Below are positions 1-64,000 of a stretch of DNA of 64,000 nt, in pieces. Positions within the stretch are counted from its first letter, which is position 1, and each line of letters opens with the position of its first letter. The DNA is from Prevotella sp. (lineage in GTDB: Bacteria; Bacteroidota; Bacteroidia; Bacteroidales; Bacteroidaceae). The translations under genes were made by a program, and so were the position numbers. The notes under the pieces are model-generated. The model had not been told where the DNA came from. It made no database searches and was given only the letters and a program-made list of their open reading frames with translations. The stretch covers positions 1 to 64,000 of the forward strand of contig JAFZBK010000049.1 in assembly GCA_017561825.1 (NCBI GenBank), in the 5' to 3' direction.

Positions 1-26
1 AAACATTAAAATAATAATAGAGAGAA

Positions 27-809
27 GTGTTTGATTTTGGATTAAAGGATATCATCGATATCGTCCTTGTGGCGATGATGCTCTACTACTGTTACCGGCT
101 GATGAAAGAGTCGCGTTCTTTGAACGTGTTCATTGGCATCATGGTATTCATCGTGACCTGGCTCTTTGTGAGTCAGATCCTGGAGATGCGTCTCTTAGGC
201 AGTATCATGGATAAGTTGGTGAGTGTAGGTGTGATTGTCATCATCATCATCTTCCAGGATGAGATCCGTAAGTTCCTTTATAATCTAGGTGCCCACCGGC
301 GGGTTCGTTCGTTGGTGAAGGTGTTCAAGAATGGCGAAAAGAATACTGAGCGGAGTACCGACAAGGAAACGATCATCCCCATCGTCATGGCTTGCATGAA
401 CATGGCACGTAGGAAGGTCGGTGCCTTGATCGTCATCGAGCGCAACACGCCTCTCGACGACATCGTGGCAACAGGCGATGTGATTGATGCTTCCATCAAC
501 CAACGACTCATCGAAAACATCTTCTTCAAGAACTCACCGCTGCACGACGGTGCTATGGTGATTGCCCGCAAACGCATCAAGGCCGCTGGCTGCATCCTGC
601 CCGTCTCGCACAGCGTGGATATCCCTAAGGAACTAGGACTCCGGCATCGGGCTGCCATGGGTATCTCACAGGAGAGTGATGCCATTGCTGTGGTGTGCTC
701 CGAGGAGACTGGGCGTATCAGCGTGGCCATCAACGGTAACTTCCAACTCCGTTTGTCAGCTGAGGAACTGGAGAGTATCCTGACCAAGGAAATGGCAACA
801 ATAGAATAA
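27..809 (+). CDS. cdaA: Diadenylate cyclase, CdaA/DacA type
   Basis: Membrane-bound DisA_N-family enzyme that makes cyclic di-AMP from two ATP. The 260-residue protein has three hydrophobic N-terminal segments (about 9-24, 33-50 and 60-77), then a cytosolic cyclase domain (about 110-250) with the two signature motifs, DGA at 174-176 and RHRAAMG at 206-212. Length and order of parts fit the CdaA class rather than DisA, which lacks the membrane part and has a C-terminal helix-hairpin-helix domain. The start is GTG at 27; no upstream ATG is available in the window. It ends 34 bp before pta and may be co-transcribed with it. No cdaR-like partner follows, so regulation cannot be read here. Confidence 0.93.
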   Translation: MFDFGLKDIIDIVLVAMMLYYCYRLMKESRSLNVFIGIMVFIVTWLFVSQILEMRLLGSIMDKLVSVGVIVIIIIFQDEIRKFLYNLGAHRRVRSLVKVFKNGEKNTERSTDKETIIPIVMACMNMARRKVGALIVIERNTPLDDIVATGDVIDASINQRLIENIFFKNSPLHDGAMVIARKRIKAAGCILPVSHSVDIPKELGLRHRAAMGISQESDAIAVVCSEETGRISVAINGNFQLRLSAEELESILTKEMATIE

Positions 810-843
810 CCAGATAAAAGAATCTCATCATAAAGAAAAAGCT

Positions 844-1851
844 ATGGATTTAATTCAACAAATCATCGAACGCGCCAAGAGTAATAAACAGCGCATCGTG
901 CTCCCCGAAGCAGAAGAGGAGCGCACACTGACTGCCGCTGACCGTGTATTGGCGGATGATATTGCCGATATCATCCTCATCGGTAATCCCGAGAAGGTAC
1001 ACGCGCTGGCTGCTGAGAAAGGACTGACAAATATAGGTAAGGCAACGCTCATCGACCCGCTGAACTGCGACAAGAGCGAGGAGTATGCCCAGTTGCTGGC
1101 TGAGTTACGTAAGAAGAAGGGTATGACTATCGAGCAGGCTCGTGAGCTGGTGAAGAACCCGCTGTATCTGGGTTGTATGATCATCAAGACGGGTGATGCT
1201 GACGGACAGATCAGCGGTGCCCTTTCCACAACCGGTGAGACACTTCGTCCTGCTCTTCAGATTATCAAGACCGCTCCGGGTATCACCTGTGTGAGTGGTG
1301 CCATGCTGCTCATTACCCAGAAGCCGGAATTCGGCGAGAATGGTGTTCTTGTGGTAGGTGACGTGGCTGTTACCCCGATGCCCGATGCCGACCAGCTCAG
1401 TCAGATTGCCGTTTGTACGGCACAGACCGCCAAGAGTGTGGCTGGCTTCGACGATCCCCGTGTGGCCATGCTGAGTTTCTCCACCAAGGGTTCTGCCACT
1501 CACGAGGTAGTGGATAAGGTCATCGAGGCAACCTGTCTGGCTAAGGAACTGGATCCTGCCCTGAAGATCGACGGTGAGTTGCAGGCTGATGCCGCTTTGG
1601 TTCCTGTTGTGGGTAAGAAGAAGGCTCCTGGCAGTGAGATTGCCGGTAACGCCAATGTGCTGGTATTCCCGAACCTCGAGGTAGGAAACATCGCCTATAA
1701 GTTGGTGCAACGACTTGGTGACGCCATTGCCATCGGTCCGATCCTCCAGGGTATCGCCCGTCCTGTAAACGATCTCTCTCGTGGCTGCTCCGTAGAAGAC
1801 ATCTACTATCTCGTGGCTATCACTGCCTGTCAGGCAATGGACGCGAAATAG
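844..1851 (+). CDS. pta: Phosphate acetyltransferase
   Basis: Cytosolic enzyme converting acetyl-CoA and phosphate to acetyl phosphate and CoA, the first step of ATP-yielding acetate production. The 335-residue protein is the short PTA_PTB-domain form, without the N-terminal P-loop and DRTGG regions of the enterobacterial enzyme. Family segments are visible around residue 125-160 (SGALSTTGETLRPALQ, then a Gly/Ala-rich stretch) and near the C-terminus (GPILQGIARPVNDLSRG). It sits 138 bp before ackA on the same strand; this gap contains two GC-rich hairpins, so expression of ackA may be modulated between the genes. Confidence 0.96.
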   Translation: MDLIQQIIERAKSNKQRIVLPEAEEERTLTAADRVLADDIADIILIGNPEKVHALAAEKGLTNIGKATLIDPLNCDKSEEYAQLLAELRKKKGMTIEQARELVKNPLYLGCMIIKTGDADGQISGALSTTGETLRPALQIIKTAPGITCVSGAMLLITQKPEFGENGVLVVGDVAVTPMPDADQLSQIAVCTAQTAKSVAGFDDPRVAMLSFSTKGSATHEVVDKVIEATCLAKELDPALKIDGELQADAALVPVVGKKKAPGSEIAGNANVLVFPNLEVGNIAYKLVQRLGDAIAIGPILQGIARPVNDLSRGCSVEDIYYLVAITACQAMDAK

Positions 1852-1866
1852 AAGACTCTCCCCCGT

Positions 1867-1970
1867 CCCCTCCCTGAAAGTGAGGGGAGTAGATAGTTAA
1901 TTATTTAACCTCAAAGAAATGCCCCTATAACTCCCGGAAAGGTAATTACTCCTCCCCATTTAGGGGGAGG
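1867..1970 (+). repeat. Two C-rich/G-rich hairpins in the pta-ackA gap
   Basis: Arm CCCCTC (1867-1872) pairs with GAGGGG (1882-1887), and CCTCCCC (1951-1957) pairs with GGGGAGG (1964-1970) around a 6-nt loop. A further pyrimidine/purine-rich stretch runs to 1981, just before the ackA start. No T-tract follows either stem, so these look like intergenic palindromic repeats or processing/attenuation structures rather than clear terminators. Confidence 0.55.
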
Positions 1971-1989
1971 TAGGGAGGGGGTCCTTATT

Positions 1990-3183
1990 ATGAAGATATT
2001 AGTATTGAACTGTGGTTCGTCCTCTATCAAGTACGCATTGTACAACATGGACGACAAGAGTGTGATGACCAGCGGCGGTGCAGAGCGCGTTGGCTTGGAT
2101 GGCTCCTTTGTTAAGGTGAAGCTGGCGAACGGTGAGAAGAAGCAGATTATGCACGATATTCCCGAGCATACCGAGGGCGTGAAGTTCATCTTCTCCCTGC
2201 TCACTGATCCTGAAATCGGTGTGATCAAAGACCTCAGCGAGATTGATGCTGTGGGTCATCGTATGGTGCACGGCGGTGAGAAGTTCAACAAGAGCGTGAT
2301 CCTCACCGACGAGGTACTGAAGGTTTTCGAGGAGTGCTCTGATCTGGCTCCGCTGCATAACCCTGCTAACCTGAAGGGTGTGAACGCTGTGAAGGAACTG
2401 ATGCCCGGACTTCCTCAGGTAGGTGTGTTCGACACCGCTTTCCACCAGACCATGCCTCCGAAGGCTTTCATGTATGCCATTCCTTACGAATTGTACGAGA
2501 AGTATGGCATCCGTCGCTATGGCTTCCATGGAACAAGTCATCGCTATGTCTCAGCCCGTGCCTGTGAGTTCCTCGGTATTCCTGCCGAAGGTACCAAGAT
2601 GGTTACCTGTCATGTGGGTAACGGTGGTTCCATCTGCGCCGTGAAAGACGGTAAGTGCGTGGATACATCCATGGGTCTTACCCCGCTTGAGGGCTTGATG
2701 ATGGGTACGCGTGCTGGTGATATCGACGGTGGCGCCGTAACGTTCATCGAGAAGAAACTCGGTTTGGATGCCGACGGTATGTCGAACCTGTTGAACAAGC
2801 AGAGTGGTGTGGCTGGTCTGACTGGTGGTAGCAGTGATATGCGCGATGTGGAGAATGCCGCCAAGAGTGGTGATCCTCGTGCTAAGCTGGCACAGGATAT
2901 GTATTTCTACCGCATCAAGAAATATATCGGTGCTTATGCTGCCGCTATGGGTGGACTCGATGTCATTGTGTTCACAGCCGGCGTAGGCGAGAATCAGACC
3001 AGCATGCGTTCTGTTGTCTGCCAGGACATGGAGTTCCTTGGCGTGAAGTTCGACGAGCAGCGCAACAATGTTCGCGGTGAAGAGGCTATCATCTCTGCTG
3101 ATGATTCCCGTGTAAAGGTTGTGGTCATTCCTACCGACGAGGAACTTATGATAGCCACCGACACCATGAACCTGCTGAAGTAA
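1990..3183 (+). CDS. ackA: Acetate kinase
   Basis: Cytosolic kinase that transfers the phosphoryl group of acetyl phosphate to ADP, giving acetate and ATP. At 397 residues it has the normal length. The N-terminal phosphate-binding motif VLNCGSSSIKYAL is at residues 4-16, a second family signature RRYGFHGTSHRYVS lies about 175-190, and the second nucleotide-binding lobe shows HVGNGGSICAV (about 205-215) and FTAGVGENQ (about 320-330). It follows pta, giving the standard Pta-AckA pair. A strong terminator hairpin follows 23 bp after the stop. Confidence 0.97.
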   Translation: MKILVLNCGSSSIKYALYNMDDKSVMTSGGAERVGLDGSFVKVKLANGEKKQIMHDIPEHTEGVKFIFSLLTDPEIGVIKDLSEIDAVGHRMVHGGEKFNKSVILTDEVLKVFEECSDLAPLHNPANLKGVNAVKELMPGLPQVGVFDTAFHQTMPPKAFMYAIPYELYEKYGIRRYGFHGTSHRYVSARACEFLGIPAEGTKMVTCHVGNGGSICAVKDGKCVDTSMGLTPLEGLMMGTRAGDIDGGAVTFIEKKLGLDADGMSNLLNKQSGVAGLTGGSSDMRDVENAAKSGDPRAKLAQDMYFYRIKKYIGAYAAAMGGLDVIVFTAGVGENQTSMRSVVCQDMEFLGVKFDEQRNNVRGEEAIISADDSRVKVVVIPTDEELMIATDTMNLLK

Positions 3184-3206
3184 GGCAAAAACTTCTTTAA
3201 AGTATC

Positions 3207-3248
3207 AAAGAGGGTGGGGCAGAAAGCATTCTGACTCACTCTCTTTTT
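3207..3248 (+). terminator. Rho-independent terminator after ackA
   Basis: AAAGAGGGTGGG (3207-3218) pairs over 12 positions (two G-U) with CTCACTCTCTTT (3235-3246). An inner CAGAA/TTCTG stem continues the hairpin, and a T run follows (3244-3248). Confidence 0.8.
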
Positions 3249-3412
3249 GTGCTTGTCTGTTGGCAACGAGGCAATTAATAAAAGTTAAACAACGACTTAG
3301 GGATTAAACATTTTTTCATTTTACCACTCTAATACGTGTACATATGTAACACATTCCATTAACTCCAAGCAGTTAAGCGAATGTAAACTTAAATGATTAA
3401 CCCTTTTGTTGT

Positions 3413-6400
3413 ATGAGTTTTCACTGCCGTACCCTTGTCTTGTCGATGGCACTAATGCTGAGTCTGTTTGCACAGGCCCAGAATGAGTCGTTATCAGGTT
3501 CCGTTGTTGATAGTGAGCAACGCCAAGCCCTTGAGAATGCCACGATCCAGTTGTATAAATTAAGTAAGTCGAATGGCCGTAACGACACCACCTATGTCAA
3601 CGGTGCCTATTCCGATAAGAATGGGCAATTTGTCATCAGCGGTGTCAACGAAGGCAACTACCTGTTGCGTGTCAGTTTTATTGGCTATAAGCAAGTGAAC
3701 CGTAATCTCACCAAGGTAAGCGGTCGTCCGCTGGCAGTAGGGCAGATCGTCATGCAGAATGATGGCATGATACTCGATGAGACCGTGGTGCTAGCCAACC
3801 TGCCCAAGATGGTGGTCAAGGATGATACGTTGGTGTATAACGCCGATGCGTTCCGCGTGCCAGAAGGTGCTGTCATCGAATCGTTGGTGGAGATGCTGCC
3901 AGGTGCGAAGATCGATGATGATGGAGGTGTTACTATCAATGGCAAGCAGGTGAGAAGATTCAAGATGGACGGTCGTGACTTCATGACCGGCAACAACGAT
4001 GCGGTGATGAAGAACCTTCCTTCATATGTGATTGATAAGGTAAAAGCCTATGATGAGAAGAGCGACTTGTCACGTATGACTGGTATTGATGATGGTAATG
4101 ACGACTTCGTCTTGGAGTTCGAGACCAAGCGTAGTGCACGCAACGGACTGCAGATGAATCCTGATGTGGGCTATGGTACGGATAACCGCTACGGTATCCG
4201 TCTTACCGCCATGAAACCGTTTGGCGACATGCGCTATACCTTCATGGGTAATGCCAATAACGTGAACGACCGTAACTTCTCAGGTCGTGGCGGTCGTGGT
4301 CGTGGTAATAACCAAGGACAGCGAGAAACGAAGACCGCCGCATTGGATGTGAGCTACGAGAAGACAAGAGATTTCAGGGTCAGCGGACGTGTAACATGGA
4401 CGCGCAACGATGCTGACAACTGGAACCGCCAGGGATCGGAGAACTTCGTCAATACTCGTGGTGGTGCCTTCTCGAACAGCATCAGTCAGAGCTATTCGCG
4501 TAACAACAACTGGTCGGGTAACATGAACCTGCAATGGAGCATCGACAGCGTGACCACCCTCTCGTTCCGTCCTAATGTCAGCTTGGGCAGCAGCGACAGT
4601 CGTTCGTTCTCCACTTCTGCCTCGTTCAATGCCAACCCCTTCGATTATGTAGATGATGCTTTGAGCGAAGAGAGTCTGCGCTACATGGACGAGCATAACC
4701 TGATTGTGAACAGTAACCAGAGTAAGTCACTGAGCCATGGCAATAACAAGAACCTCAGTTCTCAGTTGCAACTCACCCGTCGTTTTGGTTCCAAGGGTCG
4801 TAATGTGGCCATCAGCTCGAACATCAATTACAGCGATAATGACAATCGTAATGCCAACCTCTCTGCCGTTCGACTTTTCCAGACGATGAATATGTTCGGC
4901 AACGACTCCACCTATCAGACGAACCGTTATACCTTGTCAAACAGTGATAACTTCAGCTATCAGATAGGTGTTACCTATACCGAGCCGCTTTATAACTTCA
5001 AGCCGAAACCATCAGCCTTGGACAGCCTCATGGTGCGCGGTGGCTTTGGCGGCGGTGGCATGATGAGGGGCGGTAATAACCGCAGCTTTGGTGCCCAGGG
5101 TATCTTCCTGCAGTTGAACTACCGTTATAACTACAGTCGTCAGAAGAGCGATCCCGCTACCTACGACTTCCCAACCTTCACAGATGAGGCCTTTGCCGAT
5201 GTGATCAATGATTATCGTGAATGGACCCGTCTGTTCGGTTATCTGGACAATCCCTTTGAGATGTATCTGAGCGATAGGTTGAGTCGTTACTCAGAGCGTA
5301 CGGAGAACAATCAGAATATTGACCTACAGTTGCGTGTGGTGCGTGATAAGTTGAACATGAATGCCGGTGTGACCTTCCAGCCCCAGCATGCACACTACAT
5401 CCAGCAGTATCTGGGTATTCCCATTGATACGACGCGAACCGTGACCAATGTGTCGCCAACCCTGAATGTGCGCTACCGTTTCAACCAGCAAACCAACCTT
5501 CAGGTGCAGTTGAGAGGACAATCATCTCAGCCGAATATCACGCAGTTGCTCGATATCTACGACGATACGAACCCCCTGAACATCTCCATGGGTAATCCCG
5601 GCTTGAAGCCTTCGTTCAACACCAACCTGAACGTGAACTTCCAGATGCAGCGTATTCCCACAATGATTCCCGGCAATGGAGGTTTCCAAATGCCTGGCGG
5701 TGGCGGAGGTTTCCAGATGCCTGGTGGCGAAAGCTTCCAGATTCCTAAGGCACAGCGCCACTGGAGTTTCAGTGCCAACGCAGGATTGCGCACCACGAGG
5801 AACTCCATCGGTAATGTGGTTACCTATAACGAGACCACTGGTGGACGCATCTCTCGTCCTGAGAACATCAACGGTAACTGGAGCATCAATGGTGGCGGCT
5901 CGTTCAATATCGGTCTTGACACCTTGAACCGCTGGGACTTCAGTGGAGGTGTGAACGCCAGCTATAACCACCAGATCGGTTATGTGAACCTGAACCGCAC
6001 GGCCATTCCCGACCGTAATGTTACACATACCTATAATGTATCTCCCGATGTGTCACTCAGCTATCGTAACAACTGGCTCAGCGTATCCTTGAACGGTCGT
6101 GCCACCTATGCTCATACAGAGAACCGACTGCAGGCTTCGCGTAACCTCACCACTTGGAATTTCTCTTATGGTGCGAACACCAAGATTACCTGTCCGTGGG
6201 GCACTAGTCTGTCAACCGATGTCAATATGTTCAGCAAACGAGGATATGACGATCAGACGCTGAACACCAATGAGTTTATCTGGAACTTGCAGCTCTCGCA
6301 AGGCTTCCTCAAAGGCAGGAAGCTCACGGTGATGCTGCAGTGGTACGATATCCTGAACCAGCAGTCGAACTTCACCCGAACAGTCAATGCAAACGGCTGG

Positions 6401-6649
6401 ACCGACCGCGAGGTGAACTCCATCACCAGCTACGCGATGATTCACGTGAGTTATCGTCTGAACCTATTCGGCAGAAACAGTCAGAATAACGGATGGGGCG
6501 GCGGTCGTGGCGGTCGTAACGGCGGCAACATGCCTGCCGGTGGATTCCCCGGTGGTGGCTTCCCAGGAGGTGGCGGCTTCCCTGGCGGAGGCGGTGGTGG
6601 ATTCCCCGGTGGTGGTATGCCTGGTGGCGGTGGATTCCCAGGAATGTAA
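3413..6649 (+). CDS. Outer-membrane beta-barrel protein with Gly-rich tail (TonB-receptor-like)
   Basis: Probable outer-membrane barrel of the Bacteroidota 'outer membrane beta-barrel family' (carboxypeptidase-regulatory-like N-domain plus TonB-receptor-like barrel); the substrate is unknown. The 1078-residue protein starts with a signal peptide ending AQA-Q (about 22), followed by a CarboxypepD_reg-like domain (about 26-115), a plug-like region (about 120-230, with VRRFKMDGRDFMTGN) and aromatic-rich barrel strands to about 1025. Two low-complexity Gly regions stand out: a loop with two GGFQMPGG units near 752-770, and a C-terminal tail of roughly 50 residues made of GGFPGGG units ending in FPGM. 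The barrel therefore does not end on the usual terminal aromatic residue. The start is ATG 3413 and no Shine-Dalgarno is present. It is monocistronic, with a terminator just after it. Confidence 0.8.
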   Translation: MSFHCRTLVLSMALMLSLFAQAQNESLSGSVVDSEQRQALENATIQLYKLSKSNGRNDTTYVNGAYSDKNGQFVISGVNEGNYLLRVSFIGYKQVNRNLTKVSGRPLAVGQIVMQNDGMILDETVVLANLPKMVVKDDTLVYNADAFRVPEGAVIESLVEMLPGAKIDDDGGVTINGKQVRRFKMDGRDFMTGNNDAVMKNLPSYVIDKVKAYDEKSDLSRMTGIDDGNDDFVLEFETKRSARNGLQMNPDVGYGTDNRYGIRLTAMKPFGDMRYTFMGNANNVNDRNFSGRGGRGRGNNQGQRETKTAALDVSYEKTRDFRVSGRVTWTRNDADNWNRQGSENFVNTRGGAFSNSISQSYSRNNNWSGNMNLQWSIDSVTTLSFRPNVSLGSSDSRSFSTSASFNANPFDYVDDALSEESLRYMDEHNLIVNSNQSKSLSHGNNKNLSSQLQLTRRFGSKGRNVAISSNINYSDNDNRNANLSAVRLFQTMNMFGNDSTYQTNRYTLSNSDNFSYQIGVTYTEPLYNFKPKPSALDSLMVRGGFGGGGMMRGGNNRSFGAQGIFLQLNYRYNYSRQKSDPATYDFPTFTDEAFADVINDYREWTRLFGYLDNPFEMYLSDRLSRYSERTENNQNIDLQLRVVRDKLNMNAGVTFQPQHAHYIQQYLGIPIDTTRTVTNVSPTLNVRYRFNQQTNLQVQLRGQSSQPNITQLLDIYDDTNPLNISMGNPGLKPSFNTNLNVNFQMQRIPTMIPGNGGFQMPGGGGGFQMPGGESFQIPKAQRHWSFSANAGLRTTRNSIGNVVTYNETTGGRISRPENINGNWSINGGGSFNIGLDTLNRWDFSGGVNASYNHQIGYVNLNRTAIPDRNVTHTYNVSPDVSLSYRNNWLSVSLNGRATYAHTENRLQASRNLTTWNFSYGANTKITCPWGTSLSTDVNMFSKRGYDDQTLNTNEFIWNLQLSQGFLKGRKLTVMLQWYDILNQQSNFTRTVNANGWTDREVNSITSYAMIHVSYRLNLFGRNSQNNGWGGGRGGRNGGNMPAGGFPGGGFPGGGGFPGGGGGGFPGGGMPGGGGFPGM

Positions 6650-6663
6650 TAATCAATATACAA

Positions 6664-6700
6664 AAAGAAAGTACAGCTTAGAACTGTACTTTCTTTGTTT
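6664..6700 (+). terminator. Strong terminator after the barrel protein
   Basis: A perfect 13-bp stem (6664-6676 with 6684-6696, AAAGAAAGTACAG and its complement) has a 7-nt loop and runs into GTTTTTCC. The A-rich left arm could also make it work for transcription from the right. Confidence 0.9.
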
Positions 6701-6734
6701 TTCCACCCTTCTTAATCATATAGCATGCTACATG

Positions 6735-6800
6735 TTCCCAGCCTGGGAATTATTTGTTCCCAACGTGGGAACATTTTATTCCCAACGTGGGAATGTTTTC
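6735..6800. repeat. Three-copy 22-bp quasi-palindrome array A
   Basis: Units start at 6735, 6757 and 6779, exactly 22 bp apart. Each is a 15-bp quasi-palindrome (TTCCCAACGTGGGAA in units 2 and 3, TTCCCAGCCTGGGAA in unit 1) plus a 7-bp AT-rich spacer. It lies between the terminator of the barrel gene and the promoter of the DUF59 gene. The reverse complement of the same unit forms array B at 38535-38600. Confidence 0.9.
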
Positions 6801-6872
6801 AGGGTGAAGAGTGAAGAAGAACATTTGTATATTTAACTTGCACTCGATAGTAAAAGAAAAATAGTTATTTTC

Positions 6873-6903
6873 TTTGTACTATCCTCATTTATTTGTACCA
6901 TTG
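6873..6903 (+). promoter_or_regulatory. Upstream promoter-like copy (degenerate -7)
   Basis: TTTG at 6873-6876, a 19-bp spacer and TACCATTG at 6896-6903, one base off the Bacteroidota consensus TAnnTTTG. It lies 81 bp upstream of, and resembles, the functional-looking promoter at 6954-6984, and it runs directly into a hairpin. Confidence 0.5.
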
Positions 6904-6919
6904 GCTCCGCCGAAGGTAC
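6895..6919 (+). repeat. GGCTnCGCC hairpin element, copy H1
   Basis: GTACC (6895-6899) pairs with GGTAC (6915-6919) and GGC with GCC around a 3-nt loop. It overlaps the -7 box of the upstream promoter copy. The same element recurs at 11500-11524, 38673-38697 and 38714-38737. Confidence 0.75.
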
Positions 6920-6953
6920 TTGCATTCGACAGAAAAAATAAATCTTCATTTAT

Positions 6954-6984
6954 TTTGTTCTGTCCTCATTTATTCGTACCTTTG
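6954..6984 (+). promoter_or_regulatory. Promoter for the DUF59-lpxH pair
   Basis: TTTG (6954-6957), a 19-bp spacer and TACCTTTG (6977-6984) match the Bacteroidota primary-sigma consensus. The next ATG is at 6991, only 6 nt after the -7 box, so the transcript would be leaderless or nearly so. Confidence 0.8.
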
Positions 6985-6990
6985 TCCCCA

Positions 6991-7311
6991 ATGACACAAG
7001 AGGAAAAGACAATTATCGAAGAACGTATCGTGGATGTGATCAAGACAGTGTATGATCCGGAAATCCCTGTTAACATCTACGACCTGGGCATGATCTACAA
7101 GATCGATGTGCAGGATAATGGCGACGTGGAGGTGGATATGACGTTCACTGCACCCAACTGTCCTGCTGCAGATTTCATCCTTGAGGATGTGCGCACAAAG
7201 ATCGAGAGCGTGGAAGGTGTTCAGAACGTGAACGTAAACCTCGTCTTTGAACCTGCATGGGATCAGAGTATGATGAGTGAAGAGGCCCGTGTTGAATTAG
7301 GATTCGACTGA
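6991..7311 (+). CDS. DUF59 / MIP18-family iron-sulfur assembly factor (SufT-like)
   Basis: A 106-residue protein that is essentially one DUF59 domain, a family linked to Fe-S cluster carriage or maturation. Visible signatures are DPEIPVNIYDLGMIY (about 22-36) and TAPNCPAADF (about 54-63), which contains the single conserved Cys. A longer in-frame reading from 6874 would begin inside the upstream promoter copy and run through the hairpin and the main promoter; ATG 6991 is therefore the better start. It is followed after 3 bp by lpxH, so the two are probably co-transcribed. Family assignment is firm; the exact client proteins are unknown. Confidence 0.88.
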   Translation: MTQEEKTIIEERIVDVIKTVYDPEIPVNIYDLGMIYKIDVQDNGDVEVDMTFTAPNCPAADFILEDVRTKIESVEGVQNVNVNLVFEPAWDQSMMSEEARVELGFD

Positions 7312-7314
7312 AAT

Positions 7315-8079
7315 ATGAAGAATGTTTATATAATCAGTGATGCCCATCTCGGCTCATGGGCGATACCACACCAGCGCATGCAGGAGCGGCGGTTGGTAAG
7401 GTTCCTTGATGACATCAAGCACAAGGCGGCGGCAGTGTATCTGCTCGGCGACATGTTCGACTTCTGGTACGAATGGAAATATGCCGTACCCAAAGGCTAT
7501 ACGCGCTTCCTTGGGAAGATATCAGAGCTGACCGATATGGGTGTTGAGGTGCATTACTTCACGGGTAACCACGACATCTGGATGTATGGTTATCTGGAGA
7601 AAGAATGCGGCGTGATTCTTCATAAGCAACCTCTCACCACAGAGATCTATGGTAAGGTGTTCCTCATGGCTCACGGTGACGGCTTGGGCGATCCTGACAA
7701 GAAGTTCAAGTTCATTCGTGGCATGTTCCGCAACAAAGTGTGTCAGCGACTCTTCTCCACGCTGCATCCCCGCTGGTCGATGTGGTTCGGGCAGACATGG
7801 GCTAAGCATTCCCGCATGAAACGTGCCGACGGGAAGGAGCCTCCGTATATGGGAGAAGACAAGGAGTTCCTGGTGCTCTACACGAAGGAATATATCAAGA
7901 CTCATCCCGAAATCGACTACTTCATCTACGGTCATCGTCACATCGAACTCGACCTGATGCTGTCGCGTAAGTCACGCATGATGATCATCGGTGACTGGAT
8001 CTGGCAGTTCACCTATGTGGTGTTCGATGGTGAGCACCTCCTACTTGAAGAATACGTGGAAGGAGAGAGCAAACTTTAA
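7315..8079 (+). CDS. lpxH: UDP-2,3-diacylglucosamine pyrophosphatase, LpxH-like
   Basis: Calcineurin-like metallophosphoesterase that likely removes UMP from UDP-2,3-diacylglucosamine to give lipid X in lipid A synthesis, at the inner face of the cytoplasmic membrane. The 254-residue protein shows the metal-binding order SDAHLGS (residues 8-14), GDMFDFWYEW (about 44-53), GNHDIW (about 84-89), AHGDG (about 119) and YGHRH (about 202). LpxH and its Bacteroidota homologues share this layout, although LpxG/I-type replacements exist in other phyla. Its TAA stop (8077-8079) is also the first three bases of the 41-bp inverted repeat arm that follows. Confidence 0.87.
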   Translation: MKNVYIISDAHLGSWAIPHQRMQERRLVRFLDDIKHKAAAVYLLGDMFDFWYEWKYAVPKGYTRFLGKISELTDMGVEVHYFTGNHDIWMYGYLEKECGVILHKQPLTTEIYGKVFLMAHGDGLGDPDKKFKFIRGMFRNKVCQRLFSTLHPRWSMWFGQTWAKHSRMKRADGKEPPYMGEDKEFLVLYTKEYIKTHPEIDYFIYGHRHIELDLMLSRKSRMMIIGDWIWQFTYVVFDGEHLLLEEYVEGESKL

Positions 8080-8117
8080 TTAATGATTAAGAATGAAGAA
8101 TTAATAATTATGATTAC
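8077..8117 (+). repeat. Left arm of a perfect 41-bp inverted repeat
   Basis: These 41 bases are the exact reverse complement of 9403-9443. The arm is built of AT-rich 7-mers of the type GAATTAA/TAATTAA/GAATGAA. It starts exactly on the stop codon of lpxH. Confidence 0.93.
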
Positions 8118-8161
8118 ATTAATGACATAGAATAATTATGATTACCTTAATGAGATAGAAT
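8106..8161. repeat. 28-bp tandem direct repeat, two copies
   Basis: 8106-8133 and 8134-8161 differ at only about two positions (shared core AATTATGATTAC, then TTAATGA and ATAGAAT). The first copy overlaps the end of the 41-bp arm. It lies upstream of the four-helix protein gene. Confidence 0.85.
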
Positions 8162-8218
8162 GAGGAATGATGCTTTTAGCATTTGTTCCATACTATAATA
8201 CTATGATTCCCTTAGACT

Positions 8219-8587
8219 ATGCTACAAAGAAAAGAAAACATTATCATCAAGAAAACAGAAGAGTTTTCTGATAGGATTATCCGTATGTATCAGTACCTGA
8301 TAGACTCGAAAAATGAAAAGACGATATCTAAACAGATTCTGAGGAGTGGAACAAGTATTGGAGCCAACATCGCAGAGAGCACGTTTGCCCAAAGTCGTCT
8401 TGATTTTATTAGCAAGATGAGCATTGCATTGAAAGAAGCGAACGAAACATCTTTTTGGTTAAGTAGGCTCTATAAAGGTAACTACATCAACAAAGTTCAG
8501 TTTGATTCCATGAATACAGATATTGATTCCATCATCAAGATCCTAGTAAAGATCATAAAGACCTCAAAGGAAAGAGGAAATTATTAA
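8219..8587 (+). CDS. Four-helix bundle protein (23S rRNA IVS / S23 family)
   Basis: A 122-residue, mostly helical protein of the four-helix-bundle family first known from intervening sequences in 23S rRNA genes, to which the Avd accessory protein of diversity-generating retroelements is related. Family features are the opening IIIKKTEEFSDRIIRMYQ (residues 8-25), SGTSIGANIAES (about 43-54) and SKMSIALKEANETSFWL (about 62-78). Function is not established for stand-alone copies. Here it sits alone between heptad repeats, with neither rRNA nor a reverse transcriptase nearby. ATG 8219 is the first plausible start; no Shine-Dalgarno is seen. Confidence 0.85.
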   Translation: MLQRKENIIIKKTEEFSDRIIRMYQYLIDSKNEKTISKQILRSGTSIGANIAESTFAQSRLDFISKMSIALKEANETSFWLSRLYKGNYINKVQFDSMNTDIDSIIKILVKIIKTSKERGNY

Positions 8588-8620
8588 TTATTAATTCTTA
8601 ATTATTCATTCTTCATCCCC
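8582..8620. repeat. AT-rich heptad tract at the four-helix/radC junction
   Basis: It is composed of 7-mers such as TTAATTA, TTAATTC and TTCATTC, reading on the minus strand as GAATGAA and AATTAAG units. It is the same family as the 41-bp arms but in a different order. It separates two convergent genes and has no clear terminator stem. Confidence 0.7.
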
Positions 8621-8622
8621 CC

Positions 8623-9309
8623 TCAAATCCTTCCTTGTTCCTGATAACTATAGTAGGCACCATCGGTGATGATGACATGGTCGAGCAGGTATATGCGCAT
8701 GGTATCACATGCTTTCTTTACCCGCTCCGTTAATCGGTTGTCATCGTTGCTGGGACGTATGCTATTACTCGGATGGTTATGACAGAGTGCAAGCACGGTG
8801 GCATTACATAGCAAAGCTTCTTTCAGGATGATACGTACATCCACGGCAGTCTCACTGATGCCTCCACGACTAATCCGCACAGTCTTGATGAGTTTATAAT
8901 CTTGGTTCATCAGCAGAATCCACGCTTCTTCCGTACTCAGATCCTGCATCAATGGATGCATGTGTTCATAGATGGCTGTTGCCGAGTCGATACGCTCCCG
9001 TTCCTGCGCCTTCTCCAATTGTCGTCGTTTCCCCAGTTCACAGGCTGCGAGGATCGTGATAGCCTTGGCCTCGCCAATACCATTGTATTGACATAGCTCA
9101 TGCACACTTTTCTTACCCAGCGTGTTCAGGTTGTTATTACAGTCGTTAAGCACTCGCTTCATCAGATCCACAGCACTTTCTTTTGTGGATCCTGAGCCAA
9201 TGAGTATGGCAAGTAATTCTGCATCGCTCAGCGTTCCAGCACCAAGTGATGCCATTTTCTCTCTTGGGCGATCTTCTGATGCCCATTGGTTGATATTGAG
9301 TTTGTTCAT
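8623..9309 (-). CDS. radC: RadC family protein (JAB/MPN+ domain)
   Basis: A 228-residue RadC-type protein with an N-terminal helix-hairpin-helix-like region (about 1-95, including LLAILIGSGS and NGIGEAKAI) and a C-terminal JAB-like domain with the metal-binding motif LCHNHPSNSIRPSNDD (about 170-185). Historically named a DNA-repair protein, its true role is disputed; the family is often close to mobile or recombination-associated loci. It converges on the four-helix protein gene, and both lie inside the 41-bp inverted repeat. The start is ATG 9309. Confidence 0.93.
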   Translation of the reverse strand: MNKLNINQWASEDRPREKMASLGAGTLSDAELLAILIGSGSTKESAVDLMKRVLNDCNNNLNTLGKKSVHELCQYNGIGEAKAITILAACELGKRRQLEKAQERERIDSATAIYEHMHPLMQDLSTEEAWILLMNQDYKLIKTVRISRGGISETAVDVRIILKEALLCNATVLALCHNHPSNSIRPSNDDNRLTERVKKACDTMRIYLLDHVIITDGAYYSYQEQGRI

Positions 9310-9402
9310 AGTACTTATAATTAGGAAACAGAACTAAGGATTAAGAATTAGAATCTTTGAACCTGATTATTGTGTTTCGCACTTATAGTCTGTATCATAT
9401 CG

Positions 9403-9443
9403 GTAATCATAATTATTAATTCTTCATTCTTAATCATTAATTA
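9403..9443 (-). repeat. Right arm of the perfect 41-bp inverted repeat
   Basis: Exact reverse complement of 8077-8117. On the minus strand it begins on the TAA stop codon of the glycosyltransferase (9441-9443), mirroring how the left arm begins on the lpxH stop. Confidence 0.93.
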
Positions 9444-10529
9444 TTTATAGAAGTTCTTTTCGAAGGCTGTGAACTCATCTTGTTTGAGCACGCACCGTTT
9501 CCACCACGCTTTGATGAAGCCCAGACCGTAGCCCATGAGTTGGGTGAAGGCGGCAGGGATGGATAGCAATCCTACCCACAGACTCTTGTTGCGGATGCTG
9601 GAATCGATGAAGATGATGAGAGAATAGAGCAATAAAGGCAGGAGGGCTAAGATGCAGAACATGAAGCCTACGCCTTGGTGCATGTTGTCGGTAGGACGAA
9701 GTCCGTTGGCATCAAGCCATTCTCCTTCAGCATACAGGGCAATGCCTAAACAGAGGAGTAACAACAATCCGATTACTCCCACAGTGAAAACAGTGGGCAA
9801 CAGATGTACCAGTTTCAGTGTGCCAGGATGACGTTTGGTGAGGTTGATGCGGGCAATACCGCTGTTATAAACCTGACGGAAGAATTTCTTCAAGTCAGTG
9901 CGCCGCTTATGCCACACCCATGCTTCAGGAATCAACATCGTCTGATGTCCTGCTTCCACGATGCGGTAGGAGAAGTCGATATCCTCTCCGAAACGCATCT
10001 TCGAGAAACCGCCTAACTGCTGATAGACATCACGGCGGATGCCCATATTAAAGGATCTTGGGTAGAACTTGTCGAGTTTCTTCTTTCCTCCGCGAATGCC
10101 GCCAGTGGTAAAGAAACTCGTCATGGAATAGCTGATCGCTTTCTGGATGGGCGTGAACGAGGGATGCGCAGCATCAGGACCGCCGAAGGCAGCAATCTGA
10201 TCAGAATTATTAATTCTTAATTTTTCATTTACTGCCAGAAGATAGCCTTCTGGCACTACCACGTCACTATCCAAAATGATGAGCCATTCACCTTGAGCAC
10301 GGTCCGCGCCATAGTTACGACTCTGACCAGGACCGCTGTTCTCTTTGGCGTAATAATGCAAATCAAGGATGCTTGCGTATTTATCGCAAACATCCTTGCA
10401 TGGTTTTACCGATCCGTCTTCAACAATCAGTACCTCAAAGTCCTTGAAGGTCTGTCCACAAAGACTCTGTAGTAACTCGTCCACTTCATCGGGACGGTTA
10501 TAGACGGGAACGATGATTGAATACTTCAT
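9441..10529 (-). CDS. Family 2 glycosyltransferase with C-terminal membrane segments
   Basis: A 362-residue GT-A fold glycosyltransferase that probably moves a sugar from a nucleotide donor to a lipid or surface glycan. It opens with YSIIVPVYNRPDEV (residues 3-16), shows the metal-binding LDSD motif near 90, and the acceptor-side region around GEDIDFSYRIVEAG (about 183-196). Two hydrophobic helices near 245-270 and 285-310 place it at the cytoplasmic membrane. Residues about 100-110 are encoded by an AT-rich heptad tract (10204-10233), which lies in the variable loop after the LDSD motif. The start ATG overlaps the efp stop by one base (TAATG), so it is translationally linked to efp. Confidence 0.88.
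   Translation of the reverse strand: MKYSIIVPVYNRPDEVDELLQSLCGQTFKDFEVLIVEDGSVKPCKDVCDKYASILDLHYYAKENSGPGQSRNYGADRAQGEWLIILDSDVVVPEGYLLAVNEKLRINNSDQIAAFGGPDAAHPSFTPIQKAISYSMTSFFTTGGIRGGKKKLDKFYPRSFNMGIRRDVYQQLGGFSKMRFGEDIDFSYRIVEAGHQTMLIPEAWVWHKRRTDLKKFFRQVYNSGIARINLTKRHPGTLKLVHLLPTVFTVGVIGLLLLLCLGIALYAEGEWLDANGLRPTDNMHQGVGFMFCILALLPLLLYSLIIFIDSSIRNKSLWVGLLSIPAAFTQLMGYGLGFIKAWWKRCVLKQDEFTAFEKNFYK
10204..10233 (-). repeat. Heptad tract inside the glycosyltransferase gene
   Basis: AT-rich run encoding NEKLRINNSD, built of the same GAATTAA/AATTAAG-type 7-mers as the intergenic tracts at 8077, 8582 and 9403. It is much more AT-rich than the surrounding coding sequence. Confidence 0.65.
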
Positions 10530-11095
10530 TATTCCTTTACACGCTGCAGATAGCTGCCGTCGCGGGTGTCAACCTGTACCAGCTCACCTTCCTCGATAAA
10601 CAGAGGAACGCGGATCTCTACGCCAGTCTCAAGAGTTGCGGGCTTGGTAGCATTGGTAGCGGTGTCGCCCTTGACACCTGGCTCGCTGTGAGTGATGCGA
10701 AGCACGGTCTTCACCGGCATTTCAGCATAGAGAATGGTGTTGGTATCAGCATCGCTTACCACTTCCACTACGTCGCTCTCCTTCATGAAGGCTACGCCAG
10801 TGATCAAGTCTTTTGCGATAGGAATCTGATCGTATGTCTCCTGGTTCATGAAGATGAAGTCCTCACCCTCCTGATAGAGATACTGATAGGGGCGGCGCTC
10901 CACGCGCACATCTTCCAAAGCCTCGCCGATATTGAAGCGCTTCTCCAATACACGACCGCTAACCACGTCCTTCAGTGTTGTGCGCATGATGGTGTTACCC
11001 TTACCGGGCTTCACATGAAGGAAGTCGATACAGAAGTACAACTTGCCATCCATACGGATGCATGTACCTTTCTTGATGTCTTGTGATTTAATCAT
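10529..11095 (-). CDS. efp: Elongation factor P
   Basis: Ribosome-binding factor that relieves stalling at polyproline stretches. The 188-residue protein has the three EF-P beta domains: KOW-like N-domain with the exposed loop VKPGKGNT and candidate modified Lys32, OB domain (about 65-125) and C-terminal domain ending RDGSYLQRVKE. No epmA/epmB-type modification gene is nearby. It is the first gene of a two-gene unit with the glycosyltransferase and is divergent from rpmH. A minus-strand TACCTTTG box lies about 40 bp upstream. Confidence 0.96.
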   Translation of the reverse strand: MIKSQDIKKGTCIRMDGKLYFCIDFLHVKPGKGNTIMRTTLKDVVSGRVLEKRFNIGEALEDVRVERRPYQYLYQEGEDFIFMNQETYDQIPIAKDLITGVAFMKESDVVEVVSDADTNTILYAEMPVKTVLRITHSEPGVKGDTATNATKPATLETGVEIRVPLFIEEGELVQVDTRDGSYLQRVKE

Positions 11096-11135
11096 AATTA
11101 TCTTATCTAATGAATGAATTTTCTATTTTCGGGTG

Positions 11136-11143
11136 CAAAGGTA
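11136..11143 (-). promoter_or_regulatory. Putative -7 box of the efp promoter
   Basis: Minus-strand TACCTTTGC matches TAnnTTTG exactly. No good TTTG is found 19 bp upstream, so the -33 part is weak. The predicted leader is about 35-40 nt. Confidence 0.6.
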
Positions 11144-11183
11144 CGAAATTTCTAGTGGTTGAGAAAGAAAAAGCGGTATTTTC

Positions 11184-11214
11184 TTTGTTATTCCAAAAAT
11201 TATGCGTACTTTTG
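11184..11214 (+). promoter_or_regulatory. Promoter of rpmH
   Basis: TTTG (11184-11187), a 19-bp spacer and TACTTTTG (11207-11214). The leader to ATG 11271 is about 50 nt. It is divergent from the efp promoter. Confidence 0.8.
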
Positions 11215-11270
11215 CACCCCAAATTGGAATGAACTCGTTGAATAATAACAAATAAAATAGATAAATAGCA

Positions 11271-11426
11271 ATGAAAAGAACATTTCAGCCTCACAACAGG
11301 AAAAGAGTGAACAAGCACGGTTTCCGCGAGAGAATGGCTACTAAGAATGGTCGCCGCGTGCTTGCATCACGTCGTGCTAAGGGACGTAAAAAACTGACTG
11401 TTTCTGACGAGAATCACGGAAAGTAA
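11271..11426 (+). CDS. rpmH: 50S ribosomal protein L34
   Basis: A 51-residue, very basic protein starting [18 protein letters not shown], with the family core [20 protein letters not shown]. This is the complete L34 signature with a slightly extended, more acidic C-terminus (VSDENHGK). It is a structural protein of the large ribosomal subunit. In many bacteria it neighbours dnaA, rnpA or yidC; here it stands alone between efp and a PASTA-domain gene. It has its own promoter and a strong terminator. Confidence 0.97.
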
Positions 11427-11453
11427 TCCCTCGGCAGATAAAAAACAACAGGA

Positions 11454-11499
11454 AAACAGAAAGAAGTAAGGTAAAACTTTGCTTCTTTCTGTTTTTTTT
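11454..11499 (+). terminator. Terminator after rpmH
   Basis: A 13-bp stem (11454-11466 with 11482-11494, AAACAGAAAGAAG and its complement), a 15-nt loop, and an eight-T run (11492-11499). The hairpin element H2 begins at the next base. Confidence 0.88.
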
Positions 11500-11524
11500 G
11501 TACCTTTGGCTTCGCCGAAGGTAC
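11500..11524 (+). repeat. GGCTTCGCC hairpin element, copy H2
   Basis: GTACCTT (11500-11506) pairs with AAGGTAC (11518-11524) and encloses a GGC/GCC stem. The left arm contains a TACCTTTG -7-like box (11501-11508). It is followed by TTACGCTCGACA, a tail shared in degenerate form by the other copies. Confidence 0.8.
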
Positions 11525-11561
11525 TTACGCTCGACAAATCAAAAGAAAAACGAGTTTTTAT

Positions 11562-11592
11562 TTTGAATTGTGCTCACTAAATCGTACCTTTG
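11562..11592 (+). promoter_or_regulatory. Promoter of the PASTA gene
   Basis: TTTG (11562-11565), a 19-bp spacer ending CTAAATCG, and TACCTTTG (11585-11592). The ATG at 11609 follows after 16 nt, giving a very short leader. Confidence 0.8.
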
Positions 11593-11608
11593 TGACAAAT
11601 TTAGAGTT

Positions 11609-12346
11609 ATGAAGTCATCAGAGTTCTTCAAGAAGGTGTTCAGTTGGAAGCTTTGGGCCAACTTGTTCGCCATGGCATTGGTAGTGGTTGCTGCCTGTTT
11701 CGGTGTCAAATATGGTATAGACCTCTATACACACCACGGCGAAAGAATCCAGGTGCCGAATATCCGTCATAAATCATTTGCCGATGCGGAGCATATCCTC
11801 GACAAATGTGGTTTGAAGATCGAGATCAGCGACACAGGCTATGTAAAAGTACTGCCGCCGGATTGTATTCTGGAGCAGTCGATCCTGCCCGGAACAACAG
11901 TAAAGTCGGGCCGCATTGTCTATGTGGTGATCAATGCCGCCAACACACCAACACTGACCATTCCTGATGTCATTGACAACAGTAGCTACCGCGAAGCACG
12001 CGCCAAACTTGAGGCCATGGGCTTCAAGGTGGGTGACCCGCAGTATGTACCCGGTGAGAGAGACTGGGTGTATGGCATCAAGTGTCGCGGCAAACTGGTG
12101 TCGAACGGACAGAAGGTGCCTGTAGATGCAATGCTGGTTATCCAGGTGGGCGACGGTATGCGCGACATGGCCGACTCGGTGGCTTACATCGAACCTGAAT
12201 ATGATGATTTCGATGAGATCAAAATAGGGGATGAGCCCGTGGAGCAGCAGGAACAACCCTTAGAGCAGCCTGCTGATCAACCGACGGAACAGCCTGCAGC
12301 CACTGGTGATGTGGATGAGTTCGAGGTGGTAACAGGACCGGAATAA
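11609..12346 (+). CDS. PASTA-domain membrane protein
   Basis: A 245-residue protein with a short cytosolic N-terminus, one membrane helix (about 17-38) and two extracytoplasmic PASTA domains (about 47-115 and 118-185). A low-complexity Glu/Gln/Pro tail with QEQPLEQPADQPTEQP follows. PASTA domains in other phyla bind peptidoglycan fragments or act in penicillin-binding proteins and kinases, but this protein has neither kinase nor transpeptidase. The first of two possible starts (11570) would overlap the promoter's spacer and -7 box, so ATG 11609 (MKSSEFFKK) is preferred. rluD follows after 2 bp and ddl lies further on, suggesting a cell-envelope operon. Confidence 0.85.
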   Translation: MKSSEFFKKVFSWKLWANLFAMALVVVAACFGVKYGIDLYTHHGERIQVPNIRHKSFADAEHILDKCGLKIEISDTGYVKVLPPDCILEQSILPGTTVKSGRIVYVVINAANTPTLTIPDVIDNSSYREARAKLEAMGFKVGDPQYVPGERDWVYGIKCRGKLVSNGQKVPVDAMLVIQVGDGMRDMADSVAYIEPEYDDFDEIKIGDEPVEQQEQPLEQPADQPTEQPAATGDVDEFEVVTGPE

Positions 12347-12348
12347 AG

Positions 12349-13425
12349 ATGACTGACGAGAGGTTTGACAACCTGACCGAGATGGTGGAAGATAGCGACC
12401 TGGAGGAACAGGCACAGCTCTATGAGCATTTCCGCGTCGTGGCCGATAAGGGTCAGGAGCCGTTGCGGGTAGATAAGTTCCTCTTCGAACATCTGCAGCA
12501 CTCTAGCAGAAACCGCATACAGAAAGCAGCAGAGGCGGGGTTCATCCATGTAAACGACCGTCCTGTAAAAAGCAACTATAAGGTGCGGCCCCTCGATGTG
12601 GTTACCTTGATGCTCGACCGTCCTCACTATGATGATACTATCGAGGCTGAGGATATCCCGCTGACGGTGGTCTATGAGGATGACGATTTGATGGTGATCA
12701 ACAAGGAGGCGGGAATGGTGGTACATCCGGGCTGTGGCAACTATCATGGCACGCTGGTCAACGCCATTGCCTGGCACCTACGAAATAATCCCGATTACGA
12801 TTCCAACGACCCAGAAGTAGGTCTGGTGCATCGTATCGATAAGGATACCAGCGGACTGCTCGTGGTGGCCAAGACACCTGATGCCAAGACAAAGCTCGGC
12901 GTGCAGTTCTTCAACAAGACCACCCACCGCAGTTATAATGCCTTGGTATGGGGCAACTTCGTGGAAGAAGAGGGTAGGATAGAGGGGAATATCGGTCGTG
13001 ACCCCAAAGACAGGTTGCGCATGAGTGTGTTCCCGCCCGACTCAGATATCGGCAAGAGTGCCGTTACCCATTACCGTGTGCTGGAACGTTTCGGCTATGT
13101 CACGCTGGTGGAGTGTGTTTTGGAAACAGGAAGAACGCATCAGATCCGTGCCCACATGAAGCATATCGGACATCCGCTGTTCTGCGATGAACGCTACGGC
13201 GGTACAGAGATACTCAGAGGAGAACGGTCGGCCAGCTACAAGGCTTTCATCCAGAACTGCTTCAAGTTGTGTCCACGACAGGTGTTGCATGCCCAGACAT
13301 TGGGCTTCGTTCATCCACGAACGGGAAAGCAGATGGATTTCAACAGTGAGTGGCCCGATGATATGAAGCAGCTCATCGACAAATGGAGGAATTATTTTAA
13401 AAACCGTGATAACGCAATATCATAA
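12349..13425 (+). CDS. rluD: RluD-type 23S rRNA pseudouridine synthase
   Basis: Converts uridines of 23S rRNA (positions near 1911-1917 in the E. coli enzyme) to pseudouridine. The 358-residue protein has an acidic N-terminal extension of about 35 residues, an S4 RNA-binding domain (about 38-100) and the catalytic domain with HRIDKDTSGLLVVAKT (about 163-178), whose first Asp is the catalytic residue. ETGRTHQIRAHMKHIGHPL (about 258-276) is the second signature. It is 2 bp after the PASTA gene and 19 bp before ddl. Confidence 0.92.
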   Translation: MTDERFDNLTEMVEDSDLEEQAQLYEHFRVVADKGQEPLRVDKFLFEHLQHSSRNRIQKAAEAGFIHVNDRPVKSNYKVRPLDVVTLMLDRPHYDDTIEAEDIPLTVVYEDDDLMVINKEAGMVVHPGCGNYHGTLVNAIAWHLRNNPDYDSNDPEVGLVHRIDKDTSGLLVVAKTPDAKTKLGVQFFNKTTHRSYNALVWGNFVEEEGRIEGNIGRDPKDRLRMSVFPPDSDIGKSAVTHYRVLERFGYVTLVECVLETGRTHQIRAHMKHIGHPLFCDERYGGTEILRGERSASYKAFIQNCFKLCPRQVLHAQTLGFVHPRTGKQMDFNSEWPDDMKQLIDKWRNYFKNRDNAIS

Positions 13426-13444
13426 TAACGAAATATAGTAATAG

Positions 13445-14437
13445 ATGAATAATTTGAAGAGAACAATTGCCATTGTTTGTGGCGGTAACTCATCGGAGTA
13501 TGGTGTATCCCTGCGTTCAGCACAGGGTCTCTACTCCTTTTTCGACAAGGAAAGATACAACGTATATATCGTGGTGATCAAAGGTCAGCGGTGGTTGGTG
13601 GAACTGCATGACGGTACCACGGCACCCATAGACAAGAACGACTTCTCGTTCAAGCTGGATGGTGAGCTGGTGATGTTCGACTATGCCTATATCACCATTC
13701 ATGGAACTCCTGGCGAGAACGGAATCCTGCAAGGCTATTTCGAACTGATCCATCTGCCCTATAGTACCAGCGGTGTTCTGGTGGAGGCGATGACGTTCGA
13801 TAAGTTCGTGCTGAACCAGTACCTGCGCGGCTATGGCGTGAGCGTGGCAGAGAGTCTGCTGATCCGCAAAGGCTACGAGGAATTGGTTAATGATGATGAG
13901 ATCGAGGAACGTATCGGTATGCCTTGCTTCGTGAAGCCTGCTGCTGATGGCTCATCCTTTGGTGTCTCTAAGGTGAAGAACAAGGACCAGCTGGCACCCG
14001 CCATCCGTAAGGCCATGATGGAGAGTCCTGAGATCATGGTGGAGAGCTACCTGGAAGGAACAGAGATCACGCAGGGTATTTATAAGACGAAGGAGAAGAC
14101 GGTGCTGCTGCCGATTACGGAGGTGGTGACCAGTAATGAGTTCTTCGACTATGATGCGAAATATAACGGTCAGGTGGATGAGATCACCCCGGCACGCATC
14201 CCTGAAGAGGTGGCAGAACGTGTGGGTAAGATCACCAGTCATATCTACGATATCCTCCACTGCAACGGTATCATTCGCATCGACTATATCATCAGTAAGG
14301 AGGGAAAGATCAATATGCTGGAGGTGAACACCACACCGGGTATGACCGCCACGAGCTTCATTCCCCAGCAGGTGCGTGCAGCAGGTCTTGACATCAAGGA
14401 TGTGCTGACTGATATCGTGGAGAACCAGTTTGATTAA
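13445..14437 (+). CDS. ddl: D-alanine--D-alanine ligase
   Basis: ATP-grasp enzyme joining two D-alanines for peptidoglycan precursors, cytosolic. The 330-residue protein shows the N-terminal CGGNSSEYGVSLRSA (residues 12-26), HGTPGENGILQGYF (about 86-99), YSTSGVLVEAMTFDK (about 107-121), the ATP-binding region CFVKPAADGSSFGVSKV and the C-terminal metal-binding EVNTTPGMTATSFIPQQ (about 295-311). It is in one run with rluD and the acyltransferase, with only 4 bp to the next start. Confidence 0.95.
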   Translation: MNNLKRTIAIVCGGNSSEYGVSLRSAQGLYSFFDKERYNVYIVVIKGQRWLVELHDGTTAPIDKNDFSFKLDGELVMFDYAYITIHGTPGENGILQGYFELIHLPYSTSGVLVEAMTFDKFVLNQYLRGYGVSVAESLLIRKGYEELVNDDEIEERIGMPCFVKPAADGSSFGVSKVKNKDQLAPAIRKAMMESPEIMVESYLEGTEITQGIYKTKEKTVLLPITEVVTSNEFFDYDAKYNGQVDEITPARIPEEVAERVGKITSHIYDILHCNGIIRIDYIISKEGKINMLEVNTTPGMTATSFIPQQVRAAGLDIKDVLTDIVENQFD

Positions 14438-14441
14438 AACA

Positions 14442-15593
14442 ATGAAGATACCAGGTGAATACGATGCCATACGACCCTTCGAGCCACAGGAGTTGCCGGA
14501 GGTGTTCGACCGACTGCTGGCCGATCAGCAGTTTCAGGCAGTGCTTGCCTATCTGTATCCGCAGGTGCCCTTAGAGGCTATCGCACAGAAGATGCACGCC
14601 TGTCATTCGTGCCTTGACTTCCAGAAGGCGTTCTGTTACGACTTCCTGAAGAACCTCATGGCAAAGGCGAGTAAGGGCTTCGATATGGATGTGTCGAGTA
14701 TAGACGTGTCGCGTCGCTACACTTTTGTGAGCAACCACCGTGACATCGTGCTCGACTCGGGTCTGCTCGACGTTCTCCTTATCGACAACGGCTTCGATAC
14801 CACCTGCGAGATTGCCATCGGTGACAATCTCCTCTCCCTGCCTTGGGTGAAGGATCTGGTACGGGTAAATAAATCATTCATCGTGGAACGCTCCCTGCCG
14901 CCGCGACAGATGTTCATGGCCAGCAAACGGTTGTCTGACTATATGCACTTCGTGATCAACGAGAAGAACGACAACATCTGGATTGCGCAACGTGAAGGAC
15001 GGGCCAAGGATTCCAACGACCGTACTCAGCAAGCGATCTTGAAGATGATGACGATGGGCGGAACGGGCACTCCCGTGGAACGGTTGAAACAGCTGCATAT
15101 CGTACCGCTGGCCATCAGCTATGAGTTTGATCCGTGTGACTATCTCAAGGCGCGTGAGTTCCAGCTGAAACGTGATATCGATGGTTGGAAGAAGAGTAAG
15201 GAGGATGATGTGCTGAGCATGAGGACAGGCATCATGGGCTATAAAGGACAGGTGCATTATCATTGCGCTCCATGCATCGATGACTACCTCGATCAGCTCT
15301 CGCCAGACATCCCCAAGACGGAGATCTACGAGGTGATCGCTTCGCATATCGATGAGGAGATCCATCGTAACTACCGTCTGTACCCCTGTAACTATCTCGC
15401 TATCGACCTGCTGAGCGGAGAGTCATCGTTCAGCATGCATTATAATGAAGCATACAAGACACAGTTCCTGCAGTACCTCGACACACAACTGGCAAGGATC
15501 AATGACGTGCCTAACAAGGATGAGGCTTTCCTCAGGGAGTGTATGCTGAATATGTATGCGAATCCCGCCATCAACTACTTGTCTGCCAGATGA
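14442..15593 (+). CDS. 1-acylglycerol-phosphate acyltransferase-like protein
   Basis: A 383-residue protein with a PlsC-like acyltransferase region: the HX4D motif lies in VSNHRDIVLDSGLLD (about 91-105), followed by SFIVERS and NDNIWIAQREGRAKDS (about 168-183), which resemble motifs II and III. It likely acylates glycerophospholipid or another lipid at the inner membrane, but it is longer than typical PlsC and has an unusual N-terminal 80 residues and a C-terminal extension. It therefore belongs to the Bacteroidota 'glycerol acyltransferase' group. ATG 14442 is chosen over a TTG at 14430, which would overlap ddl. Its stop overlaps the next start (ATGA). Confidence 0.78.
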   Translation: MKIPGEYDAIRPFEPQELPEVFDRLLADQQFQAVLAYLYPQVPLEAIAQKMHACHSCLDFQKAFCYDFLKNLMAKASKGFDMDVSSIDVSRRYTFVSNHRDIVLDSGLLDVLLIDNGFDTTCEIAIGDNLLSLPWVKDLVRVNKSFIVERSLPPRQMFMASKRLSDYMHFVINEKNDNIWIAQREGRAKDSNDRTQQAILKMMTMGGTGTPVERLKQLHIVPLAISYEFDPCDYLKAREFQLKRDIDGWKKSKEDDVLSMRTGIMGYKGQVHYHCAPCIDDYLDQLSPDIPKTEIYEVIASHIDEEIHRNYRLYPCNYLAIDLLSGESSFSMHYNEAYKTQFLQYLDTQLARINDVPNKDEAFLRECMLNMYANPAINYLSAR

Positions 15594-16282
15594 TCAGATT
15601 GTTCCCATATCCCTTACTAAGGTACGCATGGCTGATTCTTGCGACTTTCTTGCTTGCGGCATGCACCTCTCATGATTATGATACGGGGGATGGGGACTTG
15701 TCGTATTATTGCGCGGATTTTGTGGATGCCTATACCAATAGTAAGGCGTATTTCGTGAATGCCATGACGGATGATGGCGACTCCCTTGTTTTTTCTGCTC
15801 CGCTGAATATGAAATGGGCCACCACGCCTGATTCCGTTTATCGGGCCCTTTTATATTATAATAAGGTGGAAGGGAAATCGCAACCCAGATCGGCCTATTC
15901 GGTGTTAATGCCCAATATCCGACCTATCAGTAAGGTGAAGGAGATGCATAATGATCCCGTAAAGATGGTCAGTGCTTGGCGCAGCAGGAACGGGAGGTAT
16001 GTGAACCTTTGTCTGGGACTTGTTACGGGGACAAACGAGGGTGATAGCGCCAAGCATTCCGTGGGTATAATATGTGATACGTTGCTACAGCATGATGATG
16101 GTAGCAAGCACCTTCAGCTGCGGTTCTATCATTCCAGAAACGGAATGCCGGAGTATTATACCACGAAGGTGTATTTCAGTATCCCACTAAAAAACAACCC
16201 GTACCACTTGGGCACGGGTGATTCGCTGTCTGTCGCTGTGAACACCTATGAGGGGTGGGTCACAAAGACGTTTACTTATTAA
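15590..16282 (+). CDS. NigD-like lipoprotein
   Basis: A 230-residue lipoprotein: the signal peptide ends in the lipobox LLAAC with Cys25. The rest is beta-rich, with features of the NigD-like family (SYYCADFVDAYTNSK, later KVYFSIPL, and a terminal GWVTKTFTY). NigD-like proteins are envelope lipoproteins of unknown biochemical role, named from a bacteriocin-linked gene. ATG 15590 overlaps the preceding stop as ATGA, which favours it over an ATG at 15539 inside the acyltransferase gene. Its 3' end overlaps the convergent SDR gene by 11 bp. Confidence 0.75.
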   Translation: MIRLFPYPLLRYAWLILATFLLAACTSHDYDTGDGDLSYYCADFVDAYTNSKAYFVNAMTDDGDSLVFSAPLNMKWATTPDSVYRALLYYNKVEGKSQPRSAYSVLMPNIRPISKVKEMHNDPVKMVSAWRSRNGRYVNLCLGLVTGTNEGDSAKHSVGIICDTLLQHDDGSKHLQLRFYHSRNGMPEYYTTKVYFSIPLKNNPYHLGTGDSLSVAVNTYEGWVTKTFTY

Positions 16283-17228
16283 GTTTCATCTCCAGATGTT
16301 CTAGCATGTCGATGGTCATGCGGCGCAGGTCGTAGTCGGGCATCCAGCCCCATTCCCTGCGGGCGCAGGTATCATCCATCTTGTCGGGCCAGCTCTCTGC
16401 AATGCTCTGCTTCAACGGATCCACCTGGTACTCCATCTCGAATAGCGGACGGTGTTTCTTGATTTCTGCAAAGATCGTCTCTGGGGCGAAGCTCATGGCG
16501 GTGACGTTGAAGGCATTGTGGTGCACGAACTTCGTAGGGTCGGCCTCCATGATGCTGATGGCCGCCTTCAGGGCATCAGGCATATACATCATATCGAGCA
16601 GTGTTCCTTCTGCTATCGGACAGATGAACTTTTCTCCCTTTACAGCACTATAGTAGATATCCACGGCATAGTCGGTGGTGCCTCCTCCAGGAGGTGTCAC
16701 ATACGAGATGATGCCAGGGAAGCGGACGGAGCGGGTATCCACCCCATACTTCTTCTGATAGTAATCGCTGAGCATCTCTGTGGTTACCTTCGAGATGCCA
16801 TAGATGGTCTGCGGACGCTGAATGGTGTCTTGCGGTGTACCCCGATGAGGTGTGTGCTTGCCAAACGAGCCGATGCTACTGGGGGTGAACACGGCACAAT
16901 GGTTCTCGCGGGCCACCTCGAGGATGTTCCACAGTCCGTCGATACCAATCTTCCATGCTAACTTGGGCTTCGATTCCGCTACCACCGACAACAGGGCGGC
17001 CAGGTTGTAAATGGCATCGATGCGGTGTTTCTTCACCACGTTGGCAATAATCTCACCATCGGTAACATCAGCCAGTTCGGCAGGTCCTGACTCTTTCAGC
17101 TCACCAGTAGGCTCTGCGCCAGTGATATAACCTGCCACGACATGATCGTTGCCGTAGCGTTTCCTCAGTTCTCTTGTCAGTTCTGAACCAATCTGTCCAG
17201 TTGAACCTATCACCAAGATCCTTTTCAT
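16272..17228 (-). CDS. SDR-type L-threonine 3-dehydrogenase
   Basis: A 318-residue extended short-chain dehydrogenase: Rossmann motif GSTGQIGSEL (residues 7-16), the YGISK catalytic motif (about 144-148), and GGGTTDYAVDIYYSAVKG (about 180-197) typical of the UDP-galactose-epimerase-like threonine dehydrogenases. It would oxidise threonine to 2-amino-3-oxobutyrate with NAD+. The divergent neighbour kbl encodes the next enzyme of the pathway, which strongly supports this over a sugar epimerase. ATG 17228 fits better than the far-upstream start at 17303, which would read through the AT-rich divergent region. Confidence 0.85.
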   Translation of the reverse strand: MKRILVIGSTGQIGSELTRELRKRYGNDHVVAGYITGAEPTGELKESGPAELADVTDGEIIANVVKKHRIDAIYNLAALLSVVAESKPKLAWKIGIDGLWNILEVARENHCAVFTPSSIGSFGKHTPHRGTPQDTIQRPQTIYGISKVTTEMLSDYYQKKYGVDTRSVRFPGIISYVTPPGGGTTDYAVDIYYSAVKGEKFICPIAEGTLLDMMYMPDALKAAISIMEADPTKFVHHNAFNVTAMSFAPETIFAEIKKHRPLFEMEYQVDPLKQSIAESWPDKMDDTCARREWGWMPDYDLRRMTIDMLEHLEMKLNK

Positions 17229-17421
17229 ATCATCGTCATAAAATAGGTTAGAGTAGTTATATTCCAACTGCAAAATAAATACTTTTTTTCGACATACTGT
17301 CACTTTTTAGCATAAAAAATACATAAAAACAAGTAGTGCCCCTAAAAAACTTGGTGGAAAAGACCAAAATCTCGAAATTTTTGTCTTACTTTGTAGCATA
17401 TTTCTAACAAAACAAAAGCCT

Positions 17422-18612
17422 ATGTATGGAAGAATGAAAGAACATCTCACGCAGACACTTGCTGAGATTCGTGAAGCAGGACTTTACAAAGAGGAACGAT
17501 TGATTGAGAGCCCGCAGCGGGCAGCGATTCAAGTGAAGGGACAGGAGGTGCTGAACTTCTGTGCCAACAACTATCTGGGCTTGTCAGACCACCCACGACT
17601 AATTGAGGCTTCGAAGAAGATGATGGATCGTCGCGGCTTCGGGATGTCGAGCGTGCGCTTTATCTGTGGCACGCAGGATATCCACAAGGAACTGGAGACT
17701 GCCATCTCCGACTATTTCAAGACCGAAGACACCATTCTGTATGCGGCCTGTTTTGATGCCAATGGTGGCGTGTTCGAACCGTTGTTCACCGAGGAGGATG
17801 CCATCATCTCTGATGCGCTGAACCACGCGTCGATCATTGACGGCGTGCGCCTCTGCAAGGCTAAGCGCTACCGCTATGCGAATGCCGACATGGCAGAACT
17901 GGAGAAATGCTTGCAGGAGGCACAGGCACAGCGCTTCCGCATTGTCGTCACCGATGGTGTGTTCTCGATGGACGGTAATGTGGCTCCTATGGATAAAATC
18001 TGCGACTTGGCCGAGAAATACGATGCATTGGTCATGGTGGATGAGAGTCATTCTGCCGGTGTGGTAGGAGCAACAGGTCATGGTGTGAGCGAGTTCTTCA
18101 ATACCTACGGACGGGTGGACATCTATACTGGAACGTTGGGTAAGTCATTCGGCGGTGCTCTTGGCGGCTTCACCACAGGACGGAAGGAGATTATCGACCT
18201 GCTCCGCCAACGCAGTCGTCCGTACCTGTTCTCCAACTCCTTGGCTCCTGCTATCATCGGGGCCTCGTTGGAGGTGTTCAAGATGCTGAAGGAGAGCAAT
18301 GAGATTCACGACCGTTTGGTGGAGAACGTGAACTACTTCCGTGACAAGATGATGGCCGCAGGCTTCGATATCAAGCCCACGCAGAGTGCCATCTGTGCTG
18401 TGATGCTCTATGATGCCAAACTCTCTCAGGTGTATGCTGCCAAGATGCAGGAGGAAGGCATCTACGTGACGGGTTTCTACTATCCTGTCGTGCCAAAGGA
18501 ACAGGCTCGCATCCGCGTACAGATCTCTGCCGGACACAAACGTGAACACCTCGACCGTTGTATTGCCGCCTTCATCAAAGTGGGGAAGGAGTTGGGAGTA
18601 TTACATAGTTGA
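17422..18612 (+). CDS. kbl: Glycine C-acetyltransferase (2-amino-3-ketobutyrate CoA ligase)
   Basis: PLP enzyme that splits 2-amino-3-ketobutyrate with CoA into glycine and acetyl-CoA. The 396-residue protein has normal length for the alpha-oxoamine synthase family, with NNYLGLSDHPRL (about 49-60), DESHSAGVVGATGHG (about 206-220) and the PLP-lysine motif YTGTLGKSFGGALGGF (about 235-250). With the divergent SDR it completes threonine to glycine conversion. The 193-bp divergent gap has weak promoter-like boxes only. A 22-bp triad array starts 12 bp after its stop. Confidence 0.95.
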   Translation: MYGRMKEHLTQTLAEIREAGLYKEERLIESPQRAAIQVKGQEVLNFCANNYLGLSDHPRLIEASKKMMDRRGFGMSSVRFICGTQDIHKELETAISDYFKTEDTILYAACFDANGGVFEPLFTEEDAIISDALNHASIIDGVRLCKAKRYRYANADMAELEKCLQEAQAQRFRIVVTDGVFSMDGNVAPMDKICDLAEKYDALVMVDESHSAGVVGATGHGVSEFFNTYGRVDIYTGTLGKSFGGALGGFTTGRKEIIDLLRQRSRPYLFSNSLAPAIIGASLEVFKMLKESNEIHDRLVENVNYFRDKMMAAGFDIKPTQSAICAVMLYDAKLSQVYAAKMQEEGIYVTGFYYPVVPKEQARIRVQISAGHKREHLDRCIAAFIKVGKELGVLHS

Positions 18613-18623
18613 AGTTCCCAACT

Positions 18624-18689
18624 AGCCTAGTTAGTCCCTCTAACCAGCCTAGTTAGACCCACTTATCAGCCTAGTTGAAGGGCGTTATA
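18624..18689. repeat. Three-copy 22-bp array C
   Basis: AGCCTAGTT occurs at 18624, 18646 and 18668, exactly 22 bp apart. In each unit flanking bases make a quasi-palindrome (AACTAGCCTAGTT in unit 1, TAACCAGCCTAGTTA in unit 2). The unit sequence is unrelated to arrays A and B, but copy number and period are the same. Confidence 0.85.
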
Positions 18690-18889
18690 AGCCTTGTAGG
18701 AATTCGAGGTATGAATTGGAATAAAAGAATGCTCCGCTATTACGTCTAATCAACTTATAGTCAGTAGGTTGTTGGTGGAGGATTTTTAATGGGAATTCCT
18801 CCGCTACGGATCTTCTGGTAATCATGTAATTACACTAATATGGCGGAGGATTATTATCGAATGATCACGAATATGTGTCAGAGAAAGAA

Positions 18890-18925
18890 AAGAAGAGCGC
18901 CCGTAATTAAACGAGCGCTCTTCTT
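18890..18925. terminator. Bidirectional terminator between kbl and the SusCD locus
   Basis: An 11-bp perfect stem AAGAAGAGCGC (18890-18900) with GCGCTCTTCTT (18915-18925). A-rich on the left and T-rich on the right, it can serve both kbl and the minus-strand operon ending at 18945. Confidence 0.85.
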
Positions 18926-18944
18926 ATTTGTATGTGTCGTACTT

Positions 18945-20879
18945 CTATTTGAAGTAGAGTTTTATGGGTGTGTATCTGTCACCTGTGAATAATAGATGCT
19001 GTGCATCCAAGAGGTCAAGCAGATCTGTGGCACCGCTCAGATTAACCTTTAGCGTCCAGGTGCCGTCTCCATTGTCTGTGAGCAGCTCATTACCAGGCTG
19101 GATGTCGTTCTCGGTCAGATTGGTGCTCCACCAACCCGTGGTTACTCGGATCTGGGGATCAGTTGCCTCTAAATCCAGATAGAAGGTACTGGTTTTGATC
19201 TTGTCCCAGATATCCTGCGGGAAGGTGGTGATACACTCGTTGTTGCCATCGTGTCCGTCGAGACCGAAGCGGTATGTACCGTTCCAGCTTACTGCACCAG
19301 CTCCACTGTTCGACCAGAACACATCTTCCTTGGCACCGCCACCACCGCCACCATGGACGATATCGATGAAGTAGATCTCCAACGGGGTGTAGCCGCTACC
19401 AGTGAACAGCAGGTGCTGAGCGTCAAGTTGCTCAAGAATCGGATCATCACCGAAGTTAATCTCAATGTAGTATGTTCCGTCTCCATTGTCGATAATCCGT
19501 TCGGCCATGTTCCATGGAGCAATGTCGTTATCCGAACCAAGCCATTGTACAGACCACCAGCCAGTGGTGACACGGATTTGGTAGGAGTCGCCGTTAGGAC
19601 GGAAGCGCATGTAGAAGGTACCAGTCTTGATCCTGTTCCATACATCCTCGGGGAAGGTGGCGATACACTCGTTGTTGCCGTCGTTGCCGTCAAGACCGAA
19701 GCGGTATGTGCCGTTCCAGTTCACAGGACCGTTGCCATCAGGATCGTTGTTCGACCAGATGGTGGTCTTCACTTCCTGGTCTTCACCACCACCATCAACC
19801 CATACTTCTTCTTCGAAGTAGAGTTCCAACGGGGTGTAACCGCTACCCGTGAACAGCAGGTGCTGAGCATCGAGTTGTTCTACAATCGGATCATTACCGA
19901 AGTTAACCTCGATATGGTATGTGCCATCCTCGTTGTCGATAATGCGCTCGGCCATGTTCCATGGAGCAATGTCGTTGTCTGCGCCAAGCCATTGTACAGA
20001 CCACCAGCCAGTGGTGACACGAATCTGGTAGGAGTCGCCGCCAGGACGGTACTGCATGAAGAAGGTACCAGTCTTGATCTTATCCCAGATATCCTGCGGG
20101 AAGGTGGCGATACACTCGTTGTTGCCGTCGTTGCCGTCAAGACCGAAGCGGTATGTGCCGTTCCAGTTAACAGGACCATTTCCATCGGGATCATTATTCT
20201 TCCAGATCGTAGTCCTTACAATCTCCATGTGTCCACCGCCTGCATTGGGCTCGTAAGCCAGCTCGGGCAATGCGATTGTCTGTCCGTCGTAGGTGTGAAG
20301 ATATCCCACGAAGGTGCCTTTATAGATATCCTTCTGCGGAACACGGAAGATGAGACTACTTGTGCCCTTGCGATAGAAGTCCATGTGGTCGATGAGCTGA
20401 GGAACAGAGTCGGCATCGAGCAACTCCACGCTATTGATGAACTCCAGGTCTGTACCATATACGGTGATGAGCTCACCACCCGTGGCACTTTCACCAGGTT
20501 GTTTCGAGAATCCCGACACAATGGTATGTCCAACAGTCAGCGGCAGACGTGACTCAGCCTCGTCGTTTGCCGTGCGAACGATAATCTTACCACCATCAGC
20601 GGGGATGCCCGACGGCGTGTTGACCCTGATCATGTCGTTGCCGACAATCTCGAAATCGGTCACTTTCCTACCACCGGGGAATTCTATCTCAGTTACGTTA
20701 TTGAAACCAGAACCATTAATGGTTATCGGCTGGTTGGTGACAACCTTCGTCGGGAAGAACACCTTGATGCCCAACCCTACGTTAGCCGATTCAGCGTCTT
20801 CATCAGAGCAGGCTGTGAATGTGGTACCGATGAGCACCACAGCAAGCAGCGCGCCTAAATATTTGATTATATGCTTCAT
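18945..20879 (-). CDS. TIG-domain surface lipoprotein with three repeated modules
   Basis: A 644-residue lipoprotein (lipobox TFTAC, Cys24), last gene of a SusCD operon and in the position of a SusE/F-like surface glycan-binding protein. Two IPT/TIG-like Ig folds follow the lipid anchor (about 36-120 and 125-215). Three copies of a module of about 110-120 residues then follow, starting with TIW.NNDPDGNGPVNWNG, continuing GLDGNDGNNECIATFP and RVTTGWWSVQWLG, and ending LDAQHLLFTGSGYTPLE. Modules repeat every 149 and 144 codons; the first two are nearly identical in DNA, the third is shorter and diverged. Aromatic-rich modules suggest carbohydrate binding, but this is inference. ATG 20879 is preferred to an in-frame TTG nine bases upstream. 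Confidence 0.82.
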   Translation of the reverse strand: MKHIIKYLGALLAVVLIGTTFTACSDEDAESANVGLGIKVFFPTKVVTNQPITINGSGFNNVTEIEFPGGRKVTDFEIVGNDMIRVNTPSGIPADGGKIIVRTANDEAESRLPLTVGHTIVSGFSKQPGESATGGELITVYGTDLEFINSVELLDADSVPQLIDHMDFYRKGTSSLIFRVPQKDIYKGTFVGYLHTYDGQTIALPELAYEPNAGGGHMEIVRTTIWKNNDPDGNGPVNWNGTYRFGLDGNDGNNECIATFPQDIWDKIKTGTFFMQYRPGGDSYQIRVTTGWWSVQWLGADNDIAPWNMAERIIDNEDGTYHIEVNFGNDPIVEQLDAQHLLFTGSGYTPLELYFEEEVWVDGGGEDQEVKTTIWSNNDPDGNGPVNWNGTYRFGLDGNDGNNECIATFPEDVWNRIKTGTFYMRFRPNGDSYQIRVTTGWWSVQWLGSDNDIAPWNMAERIIDNGDGTYYIEINFGDDPILEQLDAQHLLFTGSGYTPLEIYFIDIVHGGGGGGAKEDVFWSNSGAGAVSWNGTYRFGLDGHDGNNECITTFPQDIWDKIKTSTFYLDLEATDPQIRVTTGWWSTNLTENDIQPGNELLTDNGDGTWTLKVNLSGATDLLDLLDAQHLLFTGDRYTPIKLYFK

Positions 20880-20914
20880 AATTTTCAATTTTCAATTTTC
20901 AATTATCAATTTCT
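20880..20914 (-). repeat. Heptad spacer before the TIG lipoprotein gene
   Basis: On the minus strand, AATTGAAAATTGAAAATT-type 7-bp units run directly into the ATG. The gap is 35 bp. No Shine-Dalgarno is present, so this A-rich, unstructured leader probably serves as the ribosome entry region. Confidence 0.8.
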
Positions 20915-22612
20915 TTACCATCCTGGATTCTGAATGAGGTTAGGATTCTTCTTCAGTTCCGACTGCGGGATGGGATAGTAGTTAAACTTATCATCCCACT
21001 GACGGGTAATCGTAGAGCGGGTGAGCATAAGATCGCTGCTGATGTTAGCAACCTGTATTGTCTTGAAATACTGTGCACCCTTCTTCCAACGACGTACATC
21101 CCAGAAGCGATGGTTCTCGAAAGCCAGCTCCACAAGGCGCTCACGCTCATAGCGCTTTACCCATGCATCACCATCCTCGGTGAATTTTGGCATCTGGATG
21201 TCGGCGCGGTTGCGCAATACATTGATGGCCTCGTTAGCTGTCATACCGTAGGTGTCATCGTTGGCACTGCCTGTAGCATTAAACACTGCCTCAGCATAGT
21301 CAAGATAGAACTCTCCCAGACGGAAGATGATCCAAGTGTGGCGACGGGAAGTCTGGTTATCAGCTGTGGTGACACATGAACCATCGACATACTTCCTGAG
21401 ATAGTAACTCGTGGGGGTGGCTCCATACTTTGGAGCGGCATTGAATCCACCTGCGAAGGTTTCTATAGCCTTCTTCTGAGCACCATTGCTGGGCCATTCA
21501 TCACCGTTCTTTACAACAGTGAGTGCAAAACGCGGGTCAAGACCTTCGTAAGGATCAACAGCGGTGAGGTCGATGCTACCGGGATAGCGCTCGCCAAAGG
21601 TCTCACCGTTGTCCTGATACTCATACTGGTCGATCAGACTCTGGGTGGGACAGTTGCCCGAAGAGCCGTTCTCCACACCAACGGGATAGTTGGCTTTCTC
21701 GAAATCGTTGCTCTCACCGCGTCCGAGACCGAAGATCAGTTCTGAATTGAAGAAAGCATCATGTCCCCACAGAGAACCGTAAGAGCTGAGCTTCAGACCC
21801 CAAGTGGAGGCATTGTCAAGGATATATTTACAAGCCTTGGCAGCCTTCTCCCACTTGGCCTTGTCACCTGTCGGGTTGTGAAGTGGTGAGGCAGCATAGA
21901 GCAGCGTGCGGGCTTTGAGGGCGTAAGCAGCAATACGTGTGGCACGTCCAACCTCTGAACCCACCTCAGTGGTATAGGTTTCAGGCAGGTAGGGAGCAAT
22001 AGCATCACATTCCTCAACGATGAACTTCACGATCTGATCTGCTGAAGTGCGCTCAATGTTATTTGCCTGACCGTTGGTAAGCGTGGTTGTTACCAGAGGC
22101 ACGTCGCCGTAGGTCTTGAACAACTCAAAATAGAAGTATGCTCTGAGGAAACGTAACTCATAGGGGAACAGCTCCAACTGTTGTACCCAGATCTTATAGT
22201 CAGGGTTATACTGCCAGTCGGAGATGTCTGCCTGATCGATCTTCTCCAGGTACATGTTGACATCTGCAATGGCTGTATATGACTTAGTCCAAGTGTTGGA
22301 ATAGGGATTAGCCGGGCTCCATCCGCCATTCACGTAGTTGTTGACGGCTCCAGTCTCGAGTGCATACTGAGCCTCGTCTGTAGCTCCGGCAAGGAAGTAG
22401 GCACTGTTAGAGGCCAGCTCATTATTATACACCTGTGCATAGACGTCGAACACCAGGTTCTTGATACCATTCTCGAAATAAGTGAAGGTCCAATCCTCGT
22501 CTCGGGTCGATTGTTCCGTGTAGTCAAGATCGGCACAGGAGAAAAGGAGGGAAAGAGGAAGGAGGAAGGTAATTGCTCCTACCGCTACCTTATTATATTT
22601 ATTAGTATTCAT
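20915..22612 (-). CDS. SusD/RagB-family lipoprotein (susD2)
   Basis: Outer-surface lipoprotein that caps its SusC partner and helps bind oligosaccharide or peptide substrate. The protein is about 565 residues from ATG 22612, with lipobox LLFSC (Cys26). SusD hallmarks are the TPR-like helices with ELRFLRAYFYFELFKTYGDVPLV (in part about 140-165), AYALKARTLLYAASP, DYAEAVFNATG, INVLRNRADI and ERLVELAFENHRFWDVRRW, and the C-terminal YYPIPQSELKKNPNLIQNPGW region. An alternative start lies at 22624 (MHNN). It pairs with susC2 upstream. Confidence 0.93.
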   Translation of the reverse strand: MNTNKYNKVAVGAITFLLPLSLLFSCADLDYTEQSTRDEDWTFTYFENGIKNLVFDVYAQVYNNELASNSAYFLAGATDEAQYALETGAVNNYVNGGWSPANPYSNTWTKSYTAIADVNMYLEKIDQADISDWQYNPDYKIWVQQLELFPYELRFLRAYFYFELFKTYGDVPLVTTTLTNGQANNIERTSADQIVKFIVEECDAIAPYLPETYTTEVGSEVGRATRIAAYALKARTLLYAASPLHNPTGDKAKWEKAAKACKYILDNASTWGLKLSSYGSLWGHDAFFNSELIFGLGRGESNDFEKANYPVGVENGSSGNCPTQSLIDQYEYQDNGETFGERYPGSIDLTAVDPYEGLDPRFALTVVKNGDEWPSNGAQKKAIETFAGGFNAAPKYGATPTSYYLRKYVDGSCVTTADNQTSRRHTWIIFRLGEFYLDYAEAVFNATGSANDDTYGMTANEAINVLRNRADIQMPKFTEDGDAWVKRYERERLVELAFENHRFWDVRRWKKGAQYFKTIQVANISSDLMLTRSTITRQWDDKFNYYPIPQSELKKNPNLIQNPGW

Positions 22613-22648
22613 ATTATTATGCATTATGAATTATGAATTATGCCTTGC
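22613..22648 (-). repeat. Heptad spacer before susD2
   Basis: 36-bp junction. On the minus strand AATTCATAATTCATAAT gives 7-bp units ending at the ATG cluster. Confidence 0.75.
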
Positions 22649-25435
22649 TCAGAACTGAACAGAAAGACCAATATTTACACTCTTCATCACAGGATAGCCC
22701 GTGTTGAGATTCTCTGCATCCATGGCATCGATATTGTCGAATGACAGGAGGTTCTGTCCTTGCAAGAACACCTTGGCACTTGAAACCTTCAGAGGCTCAA
22801 TGAACTTAGCAGGCAACTTGTAGTAGATCTCGCAGTCGCGCAGCTTCAGCCAGTTGATGTTGCGATACCATATTGTGGAGTTCTGTGCGTTGTTGGCCAC
22901 ATTCTCTGTTGACAGACGTGGGTAGAGTGCATTGGCTCCAGCGATGTCGAAGCAGTTATCATAATACTCTTGAGAGAGGTTACGGTTGTCGGAAAGTGCT
23001 CCCCAGACACCGTCAACCCAGCGCAGATTCTTCACCTGATGACCTGCACCTTGGAAGGTGGCATTGATACCAAAGCCCTTGTACTCCGTTCCAAGAGTGA
23101 AGGCATAATTCAGTGAGGGGAAGGAATTGCCATAATCCTGAGCTACGTAGTCATTCTCGTTGATGACACCGTCGCCGTTGACATCCTTATATTTGATGTC
23201 ACCCACTTTCACCTGTCCGAACTGCTGAATAGGACTGTTGTCGATCTCGGCTTGATCCTTAAAGAATCCCAAGGCGATGAGTCCACGTTCTGCATCAGCA
23301 GGACCGCCAACAACTGAGAGGTTGGGGTAGGCGGGTGTCTCAATCCATTCCAGGATCTCGCTCTTCACTGTTGAGAAGGAAGCACCGGCATACAGGTTCA
23401 ATCCATTCGCGAAGGTCTTGGCATAGCGCAGTCCCAGTTCCATACCGTAGCTGGCTACACGTCCCTTGTCATCATACGACGACTGGATACCTACCACTGC
23501 CGAGTTAAGTGAGTTAGCGCTGACCAGAATGTTACGACGCTGCTGATAGAACACATCGAATGTGACATCAAGCGCGTTGGCTATTCTCAGATCAGTACCG
23601 AAGTTTGCCTTATAGGCAGTCTCCTGAGCAAAATCATCAGTGGGGAACTGCGTCAGGAAGGCACCCCAAGAGCTTTGGAAATTGGTGCCATACCAGAACT
23701 GTCCGTGGGAATTGTTCCATGCTGCGAGCCAGAGACCGTTAGCTGGTACATAGTCGGTATGCTGGATACCACCTGAGAGGCGAACCTTTCCATAGTTGAG
23801 GAAGCTGCTCTCAGGCTGGTCGATAAAGATATAACCCAGACCCAGCGTCGGTGAGAAGGCCCACTTGGCAGGATAGCTGCGATTGGAACCGTTGGCTGCC
23901 AGCACGAGGTCGGCCATCAACCGGTTGGCATGGTCGTAGTGTAAAGCCAGTTGCCAGTTGGCACGATACCAGGTATTGCTCTGCCCGTCACGGATCTCGC
24001 TCTTCATATTGTAGTTGGCATTGGCAGCGAAGTTGTCACCGTTATTGAACTGTGTGCCATATTTCAGACCTGTGTTGAAGGTAGCGATACGCCACTGTGT
24101 GTCAACCCAGTGGTTGAATACCAGCTTGTCCTCCACGGTACCCATCACGGTCTCCTGCAAAGCGCCATTGGCTCCATAGTAGTTCCAACCATACTGATAA
24201 CCCTTAGAGCGTGTCTCAATGGTGTTGGAGGAGTTGTCGTAAGAAGCTCCTACATAGAACTTCAAACCATTAGTGATGAAATCAAGATCTTGCTCCAATG
24301 TCATGTTCGCCCAGATCTGACGCTGGTGAGTCTTCATGAAACCAGCACCCTGCGTCTTAGCCAGAAGGTTGAAGTCACCGTAGGTCTGACTACCACCCCA
24401 TACGCCACCTGCCGTCTTAACGGGGAAGGCCAGGGCAGGCACCTTATACAGATGCCACCATGCATCGCTTGAGTTTACGTTGGGCACGCCGTTCGTCTCC
24501 ATCAGGATACCCAGAATATTGGCGTTAACCCTTGTGGTCTTACTAACCTCGAAGTCAACATTGGCACGGATATTGGCCTTTGAATACTTCAGCTGAGAAT
24601 TCCAGTCGCCCTGATCAGGGTTCTTATAGAGTCCGCGGGCATCAGTGTAGTCGAGCTGGGTATAATACTGCACCTTTTCTGTGCCACCGAAGAATGACAG
24701 GAATGCATTCGACTCATGAGCTGTGTTCTTGAACACTTCGTCCTTCCAGTTGATGTTTGGATAGACCAGCGGGTCACTGCCATCTCTGAACTTCTGCAGC
24801 TCAGCGTCCGTATAGGCGGCAGTAGCACCGTCGTTCAGACGAGCACGGTTCAGTGCATTGGCATAGTCGTAAGCGCTCACCATGTCAGCCGACTGTGGGT
24901 CGAACTGAATCTTATGTGATGCACCCACCTTAAAGTGGTATTTGTCATCTTTACTGCCGTGCTTGGTTTTCACCAGCAGCACACCATTGATAGCCTCATG
25001 TCCGTAGAGAGCCACGGCAGCAGCGTCTTTCAGTACGGTAACACTTTCCACCTCTTCAACTGTAAGACGGTCGATGGGCCTTTCTACACCGTCAACAAGA
25101 ATCAGAATGTCTTTCTCGCCAGTGGTCTGGACACCACGGATATTAAACGTTGCGCCACGACCTTCCTCGCCTTTGAAACCAGTGTTCTGGAAGGCATTCA
25201 GGCCAAGTAGCTTGCCATAAAGGGCATCTGCCAGGCTGATGGCTGAGGTGCGTCGAAGCTCTTCAGCAGTGATGATTGTCGCTGCCGCTGTAGTGAGATA
25301 TTCCGACTGCTCAACACCATAGCCTAAATCTACCTTTTGCGACGCTTTGTCGCTCAGCGTCACCTGGGCACTTACCGCCATTGGAATACCACAGAGTCCC
25401 GCCAAGGTATATATAAATATGTTTTTTATCTTCAT
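22649..25435 (-). CDS. Short SusC-like TonB-dependent transporter without N-terminal CarboxypepD domain (susC2)
   Basis: A 928-residue outer-membrane transporter. The signal peptide ends AVSAQ (about 24), and after about 25 residues the protein enters the plug (TIITAEELRRTSAISLADAL, then GRGATFNIRGVQ, ILILVDGVERPIDRL and VTVLKDAAAVALYGHEAINGVLLVKTK). It lacks the CarboxypepD_reg-like domain and the DEVVVVGYG linker found in the other SusC proteins here, so it is about 120-320 residues shorter. The barrel ends GYPVMKSVNIGLSVQF with the usual terminal Phe. It is downstream of a complete SusCD pair in the same operon. ATG 25435 is used; a TTG 18 bp upstream lies inside the heptad spacer. Confidence 0.9.
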   Translation of the reverse strand: MKIKNIFIYTLAGLCGIPMAVSAQVTLSDKASQKVDLGYGVEQSEYLTTAAATIITAEELRRTSAISLADALYGKLLGLNAFQNTGFKGEEGRGATFNIRGVQTTGEKDILILVDGVERPIDRLTVEEVESVTVLKDAAAVALYGHEAINGVLLVKTKHGSKDDKYHFKVGASHKIQFDPQSADMVSAYDYANALNRARLNDGATAAYTDAELQKFRDGSDPLVYPNINWKDEVFKNTAHESNAFLSFFGGTEKVQYYTQLDYTDARGLYKNPDQGDWNSQLKYSKANIRANVDFEVSKTTRVNANILGILMETNGVPNVNSSDAWWHLYKVPALAFPVKTAGGVWGGSQTYGDFNLLAKTQGAGFMKTHQRQIWANMTLEQDLDFITNGLKFYVGASYDNSSNTIETRSKGYQYGWNYYGANGALQETVMGTVEDKLVFNHWVDTQWRIATFNTGLKYGTQFNNGDNFAANANYNMKSEIRDGQSNTWYRANWQLALHYDHANRLMADLVLAANGSNRSYPAKWAFSPTLGLGYIFIDQPESSFLNYGKVRLSGGIQHTDYVPANGLWLAAWNNSHGQFWYGTNFQSSWGAFLTQFPTDDFAQETAYKANFGTDLRIANALDVTFDVFYQQRRNILVSANSLNSAVVGIQSSYDDKGRVASYGMELGLRYAKTFANGLNLYAGASFSTVKSEILEWIETPAYPNLSVVGGPADAERGLIALGFFKDQAEIDNSPIQQFGQVKVGDIKYKDVNGDGVINENDYVAQDYGNSFPSLNYAFTLGTEYKGFGINATFQGAGHQVKNLRWVDGVWGALSDNRNLSQEYYDNCFDIAGANALYPRLSTENVANNAQNSTIWYRNINWLKLRDCEIYYKLPAKFIEPLKVSSAKVFLQGQNLLSFDNIDAMDAENLNTGYPVMKSVNIGLSVQF

Positions 25436-25476
25436 AATCTTTTCAATTTTCAATTGTCAATTATCAATTTGAAAAA
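25436..25476 (-). repeat. Heptad spacer before susC2
   Basis: 41-bp junction. On the minus strand, AATTGATAATTGACAATTG and AAAATTGAAAAG units have a 7-bp period and lead into the ATG. Confidence 0.78.
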
Positions 25477-27468
25477 TTACCACCCAGGATTCTGTGTAAG
25501 TCCATATCCCTTCTGAATCTCAATACGAGAGACAGGGTCGAGATACCACTTGTTGGTCCAGTAGCCAGGATCCCACCAGCGGCGGTGACCTACAACGATT
25601 TCAGGCTTCTCGTATTCAAACTTCGGCCATGGATCACCAGCTTTATACTGCTGATCTCCTTCGGTCAGACGATTGCCGTTGGCATCGAGACGATAGATCC
25701 GGATTTCATGAAGCGGTTTGGTGAATAAGTCCTGCCTCTTACGGCGGACCATATCATAGAGACGGTCACCACACTCGGCGCCGATTTCACAGTTACGCTC
25801 ACGGAGGATCTCTTCAATGAGGTTCTCCTTGTTGGATGTCAGATTCAGACTTGGGTTCATCTCCTCAATGCGCCCTAATCCTACACGACTGCGAACAACA
25901 TGCAGGTCGTCCAATGCACCTTGCAGGTCACCTGTCTCTGCACGTGCCTCAGCACGGATGAGGTACATCTCAGCCATACGGATGTAAGGAACACCGATGT
26001 ATTCATCGTCATATCGGTTGCCACCCCAATAGTCGAGCAACCACTTGAACTTGCTGTAGCCCGAGGCCACGTCATCCTTGTTGTTTACATTACTGTTCTT
26101 ATCCAGGAATCCGCCTACCCAAGAGTCCATATAGGTCATACCAGCATAGTCGAAACCTGCAGGGAGTGACTTCTGCGGAACAATAATCGTCTCATACAGA
26201 CGTGGGTCGCGGTCGGCAAACATGTCGATTCCATCAGGATTCTTGCCAGCACCGTAGATATCGGAATACGGGAAGTTGCGACCATCCTGCATACCGAAGC
26301 ATTCCATCAGCTCGTTGGTGGGAACCTGTCCGCCTTGGCGCATACAGTCGAGAGCGAAACCTCTCCATCCCCATCCCCATCCGCCATCGGACAAGGTAAG
26401 TGTTGGATGTGCATCGAAAATCTTCTCATGATGGGTTGCATCATTGCGATATCTGTATGCACGGCGATAGGCTGTACGGTAACCTGCTTCGTCTTGTGAT
26501 GTCGGCTGAACCAGCTGATAATAGTTACCGTTGGCTGCATTGTCGTCGAAGAAATCATTGCAGTACTGCAGACAGCGATTCCACAGAGAATGGTCTTCCT
26601 TACCGAACCATATATGCTCCTCATTCTCAAAACCAGTCGGTTTATTGGAGTATGTCATATAAGGAGCAGCATTGTTGAACAACGGCGATGCTGCGAACAT
26701 CCATACCTTGGCACGAAGTGCGCGGGCTGAAGCACGAGTCAGACGACCAGACCACTGACCGATATCAGCATCGGGTACGTTCCAGATGTATCCGGGTTCA
26801 TTGATGGCACACTGAATCAGTGAGTCGATGAACTCCACGGTCTGCCAAGCAGTAGAACGACCATCAAAGAAATCCTCTCCCACTTCGTATGCCTTCTTTA
26901 CAAGACACAGACCACCGAAGTTACGGAAGGCATCGTAGTAACGACTGGCCATGATGGTATAGGCTTCACCGCGCAGACGACTCTTCTCTGAATCGCTCAT
27001 GTCGGGTACACGATCGATGTTCTCGATAATCTGCCAGCATTTGCGCACGGTCTCATAAATAGATACGCGACCACCTGCATCGCTGTCCAGACCACTCTTG
27101 GTTGAATAAGAGAATTTTCCCTGGAAGTTACCATCCTCCGTATCCTGAGCGTTCTCGTTCAGGTTTCCGGGATAGTAGCTCTGTATAGGACCGCCCCATC
27201 CAACATAACAATGGTAGGAGTCGGAAAGCACGTCAATGGGCGCACCGTTCATCATATTTCCCGCAGTGTAGGTACAGTAGAGCTGTCCGTATGCACTCCA
27301 TAGGAAATTGCGGGTGTATTCGGCCTTGGAGAACACCGTGTCGATATTTGTCTCGACACCTGGGGCTTTCTCTAAGAAGGCATTACCCACATTGAAATCA
27401 TCTACACATGCAGTGAAGATACCGGAAGTCAACCCCAAAGCCAATATATAAATAAATAATCTTTTCAT
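25477..27468 (-). CDS. SusD/RagB-family lipoprotein (susD1)
   Basis: A 663-residue surface lipoprotein (lipobox IFTAC, Cys21), partner of susC1. SusD features are SEKSRLRGEAYTIMASRYYDAFRNFGGLCLV (in part), TRASARALRAKVWMFAASPL, RMAEMYLIRAEARAETG, DDLHVVRSRVG and ILRERNCEIGAECGDRLYDMVRRK, and a C-terminus ending QKGYGLTQNPGW. It is longer than typical SusD proteins because of inserts near 270-360. The start ATG 27468 follows a 35-bp heptad junction. Confidence 0.94.
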   Translation of the reverse strand: MKRLFIYILALGLTSGIFTACVDDFNVGNAFLEKAPGVETNIDTVFSKAEYTRNFLWSAYGQLYCTYTAGNMMNGAPIDVLSDSYHCYVGWGGPIQSYYPGNLNENAQDTEDGNFQGKFSYSTKSGLDSDAGGRVSIYETVRKCWQIIENIDRVPDMSDSEKSRLRGEAYTIMASRYYDAFRNFGGLCLVKKAYEVGEDFFDGRSTAWQTVEFIDSLIQCAINEPGYIWNVPDADIGQWSGRLTRASARALRAKVWMFAASPLFNNAAPYMTYSNKPTGFENEEHIWFGKEDHSLWNRCLQYCNDFFDDNAANGNYYQLVQPTSQDEAGYRTAYRRAYRYRNDATHHEKIFDAHPTLTLSDGGWGWGWRGFALDCMRQGGQVPTNELMECFGMQDGRNFPYSDIYGAGKNPDGIDMFADRDPRLYETIIVPQKSLPAGFDYAGMTYMDSWVGGFLDKNSNVNNKDDVASGYSKFKWLLDYWGGNRYDDEYIGVPYIRMAEMYLIRAEARAETGDLQGALDDLHVVRSRVGLGRIEEMNPSLNLTSNKENLIEEILRERNCEIGAECGDRLYDMVRRKRQDLFTKPLHEIRIYRLDANGNRLTEGDQQYKAGDPWPKFEYEKPEIVVGHRRWWDPGYWTNKWYLDPVSRIEIQKGYGLTQNPGW

Positions 27469-27503
27469 AACTTCAATTTTTCAATTATTCAATTCTTTCA
27501 TTC
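27469..27503 (-). repeat. Heptad spacer before susD1
   Basis: 35-bp junction, exactly five 7-mers long. On the minus strand it carries AATTGAATAATTGAAAAATTG-like units (one base of drift) ending GAAGTT before the ATG. Confidence 0.72.
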
Positions 27504-30500
27504 TTAGAAGTTAACTTGTACGCCAAAGTTATACACACGAGTCATAGGATAACGTACACCGAAGTCAAGTCCTGAGCCAGGAGCCTCGGGGTCGTTGCCT
27601 TTGAAGTCGGCGAATGTCAGCAGGTTCTGTCCTGAAACATAGAATCTAATGTAGTTGAGCAAATCCAACCACTTTGGTTTGTTGATGGTATAACCAAGCT
27701 CTACGTTTTTCAGACGCACATATTTAGAGTCGATGATCCACGCTTGTGAATCATGGTTGTTATGAACGCGGTTGGTGAACGAGATTCTCGGCAGGATGGC
27801 ATTGGGATTGTCCTCCGTCCAGGAGTTGTCAGCAACCCACTGTGCCAGTGCCGAAGTATTCGTAGAACCGAACTGGTCGCGGAAGTATCCGTTCAGTGTA
27901 CGACTGGTGTTGTCAGCACCTACCCACAACATAGAGAAGTCGAGTCCTTTCCAGTTCAGGTTGGCATTGATAGACCAAGTGATCTCGGGATTGTCGGTAT
28001 AGCCGAGAGGTTTCTGGTCGTTGGCATCGATAATACCATCACCGTTCAGGTCAACATAGACAGCATCACCATATTTGAGTTCGATATTCTGATCAGGAAT
28101 ATCTACACCATATTTCGCCTTGTAACGAGCCTCAGTGCCCTCTTGATAGAATTCAAAGAGATCGTAGCCGAAGCGTTGTCCTACAGGCAGTCCGGTACGA
28201 CTCAGATAATCATAAAGGGGTGGCACTTCGAGCATCTCAATGACCTTGTTTCTTGCAAAGGCGATGCTTGGACTGATGCTATAGCGGAAATCACGTATTT
28301 TGTCAGCCCACTTCATGGTCAGCTCGTAACCATGATTCTTCACACGACCCTTGTTCACGTAGCTCGATGGCAGACTGGTCACTGCAGGTAGCTGAGAAGC
28401 ATTCGACACCAGGATGTCCTTACGGTCTTCCCAGAACAGGTCGAGGTTCACTGTCAGTCGGTCATTGATGAAAGCAGCATCAAAACCAAGGTTGATTTTG
28501 GATGCGGTCTCCCAGGTAACGTTCGGGTTACCGGCGGTCAACTCCTTCACGGCCTGTAGCCAGCTACCGCTCGTACCAAAGTTGGCACCTCGCTTCTGTG
28601 GGTTTACAGTTGTTGCACCTGTGTAGAACTGCCAAGCACCTGGCAGATAGAGGAAGCGGGCACCGTTGGTATTGTCGTTACCTACCATACCCCATGATCC
28701 ACGCAGTTTCAGATAGCTGATAATGCCCTTAATCGGTTCCCAGAACTTTTCGTTCGATGGAATCCAACCTACGGAGAATGATGGGAACGTACCATAGCGC
28801 TTGCCTTCGGCGAAGTTCTCTGAACCATTGTAGCCGATATTGAAGTCAAGCAGGTAGCGTGTAGCATAGTCGTAGGTGATACGGCCTACCAGTCCCACAT
28901 AGCCCTTCGGGATGGACTGATACAGACTGCCGTCGGAATCCCATGGATAATAGGTCTTGCTCTGGTTGTAAAGAAGCAGTGCACCTACATTGTGATTGCC
29001 GAACTTATGTGCATAGTTGAAGCTTGCCTCGGCATACCAGTTGCGATTTCCCCATTTACTTTCGTTGTAAGGAATCGGCCAAGTGATATTCTGCTTGCGA
29101 AGCACCTCCTGTCCGTCAACAATCGTGGCCACGTATGTAACACCTGTACCAAATCCGTTCTGGCGGTTCTTCTGAGCTGTATAGTCGGTGTTGTAGGAAC
29201 CCTTGATCCTGAAATCCAAACCTGGTGTGAGGAAACTCATGTCGAGTTTGTACTGGAGGTCGAGGTTCAACACGTTGGTACTCTCATTTACATAACCTAA
29301 ATCGTAATAGTTAGAAAGGGCATCACGGTCGTAAGGACCCACGAAGTTTTCGTCGGAAACGATATGACGGCCTTGGTCGTCAACACCGATACCTGCGTAT
29401 GGAGTGGCTCCCTGCAGATAGCGGAAGAGGAATCCCTCGCCACCACCCATGGTGGTACGATTCTGGACGCGTCCGCCTAATGTCAGTGCCAGTTGACTGT
29501 ACTTAGAGACGTTGATGTCGAGGTTGGCACGATAGTTGAAACGGTTATACCTGAAGGTCTCATCCTCATTCTTTGAGAAAGTCTTGAAGAGAGAGTTCTG
29601 ATTCAGGAATCCAGCAGAAACGAAATACCTTACTTTCTCAGTACCTCCGTTTACGTTTACGTTCACCTGCTCCTGCCATGCCGCATCATTCATGATGTAC
29701 TTAATCCAGTCGGTATTGGGGAAAGTGACGGGCATGTCGCCTGTGCGGAAATGCTCCATAACCTCCTGACTGAATCGGATACCAGTGTCGGCATACGGCG
29801 TGTAGTCCGAGATGGTTGCAGAACCTGGCCATTGACTCATAGGCAGTGCATCCGTGATGGCTGCGTAGTTCCACATCTTTCCGTAAGTATAGGAGTCAGC
29901 GAAATCTACGAATTTAGAGATCTGCTGTACGGCAGAACTTGCAGAGACAGTTACCGAGGCCTTTCCTGGCGCACCACGTTTGGTGGTGACGAGGATGACA
30001 CCATTGGCACCTCGCACACCGAACACGGCAGTTGCTGAGGCATCCTTCAGGATGGAGATGTCCTCGATCTCATTCGGGTCGAGCTGTCCGAACGAACGCT
30101 CAACACCATCAACGAGTACAAGTGGTTCGGCACTATTCAACGAACCTGTACCACGAACACGGATGACGGGCTCATCGGCACCAGGCATACCTGAAGGCTG
30201 TACCACCGACATACCCGGCAGCTTTCCTTGCAAGGCGTTGGCCACGCTGGCCACAGGTGCCTTGAGCAATTCATCACCTCCCACGGCAGCAACGGCTCCG
30301 GTGATGGTGACCTTTTTCTGCTGACCATAGGCAATGACTACCACTTCTTCCAGATTCTGTAAATCTGGTTTCATACTGATGTTCATTCTGGAACTGGCTC
30401 TCTGTGTCTGCGTGACATAGCCGATGTAAGAGAACTCCAGATTCGCACCTTGTGAAACTGAGGGCAAAGCAAATTTGCCATCGAGATCGGTGATTACGCC

Positions 30501-30662
30501 AGTATCAGTGCCTGCCACCATCACGGAGACACCGATCATGGGTTCACCAGTCTCATCTTTCACCTGACCTTCCACCCGGATGTTCTGGGCAAAAGTCACA
30601 CTGGGCAACAAACACAATAGCGCAAGTAGCCCAAAGAGATAAGATTTACATTTAAATTCCAT
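27504..30662 (-). CDS. SusC/RagA TonB-dependent outer-membrane transporter (susC1)
   Basis: A 1052-residue transporter and the first gene of the left SusCD operon. The signal peptide ends TFAQ (about 26). A CarboxypepD_reg-like domain (about 28-105) with VEGQVKDETGEPMIGVSV is followed by the TonB-box-like LEEVVVIAYGQQKK (about 103-116), the plug with VRGTGSLNSAEPLVLVDG and ISILKDASATAVFGVRGANG, and a 22-strand-type barrel ending YNFGVQVNF. Substrate is unknown: no glycoside hydrolase, sulfatase, peptidase or regulator is in the operon. The leader is about 150 nt from the predicted -7 box. Confidence 0.95.
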   Translation of the reverse strand: MEFKCKSYLFGLLALLCLLPSVTFAQNIRVEGQVKDETGEPMIGVSVMVAGTDTGVITDLDGKFALPSVSQGANLEFSYIGYVTQTQRASSRMNISMKPDLQNLEEVVVIAYGQQKKVTITGAVAAVGGDELLKAPVASVANALQGKLPGMSVVQPSGMPGADEPVIRVRGTGSLNSAEPLVLVDGVERSFGQLDPNEIEDISILKDASATAVFGVRGANGVILVTTKRGAPGKASVTVSASSAVQQISKFVDFADSYTYGKMWNYAAITDALPMSQWPGSATISDYTPYADTGIRFSQEVMEHFRTGDMPVTFPNTDWIKYIMNDAAWQEQVNVNVNGGTEKVRYFVSAGFLNQNSLFKTFSKNEDETFRYNRFNYRANLDINVSKYSQLALTLGGRVQNRTTMGGGEGFLFRYLQGATPYAGIGVDDQGRHIVSDENFVGPYDRDALSNYYDLGYVNESTNVLNLDLQYKLDMSFLTPGLDFRIKGSYNTDYTAQKNRQNGFGTGVTYVATIVDGQEVLRKQNITWPIPYNESKWGNRNWYAEASFNYAHKFGNHNVGALLLYNQSKTYYPWDSDGSLYQSIPKGYVGLVGRITYDYATRYLLDFNIGYNGSENFAEGKRYGTFPSFSVGWIPSNEKFWEPIKGIISYLKLRGSWGMVGNDNTNGARFLYLPGAWQFYTGATTVNPQKRGANFGTSGSWLQAVKELTAGNPNVTWETASKINLGFDAAFINDRLTVNLDLFWEDRKDILVSNASQLPAVTSLPSSYVNKGRVKNHGYELTMKWADKIRDFRYSISPSIAFARNKVIEMLEVPPLYDYLSRTGLPVGQRFGYDLFEFYQEGTEARYKAKYGVDIPDQNIELKYGDAVYVDLNGDGIIDANDQKPLGYTDNPEITWSINANLNWKGLDFSMLWVGADNTSRTLNGYFRDQFGSTNTSALAQWVADNSWTEDNPNAILPRISFTNRVHNNHDSQAWIIDSKYVRLKNVELGYTINKPKWLDLLNYIRFYVSGQNLLTFADFKGNDPEAPGSGLDFGVRYPMTRVYNFGVQVNF

Positions 30663-30817
30663 ATAAAATTGTTTGGTTTATATTATATTTTTATCATGAT
30701 TATTGCTTTGACCACAATAGCTGTGATCGTCTTTCGTTTTCTCTTTTCCTATAGCTTGATTCATTCTTAAGTTAAAAATTATAGTAAATAGTTATGATGA
30801 TTAATGGTAATCGGTTG

Positions 30818-30825
30818 CAAATATA
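30818..30825 (-). promoter_or_regulatory. Putative -7 box for the susC1 operon
   Basis: Minus-strand TATATTTGCAACCG matches TAnnTTTG. The -33 box is not clear. The same TATATTTGCAAC string occurs upstream of the 62082-62573 gene. Confidence 0.6.
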
Positions 30826-31109
30826 AACATTTTTTTTGACATTAAAGAAATATTAGCTTTTTTTTTCGATGGAGGTGAGATTTTCTTTTTCTCGTCATGA
30901 AACGTCATCTATAGCCACATAATATAATAAGGTGTAGAATGAAGGCAAACGAATCATGGGTTCATTCAATGGGTGTATTGTTAACAATCATGAAGGATTT
31001 TACCGATGTTTTTGTTGTTTTTTTGCAAATGCGAGGGTTGGAAAAGAAAAAAAGCACGAAAAGTGTAAAATTTAGCAAGAAAGTATTATGATATTAAAAA
31101 AATAACTTT

Positions 31110-31117
31110 TATCTTTG
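31110..31117 (+). promoter_or_regulatory. Putative -7 box for the susC3 operon
   Basis: TATCTTTGCAA at 31110 matches TAnnTTTG. The -33 region near 31087 is weak (TATG). The predicted leader to ATG 31259 is about 135 nt. Confidence 0.6.
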
Positions 31118-31258
31118 CAAATTGAAATGGTGTATTGTCTAGTGTGACGTATATGCCAACCTAAAGAAAACCCAAACTGTATTACAAAACAAAACCGAAA
31201 CAAATAGGGAATACGGAAATCTTTTTTAGAAATCTATATAAACCTAAGAAAAATTAGT

Positions 31259-34200
31259 ATGAATCAAAACTTGAGAAAGACAGCGCTGCTTACAGGTGTC
31301 TGCGCAATCCTCGGATTGTTCTGGTCACCTCAAGCTAAGGCTGACTCTGCTGTAAACACCGTTCAGTCGGTGCAGCAGGACAGAAGAGTGACAGGTACCG
31401 TTATGGACGCAATGGGACCGGTTATCGGTGCCAGCGTCATGGAGAAGGGTACTAGTAATGGAACGGTTACCGACCTCGACGGTAACTTCTCCCTGAGTGT
31501 AAAACCAGGTGCTACGCTGGTTATCAGCTACATCGGTTACAAGACTCAGGAGGTCAGTGTTGGTAACAACAGCTTCATCAATGTCACTTTGGAAGAGGAA
31601 AACACTTCTTTGGATGAAGTGGTTGTAGTGGGTTACGGTGTCCAGAAGAAGAAACTCGTTACCGGTGCTACCGTACAGGTAAAGGGTGAGGACATCGCGA
31701 AACTGAACACCACCAATGCGTTGACCGCTATGCAGTCAAGCACTCCTGGTGTGAACATTACCCAGAGTTCAGCTCAGCCTGGACAGGGCTTCAAGGTGAA
31801 CATCCGTGGTATGGGTACCATTGGTGAGAGTTCTCCGTTGCTGATTATCGATGGTATCTATGCAGGTACAGCCGATAACGGTCTGAACGGTTTGAACCCG
31901 AACGACATTGAGAGCATCGACGTGTTGAAGGATGCTGCTTCGGCTGCCATCTACGGTGCCCGTGCTGCCAATGGTGTAATCCTCGTTACCACCAAGCAGG
32001 GTAAGGCTGGTACGCTTTCTGTCCAGTACGACGGCTTCGTTGGCTGGTCGAATGCTTACAAGGTGCCTGGTATGGTGAATGCTCAGCAGTACATGCAGAT
32101 TATCAATGAGACCAACTTCAACACCTATGGTACGATTACCAACTGGTCAAGTCTCGTTCCGCAGCGTATCCTTGACAAGGTGAACAACGGATGGGAAGGT
32201 ACTGACTGGTTCAAGGAGTATGAGAATAAGAACGCCCTGCAGTTCAGTCATGCTGTGACATTGTCTGGCGGTAGCGAGCGCTCCAAGTTCTCTTTGGGCT
32301 TGAACTACAGTTCTAACGAAGGTATCATGGGTGGAGACAACGCCTCCAACTACAAGCGCTATGGCGGACGTATCAACTCTGAGCACGTTGTGTGGAAGGC
32401 TGCTGATCATGATGTTGTCACCATCGGTGAGAATGTATCTTACTGGTATCACAGAGGTCATGTGCTTGCTGAGAGCAACGGTTACTGGAATGTGATGCAG
32501 TCAGCTTATATTGCTTCTCCGCTCGTAGAGCCTTATGATGAGAATGGCAATCTGACCAGCTATGCTACAAACCACTTTGGTTATAGTGACATGGTCTATG
32601 TTCAGCCGTTGAACAGTTTCCTTAATGGTGAATATGGTTCTCTGAACAAGAGTCGTGATTTCGGTGTAGGCGCAACCATTTACTGGATTATCGAGCCGAT
32701 CAAGAACCTGAGGTATCGTGGACAGTTCAATACAGGCTACAGTAGCGATAACTACCGTCAGATAGGTCTGCCTTATAGCAAGACTTCCACGCGTTCATCT
32801 TCCGCTTACACGCTTAGCATGAGCCAGAATCAGAGTAGTAGTTTCTCTTTGGAGAACACGCTTTCTTATATCCTGCCGAAACTTGGTAAGAATACCATTG
32901 ACGTACTGGTTGGTCAGTCAATCGAACGCTCCAACTGGAGTACGGGTATGAACATGAACTTCGAGGTTACTGAGGATAATCTGAATACGATGATCCTCAA
33001 TGGTTGGGATTACAATATTCCTGCCAACTATGAGAAGGTACAGACCCACAGTGGTTATGACAACCCGATGCAGGGTAGCATCGCTTCGTTCTTTGGACGT
33101 ATGAACTGGAACTATGACGAGAAGTACATGGCAACGGCTATCATCCGTGCTGATGGTTCCAGCAACTTTGCACGCGGCAAGCGCTGGGGTTACTTCCCCT
33201 CATTCTCTGCTGGTTGGGTGATTACCAACGAACCTTTTATGGAAGGAACACGCAGTTGGATGGATTTCTTGAAGCTCCGTGCTTCTTGGGGACAGAATGG
33301 TAACTGTAACATCCCGAACTTCTATTATCTGTCAAACATCAAGTTCTCTCCGACAAATTATGCCGACTATGGTTATAAGTTCTCCAGCGATATGTTCAAT
33401 ACCGTAAACCGTAACGTTTATCAGACTGGTGCATACGCTTCTAACGTTCCTAATCCCGATGTGACTTGGGAAACTTCTGAGCAGATCAACCTCGGTCTTG
33501 ATGCACGTTTCATCAATGGCAAGCTCGGTTTGAACTTCGACTGGTATGTAAAGAAGACAAAGGACTGGTTGGTGAAGGCTCCGATGAACCAGGTACTTGG
33601 TTATGAGGAGGCTGCATACGTGAATGCCGGTGACGTAAAGAACACTGGTTTCGAGGTTGCTCTTAGCTGGCGCGACAGAATCGGACGCGACTTCAACTAC
33701 TTCGCCAACGTGAATGTAGCTACCAATAAGAACGAGGTAACTCGTCTGGCCAACAACGCAGGTTATATCAACGGTGAGGATAAGGCTATCTTCGAGAACT
33801 CTTCTTGGGCTTCTCGCGTAGAGGTAGGTCACCCCATCGGTTACTTCTCTGGTATGTCATACAGCGGCATCTGGCAGAATCAGGCTCAGATTGACGCAGC
33901 TCGCAAAGCAGGAAAGGCCGTTATTGACGGTGCTCAGCCTGGTGACTGCATCTGGGATGACTGGAATGGTGATGGACAGATCTCTCTCTCAGAGGATCGT
34001 CACGAGATCGGTAACCCGCATCCGGATGTAACCCTTGGTGTAAGCCTTGGCTTTGATTGGAGAGGCTTCGACTTTGGCGTGACAGGTTCAGGTGCTTTCG
34101 GCATGCAGGTAATGCAGTGCTACCGTACCGCTCTCTTGGCTAGTCCATACGACAACTACACAGTTGACGCATTTGATCGTTGGCACGGAGAGGGCACCAG

Positions 34201-35008
34201 CAACAAGTATCCTCGTCTTACTGTAGGTTCTATTAACGACCAGTGGGTATCTACCCGCTATATGCAGGATGCCGACTACTTTAAGATCCAGAACGTAACA
34301 TTGGGTTATGACTTTGCCCGTCTGTGGAAGCAGGAGTATTTCTCCAAGTTCCGCATCTACGTTCAGGCTCAGAACCTCTACACCTTCACCAAGTACACAG
34401 GTGTTGATCCTGAAATCGGTTCATCTGGCGGTAAGGACTCTTGGGCACGTGGTATTGACGTAGGTCTCTATCCTACAGCACGTACTTTCATTATTGGTGC
34501 CAGCATCAATTTCAAGGATAAGAAAGACAAGGTTGCTACTGTAGCTCCGAAGGTGGTTTATCAGGTGGACAACAGCGAGATCGATCGTCTGAATGGAGAG
34601 ATCAACCGTCTCCGTGCACAGATGAACCAGCCAGCTCCTGCTGCTAAGGAGAAGGTGGTTGTTAAGGAGTCTGTCCTGACCTATCCGTATTTTGTCAATT
34701 TCGACCTCAACGTAACCGACGTGGTGAACCGTGAGAAGGTGAACCTGAAGAATATCGCTGAGATGATTAAGGAAGCACCTGCTGGAACGAAGTTCAATGT
34801 AGTTGGCTATGCTGACAAGGCAACAGGAACCGCCGAGCACAACGCATGGCTGGCAGAGCATCGCGCCCAGAACGTTTACGATGTACTCGTTAAGGAATTC
34901 GGTGTACCGGCAAGCAGTCTCATACTCGACTCCAAGGGCGGTGTGGGCGACATGTTCTACAACAGCAATGAGCTGAGCCGTGCCGTCATCATCTCTGAGG
35001 TTAAGTAA
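31259..35008 (+). CDS. SusC/RagA transporter fused to a C-terminal coiled coil and OmpA domain (susC3)
   Basis: A 1249-residue TonB-dependent transporter. The signal peptide ends near residue 28 (QAKADS). A CarboxypepD_reg-like domain (about 42-120), DEVVVVGYGVQKKK, the plug (VNIRGMGTIGESSPLLIIDG, IDVLKDAASAAIYGARAANG) and the barrel follow. The barrel finishes near 1080 with FIIGASINFKD, where an ordinary SusC would stop. Instead the chain continues with a coiled-coil-like DNSEIDRLNGEINRLRAQM (about 1103-1121), a Pro/Ala/Lys linker and an OmpA_C domain (about 1140-1249) with NVVGYADKATGTAEHNAWL and EHRAQNVYDVL. This keeps the Asp and Arg used by OmpA domains to hold diaminopimelate in peptidoglycan. 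No stop or frameshift separates the parts. It is first in an operon with susD3 and a surface lipoprotein. Confidence 0.92.
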   Translation: MNQNLRKTALLTGVCAILGLFWSPQAKADSAVNTVQSVQQDRRVTGTVMDAMGPVIGASVMEKGTSNGTVTDLDGNFSLSVKPGATLVISYIGYKTQEVSVGNNSFINVTLEEENTSLDEVVVVGYGVQKKKLVTGATVQVKGEDIAKLNTTNALTAMQSSTPGVNITQSSAQPGQGFKVNIRGMGTIGESSPLLIIDGIYAGTADNGLNGLNPNDIESIDVLKDAASAAIYGARAANGVILVTTKQGKAGTLSVQYDGFVGWSNAYKVPGMVNAQQYMQIINETNFNTYGTITNWSSLVPQRILDKVNNGWEGTDWFKEYENKNALQFSHAVTLSGGSERSKFSLGLNYSSNEGIMGGDNASNYKRYGGRINSEHVVWKAADHDVVTIGENVSYWYHRGHVLAESNGYWNVMQSAYIASPLVEPYDENGNLTSYATNHFGYSDMVYVQPLNSFLNGEYGSLNKSRDFGVGATIYWIIEPIKNLRYRGQFNTGYSSDNYRQIGLPYSKTSTRSSSAYTLSMSQNQSSSFSLENTLSYILPKLGKNTIDVLVGQSIERSNWSTGMNMNFEVTEDNLNTMILNGWDYNIPANYEKVQTHSGYDNPMQGSIASFFGRMNWNYDEKYMATAIIRADGSSNFARGKRWGYFPSFSAGWVITNEPFMEGTRSWMDFLKLRASWGQNGNCNIPNFYYLSNIKFSPTNYADYGYKFSSDMFNTVNRNVYQTGAYASNVPNPDVTWETSEQINLGLDARFINGKLGLNFDWYVKKTKDWLVKAPMNQVLGYEEAAYVNAGDVKNTGFEVALSWRDRIGRDFNYFANVNVATNKNEVTRLANNAGYINGEDKAIFENSSWASRVEVGHPIGYFSGMSYSGIWQNQAQIDAARKAGKAVIDGAQPGDCIWDDWNGDGQISLSEDRHEIGNPHPDVTLGVSLGFDWRGFDFGVTGSGAFGMQVMQCYRTALLASPYDNYTVDAFDRWHGEGTSNKYPRLTVGSINDQWVSTRYMQDADYFKIQNVTLGYDFARLWKQEYFSKFRIYVQAQNLYTFTKYTGVDPEIGSSGGKDSWARGIDVGLYPTARTFIIGASINFKDKKDKVATVAPKVVYQVDNSEIDRLNGEINRLRAQMNQPAPAAKEKVVVKESVLTYPYFVNFDLNVTDVVNREKVNLKNIAEMIKEAPAGTKFNVVGYADKATGTAEHNAWLAEHRAQNVYDVLVKEFGVPASSLILDSKGGVGDMFYNSNELSRAVIISEVK

Positions 35009-35049
35009 ACTTATTAACAATAAACGTATAAACTCAGAATATATAAGAT

Positions 35050-36900
35050 ATGAAAAAGATATATTTAATGGCAATCGCGGTTCTTTTCGCAGTTGGACTC
35101 ACCTCTTGCGAGGACTTCCTCGATTCCTCGAATTATACAGGAGCAACGAATGAGAACTACCCTGCTACGGCTGGTGACTTGACAAAAGAGCTGGCTGCCC
35201 TGTATGGTGTGATGAACCAGATGAGTACGGATCCCCTCCAGACTCCTTGGTTCGTGAACTACATTATGTCTGATGAGGGTAATGGTGCCGGTGGTACTGG
35301 TGACGTTGAGGCACACGCTATCGGTCACCTGATGACCAACAAAGAGACTCTCTTTGATAGTGCATGGAAGAATGTTTATGTAGGTATTTCACGTGCAAGC
35401 GCCATTATCTATGGTGTGGACGCTTTCGACTGGACTGGTCAGGAGAAAACCCGTAACCAGCTTCTTGGTGAGGCTTACTTCATGCGTGGTTTGTTCTACC
35501 TCTGGGGCGTACAGTTCTGGGGTGACATCCCTGCATACTGGGCTATCGCAGCTCCGGATCCTTGTCCTCAGCTGAGCGCAGAGAACGAGATCATGCCGCA
35601 TATCCTGGCCGACTTCACCAGTGCTGCCAACTTGATGAGTCACGGTATGACAACACGTGGCGACGGTCATGCAACCAAGGGTGCTGCCGAAGGTATGTTG
35701 GCTCGTGCCTATATGTTCTACGAAGGCTTCTATAAGAAAGCCGGTGAGCTGGCTTCAGCTTCTCTTCCTGATGTTCCTTTCGACTTCGAGCAGGAAGCTG
35801 CCGGTTCTTCACTGAGCAAATCTCAGGTGGTTTCTTATCTGGAGGATGCTATCAACAACGGTGGTTACAAACTCGTTGAGGACTTCCGTCTGTTGTGGCA
35901 ATATACCAACGAGCTGACTATTCAGGACTATGCTTATGTAGCTGACCTGAAAGAGGCTGGTAAGGTATGGGCTGGTAACGGCAACGAAGAGGAGATGTTC
36001 CAGGTTCAGTATATGAACTGTAACTCTTGGGATGGAACCATCGGTATGGGCTTCTGTAACCAGGTTGAGCTGTATTGCGGTCTGCGTTGCGATGCTGATG
36101 AGAACAGTAATGTTAACGGTGGTAAGGAGACCTTCCCGTTCGGACAGGGCTGGGGCCAGGGTACCATCAACGCTACCCTTTGGGATGATTGGAGTGATGC
36201 CGACCCACGTAAGAAGGCTACCATTCTGAATGGTCCGGAAGAGCTGCAGGCTTACTACTTCACAACCTCTTGCTCAGAGGATGCTGGTTTGTATAACAAG
36301 AAATGGATGTGCGTTACTTGTATGGATACCGACTTCGACGGTCAGTCTAACTATGCATGGTGGGGCGTATGGCGTGCCAAGAACACGGATACATCCTCTC
36401 CTAACGGTAACTCCTTCCAGGGCGACCACTTCTCAGATCTCGTATTGCTCCGTTTGGCTGACGTCATGCTGATGCATTCAGAGCTGACAGGTACGGCTGA
36501 TCAGATGAATAAGGTACGTGCTCGTGCCGGTCTGGCTGCTACCACTTATTCATGGCAGAACATCAAGAATGAGCGCCGTTGGGAGCTCGCAGGTGAGGGT
36601 CTGCGTTACAACGACCTCCGTCGTTGGTCTGGTAAGGATGGTGGTGCCTCCTGTGAAGCTGCAACTGCCCTCCAGAAACAGGAAGGCTCTCGTGTGAACT
36701 ACACAGGAACATGGACAACCATGAGTCATGGTAAGGGCGTAGGCGGTAGCAGCTGGGCTCAGCGCTATGCTGATACAGACGGCTTCCTGCCCAAGCCTCC
36801 TTCACAGATTGCTATCATCAACGATCCTGAGATCCTGAGTCAGAACAAGGGATGGTATGATGGTACGAAGTGGAGTATGTCAGGTACACCTATCTATTAA
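35050..36900 (+). CDS. SusD/RagB-family lipoprotein (susD3)
   Basis: A 616-residue surface lipoprotein (lipobox VGLTSC, Cys20), 41 bp after susC3. SusD signatures are NQLLGEAYFMRGLFYLWGVQFWGDIP (in part), GHATKGAAEGMLARAYMFYEGFY, DLVLLRLADVMLMHSEL, MNKVRARAGLA and NERRWELAGEGLRYNDLRRW, and the C-terminal end ILSQNKGWYDGTKW. It partners susC3 in substrate capture; the ligand is unknown. Codon use and composition match the upstream gene. Confidence 0.94.
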   Translation: MKKIYLMAIAVLFAVGLTSCEDFLDSSNYTGATNENYPATAGDLTKELAALYGVMNQMSTDPLQTPWFVNYIMSDEGNGAGGTGDVEAHAIGHLMTNKETLFDSAWKNVYVGISRASAIIYGVDAFDWTGQEKTRNQLLGEAYFMRGLFYLWGVQFWGDIPAYWAIAAPDPCPQLSAENEIMPHILADFTSAANLMSHGMTTRGDGHATKGAAEGMLARAYMFYEGFYKKAGELASASLPDVPFDFEQEAAGSSLSKSQVVSYLEDAINNGGYKLVEDFRLLWQYTNELTIQDYAYVADLKEAGKVWAGNGNEEEMFQVQYMNCNSWDGTIGMGFCNQVELYCGLRCDADENSNVNGGKETFPFGQGWGQGTINATLWDDWSDADPRKKATILNGPEELQAYYFTTSCSEDAGLYNKKWMCVTCMDTDFDGQSNYAWWGVWRAKNTDTSSPNGNSFQGDHFSDLVLLRLADVMLMHSELTGTADQMNKVRARAGLAATTYSWQNIKNERRWELAGEGLRYNDLRRWSGKDGGASCEAATALQKQEGSRVNYTGTWTTMSHGKGVGGSSWAQRYADTDGFLPKPPSQIAIINDPEILSQNKGWYDGTKWSMSGTPIY

Positions 36901-36938
36901 TAAAGAGTCAATCATTAAGAATTAAGAGAATAAGCAAT
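36901..36938 (+). repeat. AT-rich heptad-like spacer after susD3
   Basis: 38-bp junction with CATTAAGAATTAAGAGAATAAG ending just before ATG 36939. Two ATTAAGA units have a 7-bp period. It is the same family as the minus-strand junctions but more degenerate. Confidence 0.6.
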
Positions 36939-38414
36939 ATGAAAAAATCAATTATATGCTTGATCGTTGCGGCTGGTATGGCTGTCTCTTGTGATCCTAT
37001 CAAGGACGAGAAGGATTTTGATATCTATAGCGTGTCAGCGAGTGAGATTGAGAATGCCATCTCTATCACCCAGACGGATGCCAACGGCAACCCAGCAGCT
37101 GATGGTAATTACTTTACCTATACAACGAATCCGGCAATACCGGTAACGATCTTCAATTATATGAGTGACGGCTCTGAGAATATGTTGGCACATGGCATGA
37201 GCGGCTCATTCGTGATTAAGCCGAAACGTGGCTCTGATCCTAACCAGACATACTATATCCGTTTCGTCGATTCTAATAACAATCCTGTTGATATCCAGAG
37301 GTCTTGCAATGTCTATGTGCAGCAGGAGCTGGATCCGGAAATCCGTCTGCTTGCCTCTGATGTATATGGTAAGAAGATCTGGAAATGGGATACTTCTATT
37401 ACAGGAACCTTCTGGGGTAACATGGGTTACTGCGGTGGCTCTGGTGATGCCATTGGTATTGATGGCGGTGGTGCCCAGTGGTGGGGTATGTCTTCTGACG
37501 CTGACTTCCCCGAGCAGCTCCAGCACTCTCACGATGGTGCATACCATGGAGAGGGTCTGAACGCTTGGATGGAGTTCTCTGATGAAGGTATCATTACCTG
37601 CTACAACGAGAATGGTGAAGTATATCAGTCAGGTCCGTTCTCTGTAGAAGGCTGGAATCCCAACGGAGAATGGAGAAAGGGTCTCTTGAAGACTACATCT
37701 ATCCTGTGGCCGTATCAGGTTAACTGGGCTAGCAATGGATTTGACGCGATTCCTGGTGAGTATGAGATCGTTTATCTCACTGCCGACAAGATGACGCTCG
37801 TTTATCCTGATGGTGGTGACTACGGCGGTCTTGGCAACTGGGGTGAGGCTACCTACTGGCACTTCAAGAGTAACTCAGATATTGAAGGCATGGCATTAGG
37901 TTATGGTAAGACAGCCAAGAAGAGTTGGACATGGGATACATCTATCACTGGTGCTGTTTGGGGTAACATGGGTTACTGCGGCGGTGCAGGTGCTGATGTA
38001 GGTACTGCTGGTAACGGTCAGTGGTGGGGTATTGACAGCTCTGCCGAGTTCAATAACCAGTTGCAGCACTCTGAAGGTGGTGTGAATCATGGAGATGGCC
38101 ACCTTGATGCTTACATGACATTCGATGCTGATGGAATAGTGACGAGCTATGGCGCAGATGGTTCAGTTGTTCACTCGGGTGCCTACGAGTTCGCTCCTGT
38201 AAATGGAAATGAATGGAAGGTGGCTGATCTTAATACTTCTGCAGGTGCTATTCTGTGGCCGTATGAGATCAACTCCGGCGGTAACATGCCTACAACGTTC
38301 GAGGTTGTTTATCTGACTAATGACAAGATGACACTCGTTTATCCTGCCGGTGGAGACTTCGGTAGCCTCGGCGGTTGGGGTGAAGCAACGTTCTGGCACT
38401 TCAAGGCAAAGTAA
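36939..38414 (+). CDS. Surface lipoprotein with duplicated Trp-rich domain
   Basis: A 491-residue lipoprotein (Cys18), third gene of the right SusCD operon, where a surface glycan-binding protein is usually found. An N-terminal beta-rich domain (about 20-135, including a DUF1735/BT_3987-like spacing) is followed by two tandem copies of a domain of about 180 residues. Each copy begins with KKxWxWDTSITG, then WGNMGYCGG, QWWG, LQHSxGG and YLTxDKMTLVYP, and ends WGEATxWHFK. The copies lie 182 codons apart. The many exposed aromatics suggest carbohydrate binding; this is inference. ATG 36939 (MKKSIICL) gives a proper lipoprotein signal, whereas the upstream start at 36870 would overlap susD3 and bury it. 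Confidence 0.83.
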   Translation: MKKSIICLIVAAGMAVSCDPIKDEKDFDIYSVSASEIENAISITQTDANGNPAADGNYFTYTTNPAIPVTIFNYMSDGSENMLAHGMSGSFVIKPKRGSDPNQTYYIRFVDSNNNPVDIQRSCNVYVQQELDPEIRLLASDVYGKKIWKWDTSITGTFWGNMGYCGGSGDAIGIDGGGAQWWGMSSDADFPEQLQHSHDGAYHGEGLNAWMEFSDEGIITCYNENGEVYQSGPFSVEGWNPNGEWRKGLLKTTSILWPYQVNWASNGFDAIPGEYEIVYLTADKMTLVYPDGGDYGGLGNWGEATYWHFKSNSDIEGMALGYGKTAKKSWTWDTSITGAVWGNMGYCGGAGADVGTAGNGQWWGIDSSAEFNNQLQHSEGGVNHGDGHLDAYMTFDADGIVTSYGADGSVVHSGAYEFAPVNGNEWKVADLNTSAGAILWPYEINSGGNMPTTFEVVYLTNDKMTLVYPAGGDFGSLGGWGEATFWHFKAK

Positions 38415-38484
38415 GCTCTCCCTAACGAAAGCTTACTCTACCTAAGGTTTAGTATTCTCTCTCTTAGGTATTAGTTTCAATACG

Positions 38485-38518
38485 ACCGTCCCGTAGCGTT
38501 TGTTCGCTGCGGGGCGGT
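38485..38518 (+). terminator. Terminator of the right SusCD operon
   Basis: A 14-bp stem, ACCGTCCCGTAGCG (38485-38498) with CGCTGCGGGGCGGT (38505-38518) including G-U pairs, followed by TTATTATTT. Confidence 0.85.
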
Positions 38519-38534
38519 TTATTATTTCACGATG

Positions 38535-38600
38535 TTCCCACGTTGGGAATGAAATGTTCCCACGTTGGGAATAAAGTGTTCCCATGTTGGGAACAAATGG
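38535..38600. repeat. Three-copy 22-bp quasi-palindrome array B
   Basis: Units at 38535, 38557 and 38579. TTCCCACGTTGGGAA is the exact reverse complement of the core in array A, and the 7-bp spacers also match array A when reversed (CATTTCA/CACTTTA against CATTTTA). Array B is thus an inverted, lightly diverged copy of A about 32 kb away. Confidence 0.9.
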
Positions 38601-38672
38601 AATCCTGCTCAGATTTACAAAGAAAGCACTTAAAGTTACCCTTTGAACCTTTGGCCGTTTAAAGAATTAATC

Positions 38673-38697
38673 GTATCTCTGGCTTCGCCGAAGATAC
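38673..38697 (+). repeat. GGCTTCGCC hairpin element, copy H3
   Basis: GTATCTC/GAAGATAC arms enclose GGCTTCGCC. It is followed by TTTCGCTCACTTAATC, which leads into copy H4. Confidence 0.75.
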
Positions 38698-38713
38698 TTT
38701 CGCTCACTTAATC

Positions 38714-38737
38714 GTACTTTGGCTACGCCGAAGATAC
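38714..38737 (+). repeat. GGCTACGCC hairpin element, copy H4
   Basis: GTACTTTGGC and GCCGAAGATAC arms, 41 bp after H3. Between the two copies is a promoter-like CTCACTTAATCGTACTTTG string. Confidence 0.75.
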
Positions 38738-38769
38738 TCTCACTCGGAATTAAAAATAAATAGATTTAT

Positions 38770-38800
38770 TTTGTACTTCTCTCGTTTATTCGTATCTTTG
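38770..38800 (+). promoter_or_regulatory. Promoter of the first membrane/propeller module
   Basis: TTTG (38770-38773), a 19-bp spacer and TATCTTTG (38793-38800). ATG 38809 follows after 8 nt, so the mRNA has almost no leader. The spacer end (CTCGTTTATTCG) is shared with the promoter at 6954. Confidence 0.8.
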
Positions 38801-38808
38801 CAAGGTAT

Positions 38809-40287
38809 ATGAGAAAGGGATTAAGGAGATATGGAAACTGGGTGCTGTCGGTACTTGTTGGTATCGGCGTATTCCTGTTTTGGTATATCCTCTACCCCCA
38901 CGCATTGTCGTATCAGGAACAGTATCAACTGTTCTTATGGACAGGTGATTATTTCATGGAACGGATCAGTGTGCCTGGGGGCTTGGCCGACTGGCTCGGC
39001 GAGTTCATCGTGCAGTTCTATTATGTGGAATGGCTGGGTGCATTACTCCTGGCATTGCTGTTTGTTGTCTTGCAGCGATTGACCGCAAGACTGCTGCCCA
39101 AGAAATGGTGGCTGCTGAGTGTGGTGCCAGTATTGTTGGTTCTATGGCTGATGGGCGACGTGAACGTACTGCTGTCATTACCCGTTGCAATCATCCTGGC
39201 TTTGGCATTGGCTTGCATCCGACTGCCCAAGCGCCTTTCCTGGCTCGATATCCTGATTATTCCCATCGCCTATTGGCTGATTGGACCGGCGGTTTGGATA
39301 TACATCATCGTTCGTGTATTACAACTGGGATGGAAGCATCTGTGGTCGGCGGTATGGTTCTTGGCGGTGCTGTTGATGGCGTATGCCTGGCTGTTGCCGC
39401 AATGGCCTTTGCAGCAGGTAATGACAGGTCTGAACTATTGTCGTACCCCGCTAACCTATCCCCAATGGAAAGGTTACGACAAGGATATGTATGAGTTGAT
39501 CCGTCAGGACTATCTGGTACGAAACGAACGATGGGATGAGATCGTGAAGCGGGCGAAGGAATATCAGGTGAGAACACCTTTCAGTTCTGTCTGCGTCAAT
39601 CTGGCCTTGTCGCAAAAGCGTCAGTTGGCAGATCGGATGTTCGACTTCTACCAAAGTGGTGATGATGCGCTGATCATGCCACGTATTCGCGACCTGACCT
39701 CGATGCTGCCTTCGGCTGAGGCCTTCTGGCATTTGGGTATGGTGAACTCGTCATTGCGTTATTTCTTTGATACGCAGGAGTCGATCCTGAATGGGAGAAT
39801 GAGCGGTCGTTGTACGAAGCGCATCGCAGAATGTATGATCGTGAACGGTCATTACAAGACTGCCGAGAAGCATCTTCATCTACTCAAGCAGAGTTTGTTC
39901 TATCGTGGATGGGCGAAAGAGGCTGAGGCGCTGATGAAAGATGAGGCTAAGATCAATGCACACCCCGTGTATGGTAAGCTGCGCAAGCTAAGATATAAGG
40001 ATGATTTCCTTTATAGTCATGAGGAACTTGACAAGATGTTCGGACTGCTCTTCATGAATAACCAGGAGAACAAGATGGCGCTCGATTACTTCATGGCAGA
40101 GATGCTCTTGAAGGGAAATCTCCAGGGCTTCCAACAGAATATGGGCGTGGTGCAGCAGATGGGCGGTTATCGCATGATGCCACTGGGCTATCAGGATGTG
40201 ATGCGCTGCATTCAAGCTCAGGGGAACGTGCCAGGCTCCCCATACGCCAAGTATGTGCAGCGGATGGCAGAAAGGAGGGGAGAATGA
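38809..40287 (+). CDS. Multi-TM protein with helical C-terminal half (module A; DUF6057-like)
   Basis: A 492-residue protein of unknown function. The N-terminal half has about six hydrophobic helices (10-30, 70-90, 100-115, 118-133, 145-165, 178-195), with a loop motif YQEQYQLFL...GDYF..R.S.PGGLADWLGEFIVQFYY shared by its two paralogues. The C-terminal half (about 215-492) is soluble and TPR-like (GHYKTAEKHLHLLKQSLFYRG and following). Topology prediction, and whether the soluble half is cytosolic or periplasmic, need computation. I recall similar proteins as DUF6057, with moderate certainty. Its TGA overlaps the next start as ATGA, so it is coupled to the propeller lipoprotein. Confidence 0.7.
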   Translation: MRKGLRRYGNWVLSVLVGIGVFLFWYILYPHALSYQEQYQLFLWTGDYFMERISVPGGLADWLGEFIVQFYYVEWLGALLLALLFVVLQRLTARLLPKKWWLLSVVPVLLVLWLMGDVNVLLSLPVAIILALALACIRLPKRLSWLDILIIPIAYWLIGPAVWIYIIVRVLQLGWKHLWSAVWFLAVLLMAYAWLLPQWPLQQVMTGLNYCRTPLTYPQWKGYDKDMYELIRQDYLVRNERWDEIVKRAKEYQVRTPFSSVCVNLALSQKRQLADRMFDFYQSGDDALIMPRIRDLTSMLPSAEAFWHLGMVNSSLRYFFDTQESILNGRMSGRCTKRIAECMIVNGHYKTAEKHLHLLKQSLFYRGWAKEAEALMKDEAKINAHPVYGKLRKLRYKDDFLYSHEELDKMFGLLFMNNQENKMALDYFMAEMLLKGNLQGFQQNMGVVQQMGGYRMMPLGYQDVMRCIQAQGNVPGSPYAKYVQRMAERRGE

Positions 40288-41771
40288 AAAGAAGGGTTTT
40301 AACCAAACTAGTATCACTAGTATTGCTAGTACCACTAGTGCAACTAGCTCTGTTAGGTTGTGTCAGCAGCCCGGATAATCCTGTAAAGGTAAATGCGCTG
40401 CCTGAAATCTATCCTGATTATATCGGTGTGACCATTCCTGCTGGTATCGCTCCGCTTGACTTCAACTTTGTCGATGAGGATATCGATGGCATGGATGTGG
40501 TGGTTAAGGGTAGCAAAGGCGGAGAGATTCATGCCAATGGTGCGTGGGCTGATTTCAATATAGACGACTGGCATGCGCTGACTGAACAGAATGCCGGAGG
40601 TGAACTGACATTCACGGTATGTGTCAAGAAAGACGGTCAGTGGAAGCAATATCAGGACTTTAAGATATACGTGAGTCAGTACCGTCTTGATGAGTATGGT
40701 GTTACTTACCGTCGTATCGCTCCAGGCTATGAGGTGGGTGGTGATATCGGTATTTATCAGCGAGATATCCATAGCTTCAAGGAGTCGGTTATCTTGGCAG
40801 AGAATATTGTTCCAGGACAATGTATGAACTGTCATGTGGCCAACCGCGCCAATCCCAACACGTTTAACATGCAACTACGAGGCTCAAGTGGCGGAACGTT
40901 AATATACAAGGATGGTAAGCAGTCGTATCTGACAACCAAGACTGACAGTACGGTTGCCAATACCAGCTATTCGTATTGGCATCCTGATGGCGACTATTGC
41001 GCCTTCTCTACCAATTCCATCCACCAGAGTTTCTTTGTGGGCACAGGTCAGCGCATCGAGGTGTATGATACGTTCAGTAATGTGCTTGTCTTGGATACGA
41101 GAACCAACGAGCTTGTTCTTTGTCCGCTGTTGCAGACTGATGATTGGGAGACCTATCCTGCTTTCTCTGCCGATGGGAAGACACTGTTCTATTGTACGGC
41201 CAAGCCTTTCAGGGTGCCCGCCGAATGGGACAAGGTGAAGTACAGTCTGTGCAAGATCTCGTTTGATGCCAAGACAGGTACTTATGGCACTCAGGTTGAT
41301 ACGTTGCTGAATGCCCGTGAGTTGGATAAGAGCTTTACGTATCCACGACCGTCGTACGATGGCAAGTGGCTGATGTATAATGTCACGAACTGCGGTAATT
41401 TCCCAGTGAATCATCCCGAGGCAGACCTTTGGCTGATGAATCTGAAAACGGGGGAGACGCATCCTTTGACGGAGGCGAACAGTGATGATACGGAGAGTTA
41501 CCATAGCTGGAGCCTAAACAGTCGTTGGTTCGTGTTCTCCAGTCGTAGGGAGAATGGCGTCTATAGCATGCCGTATATTGCCTTCATAGACGAGAACGGT
41601 CGTGCCGGCAAGCCTTTTCTACTACCTCAGCGCAACCCGAGGAAATACTATCTGGAAGAGATGGATTCCTATAACAGCATCGATTTCACTGAGAGTAAGG
41701 TAAGGTTTGATGCCCATGAGACCTATCGAAAAGTGTTTGACAATCAAAGAATACAAGTAACAATAAGATAA
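40284..41771 (+). CDS. Beta-propeller lipoprotein with CxxCH motif (module A)
   Basis: A 495-residue exported lipoprotein: lipobox LALLGC, Cys26. An N-terminal beta domain of about 120 residues (starting PEIYPDYIGVTIPAGIAPLDF) precedes CMNCH at 180-184, a c-type haem attachment motif. PD40/TolB-like propeller blades follow (SYWHPDGDYCAFSTN, TYPAFSADGKTLFYCTA, YPRPSYDGKWLMYNV, YHSWSLNSRWFVFSSR). The motif is conserved in both paralogues, which supports haem or metal binding over a chance pair of cysteines. No cytochrome maturation gene is in the window. The signal-peptide h-region is encoded by a 9-bp CTAG array (40308-40356). The start overlaps the preceding stop (ATGA). Confidence 0.78.
   Translation: MKRRVLTKLVSLVLLVPLVQLALLGCVSSPDNPVKVNALPEIYPDYIGVTIPAGIAPLDFNFVDEDIDGMDVVVKGSKGGEIHANGAWADFNIDDWHALTEQNAGGELTFTVCVKKDGQWKQYQDFKIYVSQYRLDEYGVTYRRIAPGYEVGGDIGIYQRDIHSFKESVILAENIVPGQCMNCHVANRANPNTFNMQLRGSSGGTLIYKDGKQSYLTTKTDSTVANTSYSYWHPDGDYCAFSTNSIHQSFFVGTGQRIEVYDTFSNVLVLDTRTNELVLCPLLQTDDWETYPAFSADGKTLFYCTAKPFRVPAEWDKVKYSLCKISFDAKTGTYGTQVDTLLNARELDKSFTYPRPSYDGKWLMYNVTNCGNFPVNHPEADLWLMNLKTGETHPLTEANSDDTESYHSWSLNSRWFVFSSRRENGVYSMPYIAFIDENGRAGKPFLLPQRNPRKYYLEEMDSYNSIDFTESKVRFDAHETYRKVFDNQRIQVTIR
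40308..40356 (+). repeat. 9-bp CTAG array in the module A signal peptide
   Basis: CTAG at 40308, 40317, 40326, 40335 and 40344, then TTAG at 40353, exactly 9 bp apart. Frame CTA GTn nnn encodes LVS LVL LVP LVQ LAL LG. Confidence 0.92.
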
Positions 41772-41773
41772 CA

Positions 41774-42439
41774 ATGAAAAAGATTCTATTATGTTTCACG
41801 ACCGTGGCAGCTGCAATGATGATGTTCGGTTGCCAGTCGTCAGGTGATGGTATGTGCCATATCACCGGTGTGGTGAAAGGCGAGCAGTACGAGGGCAAGC
41901 GTATCTTCCTTGTACCCATGAACGGTCCTAAGACCACGGAGTATGTGGATTCCATGGAAATAACCAATGGGATGTTCTCCTTCAAAAAAGACTTCAGCAA
42001 GGATACCATACAGATGTATCAGATTTTGATGGACTATCACTATCGTATGGGCTTACAGCCTTTGTTGTTGGTGGGTGAACCCGGAGAGGTAAAGGTGGTG
42101 ATTGATAGTGTGAGCAGCGCAGGCGGAACACCGCAGAACGACTCGCTGCAGCAGTGGAAGATACGTACAGAGATGCATAACCTGCAACTGGCAAAGATGC
42201 GCAGGAATGTCGAAGAACTCAAACAAAAGGGTGATACGGTGCAGGCGAAGTATATTGATCAGCGGGCAGACAGCTTCCATCTGGTCTATAAGAACTACAC
42301 CCGTCAGTTGGCGAAGAACATGAAGAAGGGTGTTCTCCATGATTTCCTGAAGCAGCGTTTCCCCTTGACCTATAAGCGTAAGTATCCCGACGGACGAGTT
42401 GTCACGTTCAACGCAGATACGAATGAAGAGATAAAATGA
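41774..42439 (+). CDS. DUF4369-type lipoprotein
   Basis: A 221-residue lipoprotein (lipobox MMMFGC, Cys20). Residues about 27-115 fit the DUF4369 domain (CHITGVVKGEQYEGKRIFLVPMNG, in part), which usually precedes an AhpC/TSA thioredoxin domain in Bacteroidota. No thioredoxin CxxC domain follows here; residues 125-205 are helical and charged instead (KMRRNVEELKQKGDTVQAKYIDQRA in part). It sits 2 bp after the module A lipoprotein and 21 bp before module B, so it is probably in the same operon. Role unknown; the DUF4369 link gives only a weak hint of thiol-redox work at the envelope. Confidence 0.72.
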   Translation: MKKILLCFTTVAAAMMMFGCQSSGDGMCHITGVVKGEQYEGKRIFLVPMNGPKTTEYVDSMEITNGMFSFKKDFSKDTIQMYQILMDYHYRMGLQPLLLVGEPGEVKVVIDSVSSAGGTPQNDSLQQWKIRTEMHNLQLAKMRRNVEELKQKGDTVQAKYIDQRADSFHLVYKNYTRQLAKNMKKGVLHDFLKQRFPLTYKRKYPDGRVVTFNADTNEEIK

Positions 42440-42460
42440 GGTTATAAGTAAAAGTGAAAC

Positions 42461-44215
42461 GTGAATAATAAGCTGTCGCTTTATAAGCATTCCTATTGGT
42501 TGCTGACCTTGGTGTTTGGCATAGCGGTGTTTCTCTTTTGGAGATTCCGCTATCCGTTTGCGCTGACCTATCAGGAGCAGTTGCAACTGTTCTTGTTTGA
42601 CGGCGATTACTTCTGTAGTCGTATGGCCGAACCTGGGGGCTTTGCTAGGTATATTGCTGAGTTCTTGGTGCAGTTCTATAATGGTGTCACCATCGGTGCC
42701 CTGATCCTGGCTGTGCTCTTCATGCTCATCCAACGCCTCACCTGGCGAGTGATGAACTCTCACCTCTCACTTCTCACCTCTCACTTCTATCCATTGAGCT
42801 TCCTCCCCGCCCTGATGCTGTGGTTTGCCATGGGCGATGAGAGCGTGATGCTGACGTATGCGGTGGCTTTGATCTTGGCGCTAGCTGCAGCTTTAGGCTT
42901 AGCAAAACTAGTTAAACTAGTAAAATTAGAACAACTAGGTAAACTAGCTATCTTAGCCAAACTAGGCTTTTTTTTAGTGCCTATTCCTTTGCTCTATTGG
43001 CTCATCGGTCCTATGGTGCTGTTGGTGGCTGCATTGATGCTACCTTTAATAGTGGCGGCAGTGGAAGTTATCTATGCCTTGCAACTGATCTTACTGAGCG
43101 CATACTATCTGCCTTTCCCGAAGTCAAGAGTGGTGTTGGGCATCAGTTATTACCGTTTCCCAGAGGTGCTGCCCTACATACTGATGGCGATTCCCGTTGT
43201 TATCATCCTGCTTGTTTGGCTTTGCAGGAAGTTCCATACGGTTCTTGAGAAGCAGAAAAAGTGGTTATATGTGGCAGAACTCGTCGTGTTGACGTTAGCT
43301 GCTGTACTGATCATCCCTCGCGGCTATGACGCCAAGAAATATGAGCTGATAGAATACGACTATCTGGTACGTACCAATCAGTGGAATACCATCATCGCCA
43401 AGGCTGAGAAACAAATGCCCGACCTGCCGATGAGTGTGAGTGCTACGAATTTGGCGCTGGGTATGACGAACCAGTTAGGGGAGCGGGCGTTCGACTTCTA
43501 TCAGCGTGGCTCAGAAGGTTTGCTACCGAAGTTCGAGCGGAACTTCGCCACGGCACAGCTGACGGGTGAGATCTATTTCAACTTAGGACTGATAAATACG
43601 GCCCAACGCTTTGCCTTTGAGGCCATGGAGGCAATACCTAATTATAATAAGAGTGCCCGTGTGGTGAAACGTCTGGCAGAAACGAATCTTATCAACGGTC
43701 AGTACAAGGTGGCCGAGAAATACCTGAAGATGCTGGAGAAGACAGTTTTCTACCGACCGTGGGCAAAGCGTACCTTGGCGATGCTGGGTGATGAGAAACA
43801 GATCAATAGTCATCCGCTCTATGGCACTTTGCGCCAGTATCGTCTGCAGGAGGACTTCCTTTTCAGCGAGCAGGAACTCGACAAGATATGCGGCAGGTTG
43901 TTTGTTCAAAACTCACAGAACCAGATGGCAGCACAGTATCTGCTGCTGATGCCCCTGCTTGACAGGGATATCCCTCGCTTTATGTCGTATGTCCCAGTGG
44001 TGCAGGAAAAGGCTCAATATAATCCGCGCAGCTGTCAGGAGGCCCTGTCCTTTGCGTTCATGCAGCAACGTCAGCAACCGCCTCGCGGACTTATCAGTGA
44101 TATGATCCTGCAGAAGATGAATGATTTCAGCAGGATATACAGCAACAACAAGCAATCGCCTGAACTGGCAAGATTCAAGAATACAGTGTGGTACTATTTA
44201 ACGGTAGGAAAATGA
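42461..44215 (+). CDS. Multi-TM protein with helical C-terminal half (module B; DUF6057-like)
   Basis: A 584-residue paralogue of the 38809 protein. The same N-terminal motif is present (YQEQLQLFLFDGDYF, GGFARYIAEFLVQFYN), and the C-terminal helical half aligns closely (GQYKVAEKYLKMLEKTVFYRPWAKR). It is about 90 residues longer than module A. Part of the difference is two low-complexity tracts: NSHLSLLTSHF, encoded by CTCTCAC heptads (42757-42788), and LAKLVKLVKLEQLGKLAILA, encoded by a 9-bp array (42881-42965). Extra TM helices near 240-290 explain the rest. The start is GTG 42461; no in-frame ATG fits. The stop overlaps the next start (ATGA). Confidence 0.7.
   Translation: MNNKLSLYKHSYWLLTLVFGIAVFLFWRFRYPFALTYQEQLQLFLFDGDYFCSRMAEPGGFARYIAEFLVQFYNGVTIGALILAVLFMLIQRLTWRVMNSHLSLLTSHFYPLSFLPALMLWFAMGDESVMLTYAVALILALAAALGLAKLVKLVKLEQLGKLAILAKLGFFLVPIPLLYWLIGPMVLLVAALMLPLIVAAVEVIYALQLILLSAYYLPFPKSRVVLGISYYRFPEVLPYILMAIPVVIILLVWLCRKFHTVLEKQKKWLYVAELVVLTLAAVLIIPRGYDAKKYELIEYDYLVRTNQWNTIIAKAEKQMPDLPMSVSATNLALGMTNQLGERAFDFYQRGSEGLLPKFERNFATAQLTGEIYFNLGLINTAQRFAFEAMEAIPNYNKSARVVKRLAETNLINGQYKVAEKYLKMLEKTVFYRPWAKRTLAMLGDEKQINSHPLYGTLRQYRLQEDFLFSEQELDKICGRLFVQNSQNQMAAQYLLLMPLLDRDIPRFMSYVPVVQEKAQYNPRSCQEALSFAFMQQRQQPPRGLISDMILQKMNDFSRIYSNNKQSPELARFKNTVWYYLTVGK
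42757..42788 (+). repeat. CTCTCAC heptad array inside module B
   Basis: Four 7-bp units (CTCTCAC, CTCTCAC, TTCTCAC, CTCTCAC) plus TTCT. They encode a Ser/Leu/Thr/His tract that is absent from the aligned stretch of the module A paralogue. Confidence 0.85.
42881..42965 (+). repeat. Long 9-bp [C/T]TAG array inside module B
   Basis: CTAG or TTAG at 42899, 42908, 42917, 42926, 42935, 42944, 42953 and 42962 (eight consecutive 9-bp steps), with another in phase at 42881. It encodes an L-x-x triplet run (LVK LVK LEQ LGK LAI LAK LG), about 15 residues of which are absent from module A. Confidence 0.93.
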
Positions 44216-45690
44216 GGAAGGTTCGAGAGATACAGTTTTTGCTAGTTTTACTAGTATCACTAGTATTACTAGGTTGCACCAGTCAGGTGCAAAACCCTAT
44301 CAAGGTGGATCAGTTGCCTAAGATCTTCCCTGATTACATCGGTGTAACCATTCCTGCCGAGATTGCACCGCTGAACTTCAACAGCATAGATGAGGATATC
44401 GATGTCATGGATGTGGTGGTAAAAGGCTCCAAGGGGGGCGAACTACACGTCCAAGGCGATGTGGCTGATTTCGATATCGACGACTGGCATGCGCTTACCC
44501 AGCGGAATAAGGGCGGTCAGCTGACCTTCACCGTCTGCATCCGGAAGGAAGGACAGTGGACGCAATACAAGGATTTTGTGGTGATGGTCAGTGAATATGC
44601 CCTTGATGAATGGGGACTCACCTACCGTCGTATAGCCCCGGGCTATGAGGTGTTCAGTAAGATGGGACTCTATCAGCGCGACCTGTCTAACTTCAATGAG
44701 TATCCTATCATTGAGAATACACAGGTGCCGGGTATGTGTGTCAACTGTCATGCTGCTCATCAGACCGATCCTCAGCAGTTCGTCTTCCACGTTCGTGGCG
44801 GTCATGGTGCCACGATGTTCCAGATCAACGGTCTGCGTGAGTGGCTGAAAGCTGGTAATGACCAGTTAGGTGGCTCGATGGTCTATCCCTATTGGCATCC
44901 CAGCGGGAAGTATTGCGCGTTCTCTACCAACCAGACTCGTCAGGGTTTCCATGTGGCTCCTAATGAACGCATCGAGGTGTTTGATTTGTCATCAGACGTG
45001 TTTGTATATAACCCTGCCACACATGAGATCCTGACGGATACTCTCTTGCGGACCAAGGATTGGAGCGAGAACGTTCCTGTGTTCTCTCCTGACGGTCGTA
45101 CGTTGTATTATATGACTTGTAAGCAACAGGATTATCCTGCTCATTATAAGGATGAGAAGTATAATCTTTGTAAGATCGACTTCGATCCGGAAACGGGAAC
45201 GTTCGGCGAGAAGGTGGATACGATCTTCAATGCGGTGGCCATGGGGAAAAGTTTGACATGGCCCCGTCCTTCCTATGATGGGAAGTATATCCTTTTCACA
45301 CTGATGGATTACGGCTACTTCTCCATCTGGCATGAAGAGAGCGACCAGTGGTTGCTCGACTTGCAAACAGGGGAGGCTCGGGAACTGAAGGAGATCAACA
45401 GTCCGAAGGCTGACAGTTATCATAACTGGAACCTGAACTCGCATTGGATTGTCTTTACCAGTAGGAGAGGGGATGGATATTACAGTCGTCTTTACTTGGC
45501 GAGTGTTGATGAACAAGGGCGTTTCTCAAAGCCGTTCCTCCTGCCACAACGTCATCCCAAAGCGTATGATGAGGAGAGTATCTATTCCTTTAATACTCCC
45601 GACTTCACCAAGACGAAGGTGGACTTCAATGCTTATCAGGCGGGTAAGGAGATTGTATCCGACCAGCGAGTGGAAACAAAAGTGAAATGA
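44212..45690 (+). CDS. Beta-propeller lipoprotein with CxxCH motif (module B)
   Basis: A 492-residue paralogue of the 40284 lipoprotein, very similar along its length (FPDYIGVTIPAEIAPLNF, DVMDVVVKGSKGGELH, TYRRIAPGYEVF). Lipobox VLLGC, Cys22; CVNCH at 176-180; propeller blades with PYWHPSGKYCAFSTN, NVPVFSPDGRTLYYMTC, WPRPSYDGKYILFTL and YHNWNLNSHWIVFTSRRGDG. ATG 44212 overlaps the preceding stop as ATGA and gives a proper lipoprotein signal; the longer reading from 44188 would bury it. The signal h-region is encoded by a 9-bp CTAG array. It is the last gene of the plus-strand operon, ending at a shared terminator. Confidence 0.8.
   Translation: MRKVREIQFLLVLLVSLVLLGCTSQVQNPIKVDQLPKIFPDYIGVTIPAEIAPLNFNSIDEDIDVMDVVVKGSKGGELHVQGDVADFDIDDWHALTQRNKGGQLTFTVCIRKEGQWTQYKDFVVMVSEYALDEWGLTYRRIAPGYEVFSKMGLYQRDLSNFNEYPIIENTQVPGMCVNCHAAHQTDPQQFVFHVRGGHGATMFQINGLREWLKAGNDQLGGSMVYPYWHPSGKYCAFSTNQTRQGFHVAPNERIEVFDLSSDVFVYNPATHEILTDTLLRTKDWSENVPVFSPDGRTLYYMTCKQQDYPAHYKDEKYNLCKIDFDPETGTFGEKVDTIFNAVAMGKSLTWPRPSYDGKYILFTLMDYGYFSIWHEESDQWLLDLQTGEARELKEINSPKADSYHNWNLNSHWIVFTSRRGDGYYSRLYLASVDEQGRFSKPFLLPQRHPKAYDEESIYSFNTPDFTKTKVDFNAYQAGKEIVSDQRVETKVK
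44242..44272 (+). repeat. 9-bp CTAG array in the module B signal peptide
   Basis: CTAG at 44242, 44251, 44260 and 44269. Frame CTA GTn nnn encodes LVL LVS LVL LG and runs straight into the lipobox Cys. Confidence 0.92.
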
Positions 45691-45692
45691 TG

Positions 45693-45714
45693 ATGGCGGC
45701 CAATGGGCCGCCAT
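45693..45714. terminator. Bidirectional terminator between modules B and C
   Basis: A perfect 9-bp GC-rich stem, ATGGCGGCC (45693-45701) with GGCCGCCAT (45706-45714), fills the 26-bp gap between two convergent stop codons. T-tracts are short. Confidence 0.75.
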
Positions 45715-45716
45715 TG

Positions 45717-47165
45717 TTATTTGAAAGGTATTGCTTCCTGCTTCATTACTTTCGCTACATCGTTCGCATCGAAGGGAACCTTTCCCTTTCCTAATTCCGG
45801 GGCATTGAACGATTTCAGGTTGTTATCGTAGAACGTTGGATGTTTCTGTGGCAGACAGAAGGGTTTGTGCGCCTTGCCGTTCTTGTCGATATAGCAGAAA
45901 TAGGGTTTTCCATATAATCCGTCATCACGCTTGGAGGCAAACACGAACCAACGACTGTTACTGCTCCATGAATGATAGGTGTCGCTCTTCTCGCTGTTTA
46001 CGATGGCAAGGGTGTCAATAGCGCCTGTCTGCAAATCCATCATTTGCAGATCTGCCTCAGGATGCCAGATGGGGAAGGTACCGTAGTCGGCCACCGTATA
46101 AAGCAGATATCTTCCGTCAGGACTGATTCGCGGATGACAGACGGACTGTTTGGTATGCTGTTGTGACACATCAGCTAACTGAATGACTTCTTCAATCTCT
46201 GTGCCGATAGTGCCTGTCTGCTCGTCAAAGGGAATCCTTACAAGACAGTATTGCAGTTTCTGAATGTCTTGTGGCAGACTCACTGTATCGGCACTACAAT
46301 AATAGATGTACTTGCCATCGGGCGAGAAGGTGGGGAAGGTCTCGAACTTCAGACTGTCACACAACAAAGGTGAAGAGATGATCCGATGCTCCTGCATGTC
46401 GGCTACATAGACATTTGATGTGGCATCATAGACCTCCAATCGCTTGCTGGCAACACTATGGAAGGCAGGGATAATCTTCTGGGTGGAGTAGGTGATGTAC
46501 CGTCCACTAGGACTGAAACAGAAATAGACACTGCCAGGGATGTTGAGTTTACTGAGCGTGCCGTTCTGGTTCAGGATGGCACCGCCTCCGTCACCTCTGA
46601 CATACATCATCGACAACTGCGGATCTTGATGGGCAAAGGTATGACAGTTCATGCAGCGGTTCCCTAACTGCTCATAATGACCGATGGCATTGACGTTGAA
46701 GTTCTCCACACAACGCTGCTGGATCTGCAGTCGGTTGAAGATCTCGTAGTCGGGCTCGATAAGACGGTAGGTGAGATAAGGATCGATCTTGTCCTTGACA
46801 ATGGTCCAGGTGAACGGTTTGTATTCAATCCATTGATCGTTGATGAGTGCTGTCACCGATACTGTCAGTTCCTTACCAGCGTTCTTTTCCATCAGTTCTT
46901 TCCATTCGCTCATATCGAACGTTACCTCATTACCTTTGGCATTGATGGTGATATCTCCTGTCTGAACCTGAATGGCTTCGCATTCTGCACGAAGCAGGAA
47001 GTTCAGCGGAGCGATGTTCTCTGGGATGGTGACATCGCAATAATCAGGATAGATAGGAGGCAGCTCATCGCTCTGCTGCACATCCCTTGGGGTGGGGGTG
47101 CAGGATGCGAAAGTTGCTAATACAACAAGCATCACTAGTTTGATATATTCATTGAGCTTTCTCAT
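45717..47165 (-). CDS. Beta-propeller lipoprotein with CxxCH motif (module C)
   Basis: A 482-residue, more diverged paralogue of the module A and B lipoproteins. Lipobox TFASC, Cys22; the domain start is conserved (PPIYPDYCDVTIPENIAPLNF); CMNCH at 171-175; blades with CFSPSGRYITYSTQ, TFPTFSPDGKYIYYCSA, HPRISPDGRYLLYTV and YHSWSSNSRWFVFASKRDDG. Its signal region carries only a degenerate 9-bp array. It is the second gene of a minus-strand pair; its ATG overlaps the preceding TGA (ATGA), the same arrangement as in modules A and B. Confidence 0.78.
   Translation of the reverse strand: MRKLNEYIKLVMLVVLATFASCTPTPRDVQQSDELPPIYPDYCDVTIPENIAPLNFLLRAECEAIQVQTGDITINAKGNEVTFDMSEWKELMEKNAGKELTVSVTALINDQWIEYKPFTWTIVKDKIDPYLTYRLIEPDYEIFNRLQIQQRCVENFNVNAIGHYEQLGNRCMNCHTFAHQDPQLSMMYVRGDGGGAILNQNGTLSKLNIPGSVYFCFSPSGRYITYSTQKIIPAFHSVASKRLEVYDATSNVYVADMQEHRIISSPLLCDSLKFETFPTFSPDGKYIYYCSADTVSLPQDIQKLQYCLVRIPFDEQTGTIGTEIEEVIQLADVSQQHTKQSVCHPRISPDGRYLLYTVADYGTFPIWHPEADLQMMDLQTGAIDTLAIVNSEKSDTYHSWSSNSRWFVFASKRDDGLYGKPYFCYIDKNGKAHKPFCLPQKHPTFYDNNLKSFNAPELGKGKVPFDANDVAKVMKQEAIPFK
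47117..47138 (-). repeat. Degenerate 9-bp array in the module C signal peptide
   Basis: Plus-strand CTAA, CAAG and CTAG at 47117, 47126 and 47135, 9 bp apart; on the coding strand these are TTAG, CTTG and CTAG in LVM LVV LA. Weaker than in modules A and B. Confidence 0.55.
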
Positions 47166-48565
47166 ACCTTAGGCGCATTTGATTTGTCAAAGTAATACCA
47201 GTAGGAGCCTTTGAAGCGGGGATGACCTCGTTGGTTGTTGTACTCAACGAAACGATGCATCACCTCTTTGTTCACAATGTATCTCTCCCATTCTTCTTGC
47301 GGGGCATTGGTACCGGCCAGCCAGATGCATAGTGCTTCTTGGTAGAGTGTCTTCAGACGTGGCTTTCCTGTATTGATGCAGTAGCGGTCGTAATCGCGCT
47401 TGAAGTTTTCGATATCTTTCAGGAGCAGGTTACTGCAGAGGATATAGTCTAAGGCGATGATGTTGTCGGGATGACTGTCCAACAACTGCATCATCAGGAA
47501 ATGGGCATTGTCTGAAACCGTGATGGTGTCGTGATGGTTGATGAACTTGGTCTTCTCCTCATACAGCTGCTTGCTGTTCTTCCTAATGTTTTTTGCCCAA
47601 GAACGATAGACCCATGTCTTGTCGAGGATTCGCAGGTACTTGTTGGCGGCCAGGGTGTCCTGACTAACGATGTTGCATTCGGCCAATCGTCTGATCATAC
47701 GCACATTCCTGTTCTGTGGAGAGAATACGTTCGACATCATGGCTGCACGCTCCGTGAAGGTCATGTCACCCAATACCCAATACAGCTCATTCATATTCTT
47801 GATGGTGAGCATGGGTGTCTCAGGACCGATTTGATAGAAGGTGCCGAGTTCGTTGTTACTGAATCGCATCAGGTAGTCGGGCAGTTGTCCTTGCCGAGCA
47901 CGTACCAGGTTATAGAAGAACTTCATCTCTTGGGTAGGGTTCTTGTCGTTCTCTACCATGTCAATGACTTTCTGGTAATGACCGAAATAGTATTCATTAT
48001 CCACAGCGAACTGCTTTTCCAAGAAGAAGTCGGGGACTCTCAGTTTTCCCCATTGAGGAAGTCCGAACAGCCAGTAGCCGATGACTGCGGCGAGGATGAT
48101 AACAATCCCGTTCAGCCATTTCTTCTTTCCCCACAGCCATGTGGCGCCATACAGCGTGATAAGAAGACCGGCTGCTGAGATAATGTTCCACAGCCGGTAG
48201 CTGTGATGAAAGCTGAAAACGGCACCTAAGGTCATGAGTAGGATGGCAATCACAAATGTCCAAATCCTTTTCATGCCACAGCGTTCAAGTAATCTGCGCG
48301 CCGCATCTCCCAATATCAGTAAGGCCAAAGTGAGGATGATGGCTCCCAGATACAGGTAATAATATAACTGTGTAAGGAAGTCACCAATGAGTCTGGCCAG
48401 CCATCCGCAAGGGGCTAAATACTGACAGATATGCTCCCGAGAGAGTAGGAAGATCTGGTTCTGCTCCTGGTAAAAGAAATGGTAGGAATAGTAAAACTGG
48501 AAGAAAGCCCAGCATACTACTCCCCAAATGATTACTAATACAAATGGACCATATTTCTTTACCAT
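47162..48565 (-). CDS. Multi-TM protein with helical C-terminal half (module C; DUF6057-like)
   Basis: A 467-residue paralogue of the module A and B membrane proteins. It keeps the loop motif as FYQEQNQIFLLSREHI and GWLARLIGDFLTQLYYYLYLGA, followed by four to five TM helices (about 65-175) and a helical soluble half (about 195-467) with LAANKYLRILDKTWVYRSWAK. It is the shortest of the three and lacks both low-complexity tracts of module B, so it is useful as an outgroup. No promoter of consensus type was found in the 23-bp gap to argF'; it might be transcribed from the amino-acid operon upstream. Confidence 0.7.
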   Translation of the reverse strand: MVKKYGPFVLVIIWGVVCWAFFQFYYSYHFFYQEQNQIFLLSREHICQYLAPCGWLARLIGDFLTQLYYYLYLGAIILTLALLILGDAARRLLERCGMKRIWTFVIAILLMTLGAVFSFHHSYRLWNIISAAGLLITLYGATWLWGKKKWLNGIVIILAAVIGYWLFGLPQWGKLRVPDFFLEKQFAVDNEYYFGHYQKVIDMVENDKNPTQEMKFFYNLVRARQGQLPDYLMRFSNNELGTFYQIGPETPMLTIKNMNELYWVLGDMTFTERAAMMSNVFSPQNRNVRMIRRLAECNIVSQDTLAANKYLRILDKTWVYRSWAKNIRKNSKQLYEEKTKFINHHDTITVSDNAHFLMMQLLDSHPDNIIALDYILCSNLLLKDIENFKRDYDRYCINTGKPRLKTLYQEALCIWLAGTNAPQEEWERYIVNKEVMHRFVEYNNQRGHPRFKGSYWYYFDKSNAPKV

Positions 48566-48588
48566 TTCCTCCTATATAATATAGGGTA

Positions 48589-49551
48589 TTACAAACTTTG
48601 GAGCATGCGCTTAAGTACTACGGAACAGGAGATCTCGCGATTGGCTGCTTCGGGAATGACGATGGAGTTCTCGCTCTCAATCACGTCATCGGTGACAATC
48701 AAGCCACGACGTACAGGTAGGCAATGCATGAACTTCGCATTGTTTGTCCATGACATATGTTCTGTATCTACTGTCCATGACATATCTTTTGAGGTGATCT
48801 TACCGTAGTCGGCAGGATTGGAAACACCAGGGTTACTCCAGTTCTTGGCATAGATGAAATCGGCTCCCTCAAAGGCTTTCCGCTGATCATACTCCATACG
48901 AGCATTCCCCACGAACTGCGGATCAAGCTCATATCCCTCAGGATGGGTGATAACGAAATCCACATCGGCGGCATTCATCCATTGTGCAAAGCTGTTAGGA
49001 ACAGCCTGCGGCAATGCTCTGCAGTGAGGAGCCCAGGTTAATACGACTTTCGGACGCTCTACTTTCTTATGTTCCTCGATAGTAATCAGGTCGGCAAAGG
49101 CCTGCAGGGGATGCACAGTGGCAGTCTCCATGGCGAAGACAGGACGACCGCTGTATTTGATGAACTGGTTCAACACCGTTTCGGCATAGTCGTATTCACG
49201 GTCGGTGAGTCCGGCAAAACTTCTGATACCAATCAGATCACAATAGCAACCCATCACGGGGATAGCCTCCAACAGGTGCTCACTCTTGTCACCATCCATG
49301 ATGACACCGCGTTCCGTTTCCAGTTTCCAAGCACCGGCATTCACATCGAGCACGATAACATTCATGCCGAGGTTCATGGCAGCCTTCTGGGTAGAAAGAC
49401 GGGTGCGCAGGGAGTTATTAAAGAAGATCATCATCAGGGTTTTGTTCTTACCCAGATGCTGGAACTTATAACGGTCGTTCTTGATCTCTTGTGCTTCGGC
49501 GAGTGCTTGGTGCAGGTCACCGATATCTTGTACGTTGATAAAACTCTTCAT
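48589..49551 (-). CDS. argF': N-succinyl-/N-acetylornithine carbamoyltransferase (ArgF')
   Basis: Transfers a carbamoyl group to acylated ornithine in the Bacteroidota arginine route, giving N-succinyl- or N-acetylcitrulline. The 320-residue protein has the carbamoyl-phosphate loop FFNNSLRTRLSTQ (43-55), METATVHPLQAFADLITIEE (about 142-161) and the C-terminal HCLPVRRGLIVTDDVIES. It matches the succinylornithine type by overall sequence, but residue 90, at the site reported to set succinyl versus acetyl choice (Pro in the B. fragilis enzyme as I recall it, Glu in the Xanthomonas enzyme), is Ser here (DGDKSEHL). ATG 49551 is preferred to an in-frame TTG in the heptad spacer. It is last in the arg/pro cluster. 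Confidence 0.9.
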   Translation of the reverse strand: MKSFINVQDIGDLHQALAEAQEIKNDRYKFQHLGKNKTLMMIFFNNSLRTRLSTQKAAMNLGMNVIVLDVNAGAWKLETERGVIMDGDKSEHLLEAIPVMGCYCDLIGIRSFAGLTDREYDYAETVLNQFIKYSGRPVFAMETATVHPLQAFADLITIEEHKKVERPKVVLTWAPHCRALPQAVPNSFAQWMNAADVDFVITHPEGYELDPQFVGNARMEYDQRKAFEGADFIYAKNWSNPGVSNPADYGKITSKDMSWTVDTEHMSWTNNAKFMHCLPVRRGLIVTDDVIESENSIVIPEAANREISCSVVLKRMLQSL

Positions 49552-49581
49552 AATTTTCAATTCTCAATTGTCAATTTTCAA
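49552..49581 (-). repeat. Heptad spacer before argF'
   Basis: 30-bp junction. On the minus strand AATTGAAAATTGACAATTG and AATTGAAAATT units have a 7-bp period and end at the ATG. Confidence 0.8.
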
Positions 49582-50823
49582 TTAAGGTCTAACCTGTCCT
49601 TCGCCCTCGATGAGCCATTTATAGGTAGTGATCTCTTCCAAGGCCATTGGACCGCGAGGACCGAGTTTCTGGGTGGAGATGCCGATCTCTGCACCAAGTC
49701 CGAACTGGGCACCATCGGTAAAGGAGGTCGGAGCGTTCCAATAAACGCATGCAGCATCTACATGTGATTGGAACTTACGGGCAGTTGCTTCGTTCATGGT
49801 GATGATGGCCTCGCTATGACCAGAGCCGTTCGCGTCGATATGGGCGAGTGCCTCTTCGAGAGAAGCCACGGTCTTGATGGCGAGTTTGTAATCCATGAAC
49901 TCTGTGCCGTAACTCTCTGGAGTAGCATGTTCCAACAGAGGATACTTACCTTCGAGGGTAGCATAAGCTTTTTCGTCGGCATAGATGATGACGTTTTTCT
50001 CAGCCATCGGCATTACTAGTTCTACTATATCTACTAGTCTTTCCTCATGAATGAGCAGACAATCCAACGCATTACATACCGATACACGACGGGTCTTGGC
50101 GTTGTTGATAATGGCCTTGCCCATTTCCAGATCACCTTCCTTGTCGAAATAGGTGTTCACCACACCGGCACCTGTCTCGATAACAGGGATGCGGGCCGTA
50201 TCGCGGACGAAGTCAATGAGCTTACGACCGCCACGGGGAATGCACAAATCCACATAACCCACCGCATTCAGCATCTCGCCAGTGGCTTCATGAGTGGCAG
50301 GTAGCAGGGCTACCACATCAGGATTAACACCATATTTCTCTAAGATCTCATGGATCAATGCCACCTCCTCACGGTTTGAGCAGTCAGCATCCTTTCCACC
50401 TTTCAATACACAGGCATTACCACTCTTGAAGCAGAGTGAGAAGACATCGAAGGTAACGTTGGGACGTGCCTCGTAGATCATGCCGATAACACCAAAGGGA
50501 ACACTGATACGACACAGGCGTAGTCCGTTGGGCAACGTCTTCTGCTTGGTGATGTGTCCGAGGGGAGAGGGTAGGGTGGCCACGTTACGCATATCGGCAG
50601 CGATACCCTCCAGACGACTATCCGTCAGTTGCAGTCGGTCGTACAGCGGGTTACTCTTCTCCATTTTGGCCAGATCCTGCGCATTAGCCTCCAGGATCCT
50701 CACCTTATTATATATGATCGCATCGGCAACGGCATTCAGGATATCGTTGCGCTGATCGTCGCTCAGCAGGGCCAGACTCTTGCTGGCGCGCTTCACTCGT
50801 TCGAATGTTTCTTTCAGTTGCAT
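49582..50823 (-). CDS. proA: Gamma-glutamyl phosphate reductase
   Basis: NADPH-dependent second step of proline synthesis, giving glutamate semialdehyde. The 413-residue protein is of normal length, with [18 protein letters not shown] (about 109-126), [29 protein letters not shown] and the catalytic-Cys region [16 protein letters not shown]. It overlaps proB by 10 bp (translational coupling). A short 9-bp CTAGT array (50016-50037) encodes RLVDIVELV in a helix after the catalytic region. Confidence 0.96.
50016..50037 (-). repeat. Short 9-bp CTAG array in proA
   Basis: CTAG at 50016 and 50034 with CTAT between them at 50025, 9-bp steps. On the coding strand the frame is CTA GTA nnn (LVD IVE LVM). 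Confidence 0.65.
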
Positions 50824-51584
50824 GGTGTAAACTCTGTATGTGGGGTTTCGTCTTTACGCTCGATTAAATCAACAAGGATATTCTCACGCTCACCATTGGC
50901 GATGATGACGCGGATGCCCGACTGCGATACCTTGCTGGCAGTGGTATATTTCGAGTGCATGCCACCGCGACCGAAGGCGCTCTTCTCAGGTTGGATGTAT
51001 TCGCTGAGGTCGCGACCGGGAGCCACTTCCTTGATCAGTTCTGCATTCGGATCATCGGGATGGGTGGTAAAGATGCCATCGATGTTAGACAGAAGAATCA
51101 GCGTATCGGCTTTCATCATCTGGGCGATGAGGCCTGACAGTTCGTCGTTATCGGTGAACATCAACTCTGTGACGCTCACGGTGTCGTTTTCATTCACGAT
51201 GGGCAGCACGTCATTTTCAAGCATGACCGTCATACACGCCCTTTGGTTACGGTATTGTTCACCAGGCTGGAAGTTCTCTTTCATGGTCAATACTTGTCCT
51301 ACATGGATACCGAACTCGCGGAACAGATCATAGTAGAGACCAACGAGTTTCACCTGTCCGACAGCAGAGAACAACTGTCGCTGCTCCACAGAATCCAATG
51401 AGTGGTCAACCTTCAGTTCTCCCCGTCCGGAAGCCATGGCACCTGAGGATACGAGGATGACCTCAATATCCTGCTTACGTAGCCATGCTATCTGGTCAAC
51501 CAGTGCCGACATGCGTGTCACATCCAGCTTGCCGTCTGGACGTGTCAGGACGTTCGAACCTACCTTTATAACTATTCTTCTCAT
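50814..51584 (-). CDS. proB: Glutamate 5-kinase, short form without PUA domain
   Basis: ATP-dependent first step of proline synthesis. The 256-residue protein consists only of the amino-acid kinase domain: [14 protein letters not shown] (residues 4-17), [13 protein letters not shown] (about 45-57), [26 protein letters not shown] (in part) and [20 protein letters not shown]. The C-terminal PUA domain of the E. coli enzyme is absent, as is common in some lineages. The start overlaps the YraN stop (ATGA). Confidence 0.95.
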
Positions 51585-51940
51585 AATAATGCTACATCTA
51601 TGATGTGGTCTATTTCTGGCTTGTAACCTATGTTGCCGACGATACTGATGATATCGAAGCGCACATGACTACTGAAACGGTGCGACTTGGTGTAGTGGTT
51701 GATGGCCGAAAGAAGACTCCGACGTTTTTTGTAGTCGATGGCCTCTTCGGGATTACCATACAAACGGTTGCGACGGGTCTTTACTTCTACGATGACCAGT
51801 GTGCTACCTTCCTTTGCCACGATGTCGAGATCATGATGCCCCGATTTCCAGTCGCGTTCGATAATCACATAGCCTTTCTCTTGGAGGTAAGCTGCAGCCA
51901 GGTTTTCGCCCCACTTGCCGAGTTCGTTGTGAGCAGCCAT
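51581..51940 (-). CDS. yraN: YraN family nuclease-like protein (UPF0102)
   Basis: A 119-residue single-domain protein related to Holliday-junction-resolvase-type nucleases. It shows GKWGENLAAAYLQEKGY (about 8-24), DWKSGHHDLDIVAKE, LVIVEVKTRRN (about 48-58) and FDIISI near the end; the E, D and E-x-K residues of the nuclease core are present. Its physiological role is unknown. Its start abuts the stop of the acyl-CoA synthetase gene (TAA directly before ATG), and its stop overlaps proB. Confidence 0.9.
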   Translation of the reverse strand: MAAHNELGKWGENLAAAYLQEKGYVIIERDWKSGHHDLDIVAKEGSTLVIVEVKTRRNRLYGNPEEAIDYKKRRSLLSAINHYTKSHRFSSHVRFDIISIVGNIGYKPEIDHIIDVALL

Positions 51941-53620
51941 TTACTTCTTGCTGTCCTTGTTACGAATCTCTACACGACGAATCTTACCACTGATCGTCTT
52001 GGGCAGTTCATCGACAAACTCGATAATACGGGGGTACTTATAGGGAGCCGTTTCTTTCTTAACGTGCTGCTGGAGTTCCTTGATAAGGTCTTCTCCAGCC
52101 TTATCCTTCCACTCCTTACCGAGTACGACAGTAGCTTTCACCACCATGCCGCGGATATCGTCGGGCACACCAGTGATGGCGCACTCCACAACAGCGGGAT
52201 GAGTCATCAGCGCACTCTCTACCTCAAAGGGACCGATACGGTAGCCAGACGACTTGATCACATCGTCAATACGACCCTCGAACCAATAGTAGCCGTCCTC
52301 ATCACGCCAGGCCATGTCACCTGTATGGTAGATACCATCGTGCCATGCCTCACGGGTTAACTCTTCATCGCGGTAGTAATACTTAAACAGACCGATAGGC
52401 TTGCGGTCACCTACACGTACTACAATCTCGCCCTTCTCACCATCCTCACAAGGAGTGCCGTCGGCACGGAGCAGGTCGATGTCGTATTGAGCGTTGGGGA
52501 TTCCCATGGAACCGGGCTTGGGTGTCATCCAAGGGAAGGTACCCAGAGTCATGGTGGTTTCCGTTTGTCCGAAACCCTCCATGATGTTAAGACCAATCTT
52601 CTCCTTAAGCTTGTCGAACACGGCGGGATTAAGTGCCTCGCCAGCAGTACAGCAGTATTCAAGTGAAGACAGATCGTACTTGCTCAGATCCTCGCGGATC
52701 ATGAAACGGTAGATGGTTGGCGGGGCACAGAACGATGTCACGTGGTATTTCTCAATCTGACGCAGCAACGTGTCAGCATTGAATTTCTCATGGTCGAACA
52801 CAAAGACCGTTGCACCGGCAAACCACTGTCCGTAGAACTTTCCCCATACAGCCTTTCCCCATCCCGTGTCAGCTACAGTCAGATGAAGAGAACCCTCATG
52901 CAGGTTATGCCAAAACACGCCCGTTGAGAGATGCCCCATGGCATAGAGGTAGTCGTGAGCCACCATTTTCGGCTCACCGCTGGTACCACTGGTGAAATAC
53001 ATCAGCATGGTATCATCGTTGGTGTTAACGAAGGCGGGCTTGACGAACTTCGGAGCATTCTGCCATTCGTTCTGCCAGGAGTGCCAAGGACTAGAACAAC
53101 TAGCACTACTAGTATTACTAGCTTCTTCTACCTTAATTAGCACCTTAATGGTCGGGCTCTCAGGCATAGCTGCCTCCACCTGACTCATCACGTAGGCATC
53201 ATCTACACAGATGATACCTTTCACGCTGGCGCGGGTATTGCGATAAACGATGTCGTGCTTGGTAAGCATGTGGGTCGCAGGGATGACGATGGCACCCAGC
53301 TTATGCAGGGCCAACATGACAACCCACCATTCGTAACGGCGCTTCAGAATCAGTATCACGGGGTCGTTCTTGCCGATGCCCAGTGACATCAGGTAACTGG
53401 CGGCCTGGTCGGTCTGCTCCTTCAGTTGACCGAAGGTGGTACGAATCTCCTCACCCTGATCATTTGTCCAAAGGATGGCCAGCTTTTCAGGAGCTTCAGC
53501 AGCCCATGCGTCCATCACGTCGTAGGCGAAATTGAAGTTCTCAGGGATGATGAACTCCAGGTTCTTATTATAATCTTCTACAGAAGTAAATTTTGTCTGC
53601 TTTAAAAATCTCTCAATCAT
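51941..53620 (-). CDS. AMP-forming acyl-CoA synthetase
   Basis: A 559-residue ANL-superfamily ligase that activates a carboxylic acid to an acyl-adenylate and then acyl-CoA. It has the P-loop-like YFTSGTSGEPKMV (about 218-230), CTAGEALNP, MEGFGQTETTM, the hinge YWFEGRIDDVIKSSGYRIGPFEVE (in part) and the C-terminal catalytic Lys in PKTISGKIRR. The overall pattern is that of medium-chain or acetyl-type synthetases; the substrate is not clear. Residues about 167-180 (EASNTSSASCSSPW) are encoded by a 9-bp CTAG array (53091-53121). It lies directly downstream of the XRE-cupin regulator, the usual arrangement in Bacteroidota. Confidence 0.92.
   Translation of the reverse strand: MIERFLKQTKFTSVEDYNKNLEFIIPENFNFAYDVMDAWAAEAPEKLAILWTNDQGEEIRTTFGQLKEQTDQAASYLMSLGIGKNDPVILILKRRYEWWVVMLALHKLGAIVIPATHMLTKHDIVYRNTRASVKGIICVDDAYVMSQVEAAMPESPTIKVLIKVEEASNTSSASCSSPWHSWQNEWQNAPKFVKPAFVNTNDDTMLMYFTSGTSGEPKMVAHDYLYAMGHLSTGVFWHNLHEGSLHLTVADTGWGKAVWGKFYGQWFAGATVFVFDHEKFNADTLLRQIEKYHVTSFCAPPTIYRFMIREDLSKYDLSSLEYCCTAGEALNPAVFDKLKEKIGLNIMEGFGQTETTMTLGTFPWMTPKPGSMGIPNAQYDIDLLRADGTPCEDGEKGEIVVRVGDRKPIGLFKYYYRDEELTREAWHDGIYHTGDMAWRDEDGYYWFEGRIDDVIKSSGYRIGPFEVESALMTHPAVVECAITGVPDDIRGMVVKATVVLGKEWKDKAGEDLIKELQQHVKKETAPYKYPRIIEFVDELPKTISGKIRRVEIRNKDSKK
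53091..53121 (-). repeat. 9-bp CTAG array in the acyl-CoA synthetase gene
   Basis: CTAG at 53091, 53100, 53109 and 53118, exactly 9 bp apart. On the coding strand the frame is nCT AGT nnn, encoding AS N, TS S, AS C, SS P. This is shifted by one base against the Leu-Val frame used in the lipoprotein and proA arrays. Confidence 0.92.
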
Positions 53621-53653
53621 AACTTCAATTCTTCAATTTTTCATTCTTCCATT
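53621..53653 (-). repeat. Heptad-like spacer before the synthetase gene
   Basis: 33-bp junction. On the minus strand GAATGGAAGAATGAAAAATTG and AAGAATTGAAG units have a roughly 7-bp period. Confidence 0.68.
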
Positions 53654-54211
53654 CTACTCCACCGTAAAGGCGAGGAATTTAACGGCCTTGTCGCCTACTG
53701 CCAACATGCCATGAGGCTTTGACGAATCGAAATAGATGCTGTCCCCTTCCTCAAGAATCATCGTCTTACCACCGATATACAATTCCATGGCGCCTTCAAG
53801 CACGAGGTTGAACTCCTGTCCGGGGTGTGAGTTCTTATAGATGGTACGAGCACCTGGCTTCGGCTCAACGGTAACGATGAACACATCAGCCTTGTGGTTT
53901 ACGAAGCCGCTTACCAAACTCTGGTACTTGTAGGCTTTTGTGCGCTCAACCGACATGCCTTGTCCTTTGCGTACCACGAAGTACGACTTCATATGTGGGG
54001 CCTCGGCAAACATCAGTTCCTCGGCGGAGATCCCATACTTGTGAGCGATCTTCATCAGGTTTGAGATGGTGATATCCAACTCGCCAGCCTCGATCTTTTC
54101 ATACTTCTCTGCACTGATGCCGATGGTTTCCGCCATCTCATCGATAGAGATATCGAGCACGTCACGGAGTCCGCGCAGTCGTTCACCTATTTGTTTCAGT
54201 TGTTCTTCCAT
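53654..54211 (-). CDS. XRE-family regulator with C-terminal cupin
   Basis: A 185-residue cytosolic regulator: helix-turn-helix (about 8-62, LRGLRDVLDISIDEMAETIG and ISAEKYEKIEAG) followed by a cupin_2 sensor domain (about 100-180, with HPGQEFNLVLEGAMELYIGG and SSKPHGMLAVG). Proteins of this build commonly sit beside an acyl-CoA synthetase in Bacteroidota and may sense a small molecule linked to it. It is inside the proline/arginine cluster, so it could also control proC and argD. ATG 54211 follows a heptad junction. Confidence 0.9.
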   Translation of the reverse strand: MEEQLKQIGERLRGLRDVLDISIDEMAETIGISAEKYEKIEAGELDITISNLMKIAHKYGISAEELMFAEAPHMKSYFVVRKGQGMSVERTKAYKYQSLVSGFVNHKADVFIVTVEPKPGARTIYKNSHPGQEFNLVLEGAMELYIGGKTMILEEGDSIYFDSSKPHGMLAVGDKAVKFLAFTVE

Positions 54212-54240
54212 ATTTCAATTTTCAATTATCAATTTTCAAT
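54212..54240 (-). repeat. Heptad spacer before the XRE-cupin gene
   Basis: 29-bp junction of AATTGAAAATTGATAATTG units on the minus strand with a 7-bp period, ending just before the ATG. Confidence 0.8.
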
Positions 54241-55023
54241 TTATTTCGCTCCTGCCTTCAGTCCACGGATAACGGCTGAGGTGAAGCCTGCGTGCTCCAT
54301 CTCGTTAAGCCCCTTGATGGTAACACCGCCAGGTGTGGTTACCAAGTCGATGGCAGCCTCTGGATGCATGCCACTTGCTTCTAACAGTTCAACAGCACCC
54401 TTCATGGTCTGCATCACGATCTTCTTGGCATCATCAGCCTTAAAACCTAATTCCACGCCACCTTCACTGGCAGCACGGATATAACGCATGGCGTATGCAA
54501 TACCACAACTGGCCAGTGTGGTTCCTGCGGCTAGATGCTGCTCGTCAGTGATCAGCGTGTTACCCATCTCGTTGAAGATATCTACAACGATTTGCGTATC
54601 CTTCTCAGAGGCTCCCACGGGAACGATGAAGGTCATCGAGGCCATCTCAGCAATGGCGATATTGGGGATGACAAGGAAGAGGGGAGGACAGTTCTCGCCC
54701 AGCCACTCCTTGATGCTTGCTGACGATACACCAGCAGCAATCACGATCAGCAGTTGCTTCTGAGGATCCAGTCCTGACTTGATATCTTTCAGCACATGTT
54801 CCACCAGCCAGGGCTTCACCACCACACATACCACATCGGCTGATTCGGCAGCCAGCTGGTTATCGGTGGTAACAGCCAGTCCCATCTGGGCGAACTTGTC
54901 AATCACCTTCTGTGACGGATCGGCAACGGTGATATCCTCGTTGCGGAAATACTCGCCTTTGATCAATCCTTCAACGGTGGCACCTCCCATGGCACCAGCG
55001 CCAATCACTGCAATCTTACTCAT
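54241..55023 (-). CDS. proC: Pyrroline-5-carboxylate reductase
   Basis: NAD(P)H-dependent last step of proline synthesis. The 260-residue protein has the Rossmann motif IGAGAMGGATVEGL (residues 6-19), VVKPWLVEHVL, the family region around GASEKDTQIVVDIFNEMG, and the C-terminal signature LVTTPGGVTIKGLNEME (about 228-244). It is separated from proB and proA by the regulator, the synthetase and yraN, but is on the same strand with short gaps. argD lies 25 bp upstream. Confidence 0.95.
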   Translation of the reverse strand: MSKIAVIGAGAMGGATVEGLIKGEYFRNEDITVADPSQKVIDKFAQMGLAVTTDNQLAAESADVVCVVVKPWLVEHVLKDIKSGLDPQKQLLIVIAAGVSSASIKEWLGENCPPLFLVIPNIAIAEMASMTFIVPVGASEKDTQIVVDIFNEMGNTLITDEQHLAAGTTLASCGIAYAMRYIRAASEGGVELGFKADDAKKIVMQTMKGAVELLEASGMHPEAAIDLVTTPGGVTIKGLNEMEHAGFTSAVIRGLKAGAK

Positions 55024-55048
55024 ATCTTCTGTCTCCTTCTATCTTCAT

Positions 55049-56182
55049 CTAATTCCTTAAAACTACTTTGAGCTTCTCAATGAACTCATCTGCCTCAGCC
55101 TGTGTTAGACAAAGCGGTGGCAGCAATCGTAGAATATTCGTTCCAGCACAACCTGTAAAGCAGTGCTGCTCGTAAATCAGCGGTTTCCTGATTTCCTGAT
55201 GAGGCACGTCAAGGTCGATGCCAATCATGAGGCCACGACCACGCACGTCCTTAATCCTTTCACTATTTAATTCTTTAATAGCGTTGATGAGATAATCGCC
55301 AACAACACGGGCATTATCCACCAGGTGCTCCTCTTCAAAGACATCAAGCACGGCCAACGCAGCGGCACAAGCCAGATGATTTCCACCGAACGTGGTTCCC
55401 AACTGTCCATAGACCGGTTGGAAAGCGGGTGATATCAAAACTGCTCCCATGGGGAAGCCATTTGCGATACCCTTGGCTACGGTGATGATGTCAGGACGGA
55501 TGCCCAACCATTGGTGAGCAAAGAATTTTCCGCTACGACCGTAACCACACTGGATCTCATCGCAGATCAGGATGGTGCCGTGTTTCTTGCAGGCAGCTGA
55601 CAGTCCTTGTGCGAACTCTTCTGTGGCTAGTTGAATGCCGCCCACACCTTGGATGCACTCCAGGATCACGGTGCACACATCACCCTTGGCCAGCTCAGTC
55701 TCCCACGCCTTCAGATCGTTCAGCGGCAGGTAGGTTACGTGCTTATTGGCATTGATAGGCGCAATAATCTTGGGATTGTTCGTCACCTCTACAGCCAATG
55801 ATGTACGACCATGGAATGCTTTCTCGCAAGAAAGAACACGGGTACGACCGTTGGTGAACGAAGCGAGTTTCAGCGCGTTCTCGTTCGCCTCAGCACCCGA
55901 ATTGATCAGGAACAGCTGGTAATCATCATATCCACTGATCCTGCCCAGTCGTTCTGCTAGTTCAACCTGCAGTTTGTTCACCACAGAGTTTGAATAGAAC
56001 CCGAGCTTGTTGAGCTGTTCATTCACCTTGTTGATATAATGGGGGTGAGCATGACCGATGCTAATGACCGCATGACCGCCATAGAGGTCAAGGTATTCCT
56101 GACCTTTGTCATCCCATACCTTACAACCTTTTCCCTTCACGATGTTCACATCGAACAGGGGATATACGTCAAATAGTTTCAT
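55049..56182 (-). CDS. argD: Acetyl-/succinylornithine aminotransferase
   Basis: Class-III PLP aminotransferase of acyl-ornithine synthesis. The 377-residue protein has YLDLYGGHAVISIGHAHP (about 31-48), NSGAEANENALKLA (about 93-106), DEIQCGYGRSGKFFA (about 207-221) and the PLP-lysine site TVAKGIANGFPMGAV. Together with argF' at the other end of the cluster it points to the acylated arginine route. It is the first gene of the minus-strand cluster, with a TACCTTTG box about 25 bp upstream. Confidence 0.93.
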   Translation of the reverse strand: MKLFDVYPLFDVNIVKGKGCKVWDDKGQEYLDLYGGHAVISIGHAHPHYINKVNEQLNKLGFYSNSVVNKLQVELAERLGRISGYDDYQLFLINSGAEANENALKLASFTNGRTRVLSCEKAFHGRTSLAVEVTNNPKIIAPINANKHVTYLPLNDLKAWETELAKGDVCTVILECIQGVGGIQLATEEFAQGLSAACKKHGTILICDEIQCGYGRSGKFFAHQWLGIRPDIITVAKGIANGFPMGAVLISPAFQPVYGQLGTTFGGNHLACAAALAVLDVFEEEHLVDNARVVGDYLINAIKELNSERIKDVRGRGLMIGIDLDVPHQEIRKPLIYEQHCFTGCAGTNILRLLPPLCLTQAEADEFIEKLKVVLRN

Positions 56183-56204
56183 ACCTTTGAATGATAATCG
56201 GTTG

Positions 56205-56212
56205 CAAAGGTA
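56205..56212 (-). promoter_or_regulatory. Putative -7 box for the argD-argF' cluster
   Basis: Minus-strand TACCTTTGCAACCG matches TAnnTTTG. The best TTTG upstream is at a non-ideal 14-bp distance, so the -33 box is uncertain. Confidence 0.6.
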
Positions 56213-56302
56213 CGGTAAAAAACTGACAAATCGTCACTTTCCGCTATCTTTTTGCATAAAAACGCACACAACAAGAAACATTAAACAACAATACCATAAA
56301 TA

Positions 56303-56361
56303 GTTCCAAGCATAGAAACACAATGTTTCTGGGCTTGGAACACAGTGTTTCTGGGCTTGGT
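56303..56361. repeat. Three-copy 22-bp-class array D
   Basis: GTTTCTGGGCTTGG occurs at 56325 and 56347 (22 bp apart), and an inverted, slightly changed copy (CCAAGCATAGAAAC) lies at 56306-56319. The first two units therefore also form one long hairpin (TTCCAAGC with GCTTGGAA). Read on the minus strand it lies between the 3' end of the 56392 gene and the argD promoter. Confidence 0.82.
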
Positions 56362-56391
56362 ACTATATTTATCAACCTGTTTGGTAAATAC

Positions 56392-59292
56392 TTACTTGAA
56401 TGTATATGCCTTCAATAAGATGGATCCAGTTGATGTAAGATCAAGATTGGTACTGGTTACTTCCTTTTTGGAAGACACCTGTGTTAACTCAGCAGAAGCC
56501 TCTGTAACAAGGAGTTTCTCCTGTCCGTATCCGTCCCATTCGTAGTAGTCGTATGTAGGCCAACTGGCTGAGCCATAGACTGGCACCTTGCTACATTTGA
56601 TCTTCACCTTCGTGAAATAGTTACCACTACTCAAGGTGTTGTAATTCTTTATATAAGTATGTTCATACTCTATGTCGGTTATGTCTTTGAAGGAATAGAA
56701 AGCTCCATTGTAATCTCTTTCAGACAGTTTGAATTTGAGGACATCTGTTGTTGATTCATTCTTGTTGACGACGGTTACTGAATAGCCGACATCTTCTTTT
56801 GTTACAGTGATGTTCTCTTTGGGATTCTCGAAGCTTCGGTTAAAATAGAGATTTCCAAATTTGAAACTCCGTATATTTACATAAACGGAATCGAGTAGTT
56901 CTACAACGTTACCTTGCCCAGGTTCCGGATCATCACCACCTGTTCCTGCTTGATAGACGGGCACTTTAGCTTCAACTTTCTGCCCTCCTTCTGTCTTGCC
57001 TTCCAAGAAGACATAGTCACTTCGACTGTCTTTGCTCTCGTTTTCGCTCACCGTCACCGAAATGGTCTTGTCGCTCAACTTTGCTGTGATGAACTTGGCA
57101 GTCGTGAACACCTTTATATTAGTAAGGTTAGTGTCGGTAATCTTCACGGTCTTCTTCCCACCTTTCGCATCGAACTCCAATTTATCTGGACTTAGTTTCA
57201 CAAGGGGTACTACATCCTGCTTTACTGTGACGGTCTTTTCCAGTTTGATGCTCTTGTCCTTGTTGACGGTAGTGAAAGTAATGTCGGCAGTGCGCAATGA
57301 GGAGCTTTCATTCTTGCTGATCTTCATCACGTAGTCGTTGTCTTCCCACTTCCCCGTAAACCAGGACTTGACACCCTTGCCAAAATCGGTTTTTGCGGTA
57401 GTCTCATATTTATCCTCTGTATGATCCAGGTTGTCAGTGACGGTGAAACGCTTCTCAATAGCATCGCCAGTCACTTCTATCTTGTCAGGATCGACATACA
57501 TCACTGCTGGTATGGTATAGGTCTTTGACGGTGATGCCAACAGTTCGTAGTTGAACAACGGCAGCGTAACAATGGGGTAGATGGTCAGCTCCTTACCGCC
57601 GTGGAGGTTCTTGAAGGTCTGGCTCCACTTGTTGAATGAGGCCTTCTCGCCATCGTCGCTGTACATGGTTTTGTAAAGGCTTCTCGCTGCGCGTTTGCCA
57701 CTCTTGGTATAATAGGCAGCAAAGCCCACCTTGTTTCCTAATGTCTTACGTGTCAGGGCGGCTTGAGCAGTCAAGGTGTTCTTCTCTTCATCGTAAGATA
57801 GCTTCGTGTTTGAGAACTTGGGTACCAGACCGCCCTCGAAGTCTATCGTAGCCGCCTTGGCGGGTGTAGAGAAGCTATCGTAGAGTGTCTTGGTGTATTT
57901 CAGTTCTTTGATGTTGGCCAGCTGTGCCTCGAAATCACACTTGAAGAACCGCCCGAACTTTAAAGAGCCATCGCGGTTAAGATAATCATAGAGGGCTGTA
58001 GGCTTTGCCATTAATGCTGCAGGAAGTGCTGACGGAACGGTGGCAAGCAGGTAGTCTGTCATGCTTAGCTCGGCAGCGACGGCAGCCTTCATTCCCGCAT
58101 CGAAGCGAAGGCCTATCTTGCCTATTTCTTTCTTAACCAAACTGAGGTAAAAAGCGAAATATGGACCTATCGTGGCTGACACTTCACCGCTGAGGGCAGT
58201 GGAAGCTTCAGCACCTAGTGTTTGGAAGCCAGAATCGCATCTAGGGGGGCGTTTCTCGTCGAAGAAGCTGTCGTTATACTGCACTATTAGATGACTGCTC
58301 GACACGTGCTTGCGGTGGATGTCGAGGTCCACCTTGCCAGATGCGCCAATGCTGAATCCCCCTTCCCACTCGATGGCAAACGGTGTATCGGGAATCCATT
58401 TCCATCCGTTGAGCAGATAGGTGTGTAGGTCTATTGATCCGCCCACCTCGCCAGAGAGCTTAAGATCGAACCTGGAGGTGGTCTCCACACGCTGGACAAT
58501 GTCGAGGTTCCTGTCAAATGGCCATCTGATGGCCATGAATGCGCGGATATTCACCTTGTGTGACACGGCCATGTCTATTGACCCACTGCCCTTGAACTTA
58601 TCGTAGCTGATGGCTCCGTTGCCCAGATCTTGCTTGTAGGATACTTCGGGAATCTCAAATTCTGCTATTGTTGGACTCTCCTCACCACGCTTACGGACCT
58701 TGTTACTGCCCTTGGGCGCACCTACTACCGCAGCCTTGAACACCACCTGATCGAAAAGTTCCGTCAGTTCAGGCACTTCACAGGTAACGGTGATGTTCTT
58801 TGAGCCGGTCTTTACACTTTTAACCACTCCATAGAAGCCACCGGGAAGGAAGTCGCGACTCTTGGTGGTTACGATCTTGTCACCTTTCTTGGGAACAAAC
58901 GATGACGGTGTAGTGGTTTTCAGTTTCAAAACCTTTACCGAGTCGCTGCCTATAACGTAATCCCACAGCTTACTTTCCGTGGTGTGGGCTACATCTTTCT
59001 TATAGACCGTTTCAGGAGTGACAAAAGTAACGCTGTCGATGGCACTTAGTGGAATGCGGAACACGCTGTCGAGTGCATATATCTCCTGTACCACATAGTC
59101 CTTCTGCGTCTTTCCCAAGGTATCAACCTTACTATATTCTATCCGGTCAATATCGCTGAAGAAGAAACCATGGAATCCGCCATCGTTTCGGTAGATGTAC
59201 AACGCATCTTGTTTCTGCTGAGCATTGGCGGTCTGTGCAGACAGGGTCGCAAGCATGAACGCCAATGCATATAAGGTACGTATTATTCTCAT
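56392..59292 (-). CDS. Exported BACON-type repeat protein 1
   Basis: A 966-residue secreted or surface protein of unknown function. The signal peptide ends TANAQ (about 25). An N-terminal module (about 28-105: QDALYIYRNDGG, SKVDTLGKTQKDYVVQEIYA, IPLSAIDSVTFVTP, TVYKKDV) is shared with the next gene. A large middle region (about 110-590) has no recognisable domain. BACON/Ig-like folds follow (about 600-790), including a segment ending in VTVKQDVVP, which is typical of the end of BACON domains. The final 150 residues are again unassigned. It is third in a three-gene unit with very short gaps. Confidence 0.72.
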   Translation of the reverse strand: MRIIRTLYALAFMLATLSAQTANAQQKQDALYIYRNDGGFHGFFFSDIDRIEYSKVDTLGKTQKDYVVQEIYALDSVFRIPLSAIDSVTFVTPETVYKKDVAHTTESKLWDYVIGSDSVKVLKLKTTTPSSFVPKKGDKIVTTKSRDFLPGGFYGVVKSVKTGSKNITVTCEVPELTELFDQVVFKAAVVGAPKGSNKVRKRGEESPTIAEFEIPEVSYKQDLGNGAISYDKFKGSGSIDMAVSHKVNIRAFMAIRWPFDRNLDIVQRVETTSRFDLKLSGEVGGSIDLHTYLLNGWKWIPDTPFAIEWEGGFSIGASGKVDLDIHRKHVSSSHLIVQYNDSFFDEKRPPRCDSGFQTLGAEASTALSGEVSATIGPYFAFYLSLVKKEIGKIGLRFDAGMKAAVAAELSMTDYLLATVPSALPAALMAKPTALYDYLNRDGSLKFGRFFKCDFEAQLANIKELKYTKTLYDSFSTPAKAATIDFEGGLVPKFSNTKLSYDEEKNTLTAQAALTRKTLGNKVGFAAYYTKSGKRAARSLYKTMYSDDGEKASFNKWSQTFKNLHGGKELTIYPIVTLPLFNYELLASPSKTYTIPAVMYVDPDKIEVTGDAIEKRFTVTDNLDHTEDKYETTAKTDFGKGVKSWFTGKWEDNDYVMKISKNESSSLRTADITFTTVNKDKSIKLEKTVTVKQDVVPLVKLSPDKLEFDAKGGKKTVKITDTNLTNIKVFTTAKFITAKLSDKTISVTVSENESKDSRSDYVFLEGKTEGGQKVEAKVPVYQAGTGGDDPEPGQGNVVELLDSVYVNIRSFKFGNLYFNRSFENPKENITVTKEDVGYSVTVVNKNESTTDVLKFKLSERDYNGAFYSFKDITDIEYEHTYIKNYNTLSSGNYFTKVKIKCSKVPVYGSASWPTYDYYEWDGYGQEKLLVTEASAELTQVSSKKEVTSTNLDLTSTGSILLKAYTFK

Positions 59293-59298
59293 GGCATT

Positions 59299-62085
59299 TT
59301 ACTTAGCTTTTTTATAGGTGTTCCAGCCTATCTGGAGTTCCCTGTAAGCATCTTGTTTCCATACGCCATCAACATATCCGGACGACTTGATGAGCTTGAT
59401 AGGTGGATCTGTAGTGTACGCATTCGTAGAACCGTCACTATTGGTATAGCGGATATTGAGACTGGCCTCCATAACCACTTCCCCGTTCTCTTCTTCCGAA
59501 TAACTATTCACTACGAAGTTTCCTTTGCGGTTTATCTTGGTACTTTTAGTATCCCATATCTCAGTATAAGTACCATCGCTGCCAAAGGTGTACTCCACAT
59601 AATAATTATCCTTCTTGTTCTCGTAAATCCACTTACCCAGGAACTTCATATCCTTCTTGGTAGCAATGGGCACTCCTTGTGTAACAGTCACAGGTTTGCC
59701 TCCAATGAGGTACCATTCGCTCTCAGGCGGAACTTGACCATCAACTTTCTTATAAGCATAGAAATCTACATAGCCCGTTCGTTTCTTTTTGTCAAAGTGG
59801 GGCTGTGCTGTGATTTTGCAAGCCATGCCATCCCATTTTACTTTAATCCAGTCCTTACTACCATCATCGCGTACTCTGGCACGAATATTGGTAAAAGGAA
59901 CTGCATCCCAGTCGATACTCACGGTAACATCTTGCGTGCTCTGTGCAGAGGTGTATTCAAGTTCATACCTGTCAAGAGAGATATCATACTCTTCTTCTTC
60001 ACCCTGAACAATCACAATATCCTTTTCCATGAGTACCGTTTTCCCATCATATGTTTTTCCTGTGATATGGATCTTGCCTTGGCGGCCCTTCAACTCTTTT
60101 GGCAAGGTAAAACAGGTAAGTTGCAAACTACCCTCTTCGCGTGTCCAGAACGGTTTTATCCAATCATCGCTGGTGGTAAATGTCATGTCGGGTATGTTCG
60201 TCAGTACGTCAACAAACGTCTCACCGTACTCAGTCCCCACCGTAACCTTTTTTGCCACCTCTATCATCGGGTCGCCAAGGTCAAAGTAGATGGGCTGTAC
60301 GTCGGTAACGACGAAGGGGTTGGTAATGTCGATGATTTTCATCTTCGGCATGGCCATATAACCAACACCAGGATCCAAATTATTGAAGCTATGCGAATAG
60401 CTTTTATACTCTTGTTTCCTGTAGTTCTTACTATACCACCATGATGCCGCCTCCTTGTTATTCTGTGTTTTGAATACAGAGAATCCTACTTTGACGGGCA
60501 TGAGCACATTTCTTGAGAGTTGCGAGGTGAACTTCACGATCGAAGGCGCCTTTTCGTTTACCGTCATTTTGATGTTCTTGAAATCAGGAGCAAGTGCAAA
60601 ACCTATATCAAGCAGTGGTAACTCTCCCTTGTAGGGCCCAAAGGTGGTCTTAAATAGCTTTGCGTATGCCTGTCCGTCCAAATAATAGGATAGGATGGCA
60701 ACATCGTCATGGTCGAAAGCATCATACACCCTGTCCTCATAAGTCTTCCACAGATTACTGGATATGCTGAGGGCAGCCTTTCCTAAATTGACTGATAGTT
60801 TCCTACCTAAATCGCCGCGTAAGCCAAGCTGTAGGTCGTTTTCCTTTACGACAGGGTTGTTGAACTTCAATTCTCCCTTGATGTACCCTCCAGAGCTGAA
60901 CGAGTATGCACCAGTTGATGTTGTAAACTCAGGAGTGTCTGAAGTGCCCGTCCGTACTTTTGTCCTATTGAAGACCCCTTCCGACAGCGGACGTTTCATG
61001 TATGTTATATTCTCAGCAAAGGTGCCAGTACCCGACCACTTGAATGTAGTCTTCACTTGTCCCTGTGCCTCCAGGAAAGTCCCTGCAGAGAAGTCGAACA
61101 CCAAGGGGTGCTTGCCGTTCTCATCCTTTTCTCCGAAGAACTTGACAATGGAGGTCTTATTAGTGGCCATTTTGATAGGAATGTCAACATGGGCGGTCAA
61201 TGACCCTGAAACCTCTCCGTCAACGCTGATTCCACTAGTCATTTTGAGGAACGTACTGGTTTTCACGCCCTCAACGGCATCAAGGAAAAGGAAGGCGCGT
61301 GCTTCTACTTTTGGAGTAAGCACGAAGTTGATCTTACCCTCGCCATCGATGGAGATTGAGGCATTGCCGCCCATTCCCTCTATCAGGCTCTGTGAACCCG
61401 CGATGTTTAGGGTCTGCTTGATCTCTCCGAAGTCCCACTTGGTCTTGTATTCAACATCAGAACCATCGGTAATACCCCTGGTTTCCTTGGCCGAGGAATC
61501 ATCATCTCCCGAGGTTGCAGCCCCTTTCATGATTAACCGATCATATACATCCGTGAGTTGTAGTGCTGAAGTCTTCACAGTGTAGTTGCCTGCACTGGTT
61601 TTCGTCACACTTGTCACTTTACCTCCGAAGCCATTGGGGATGTACTTGCTGGGTTCCTCGATGAGGAGTTTGTCACCTTTCTTGGGTATCAGCTTCTCCG
61701 GGGTGTTCTTGGAAAGACGGATCCAATTGATGGTGTCGGAGGCAATGATGTATTTGGAAATACTTTTGTCGGGACGAACCACATCCTTCTTATACACGGT
61801 CTTGGGTGTGACGAAGGCAACAGAATCGATAGCACTGATCGGAATTCTCCAAACGGAGTCGAGGGCGTAAATCTCCTGCACCACATAGTCCTTTTGTGTC
61901 TTTCCCAGCGTATCCACCTTGCTGTAGGCGATATGGTCGATGTCACCGTAGAAGAAAGCATCGAACTTCCCGTCATTGCGGAAGATATAGAGTGCATCTT
62001 GCGATGCTTGGGCGCTGGCGGTCTGTACTGACAGGCATGCAAACACTACCGCCATGGCATACACTAAGGTGCGTATCGGTTTCAT
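59299..62085 (-). CDS. Exported BACON-type repeat protein 2
   Basis: A 928-residue paralogue of the preceding protein. The signal peptide ends TASAQ, and the N-terminal module is almost the same as in protein 1 (QDALYIFRNDGK, SKVDTLGKTQKDYVVQEIYA, WRIPISAIDSVAFVTPKTVYKKDV). The middle diverges; two BACON-like domains appear near 610-700 (ending VIVQG) and 705-800 (ending VTVTQG). The C-terminal 110 residues (KFLGKWIYENKKDNYYVEYTF and following) look like a lipocalin-type domain. It starts with ATGA overlap on the upstream gene and is 6 bp from the next. Confidence 0.72.
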   Translation of the reverse strand: MKPIRTLVYAMAVVFACLSVQTASAQASQDALYIFRNDGKFDAFFYGDIDHIAYSKVDTLGKTQKDYVVQEIYALDSVWRIPISAIDSVAFVTPKTVYKKDVVRPDKSISKYIIASDTINWIRLSKNTPEKLIPKKGDKLLIEEPSKYIPNGFGGKVTSVTKTSAGNYTVKTSALQLTDVYDRLIMKGAATSGDDDSSAKETRGITDGSDVEYKTKWDFGEIKQTLNIAGSQSLIEGMGGNASISIDGEGKINFVLTPKVEARAFLFLDAVEGVKTSTFLKMTSGISVDGEVSGSLTAHVDIPIKMATNKTSIVKFFGEKDENGKHPLVFDFSAGTFLEAQGQVKTTFKWSGTGTFAENITYMKRPLSEGVFNRTKVRTGTSDTPEFTTSTGAYSFSSGGYIKGELKFNNPVVKENDLQLGLRGDLGRKLSVNLGKAALSISSNLWKTYEDRVYDAFDHDDVAILSYYLDGQAYAKLFKTTFGPYKGELPLLDIGFALAPDFKNIKMTVNEKAPSIVKFTSQLSRNVLMPVKVGFSVFKTQNNKEAASWWYSKNYRKQEYKSYSHSFNNLDPGVGYMAMPKMKIIDITNPFVVTDVQPIYFDLGDPMIEVAKKVTVGTEYGETFVDVLTNIPDMTFTTSDDWIKPFWTREEGSLQLTCFTLPKELKGRQGKIHITGKTYDGKTVLMEKDIVIVQGEEEEYDISLDRYELEYTSAQSTQDVTVSIDWDAVPFTNIRARVRDDGSKDWIKVKWDGMACKITAQPHFDKKKRTGYVDFYAYKKVDGQVPPESEWYLIGGKPVTVTQGVPIATKKDMKFLGKWIYENKKDNYYVEYTFGSDGTYTEIWDTKSTKINRKGNFVVNSYSEEENGEVVMEASLNIRYTNSDGSTNAYTTDPPIKLIKSSGYVDGVWKQDAYRELQIGWNTYKKAK

Positions 62086-62573
62086 GGCTTTGCAATCTTA
62101 TAGGTGATGGTTCCAGCTTTAACAACATATACCCCAGAAGGGAGCTGTGAGAGACTAAGACGGAAGGTTCCTGTACGAACTGCCTTCAATTGTTGAACAG
62201 GTTTGCCATCGAGTGTATAGACTCCAACAGAACTATTGGCTTTGAGGTTGGTAATCACAAGCACACCGTCTTCGAAGTTGAGTCCAGTCTGTTCATCCTT
62301 CAACTCGTCAACGCCTGTGGGATCTATCTTCTTGTAGGTAAATCGTACTACGTCAGAGAGGGCGAAGGTGGCTGAGGTTTTCGAGCCTTTCACTTTGAGG
62401 TTCTTCCCTTCGAACGTCACCTTAGGTTTGTCAGTGAGTGCGAACCGGTGCTCCACATGGTCCTTTGTCAGCACAATAAGCGTGTTGACGGCACTGGCAG
62501 CCTTTACACTTACTGGTATAAGCATAAGCAGGAATACCAGCAAGATAATGGTTTTCTTTCTTCTTGTTTTCAT
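62082..62573 (-). CDS. Small exported protein with Por/T9SS-type C-terminal domain
   Basis: A 163-residue protein: an N-terminal signal/TM segment (about 9-27), then a beta-rich stretch (TLIVLTKDHVEHRFALTDKP), which like the N-terminal module of the two downstream proteins links a signal to a 'SDVVRFTY' strand. The last 70 residues are close to type A sorting domains (GVYTLDGKPVQQL, LSQLPSGVYVVKAGTITYKI). Such domains normally guide cargo through the type IX secretion system, but here there is almost no cargo. It is first in the operon and its stop overlaps the next start (ATGA). Confidence 0.72.
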   Translation of the reverse strand: MKTRRKKTIILLVFLLMLIPVSVKAASAVNTLIVLTKDHVEHRFALTDKPKVTFEGKNLKVKGSKTSATFALSDVVRFTYKKIDPTGVDELKDEQTGLNFEDGVLVITNLKANSSVGVYTLDGKPVQQLKAVRTGTFRLSLSQLPSGVYVVKAGTITYKIAKP

Positions 62574-62624
62574 ATTTTCCTTGTTTTAGGTTAGTAGATA
62601 TATGTCTTGGTATATAATACGTTG

Positions 62625-62655
62625 CAAATATAATAAAAAATCCCTGAAGCACCAA
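62625..62655 (-). promoter_or_regulatory. Putative promoter of the T9SS-CTD/BACON operon
   Basis: Minus-strand TATATTTG (62625-62632) lies 20 bp downstream of TTG (62653-62655). The -33 element falls inside the loop of the terminator hairpin of the upstream susD gene. Confidence 0.6.
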
Positions 62656-62670
62656 GTGTTCAGGGATTTT
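62637..62670 (-). terminator. Terminator of the partial susD gene
   Basis: A 12-bp stem AAAATCCCTGAA (62637-62648) with TTCAGGGATTTT (62659-62670). On the minus strand it runs into a T-rich tract. It overlaps the next operon's promoter. Confidence 0.85.
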
Positions 62671-62694
62671 ATTTTTGAATTGTTAGATGATTTT

Positions 62695-64000
62695 CTACTG
62701 AAGACCGATCTGACCGTTCCACTGGAGGTACCAGTTACGCTGGTCTGTCAGGTCTTTCCTGATCTCACCACGCATAGCACCGCTGTTATCCTTGCCGCGA
62801 CGAGCATACACCTTTTCTGCAAGGAACTGTCCGGGATTCGGCTGACGGAAGGCGAAGCGCATGATGTCATAGAAACGTGTTCCTTCGAAAGCAAGCTCCA
62901 GACCGTTCTCGTTGAGCAGCAGACTATCAACGAAGGCCTTCTGCGTTTGGGTCAGCTCTGGTGTGTCCTTTTGGATGATATATGCGCCTTCAATGGGGTT
63001 GCCCTCTTCATCGAGTATAGGCTGACGCTCGATATCCGGCAAACGGTAGAACTCGTTCAATGGTGTCCAACCAGAGCCACGGGTATGGATACCGATGGTG
63101 TTGTGGTTGGCGCTGCTACTGTTACCACGTGAAGCATACTCCTGAACCGTTACGATGCCATAACGAGTCTCGGGGAAGTCGAGCTGACTGATCCACAAGG
63201 AGTCGCTCTCAGAACAATAGGGATAGACAGACTCTCTATATACCTCGTTGTTCAGACCTGTTGAGAGGATGCTGAAAGCTGCGCGGGGGAAACCAGCTCC
63301 ATTGAGTGCTTCTGCCAGTCGCAGATAGACCATGGCACGACGGTAGATATGGATATGCTGGAAGGATTGCTTGTCGATATACGACACTTCGAAGCGCTCA
63401 CCTGTCATACGGTCAGTTCTCTCTCCCCAACTATAGCTCCAGTAGAAACGCAGGTCGCCTGAACGGTAGTTCGGAAGATCGGCAGGCGAATAGTAGGTGG
63501 AGGTACCAGTAGTACTCACACAGCAGTTGGCCTGACTTGCTGACAGGTTAATCATACTGTTTGAGGGAACGATGCTGACATGGTAATCGTTGTCCTCGCT
63601 AGAGTAGAACAAGTTACGCAGTTCACTGTAGTTACCTTCTGCAGGGATGGAGTCACCTGCGATGATGGTGATGAGCTCTGTGTTCTGTCCATAATTCTCC
63701 GAACTATAGTCACCACCGCTGATCATACCATAGGTACTATCCCAAGTAGATGATCCAGGCATCCACGAATAGAAACTCATGCCAATGGGGTAGGCAGAGT
63801 TGTCACCGTTACGTTGTGAGATGTATTTGTAGTAACGCATGGCAGCTTCGCGGTAGGTGGCCTGATTGCCTGTTACACTGGCCAGCCAGAGGTTCAGGTC
63901 GCCCAAAACAACGTTTACAGGGAAGAAGAGCAGTCTGGAAGCGCCGTTCCTGAGGTCTCTGATGTTTCCGTATTCAGGATACTCATTGCCCCAACGGTCA
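62695..64000 (-). CDS. SusD/RagB-family protein, 5' part outside the window
   Basis: 434 codons are visible and the frame stays open to the window edge (upstream residues include RNGASRLLFFPVNVVLGDLNLWLA), so the N-terminus with its expected lipobox is missing. SusD hallmarks are the GDLNLWLASVTGNQATYREAAMRYY helix, IYRRAMVYLRLAEALNGAGFPRA, and the C-terminal ENGLELAFEGTRFYDIMRFAFR. It ends in a strong terminator. Its SusC partner, if present, would lie beyond 64000. The internal TTG at 63906 is not the real start. Confidence 0.92.
   Translation of the reverse strand, partial: DRWGNEYPEYGNIRDLRNGASRLLFFPVNVVLGDLNLWLASVTGNQATYREAAMRYYKYISQRNGDNSAYPIGMSFYSWMPGSSTWDSTYGMISGGDYSSENYGQNTELITIIAGDSIPAEGNYSELRNLFYSSEDNDYHVSIVPSNSMINLSASQANCCVSTTGTSTYYSPADLPNYRSGDLRFYWSYSWGERTDRMTGERFEVSYIDKQSFQHIHIYRRAMVYLRLAEALNGAGFPRAAFSILSTGLNNEVYRESVYPYCSESDSLWISQLDFPETRYGIVTVQEYASRGNSSSANHNTIGIHTRGSGWTPLNEFYRLPDIERQPILDEEGNPIEGAYIIQKDTPELTQTQKAFVDSLLLNENGLELAFEGTRFYDIMRFAFRQPNPGQFLAEKVYARRGKDNSGAMRGEIRKDLTDQRNWYLQWNGQIGLQ

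Follow-up and report, generated by a model that had tools for sequence, protein, structure and literature searches.

Helically phased triple palindromes in Prevotella suggest an undescribed DNA-marking system

Two sites of a Prevotella contig each carry three short near-palindromes in a row at a period of 22 bp, and the question is whether such a triplet is a chance regularity, a repeat that spreads, or a site that is kept for a reader. The window, which is the whole stretch of 64,000 nt analysed here, contains the two sites as arrays A and B (Table 1). Their unit, called F1, is a 15-bp dyad, TTCCCA-N3-TGGGAA. All six near-palindromes of the original prediction were there with intact arms, far from chance. 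Eight unit matches with at most two mismatches were found in the window against 1.32 expected, and eight was reached in none of 100 shuffles. A sequence-independent scan found four tandem arrays of period 22 in the window, A and B included.

Table 1. Arrays and neighbouring elements in the 64,000-nt window
Feature	Position	Strand	Description
Terminator-like stem	6664..6696	.	13-15 pairs with T tail, both strands; between upstream gene and array A; consensus match only
Array A	6735..6793	.	Three units, TTCCCA-N3-TGGGAA, at 6735-6749, 6757-6771, 6779-6793
GGCTCCGCC element	6903..6911	.	Downstream of array A; separate from the array
Third 22-bp-period array	18613..18688	.	F2 type, AACTAGCCTAGTT-like units; begins directly after stop of ORF 17422-18612
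Terminator-like stem	38484..38519	+	15 pairs, 10 G-C; between upstream gene and array B; consensus match only
Array B	38535..38593	.	Three units at 38535-38549, 38557-38571, 38579-38593
GGCTTCGCC and GGCTACGCC elements	38681..38729	.	Downstream of array B
Fourth 22-bp-period array	56298..56376	.	One inverted and two direct units around GTTTCTGGGCTTGGAAC

The F1 unit and its 22-bp phase

The centres of the units are GCC, ACG and ACG in array A and CGT, CGT and TGT in array B, and the comparison of CGT, CGT and TGT with ACG confirms that B is the reverse complement of A. The copies are not identical, since the first unit of array A has the centre GCC. The 7-bp spacers, said to agree, do so in length and not in letters (TTATTTG and CATTTTA in A; CACTTTA and CATTTCA in B, reverse-complemented). 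The two arrays were also predicted to occupy the same slot. An intrinsic terminator is a G-C-rich stem with a run of T behind it. A terminator-like stem precedes both arrays, as claimed; the GGCTTCGCC part of the slot fell away. The GGCTTCGCC elements downstream of array B are an insertion separate from it, and they are independent of the array, as are the GGCTACGCC elements, because they are missing at the orthologous locus in the relatives G390 and G474. They are flanked by two copies of a promoter-like AATCGTATCT stretch.

The whole genome of the host (2.98 Mb in 69 contigs, 88% complete) was searched for F1. It contains 96 exact copies, and the reversed-pattern control gave none. There are 59 pairs with a 7-nt spacer and still 59 when the spacer may be 1-30 nt (period 16-45 bp); F1 neighbours within the search range are therefore always 22 bp apart. 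With three mismatches tolerated in the 24 arm positions there are 62 pairs, just three more; half-decayed pairs are thus almost absent. All 55 spacings were 22 bp in a sample of 34 own arrays, which covers 86 of the 96 exact units (89 units in total, 86 with perfect arms). In 82 foreign loci (L068-L149, 80 named and two viral), 191 of 194 spacings were 22 bp, two were 21 bp and one was 23 bp. The period is thus not a chance regularity, as the 59 of 59 pairs, both sets of spacings and its persistence at B in two relatives attest. The copy number was found to vary from one to six units and is not invariant. Three is the commonest size and not the rule, with 15 of the 34 own arrays; five of the others have one unit, nine two, four four and one five.

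The letters of the unit are kept unequally. Between neighbouring own units, identity is 99.5% in the arms, 74% in the centres and 79% in the spacers. The values for neighbouring foreign units are 99.6%, 56% and 65%, where the arm conservation is built in because most foreign arrays were fetched with a perfect-arm pattern. The centre is usually CGT/ACG or TGT/ACA but variable, and the spacer is A/T-rich.

Because the centre is free, the spacer fixed in length, the half-sites near-invariant and the phase two helical turns, and because arrays persist at some orthologous sites, we read the arrays as selected double-stranded DNA sites for a putative dimeric protein, with three dimers on one face of the helix; we judge the chances that this is right to be evenly balanced. 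One dimer of a candidate sequence-specific protein would occupy each dyad, with a 6-bp half-site on either side of the free 3-bp centre, and the spacing of two turns would usually place three dimers side by side on one face. The three dimers may cooperate, and the role would be chromosomal, as a boundary, a roadblock or an architectural mark. The original prediction had named cooperative protein binding, an insulator or a replicating short repeat; binding of a protein to selected, helically phased sites fits best, and no protein that would bind was found.

Selection for one long hairpin was considered and not adopted. Complementarity between spacers 1 and 2 is lower than after shuffling (2.34 versus 3.18 of 7). 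The outer centres are reverse-complementary in 12 of 131 distinct triples against 6.2 expected (P 0.006), which is a weak signal.

The surroundings of the arrays are mixed. Many flanks are unrelated and some contain common repeat modules. Own F1 arrays at seven loci (L036, L038, L046, L049, L054, L033 and L052) are extended in exact 22-bp phase by TAAGTAGGCTACTTT and TTAGAAGGCTTCTAA units into chimeric arrays. Such continuation by other palindrome families (F2, F3) is present in the composite repeats of the own genome; as a general rule it was rejected, since in other genomes the neighbouring slots in phase with an array exceed those off phase in palindromicity by very little. At L054, L060, L049, L052 and L059 of the own genome, a conserved module, TTGGATTTCATCCCACCTTTTCTCGCCATGGCAAAGCCGAAAC...TTAACGAAAA, lies beside F1 arrays or between them. 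At L042 and L055 the arrays are flanked on their two sides by a GTGTGTCAAAATAAGGTTCAA-like sequence in inverted orientation, which resembles the ends of a small transposable element. MITEs are bounded by terminal inverted repeats, and each copy has a target duplication; no clean empty site that showed such a duplication was found among the array loci.

Distribution of the arrays and of the period

In a scan of 84,980 species genomes, the three-unit pattern occurs in at least 113 stretches. The 80 matches listed all have titles with Prevotella, Prevotellaceae, Xylanibacter ruminicola, Bacteroidaceae or Bacteroidales, and many of the titles name the rumen or another ruminant gut as the source. 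Prevotella is prominent in the rumen. An F1 pair is present in 6 of 301 genomes of a family sample, the own genome included, and in 86 of 398 genomes of the genus with 1 to 77 pairs each. Some loci are the same record across samples (L134/L183, L098/L192, L148/L189), and the counts are therefore not summed. The two viral contigs (L068 and L069, from IMG/VR) share an identical stretch, where the array lies in an 83-codon open frame near an integrase-like gene. At L095 and L117 the right-hand gene is 100% identical and the left-hand sequence differs at the array, a possible rearrangement breakpoint.

The spread from 0 to 77 pairs per genome within the genus, with 312 of 398 genomes having none, resembles a dispersing repeat and counts against the binding-site reading. 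It favours the main rival, a palindromic repeat akin to REP or RPE, selfish or neutral, that an enzyme would copy and scatter, that settles in harmless places including coding linkers, and that is homogenised within each genome, which would give every lineage its own spelling. We regard this as possible rather than probable. Arrays intermixed with other repeat modules fit it as well. In the 88%-complete own genome, however, no canonical RAYT was found, and its one weak Y1_Tnp match lies without an array.

The period itself is wider than F1. Tandem arrays of at least three units of any sequence were scanned with a threshold of 0.68 for 1.34 Mb of array loci and of 0.70 for the other samples. 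In the 1.34 Mb, where the loci were mostly chosen for F1, a few of them are duplicates and periods below 16 bp are dominated by chance, the non-F1 arrays had period 22 in 37 cases and period 21 in 21 cases. Other periods were 16 (three arrays), 18 (eight), 19 (one), 23 (one), 24 (three) and 27 (one), with none at 28-60. The 300 kb scanned of the genome G334 gave period 22 seven times and 21 twice, beside 16 (seven), 18 (two), 23 (one) and 24 (two). G314, a one-contig genome without F1 pairs, gave period 22 seven times in 400 kb, beside 18 (two), 41 (three) and 43 (one). Across 20 genera of the family (353 kb), period 22 was found nine times and 21 six times, beside 16 (one), 18 (three) and 33 (one). 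Shuffled Prevotella DNA contained no tandem array with period 19 or more, and 200 kb of E. coli none of at least three units with period 19-60. The idea that every 22-bp array is palindromic was dropped: 72 non-F1 arrays averaged 4.43 of 6 arm pairs versus 3.93 after shuffling, with a minority individually significant. As the evidence for palindromes in non-F1 arrays is, taken together, unconvincing, the period and not the palindrome is the general feature. Its dominance across a bacterial family calls for explanation.

A plain minisatellite would offer one, if 22-bp units arose by slippage and 22 were a favoured duplication length in these genomes. Periods 22 and 21 indeed dominate the tandem arrays of 16-bp period or more in the family samples, arrays of many sequences that mostly lack clear palindromes, and at one locus (L110 and L118, neighbour gene 96% identical) the arrays have six and four units, a change of copy number by 22-bp steps. 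However, slippage would not spare 12 of 22 positions while the rest drift, nor would it conserve address and frame, and we consider this explanation quite unlikely for F1.

Two other phased repeats were seen. A second family of period 21, with AATAAG...CTTATT units, lies near arrays in several species (L074, L084, L127, L130, L138 and L146). In G314 (L272:17564-17898), TTCCCAAAGTTGGGAA-like units repeat at 41 bp, about four helical turns.

Addresses and spellings of the arrays

The orthologous genes at A and B were fetched from relatives by protein search, independently of the array sequence, and G390 and G474 were the closest relatives found (84% protein identity). At locus B both have three F1 units at the same place with the 22-bp spacing kept. 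Compared with the own array, 36 of 36 arm bases are equal, and two of nine centre and two of 14 spacer bases are changed. The right flank is equal at 76 of 80 positions, and the left flank at 52 of 66 and 65 of 74. The replicating short repeat that the original prediction had also offered is partly borne out by the dispersal of the arrays and the range of their number per genome; it accounts less well for arms that outlast centres and spacers. In G641 and G377 no array is present at locus B, and the upstream sequence differs. At locus A, 29 relatives were fetched and the gene was located in 27, many of them with a different upstream gene; F1 was found within up to 600 bp upstream in none of the 27. 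G474 and G390 have AA(G/C)TATGGCACTT units there instead, two direct ones 22 bp apart and one inverted with its centre 22 bp away (hand count), and this unit is similar to AAACTATGGCACTTT, the degenerate F2 unit found at own loci. The absence of array A from the same site in these two closest relatives supports the selfish repeat and speaks against the binding-site reading.

Arrays often lie at gene ends. Between genes in tandem, 12 of 15 own and 21 of 28 foreign arrays are closer to the stop of the upstream gene than to the start of the downstream one. Orientation was counted with mechanical ORF calls, leaving out arrays in ORFs or at locus edges (31 of 83 foreign, 9 of 34 own). Foreign arrays occupy convergent gaps in 17 of 52 classified cases versus 34 of 182 in the background, and divergent gaps in 7 of 52 versus 51 of 182. 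Own arrays have no orientation bias (convergent 4 of 25, divergent 6 of 25, against 16 of 102 and 25 of 102 in the background). The gene-end orientation bias is clear in other genomes only.

A position behind stop codons would also suit an RNA-level element, in which a triple or long nested hairpin in transcripts blocks 3'-to-5' decay or stalls transcription. Both strands of A and B fold better than all 200 shuffles (z -4.4 to -6.2), a point that also weighs against a purely double-stranded site, and two of three units have a terminator-like score in array A (+ strand) and in array B (- strand). But exact 7-nt spacers are needless for a hairpin, the first two spacers are less complementary than after shuffling, stronger terminator-like stems already precede both arrays, and the foreign arrays between divergent genes lie where no gene-end transcript is expected. 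We therefore hold an RNA element to be unlikely.

Some arrays lie inside genes. Three F1 units make 66 bp, or 22 codons, and keep the frame, and on reading the sequence, the F1 arms cannot yield a stop codon in any frame, which only the centre or spacer can. Fifteen in-ORF loci with in-frame arrays were picked by hand on a domain match or orthologous sequence, with Pfam support for nine of the 15 and for at least one per family. They fall in seven gene families: alpha-L-rhamnosidase GH106 (L071, L098, L124), acyltransferase-3 (L093, L106, L147), an ABC-F-like ATPase (L096), GH92 (L097, L132), CbiA/CobB (L101, L114, L125, L198), an outer-membrane efflux protein, OEP (L191), and a PG_1098/THUMP-like protein (L193). 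Fourteen of these arrays have three units and one has five, with one spacing of 21 bp and the frame open. Elsewhere, among arrays of at least three units with duplicates removed, 59 have three units, 15 four, four five and one six. In-frame arrays across seven gene families are also what a selfish repeat would leave.

The CbiA gene allows the linker to be compared with and without arrays. Orthologs were searched by protein in the genus and matched in 43 of 100 genomes, some only to the array-encoded peptide. In 30 fetched loci, the linker between the two domains contains F1 in two, another 22-bp repeat in seven and a 21-bp repeat in one; no array was seen in the other 20, some of them truncated or out of frame. 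The repeats unlike F1 include AGTCCG...CGGACT, GTCCCAGGGAGGGAA and ACGAG...CTCGT. Linkers with three F1 units measure 141 nt between the chosen anchors, and repeat-free in-frame linkers 129-150 nt in 12 orthologs (L218-L221, L223-L230) and 177-258 nt in four others. In the closer orthologs, 141 versus 129-150 nt indicates that the array replaces the linker and does not lengthen it by 66 bp, which speaks against a selfish repeat, although the four others are longer.

The genome G334 has no F1 pair, and its CbiA has the variant spelling GTCCCA-N3-(T/A)GGGAA. Ten exact and three one-mismatch pairs of this spelling were found in G334, at eight loci. Of the 15 genomes searched, G334 included, G347 has four such pairs, the own genome one and G363 one, and the 11 others have none. 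Five of the eight G334 loci are addresses of F1 in other species (CbiA, acyltransferase-3, vapE upstream, ABC-F and PG_1098). Random G334 positions had an F1-neighbour gene (55% identity) in 145 of 2000 cases, which gives P 9e-5 for five of eight; when CbiA, the locus by which G334 was chosen, is left out, four of seven remain (P about 8e-4, hand arithmetic). Three of the eight are unmatched to an F1 address. Two of these have no match above 35%, and L365 has a 56% relative of a gene near the own array L048 at another distance and was not counted as shared. In alignments, the F1 array and the G334-spelling array of ABC-F and of acyltransferase-3 begin at one and the same codon and share the frame; those of PG_1098 begin seven codons apart and differ in frame. 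What separates the G334 spelling from TTCCCA is mostly the outermost base of one arm, a small shift, and the larger spelling differences are from the CbiA address only.

The same codon across species and spellings is a further point against a selfish repeat and fits the protein-site reading better. Under that reading, many arrays would be kept at fixed addresses (behind stops, in convergent gaps, ahead of vapE and in coding stretches that tolerate them), and the joint shift of half-site spelling at several addresses in at least one lineage would be expected if the sites track a drifting specificity of the reader. More tentatively, the arrays could form a chromosomal address system, in which phased triple dyads at ancestral positions, coding linkers among them, are respelled together with the specificity of the reader, each lineage has its own spelling, and 21-22 bp is the family-wide organising length of tandem arrays. 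A combination is possible, as the repeat may have spread and then become, or used, a binding site. With a protein as the reader, part of the genus would possess a system of marks along the whole chromosome, spelled differently from species to species at unchanged addresses; coding linkers would store a DNA-level signal, and the co-evolution of a DNA reader and its sites would become directly testable. As selfish elements, too, the arrays would give bacteria an unusually clear example of palindromic repeats that sit in frame at the same codons of different species under an altered spelling.

One gene family recurs beside the arrays. When the proteins within up to 3 kb of 117 arrays were clustered, the largest cluster was VapE-like (PF05272; the long form with PF08800) and occurred at 12 arrays, with the array upstream in 12 of 12. 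The other large clusters seem to be widespread families (outer-membrane proteins, hybrid sensors, sigma factors). DUF6078 (PF19555) is near eight arrays. At L033, L104 and L110 the homology begins 1-5 bp from the array, or at a depth of one or two units within the L110 array, which has six, and ends around the DUF6078 gene, with otherwise different surroundings. Such vapE-DUF6078 cassettes in unrelated surroundings would also be expected of a selfish repeat. As a candidate reader, DUF6078 gave a poor AlphaFold model (mean pLDDT 54) and best E values of 0.41 and 0.5 in a PDB sequence search.

The vapE link raises the idea that the arrays are origin- or iteron-like sites of a VapE/BT4734 and DUF6078 cassette, of which the solo arrays are leftovers. 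Several vapE genes indeed have further upstream repeats of about 11-12 bp (L033, L104, L110, L080, L115, L081, L083, L134, L204 and L206; of the types AGACCTAAC, GTAGAGG, ACTCACCC and ATGTAGTTTGC), in some loci inverted on either side of the array, like the iterons of replication genes. Yet at 105 of the 117 arrays no such gene was found within up to 3 kb on each side, and only one of six own VapE genes has an F1 array in the stretch examined; contig ends truncate two of the remaining five. This origin is most improbable.

Comparison with known repeats and sites

No description of such arrays was found in the open-access text searched, and the matches listed for TTCCCA, TGGGAA and Prevotella concern other subjects by title. 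The arrays had been predicted not to fit CRISPR or REP/BIME elements, and this was upheld. CRISPR arrays consist of identical repeats, about 23-50 bp long, that alternate with unique spacers about as long, and cas genes lie close by; 15-bp dyads with 7-nt spacers do not have this geometry. An Rfam family search of the window gave no match. REP/BIME elements are dispersed palindromes, often at gene ends, with neighbouring copies oppositely oriented. F1 arrays are likewise dispersed and often at gene ends, but they have a fixed 22-bp tandem phase and in-frame ORF copies, and their neighbours are rarely opposite: among 131 distinct triples, the first two units have equal centres in 49 and reverse-complementary ones in one. 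REP/BIME is also unsupported because no canonical RAYT (PF01797) was found in the own 88%-complete genome, where the one weak match (344 aa, E 6e-5) has no array beside it. Among the scanned loci, a RAYT-like gene is next to an array only in L083, and a RAYT-like open frame lies at the edge of L185, kilobases from the array; with these two as exceptions, RAYT/REP was dropped as a universal partner.

The nearest described relative found is the Rickettsia palindromic elements, which are described as short palindromic repeats of about 150 bp in ten families, lying in frame in unrelated protein genes (PMC10969869). F1 arrays share with them the in-frame position in protein genes and the occurrence in several sequence families. 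By that description they are set apart by size (about 150 bp versus 15-bp dyads and 59-66 bp per three units), by the strict 22-bp phase with often three units, and by being common between genes too. They further differ in their identical codons across species in two genes and the variant spelling at some shared addresses.

DNA uptake sequences promote the entry of DNA by way of a receptor. Those of Neisseriaceae, as described in PMC3630211, have a lineage-specific, genome-wide spelling with small changes between relatives and a reader that is thought to co-vary. They number hundreds to thousands, mostly as single words with some dyad pairs (PMC3630211). F1 is over-represented and has a variant spelling in G334, and the changing spelling recalls these; the number of copies is far lower, about 100 dyads, and they stand in phased arrays. 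Noc binding sites (consensus TATTTCCC-GGGAAATA) and parS (TGTTTCAC-GTGAAACA) are reported as dyads read by a dimer, with Noc confined to Firmicutes (PMC7383237). The half-site TTCCC/GGGAA is common to the Noc site and F1; in a comparison of the consensus sequences, the ParB/Noc dyad is a contiguous 16 bp, whereas the F1 half-sites are split by A-N3-T and arrayed at 22 bp. PINSR of Prevotella intermedia is described as a lineage-specific intergenic repeat of 188 bp, amplified in one clade and without terminal inverted repeats (PMC4755523). F1 resembles it as a lineage-specific amplified repeat of Prevotella, and by this description the length of 188 bp sets the two apart.
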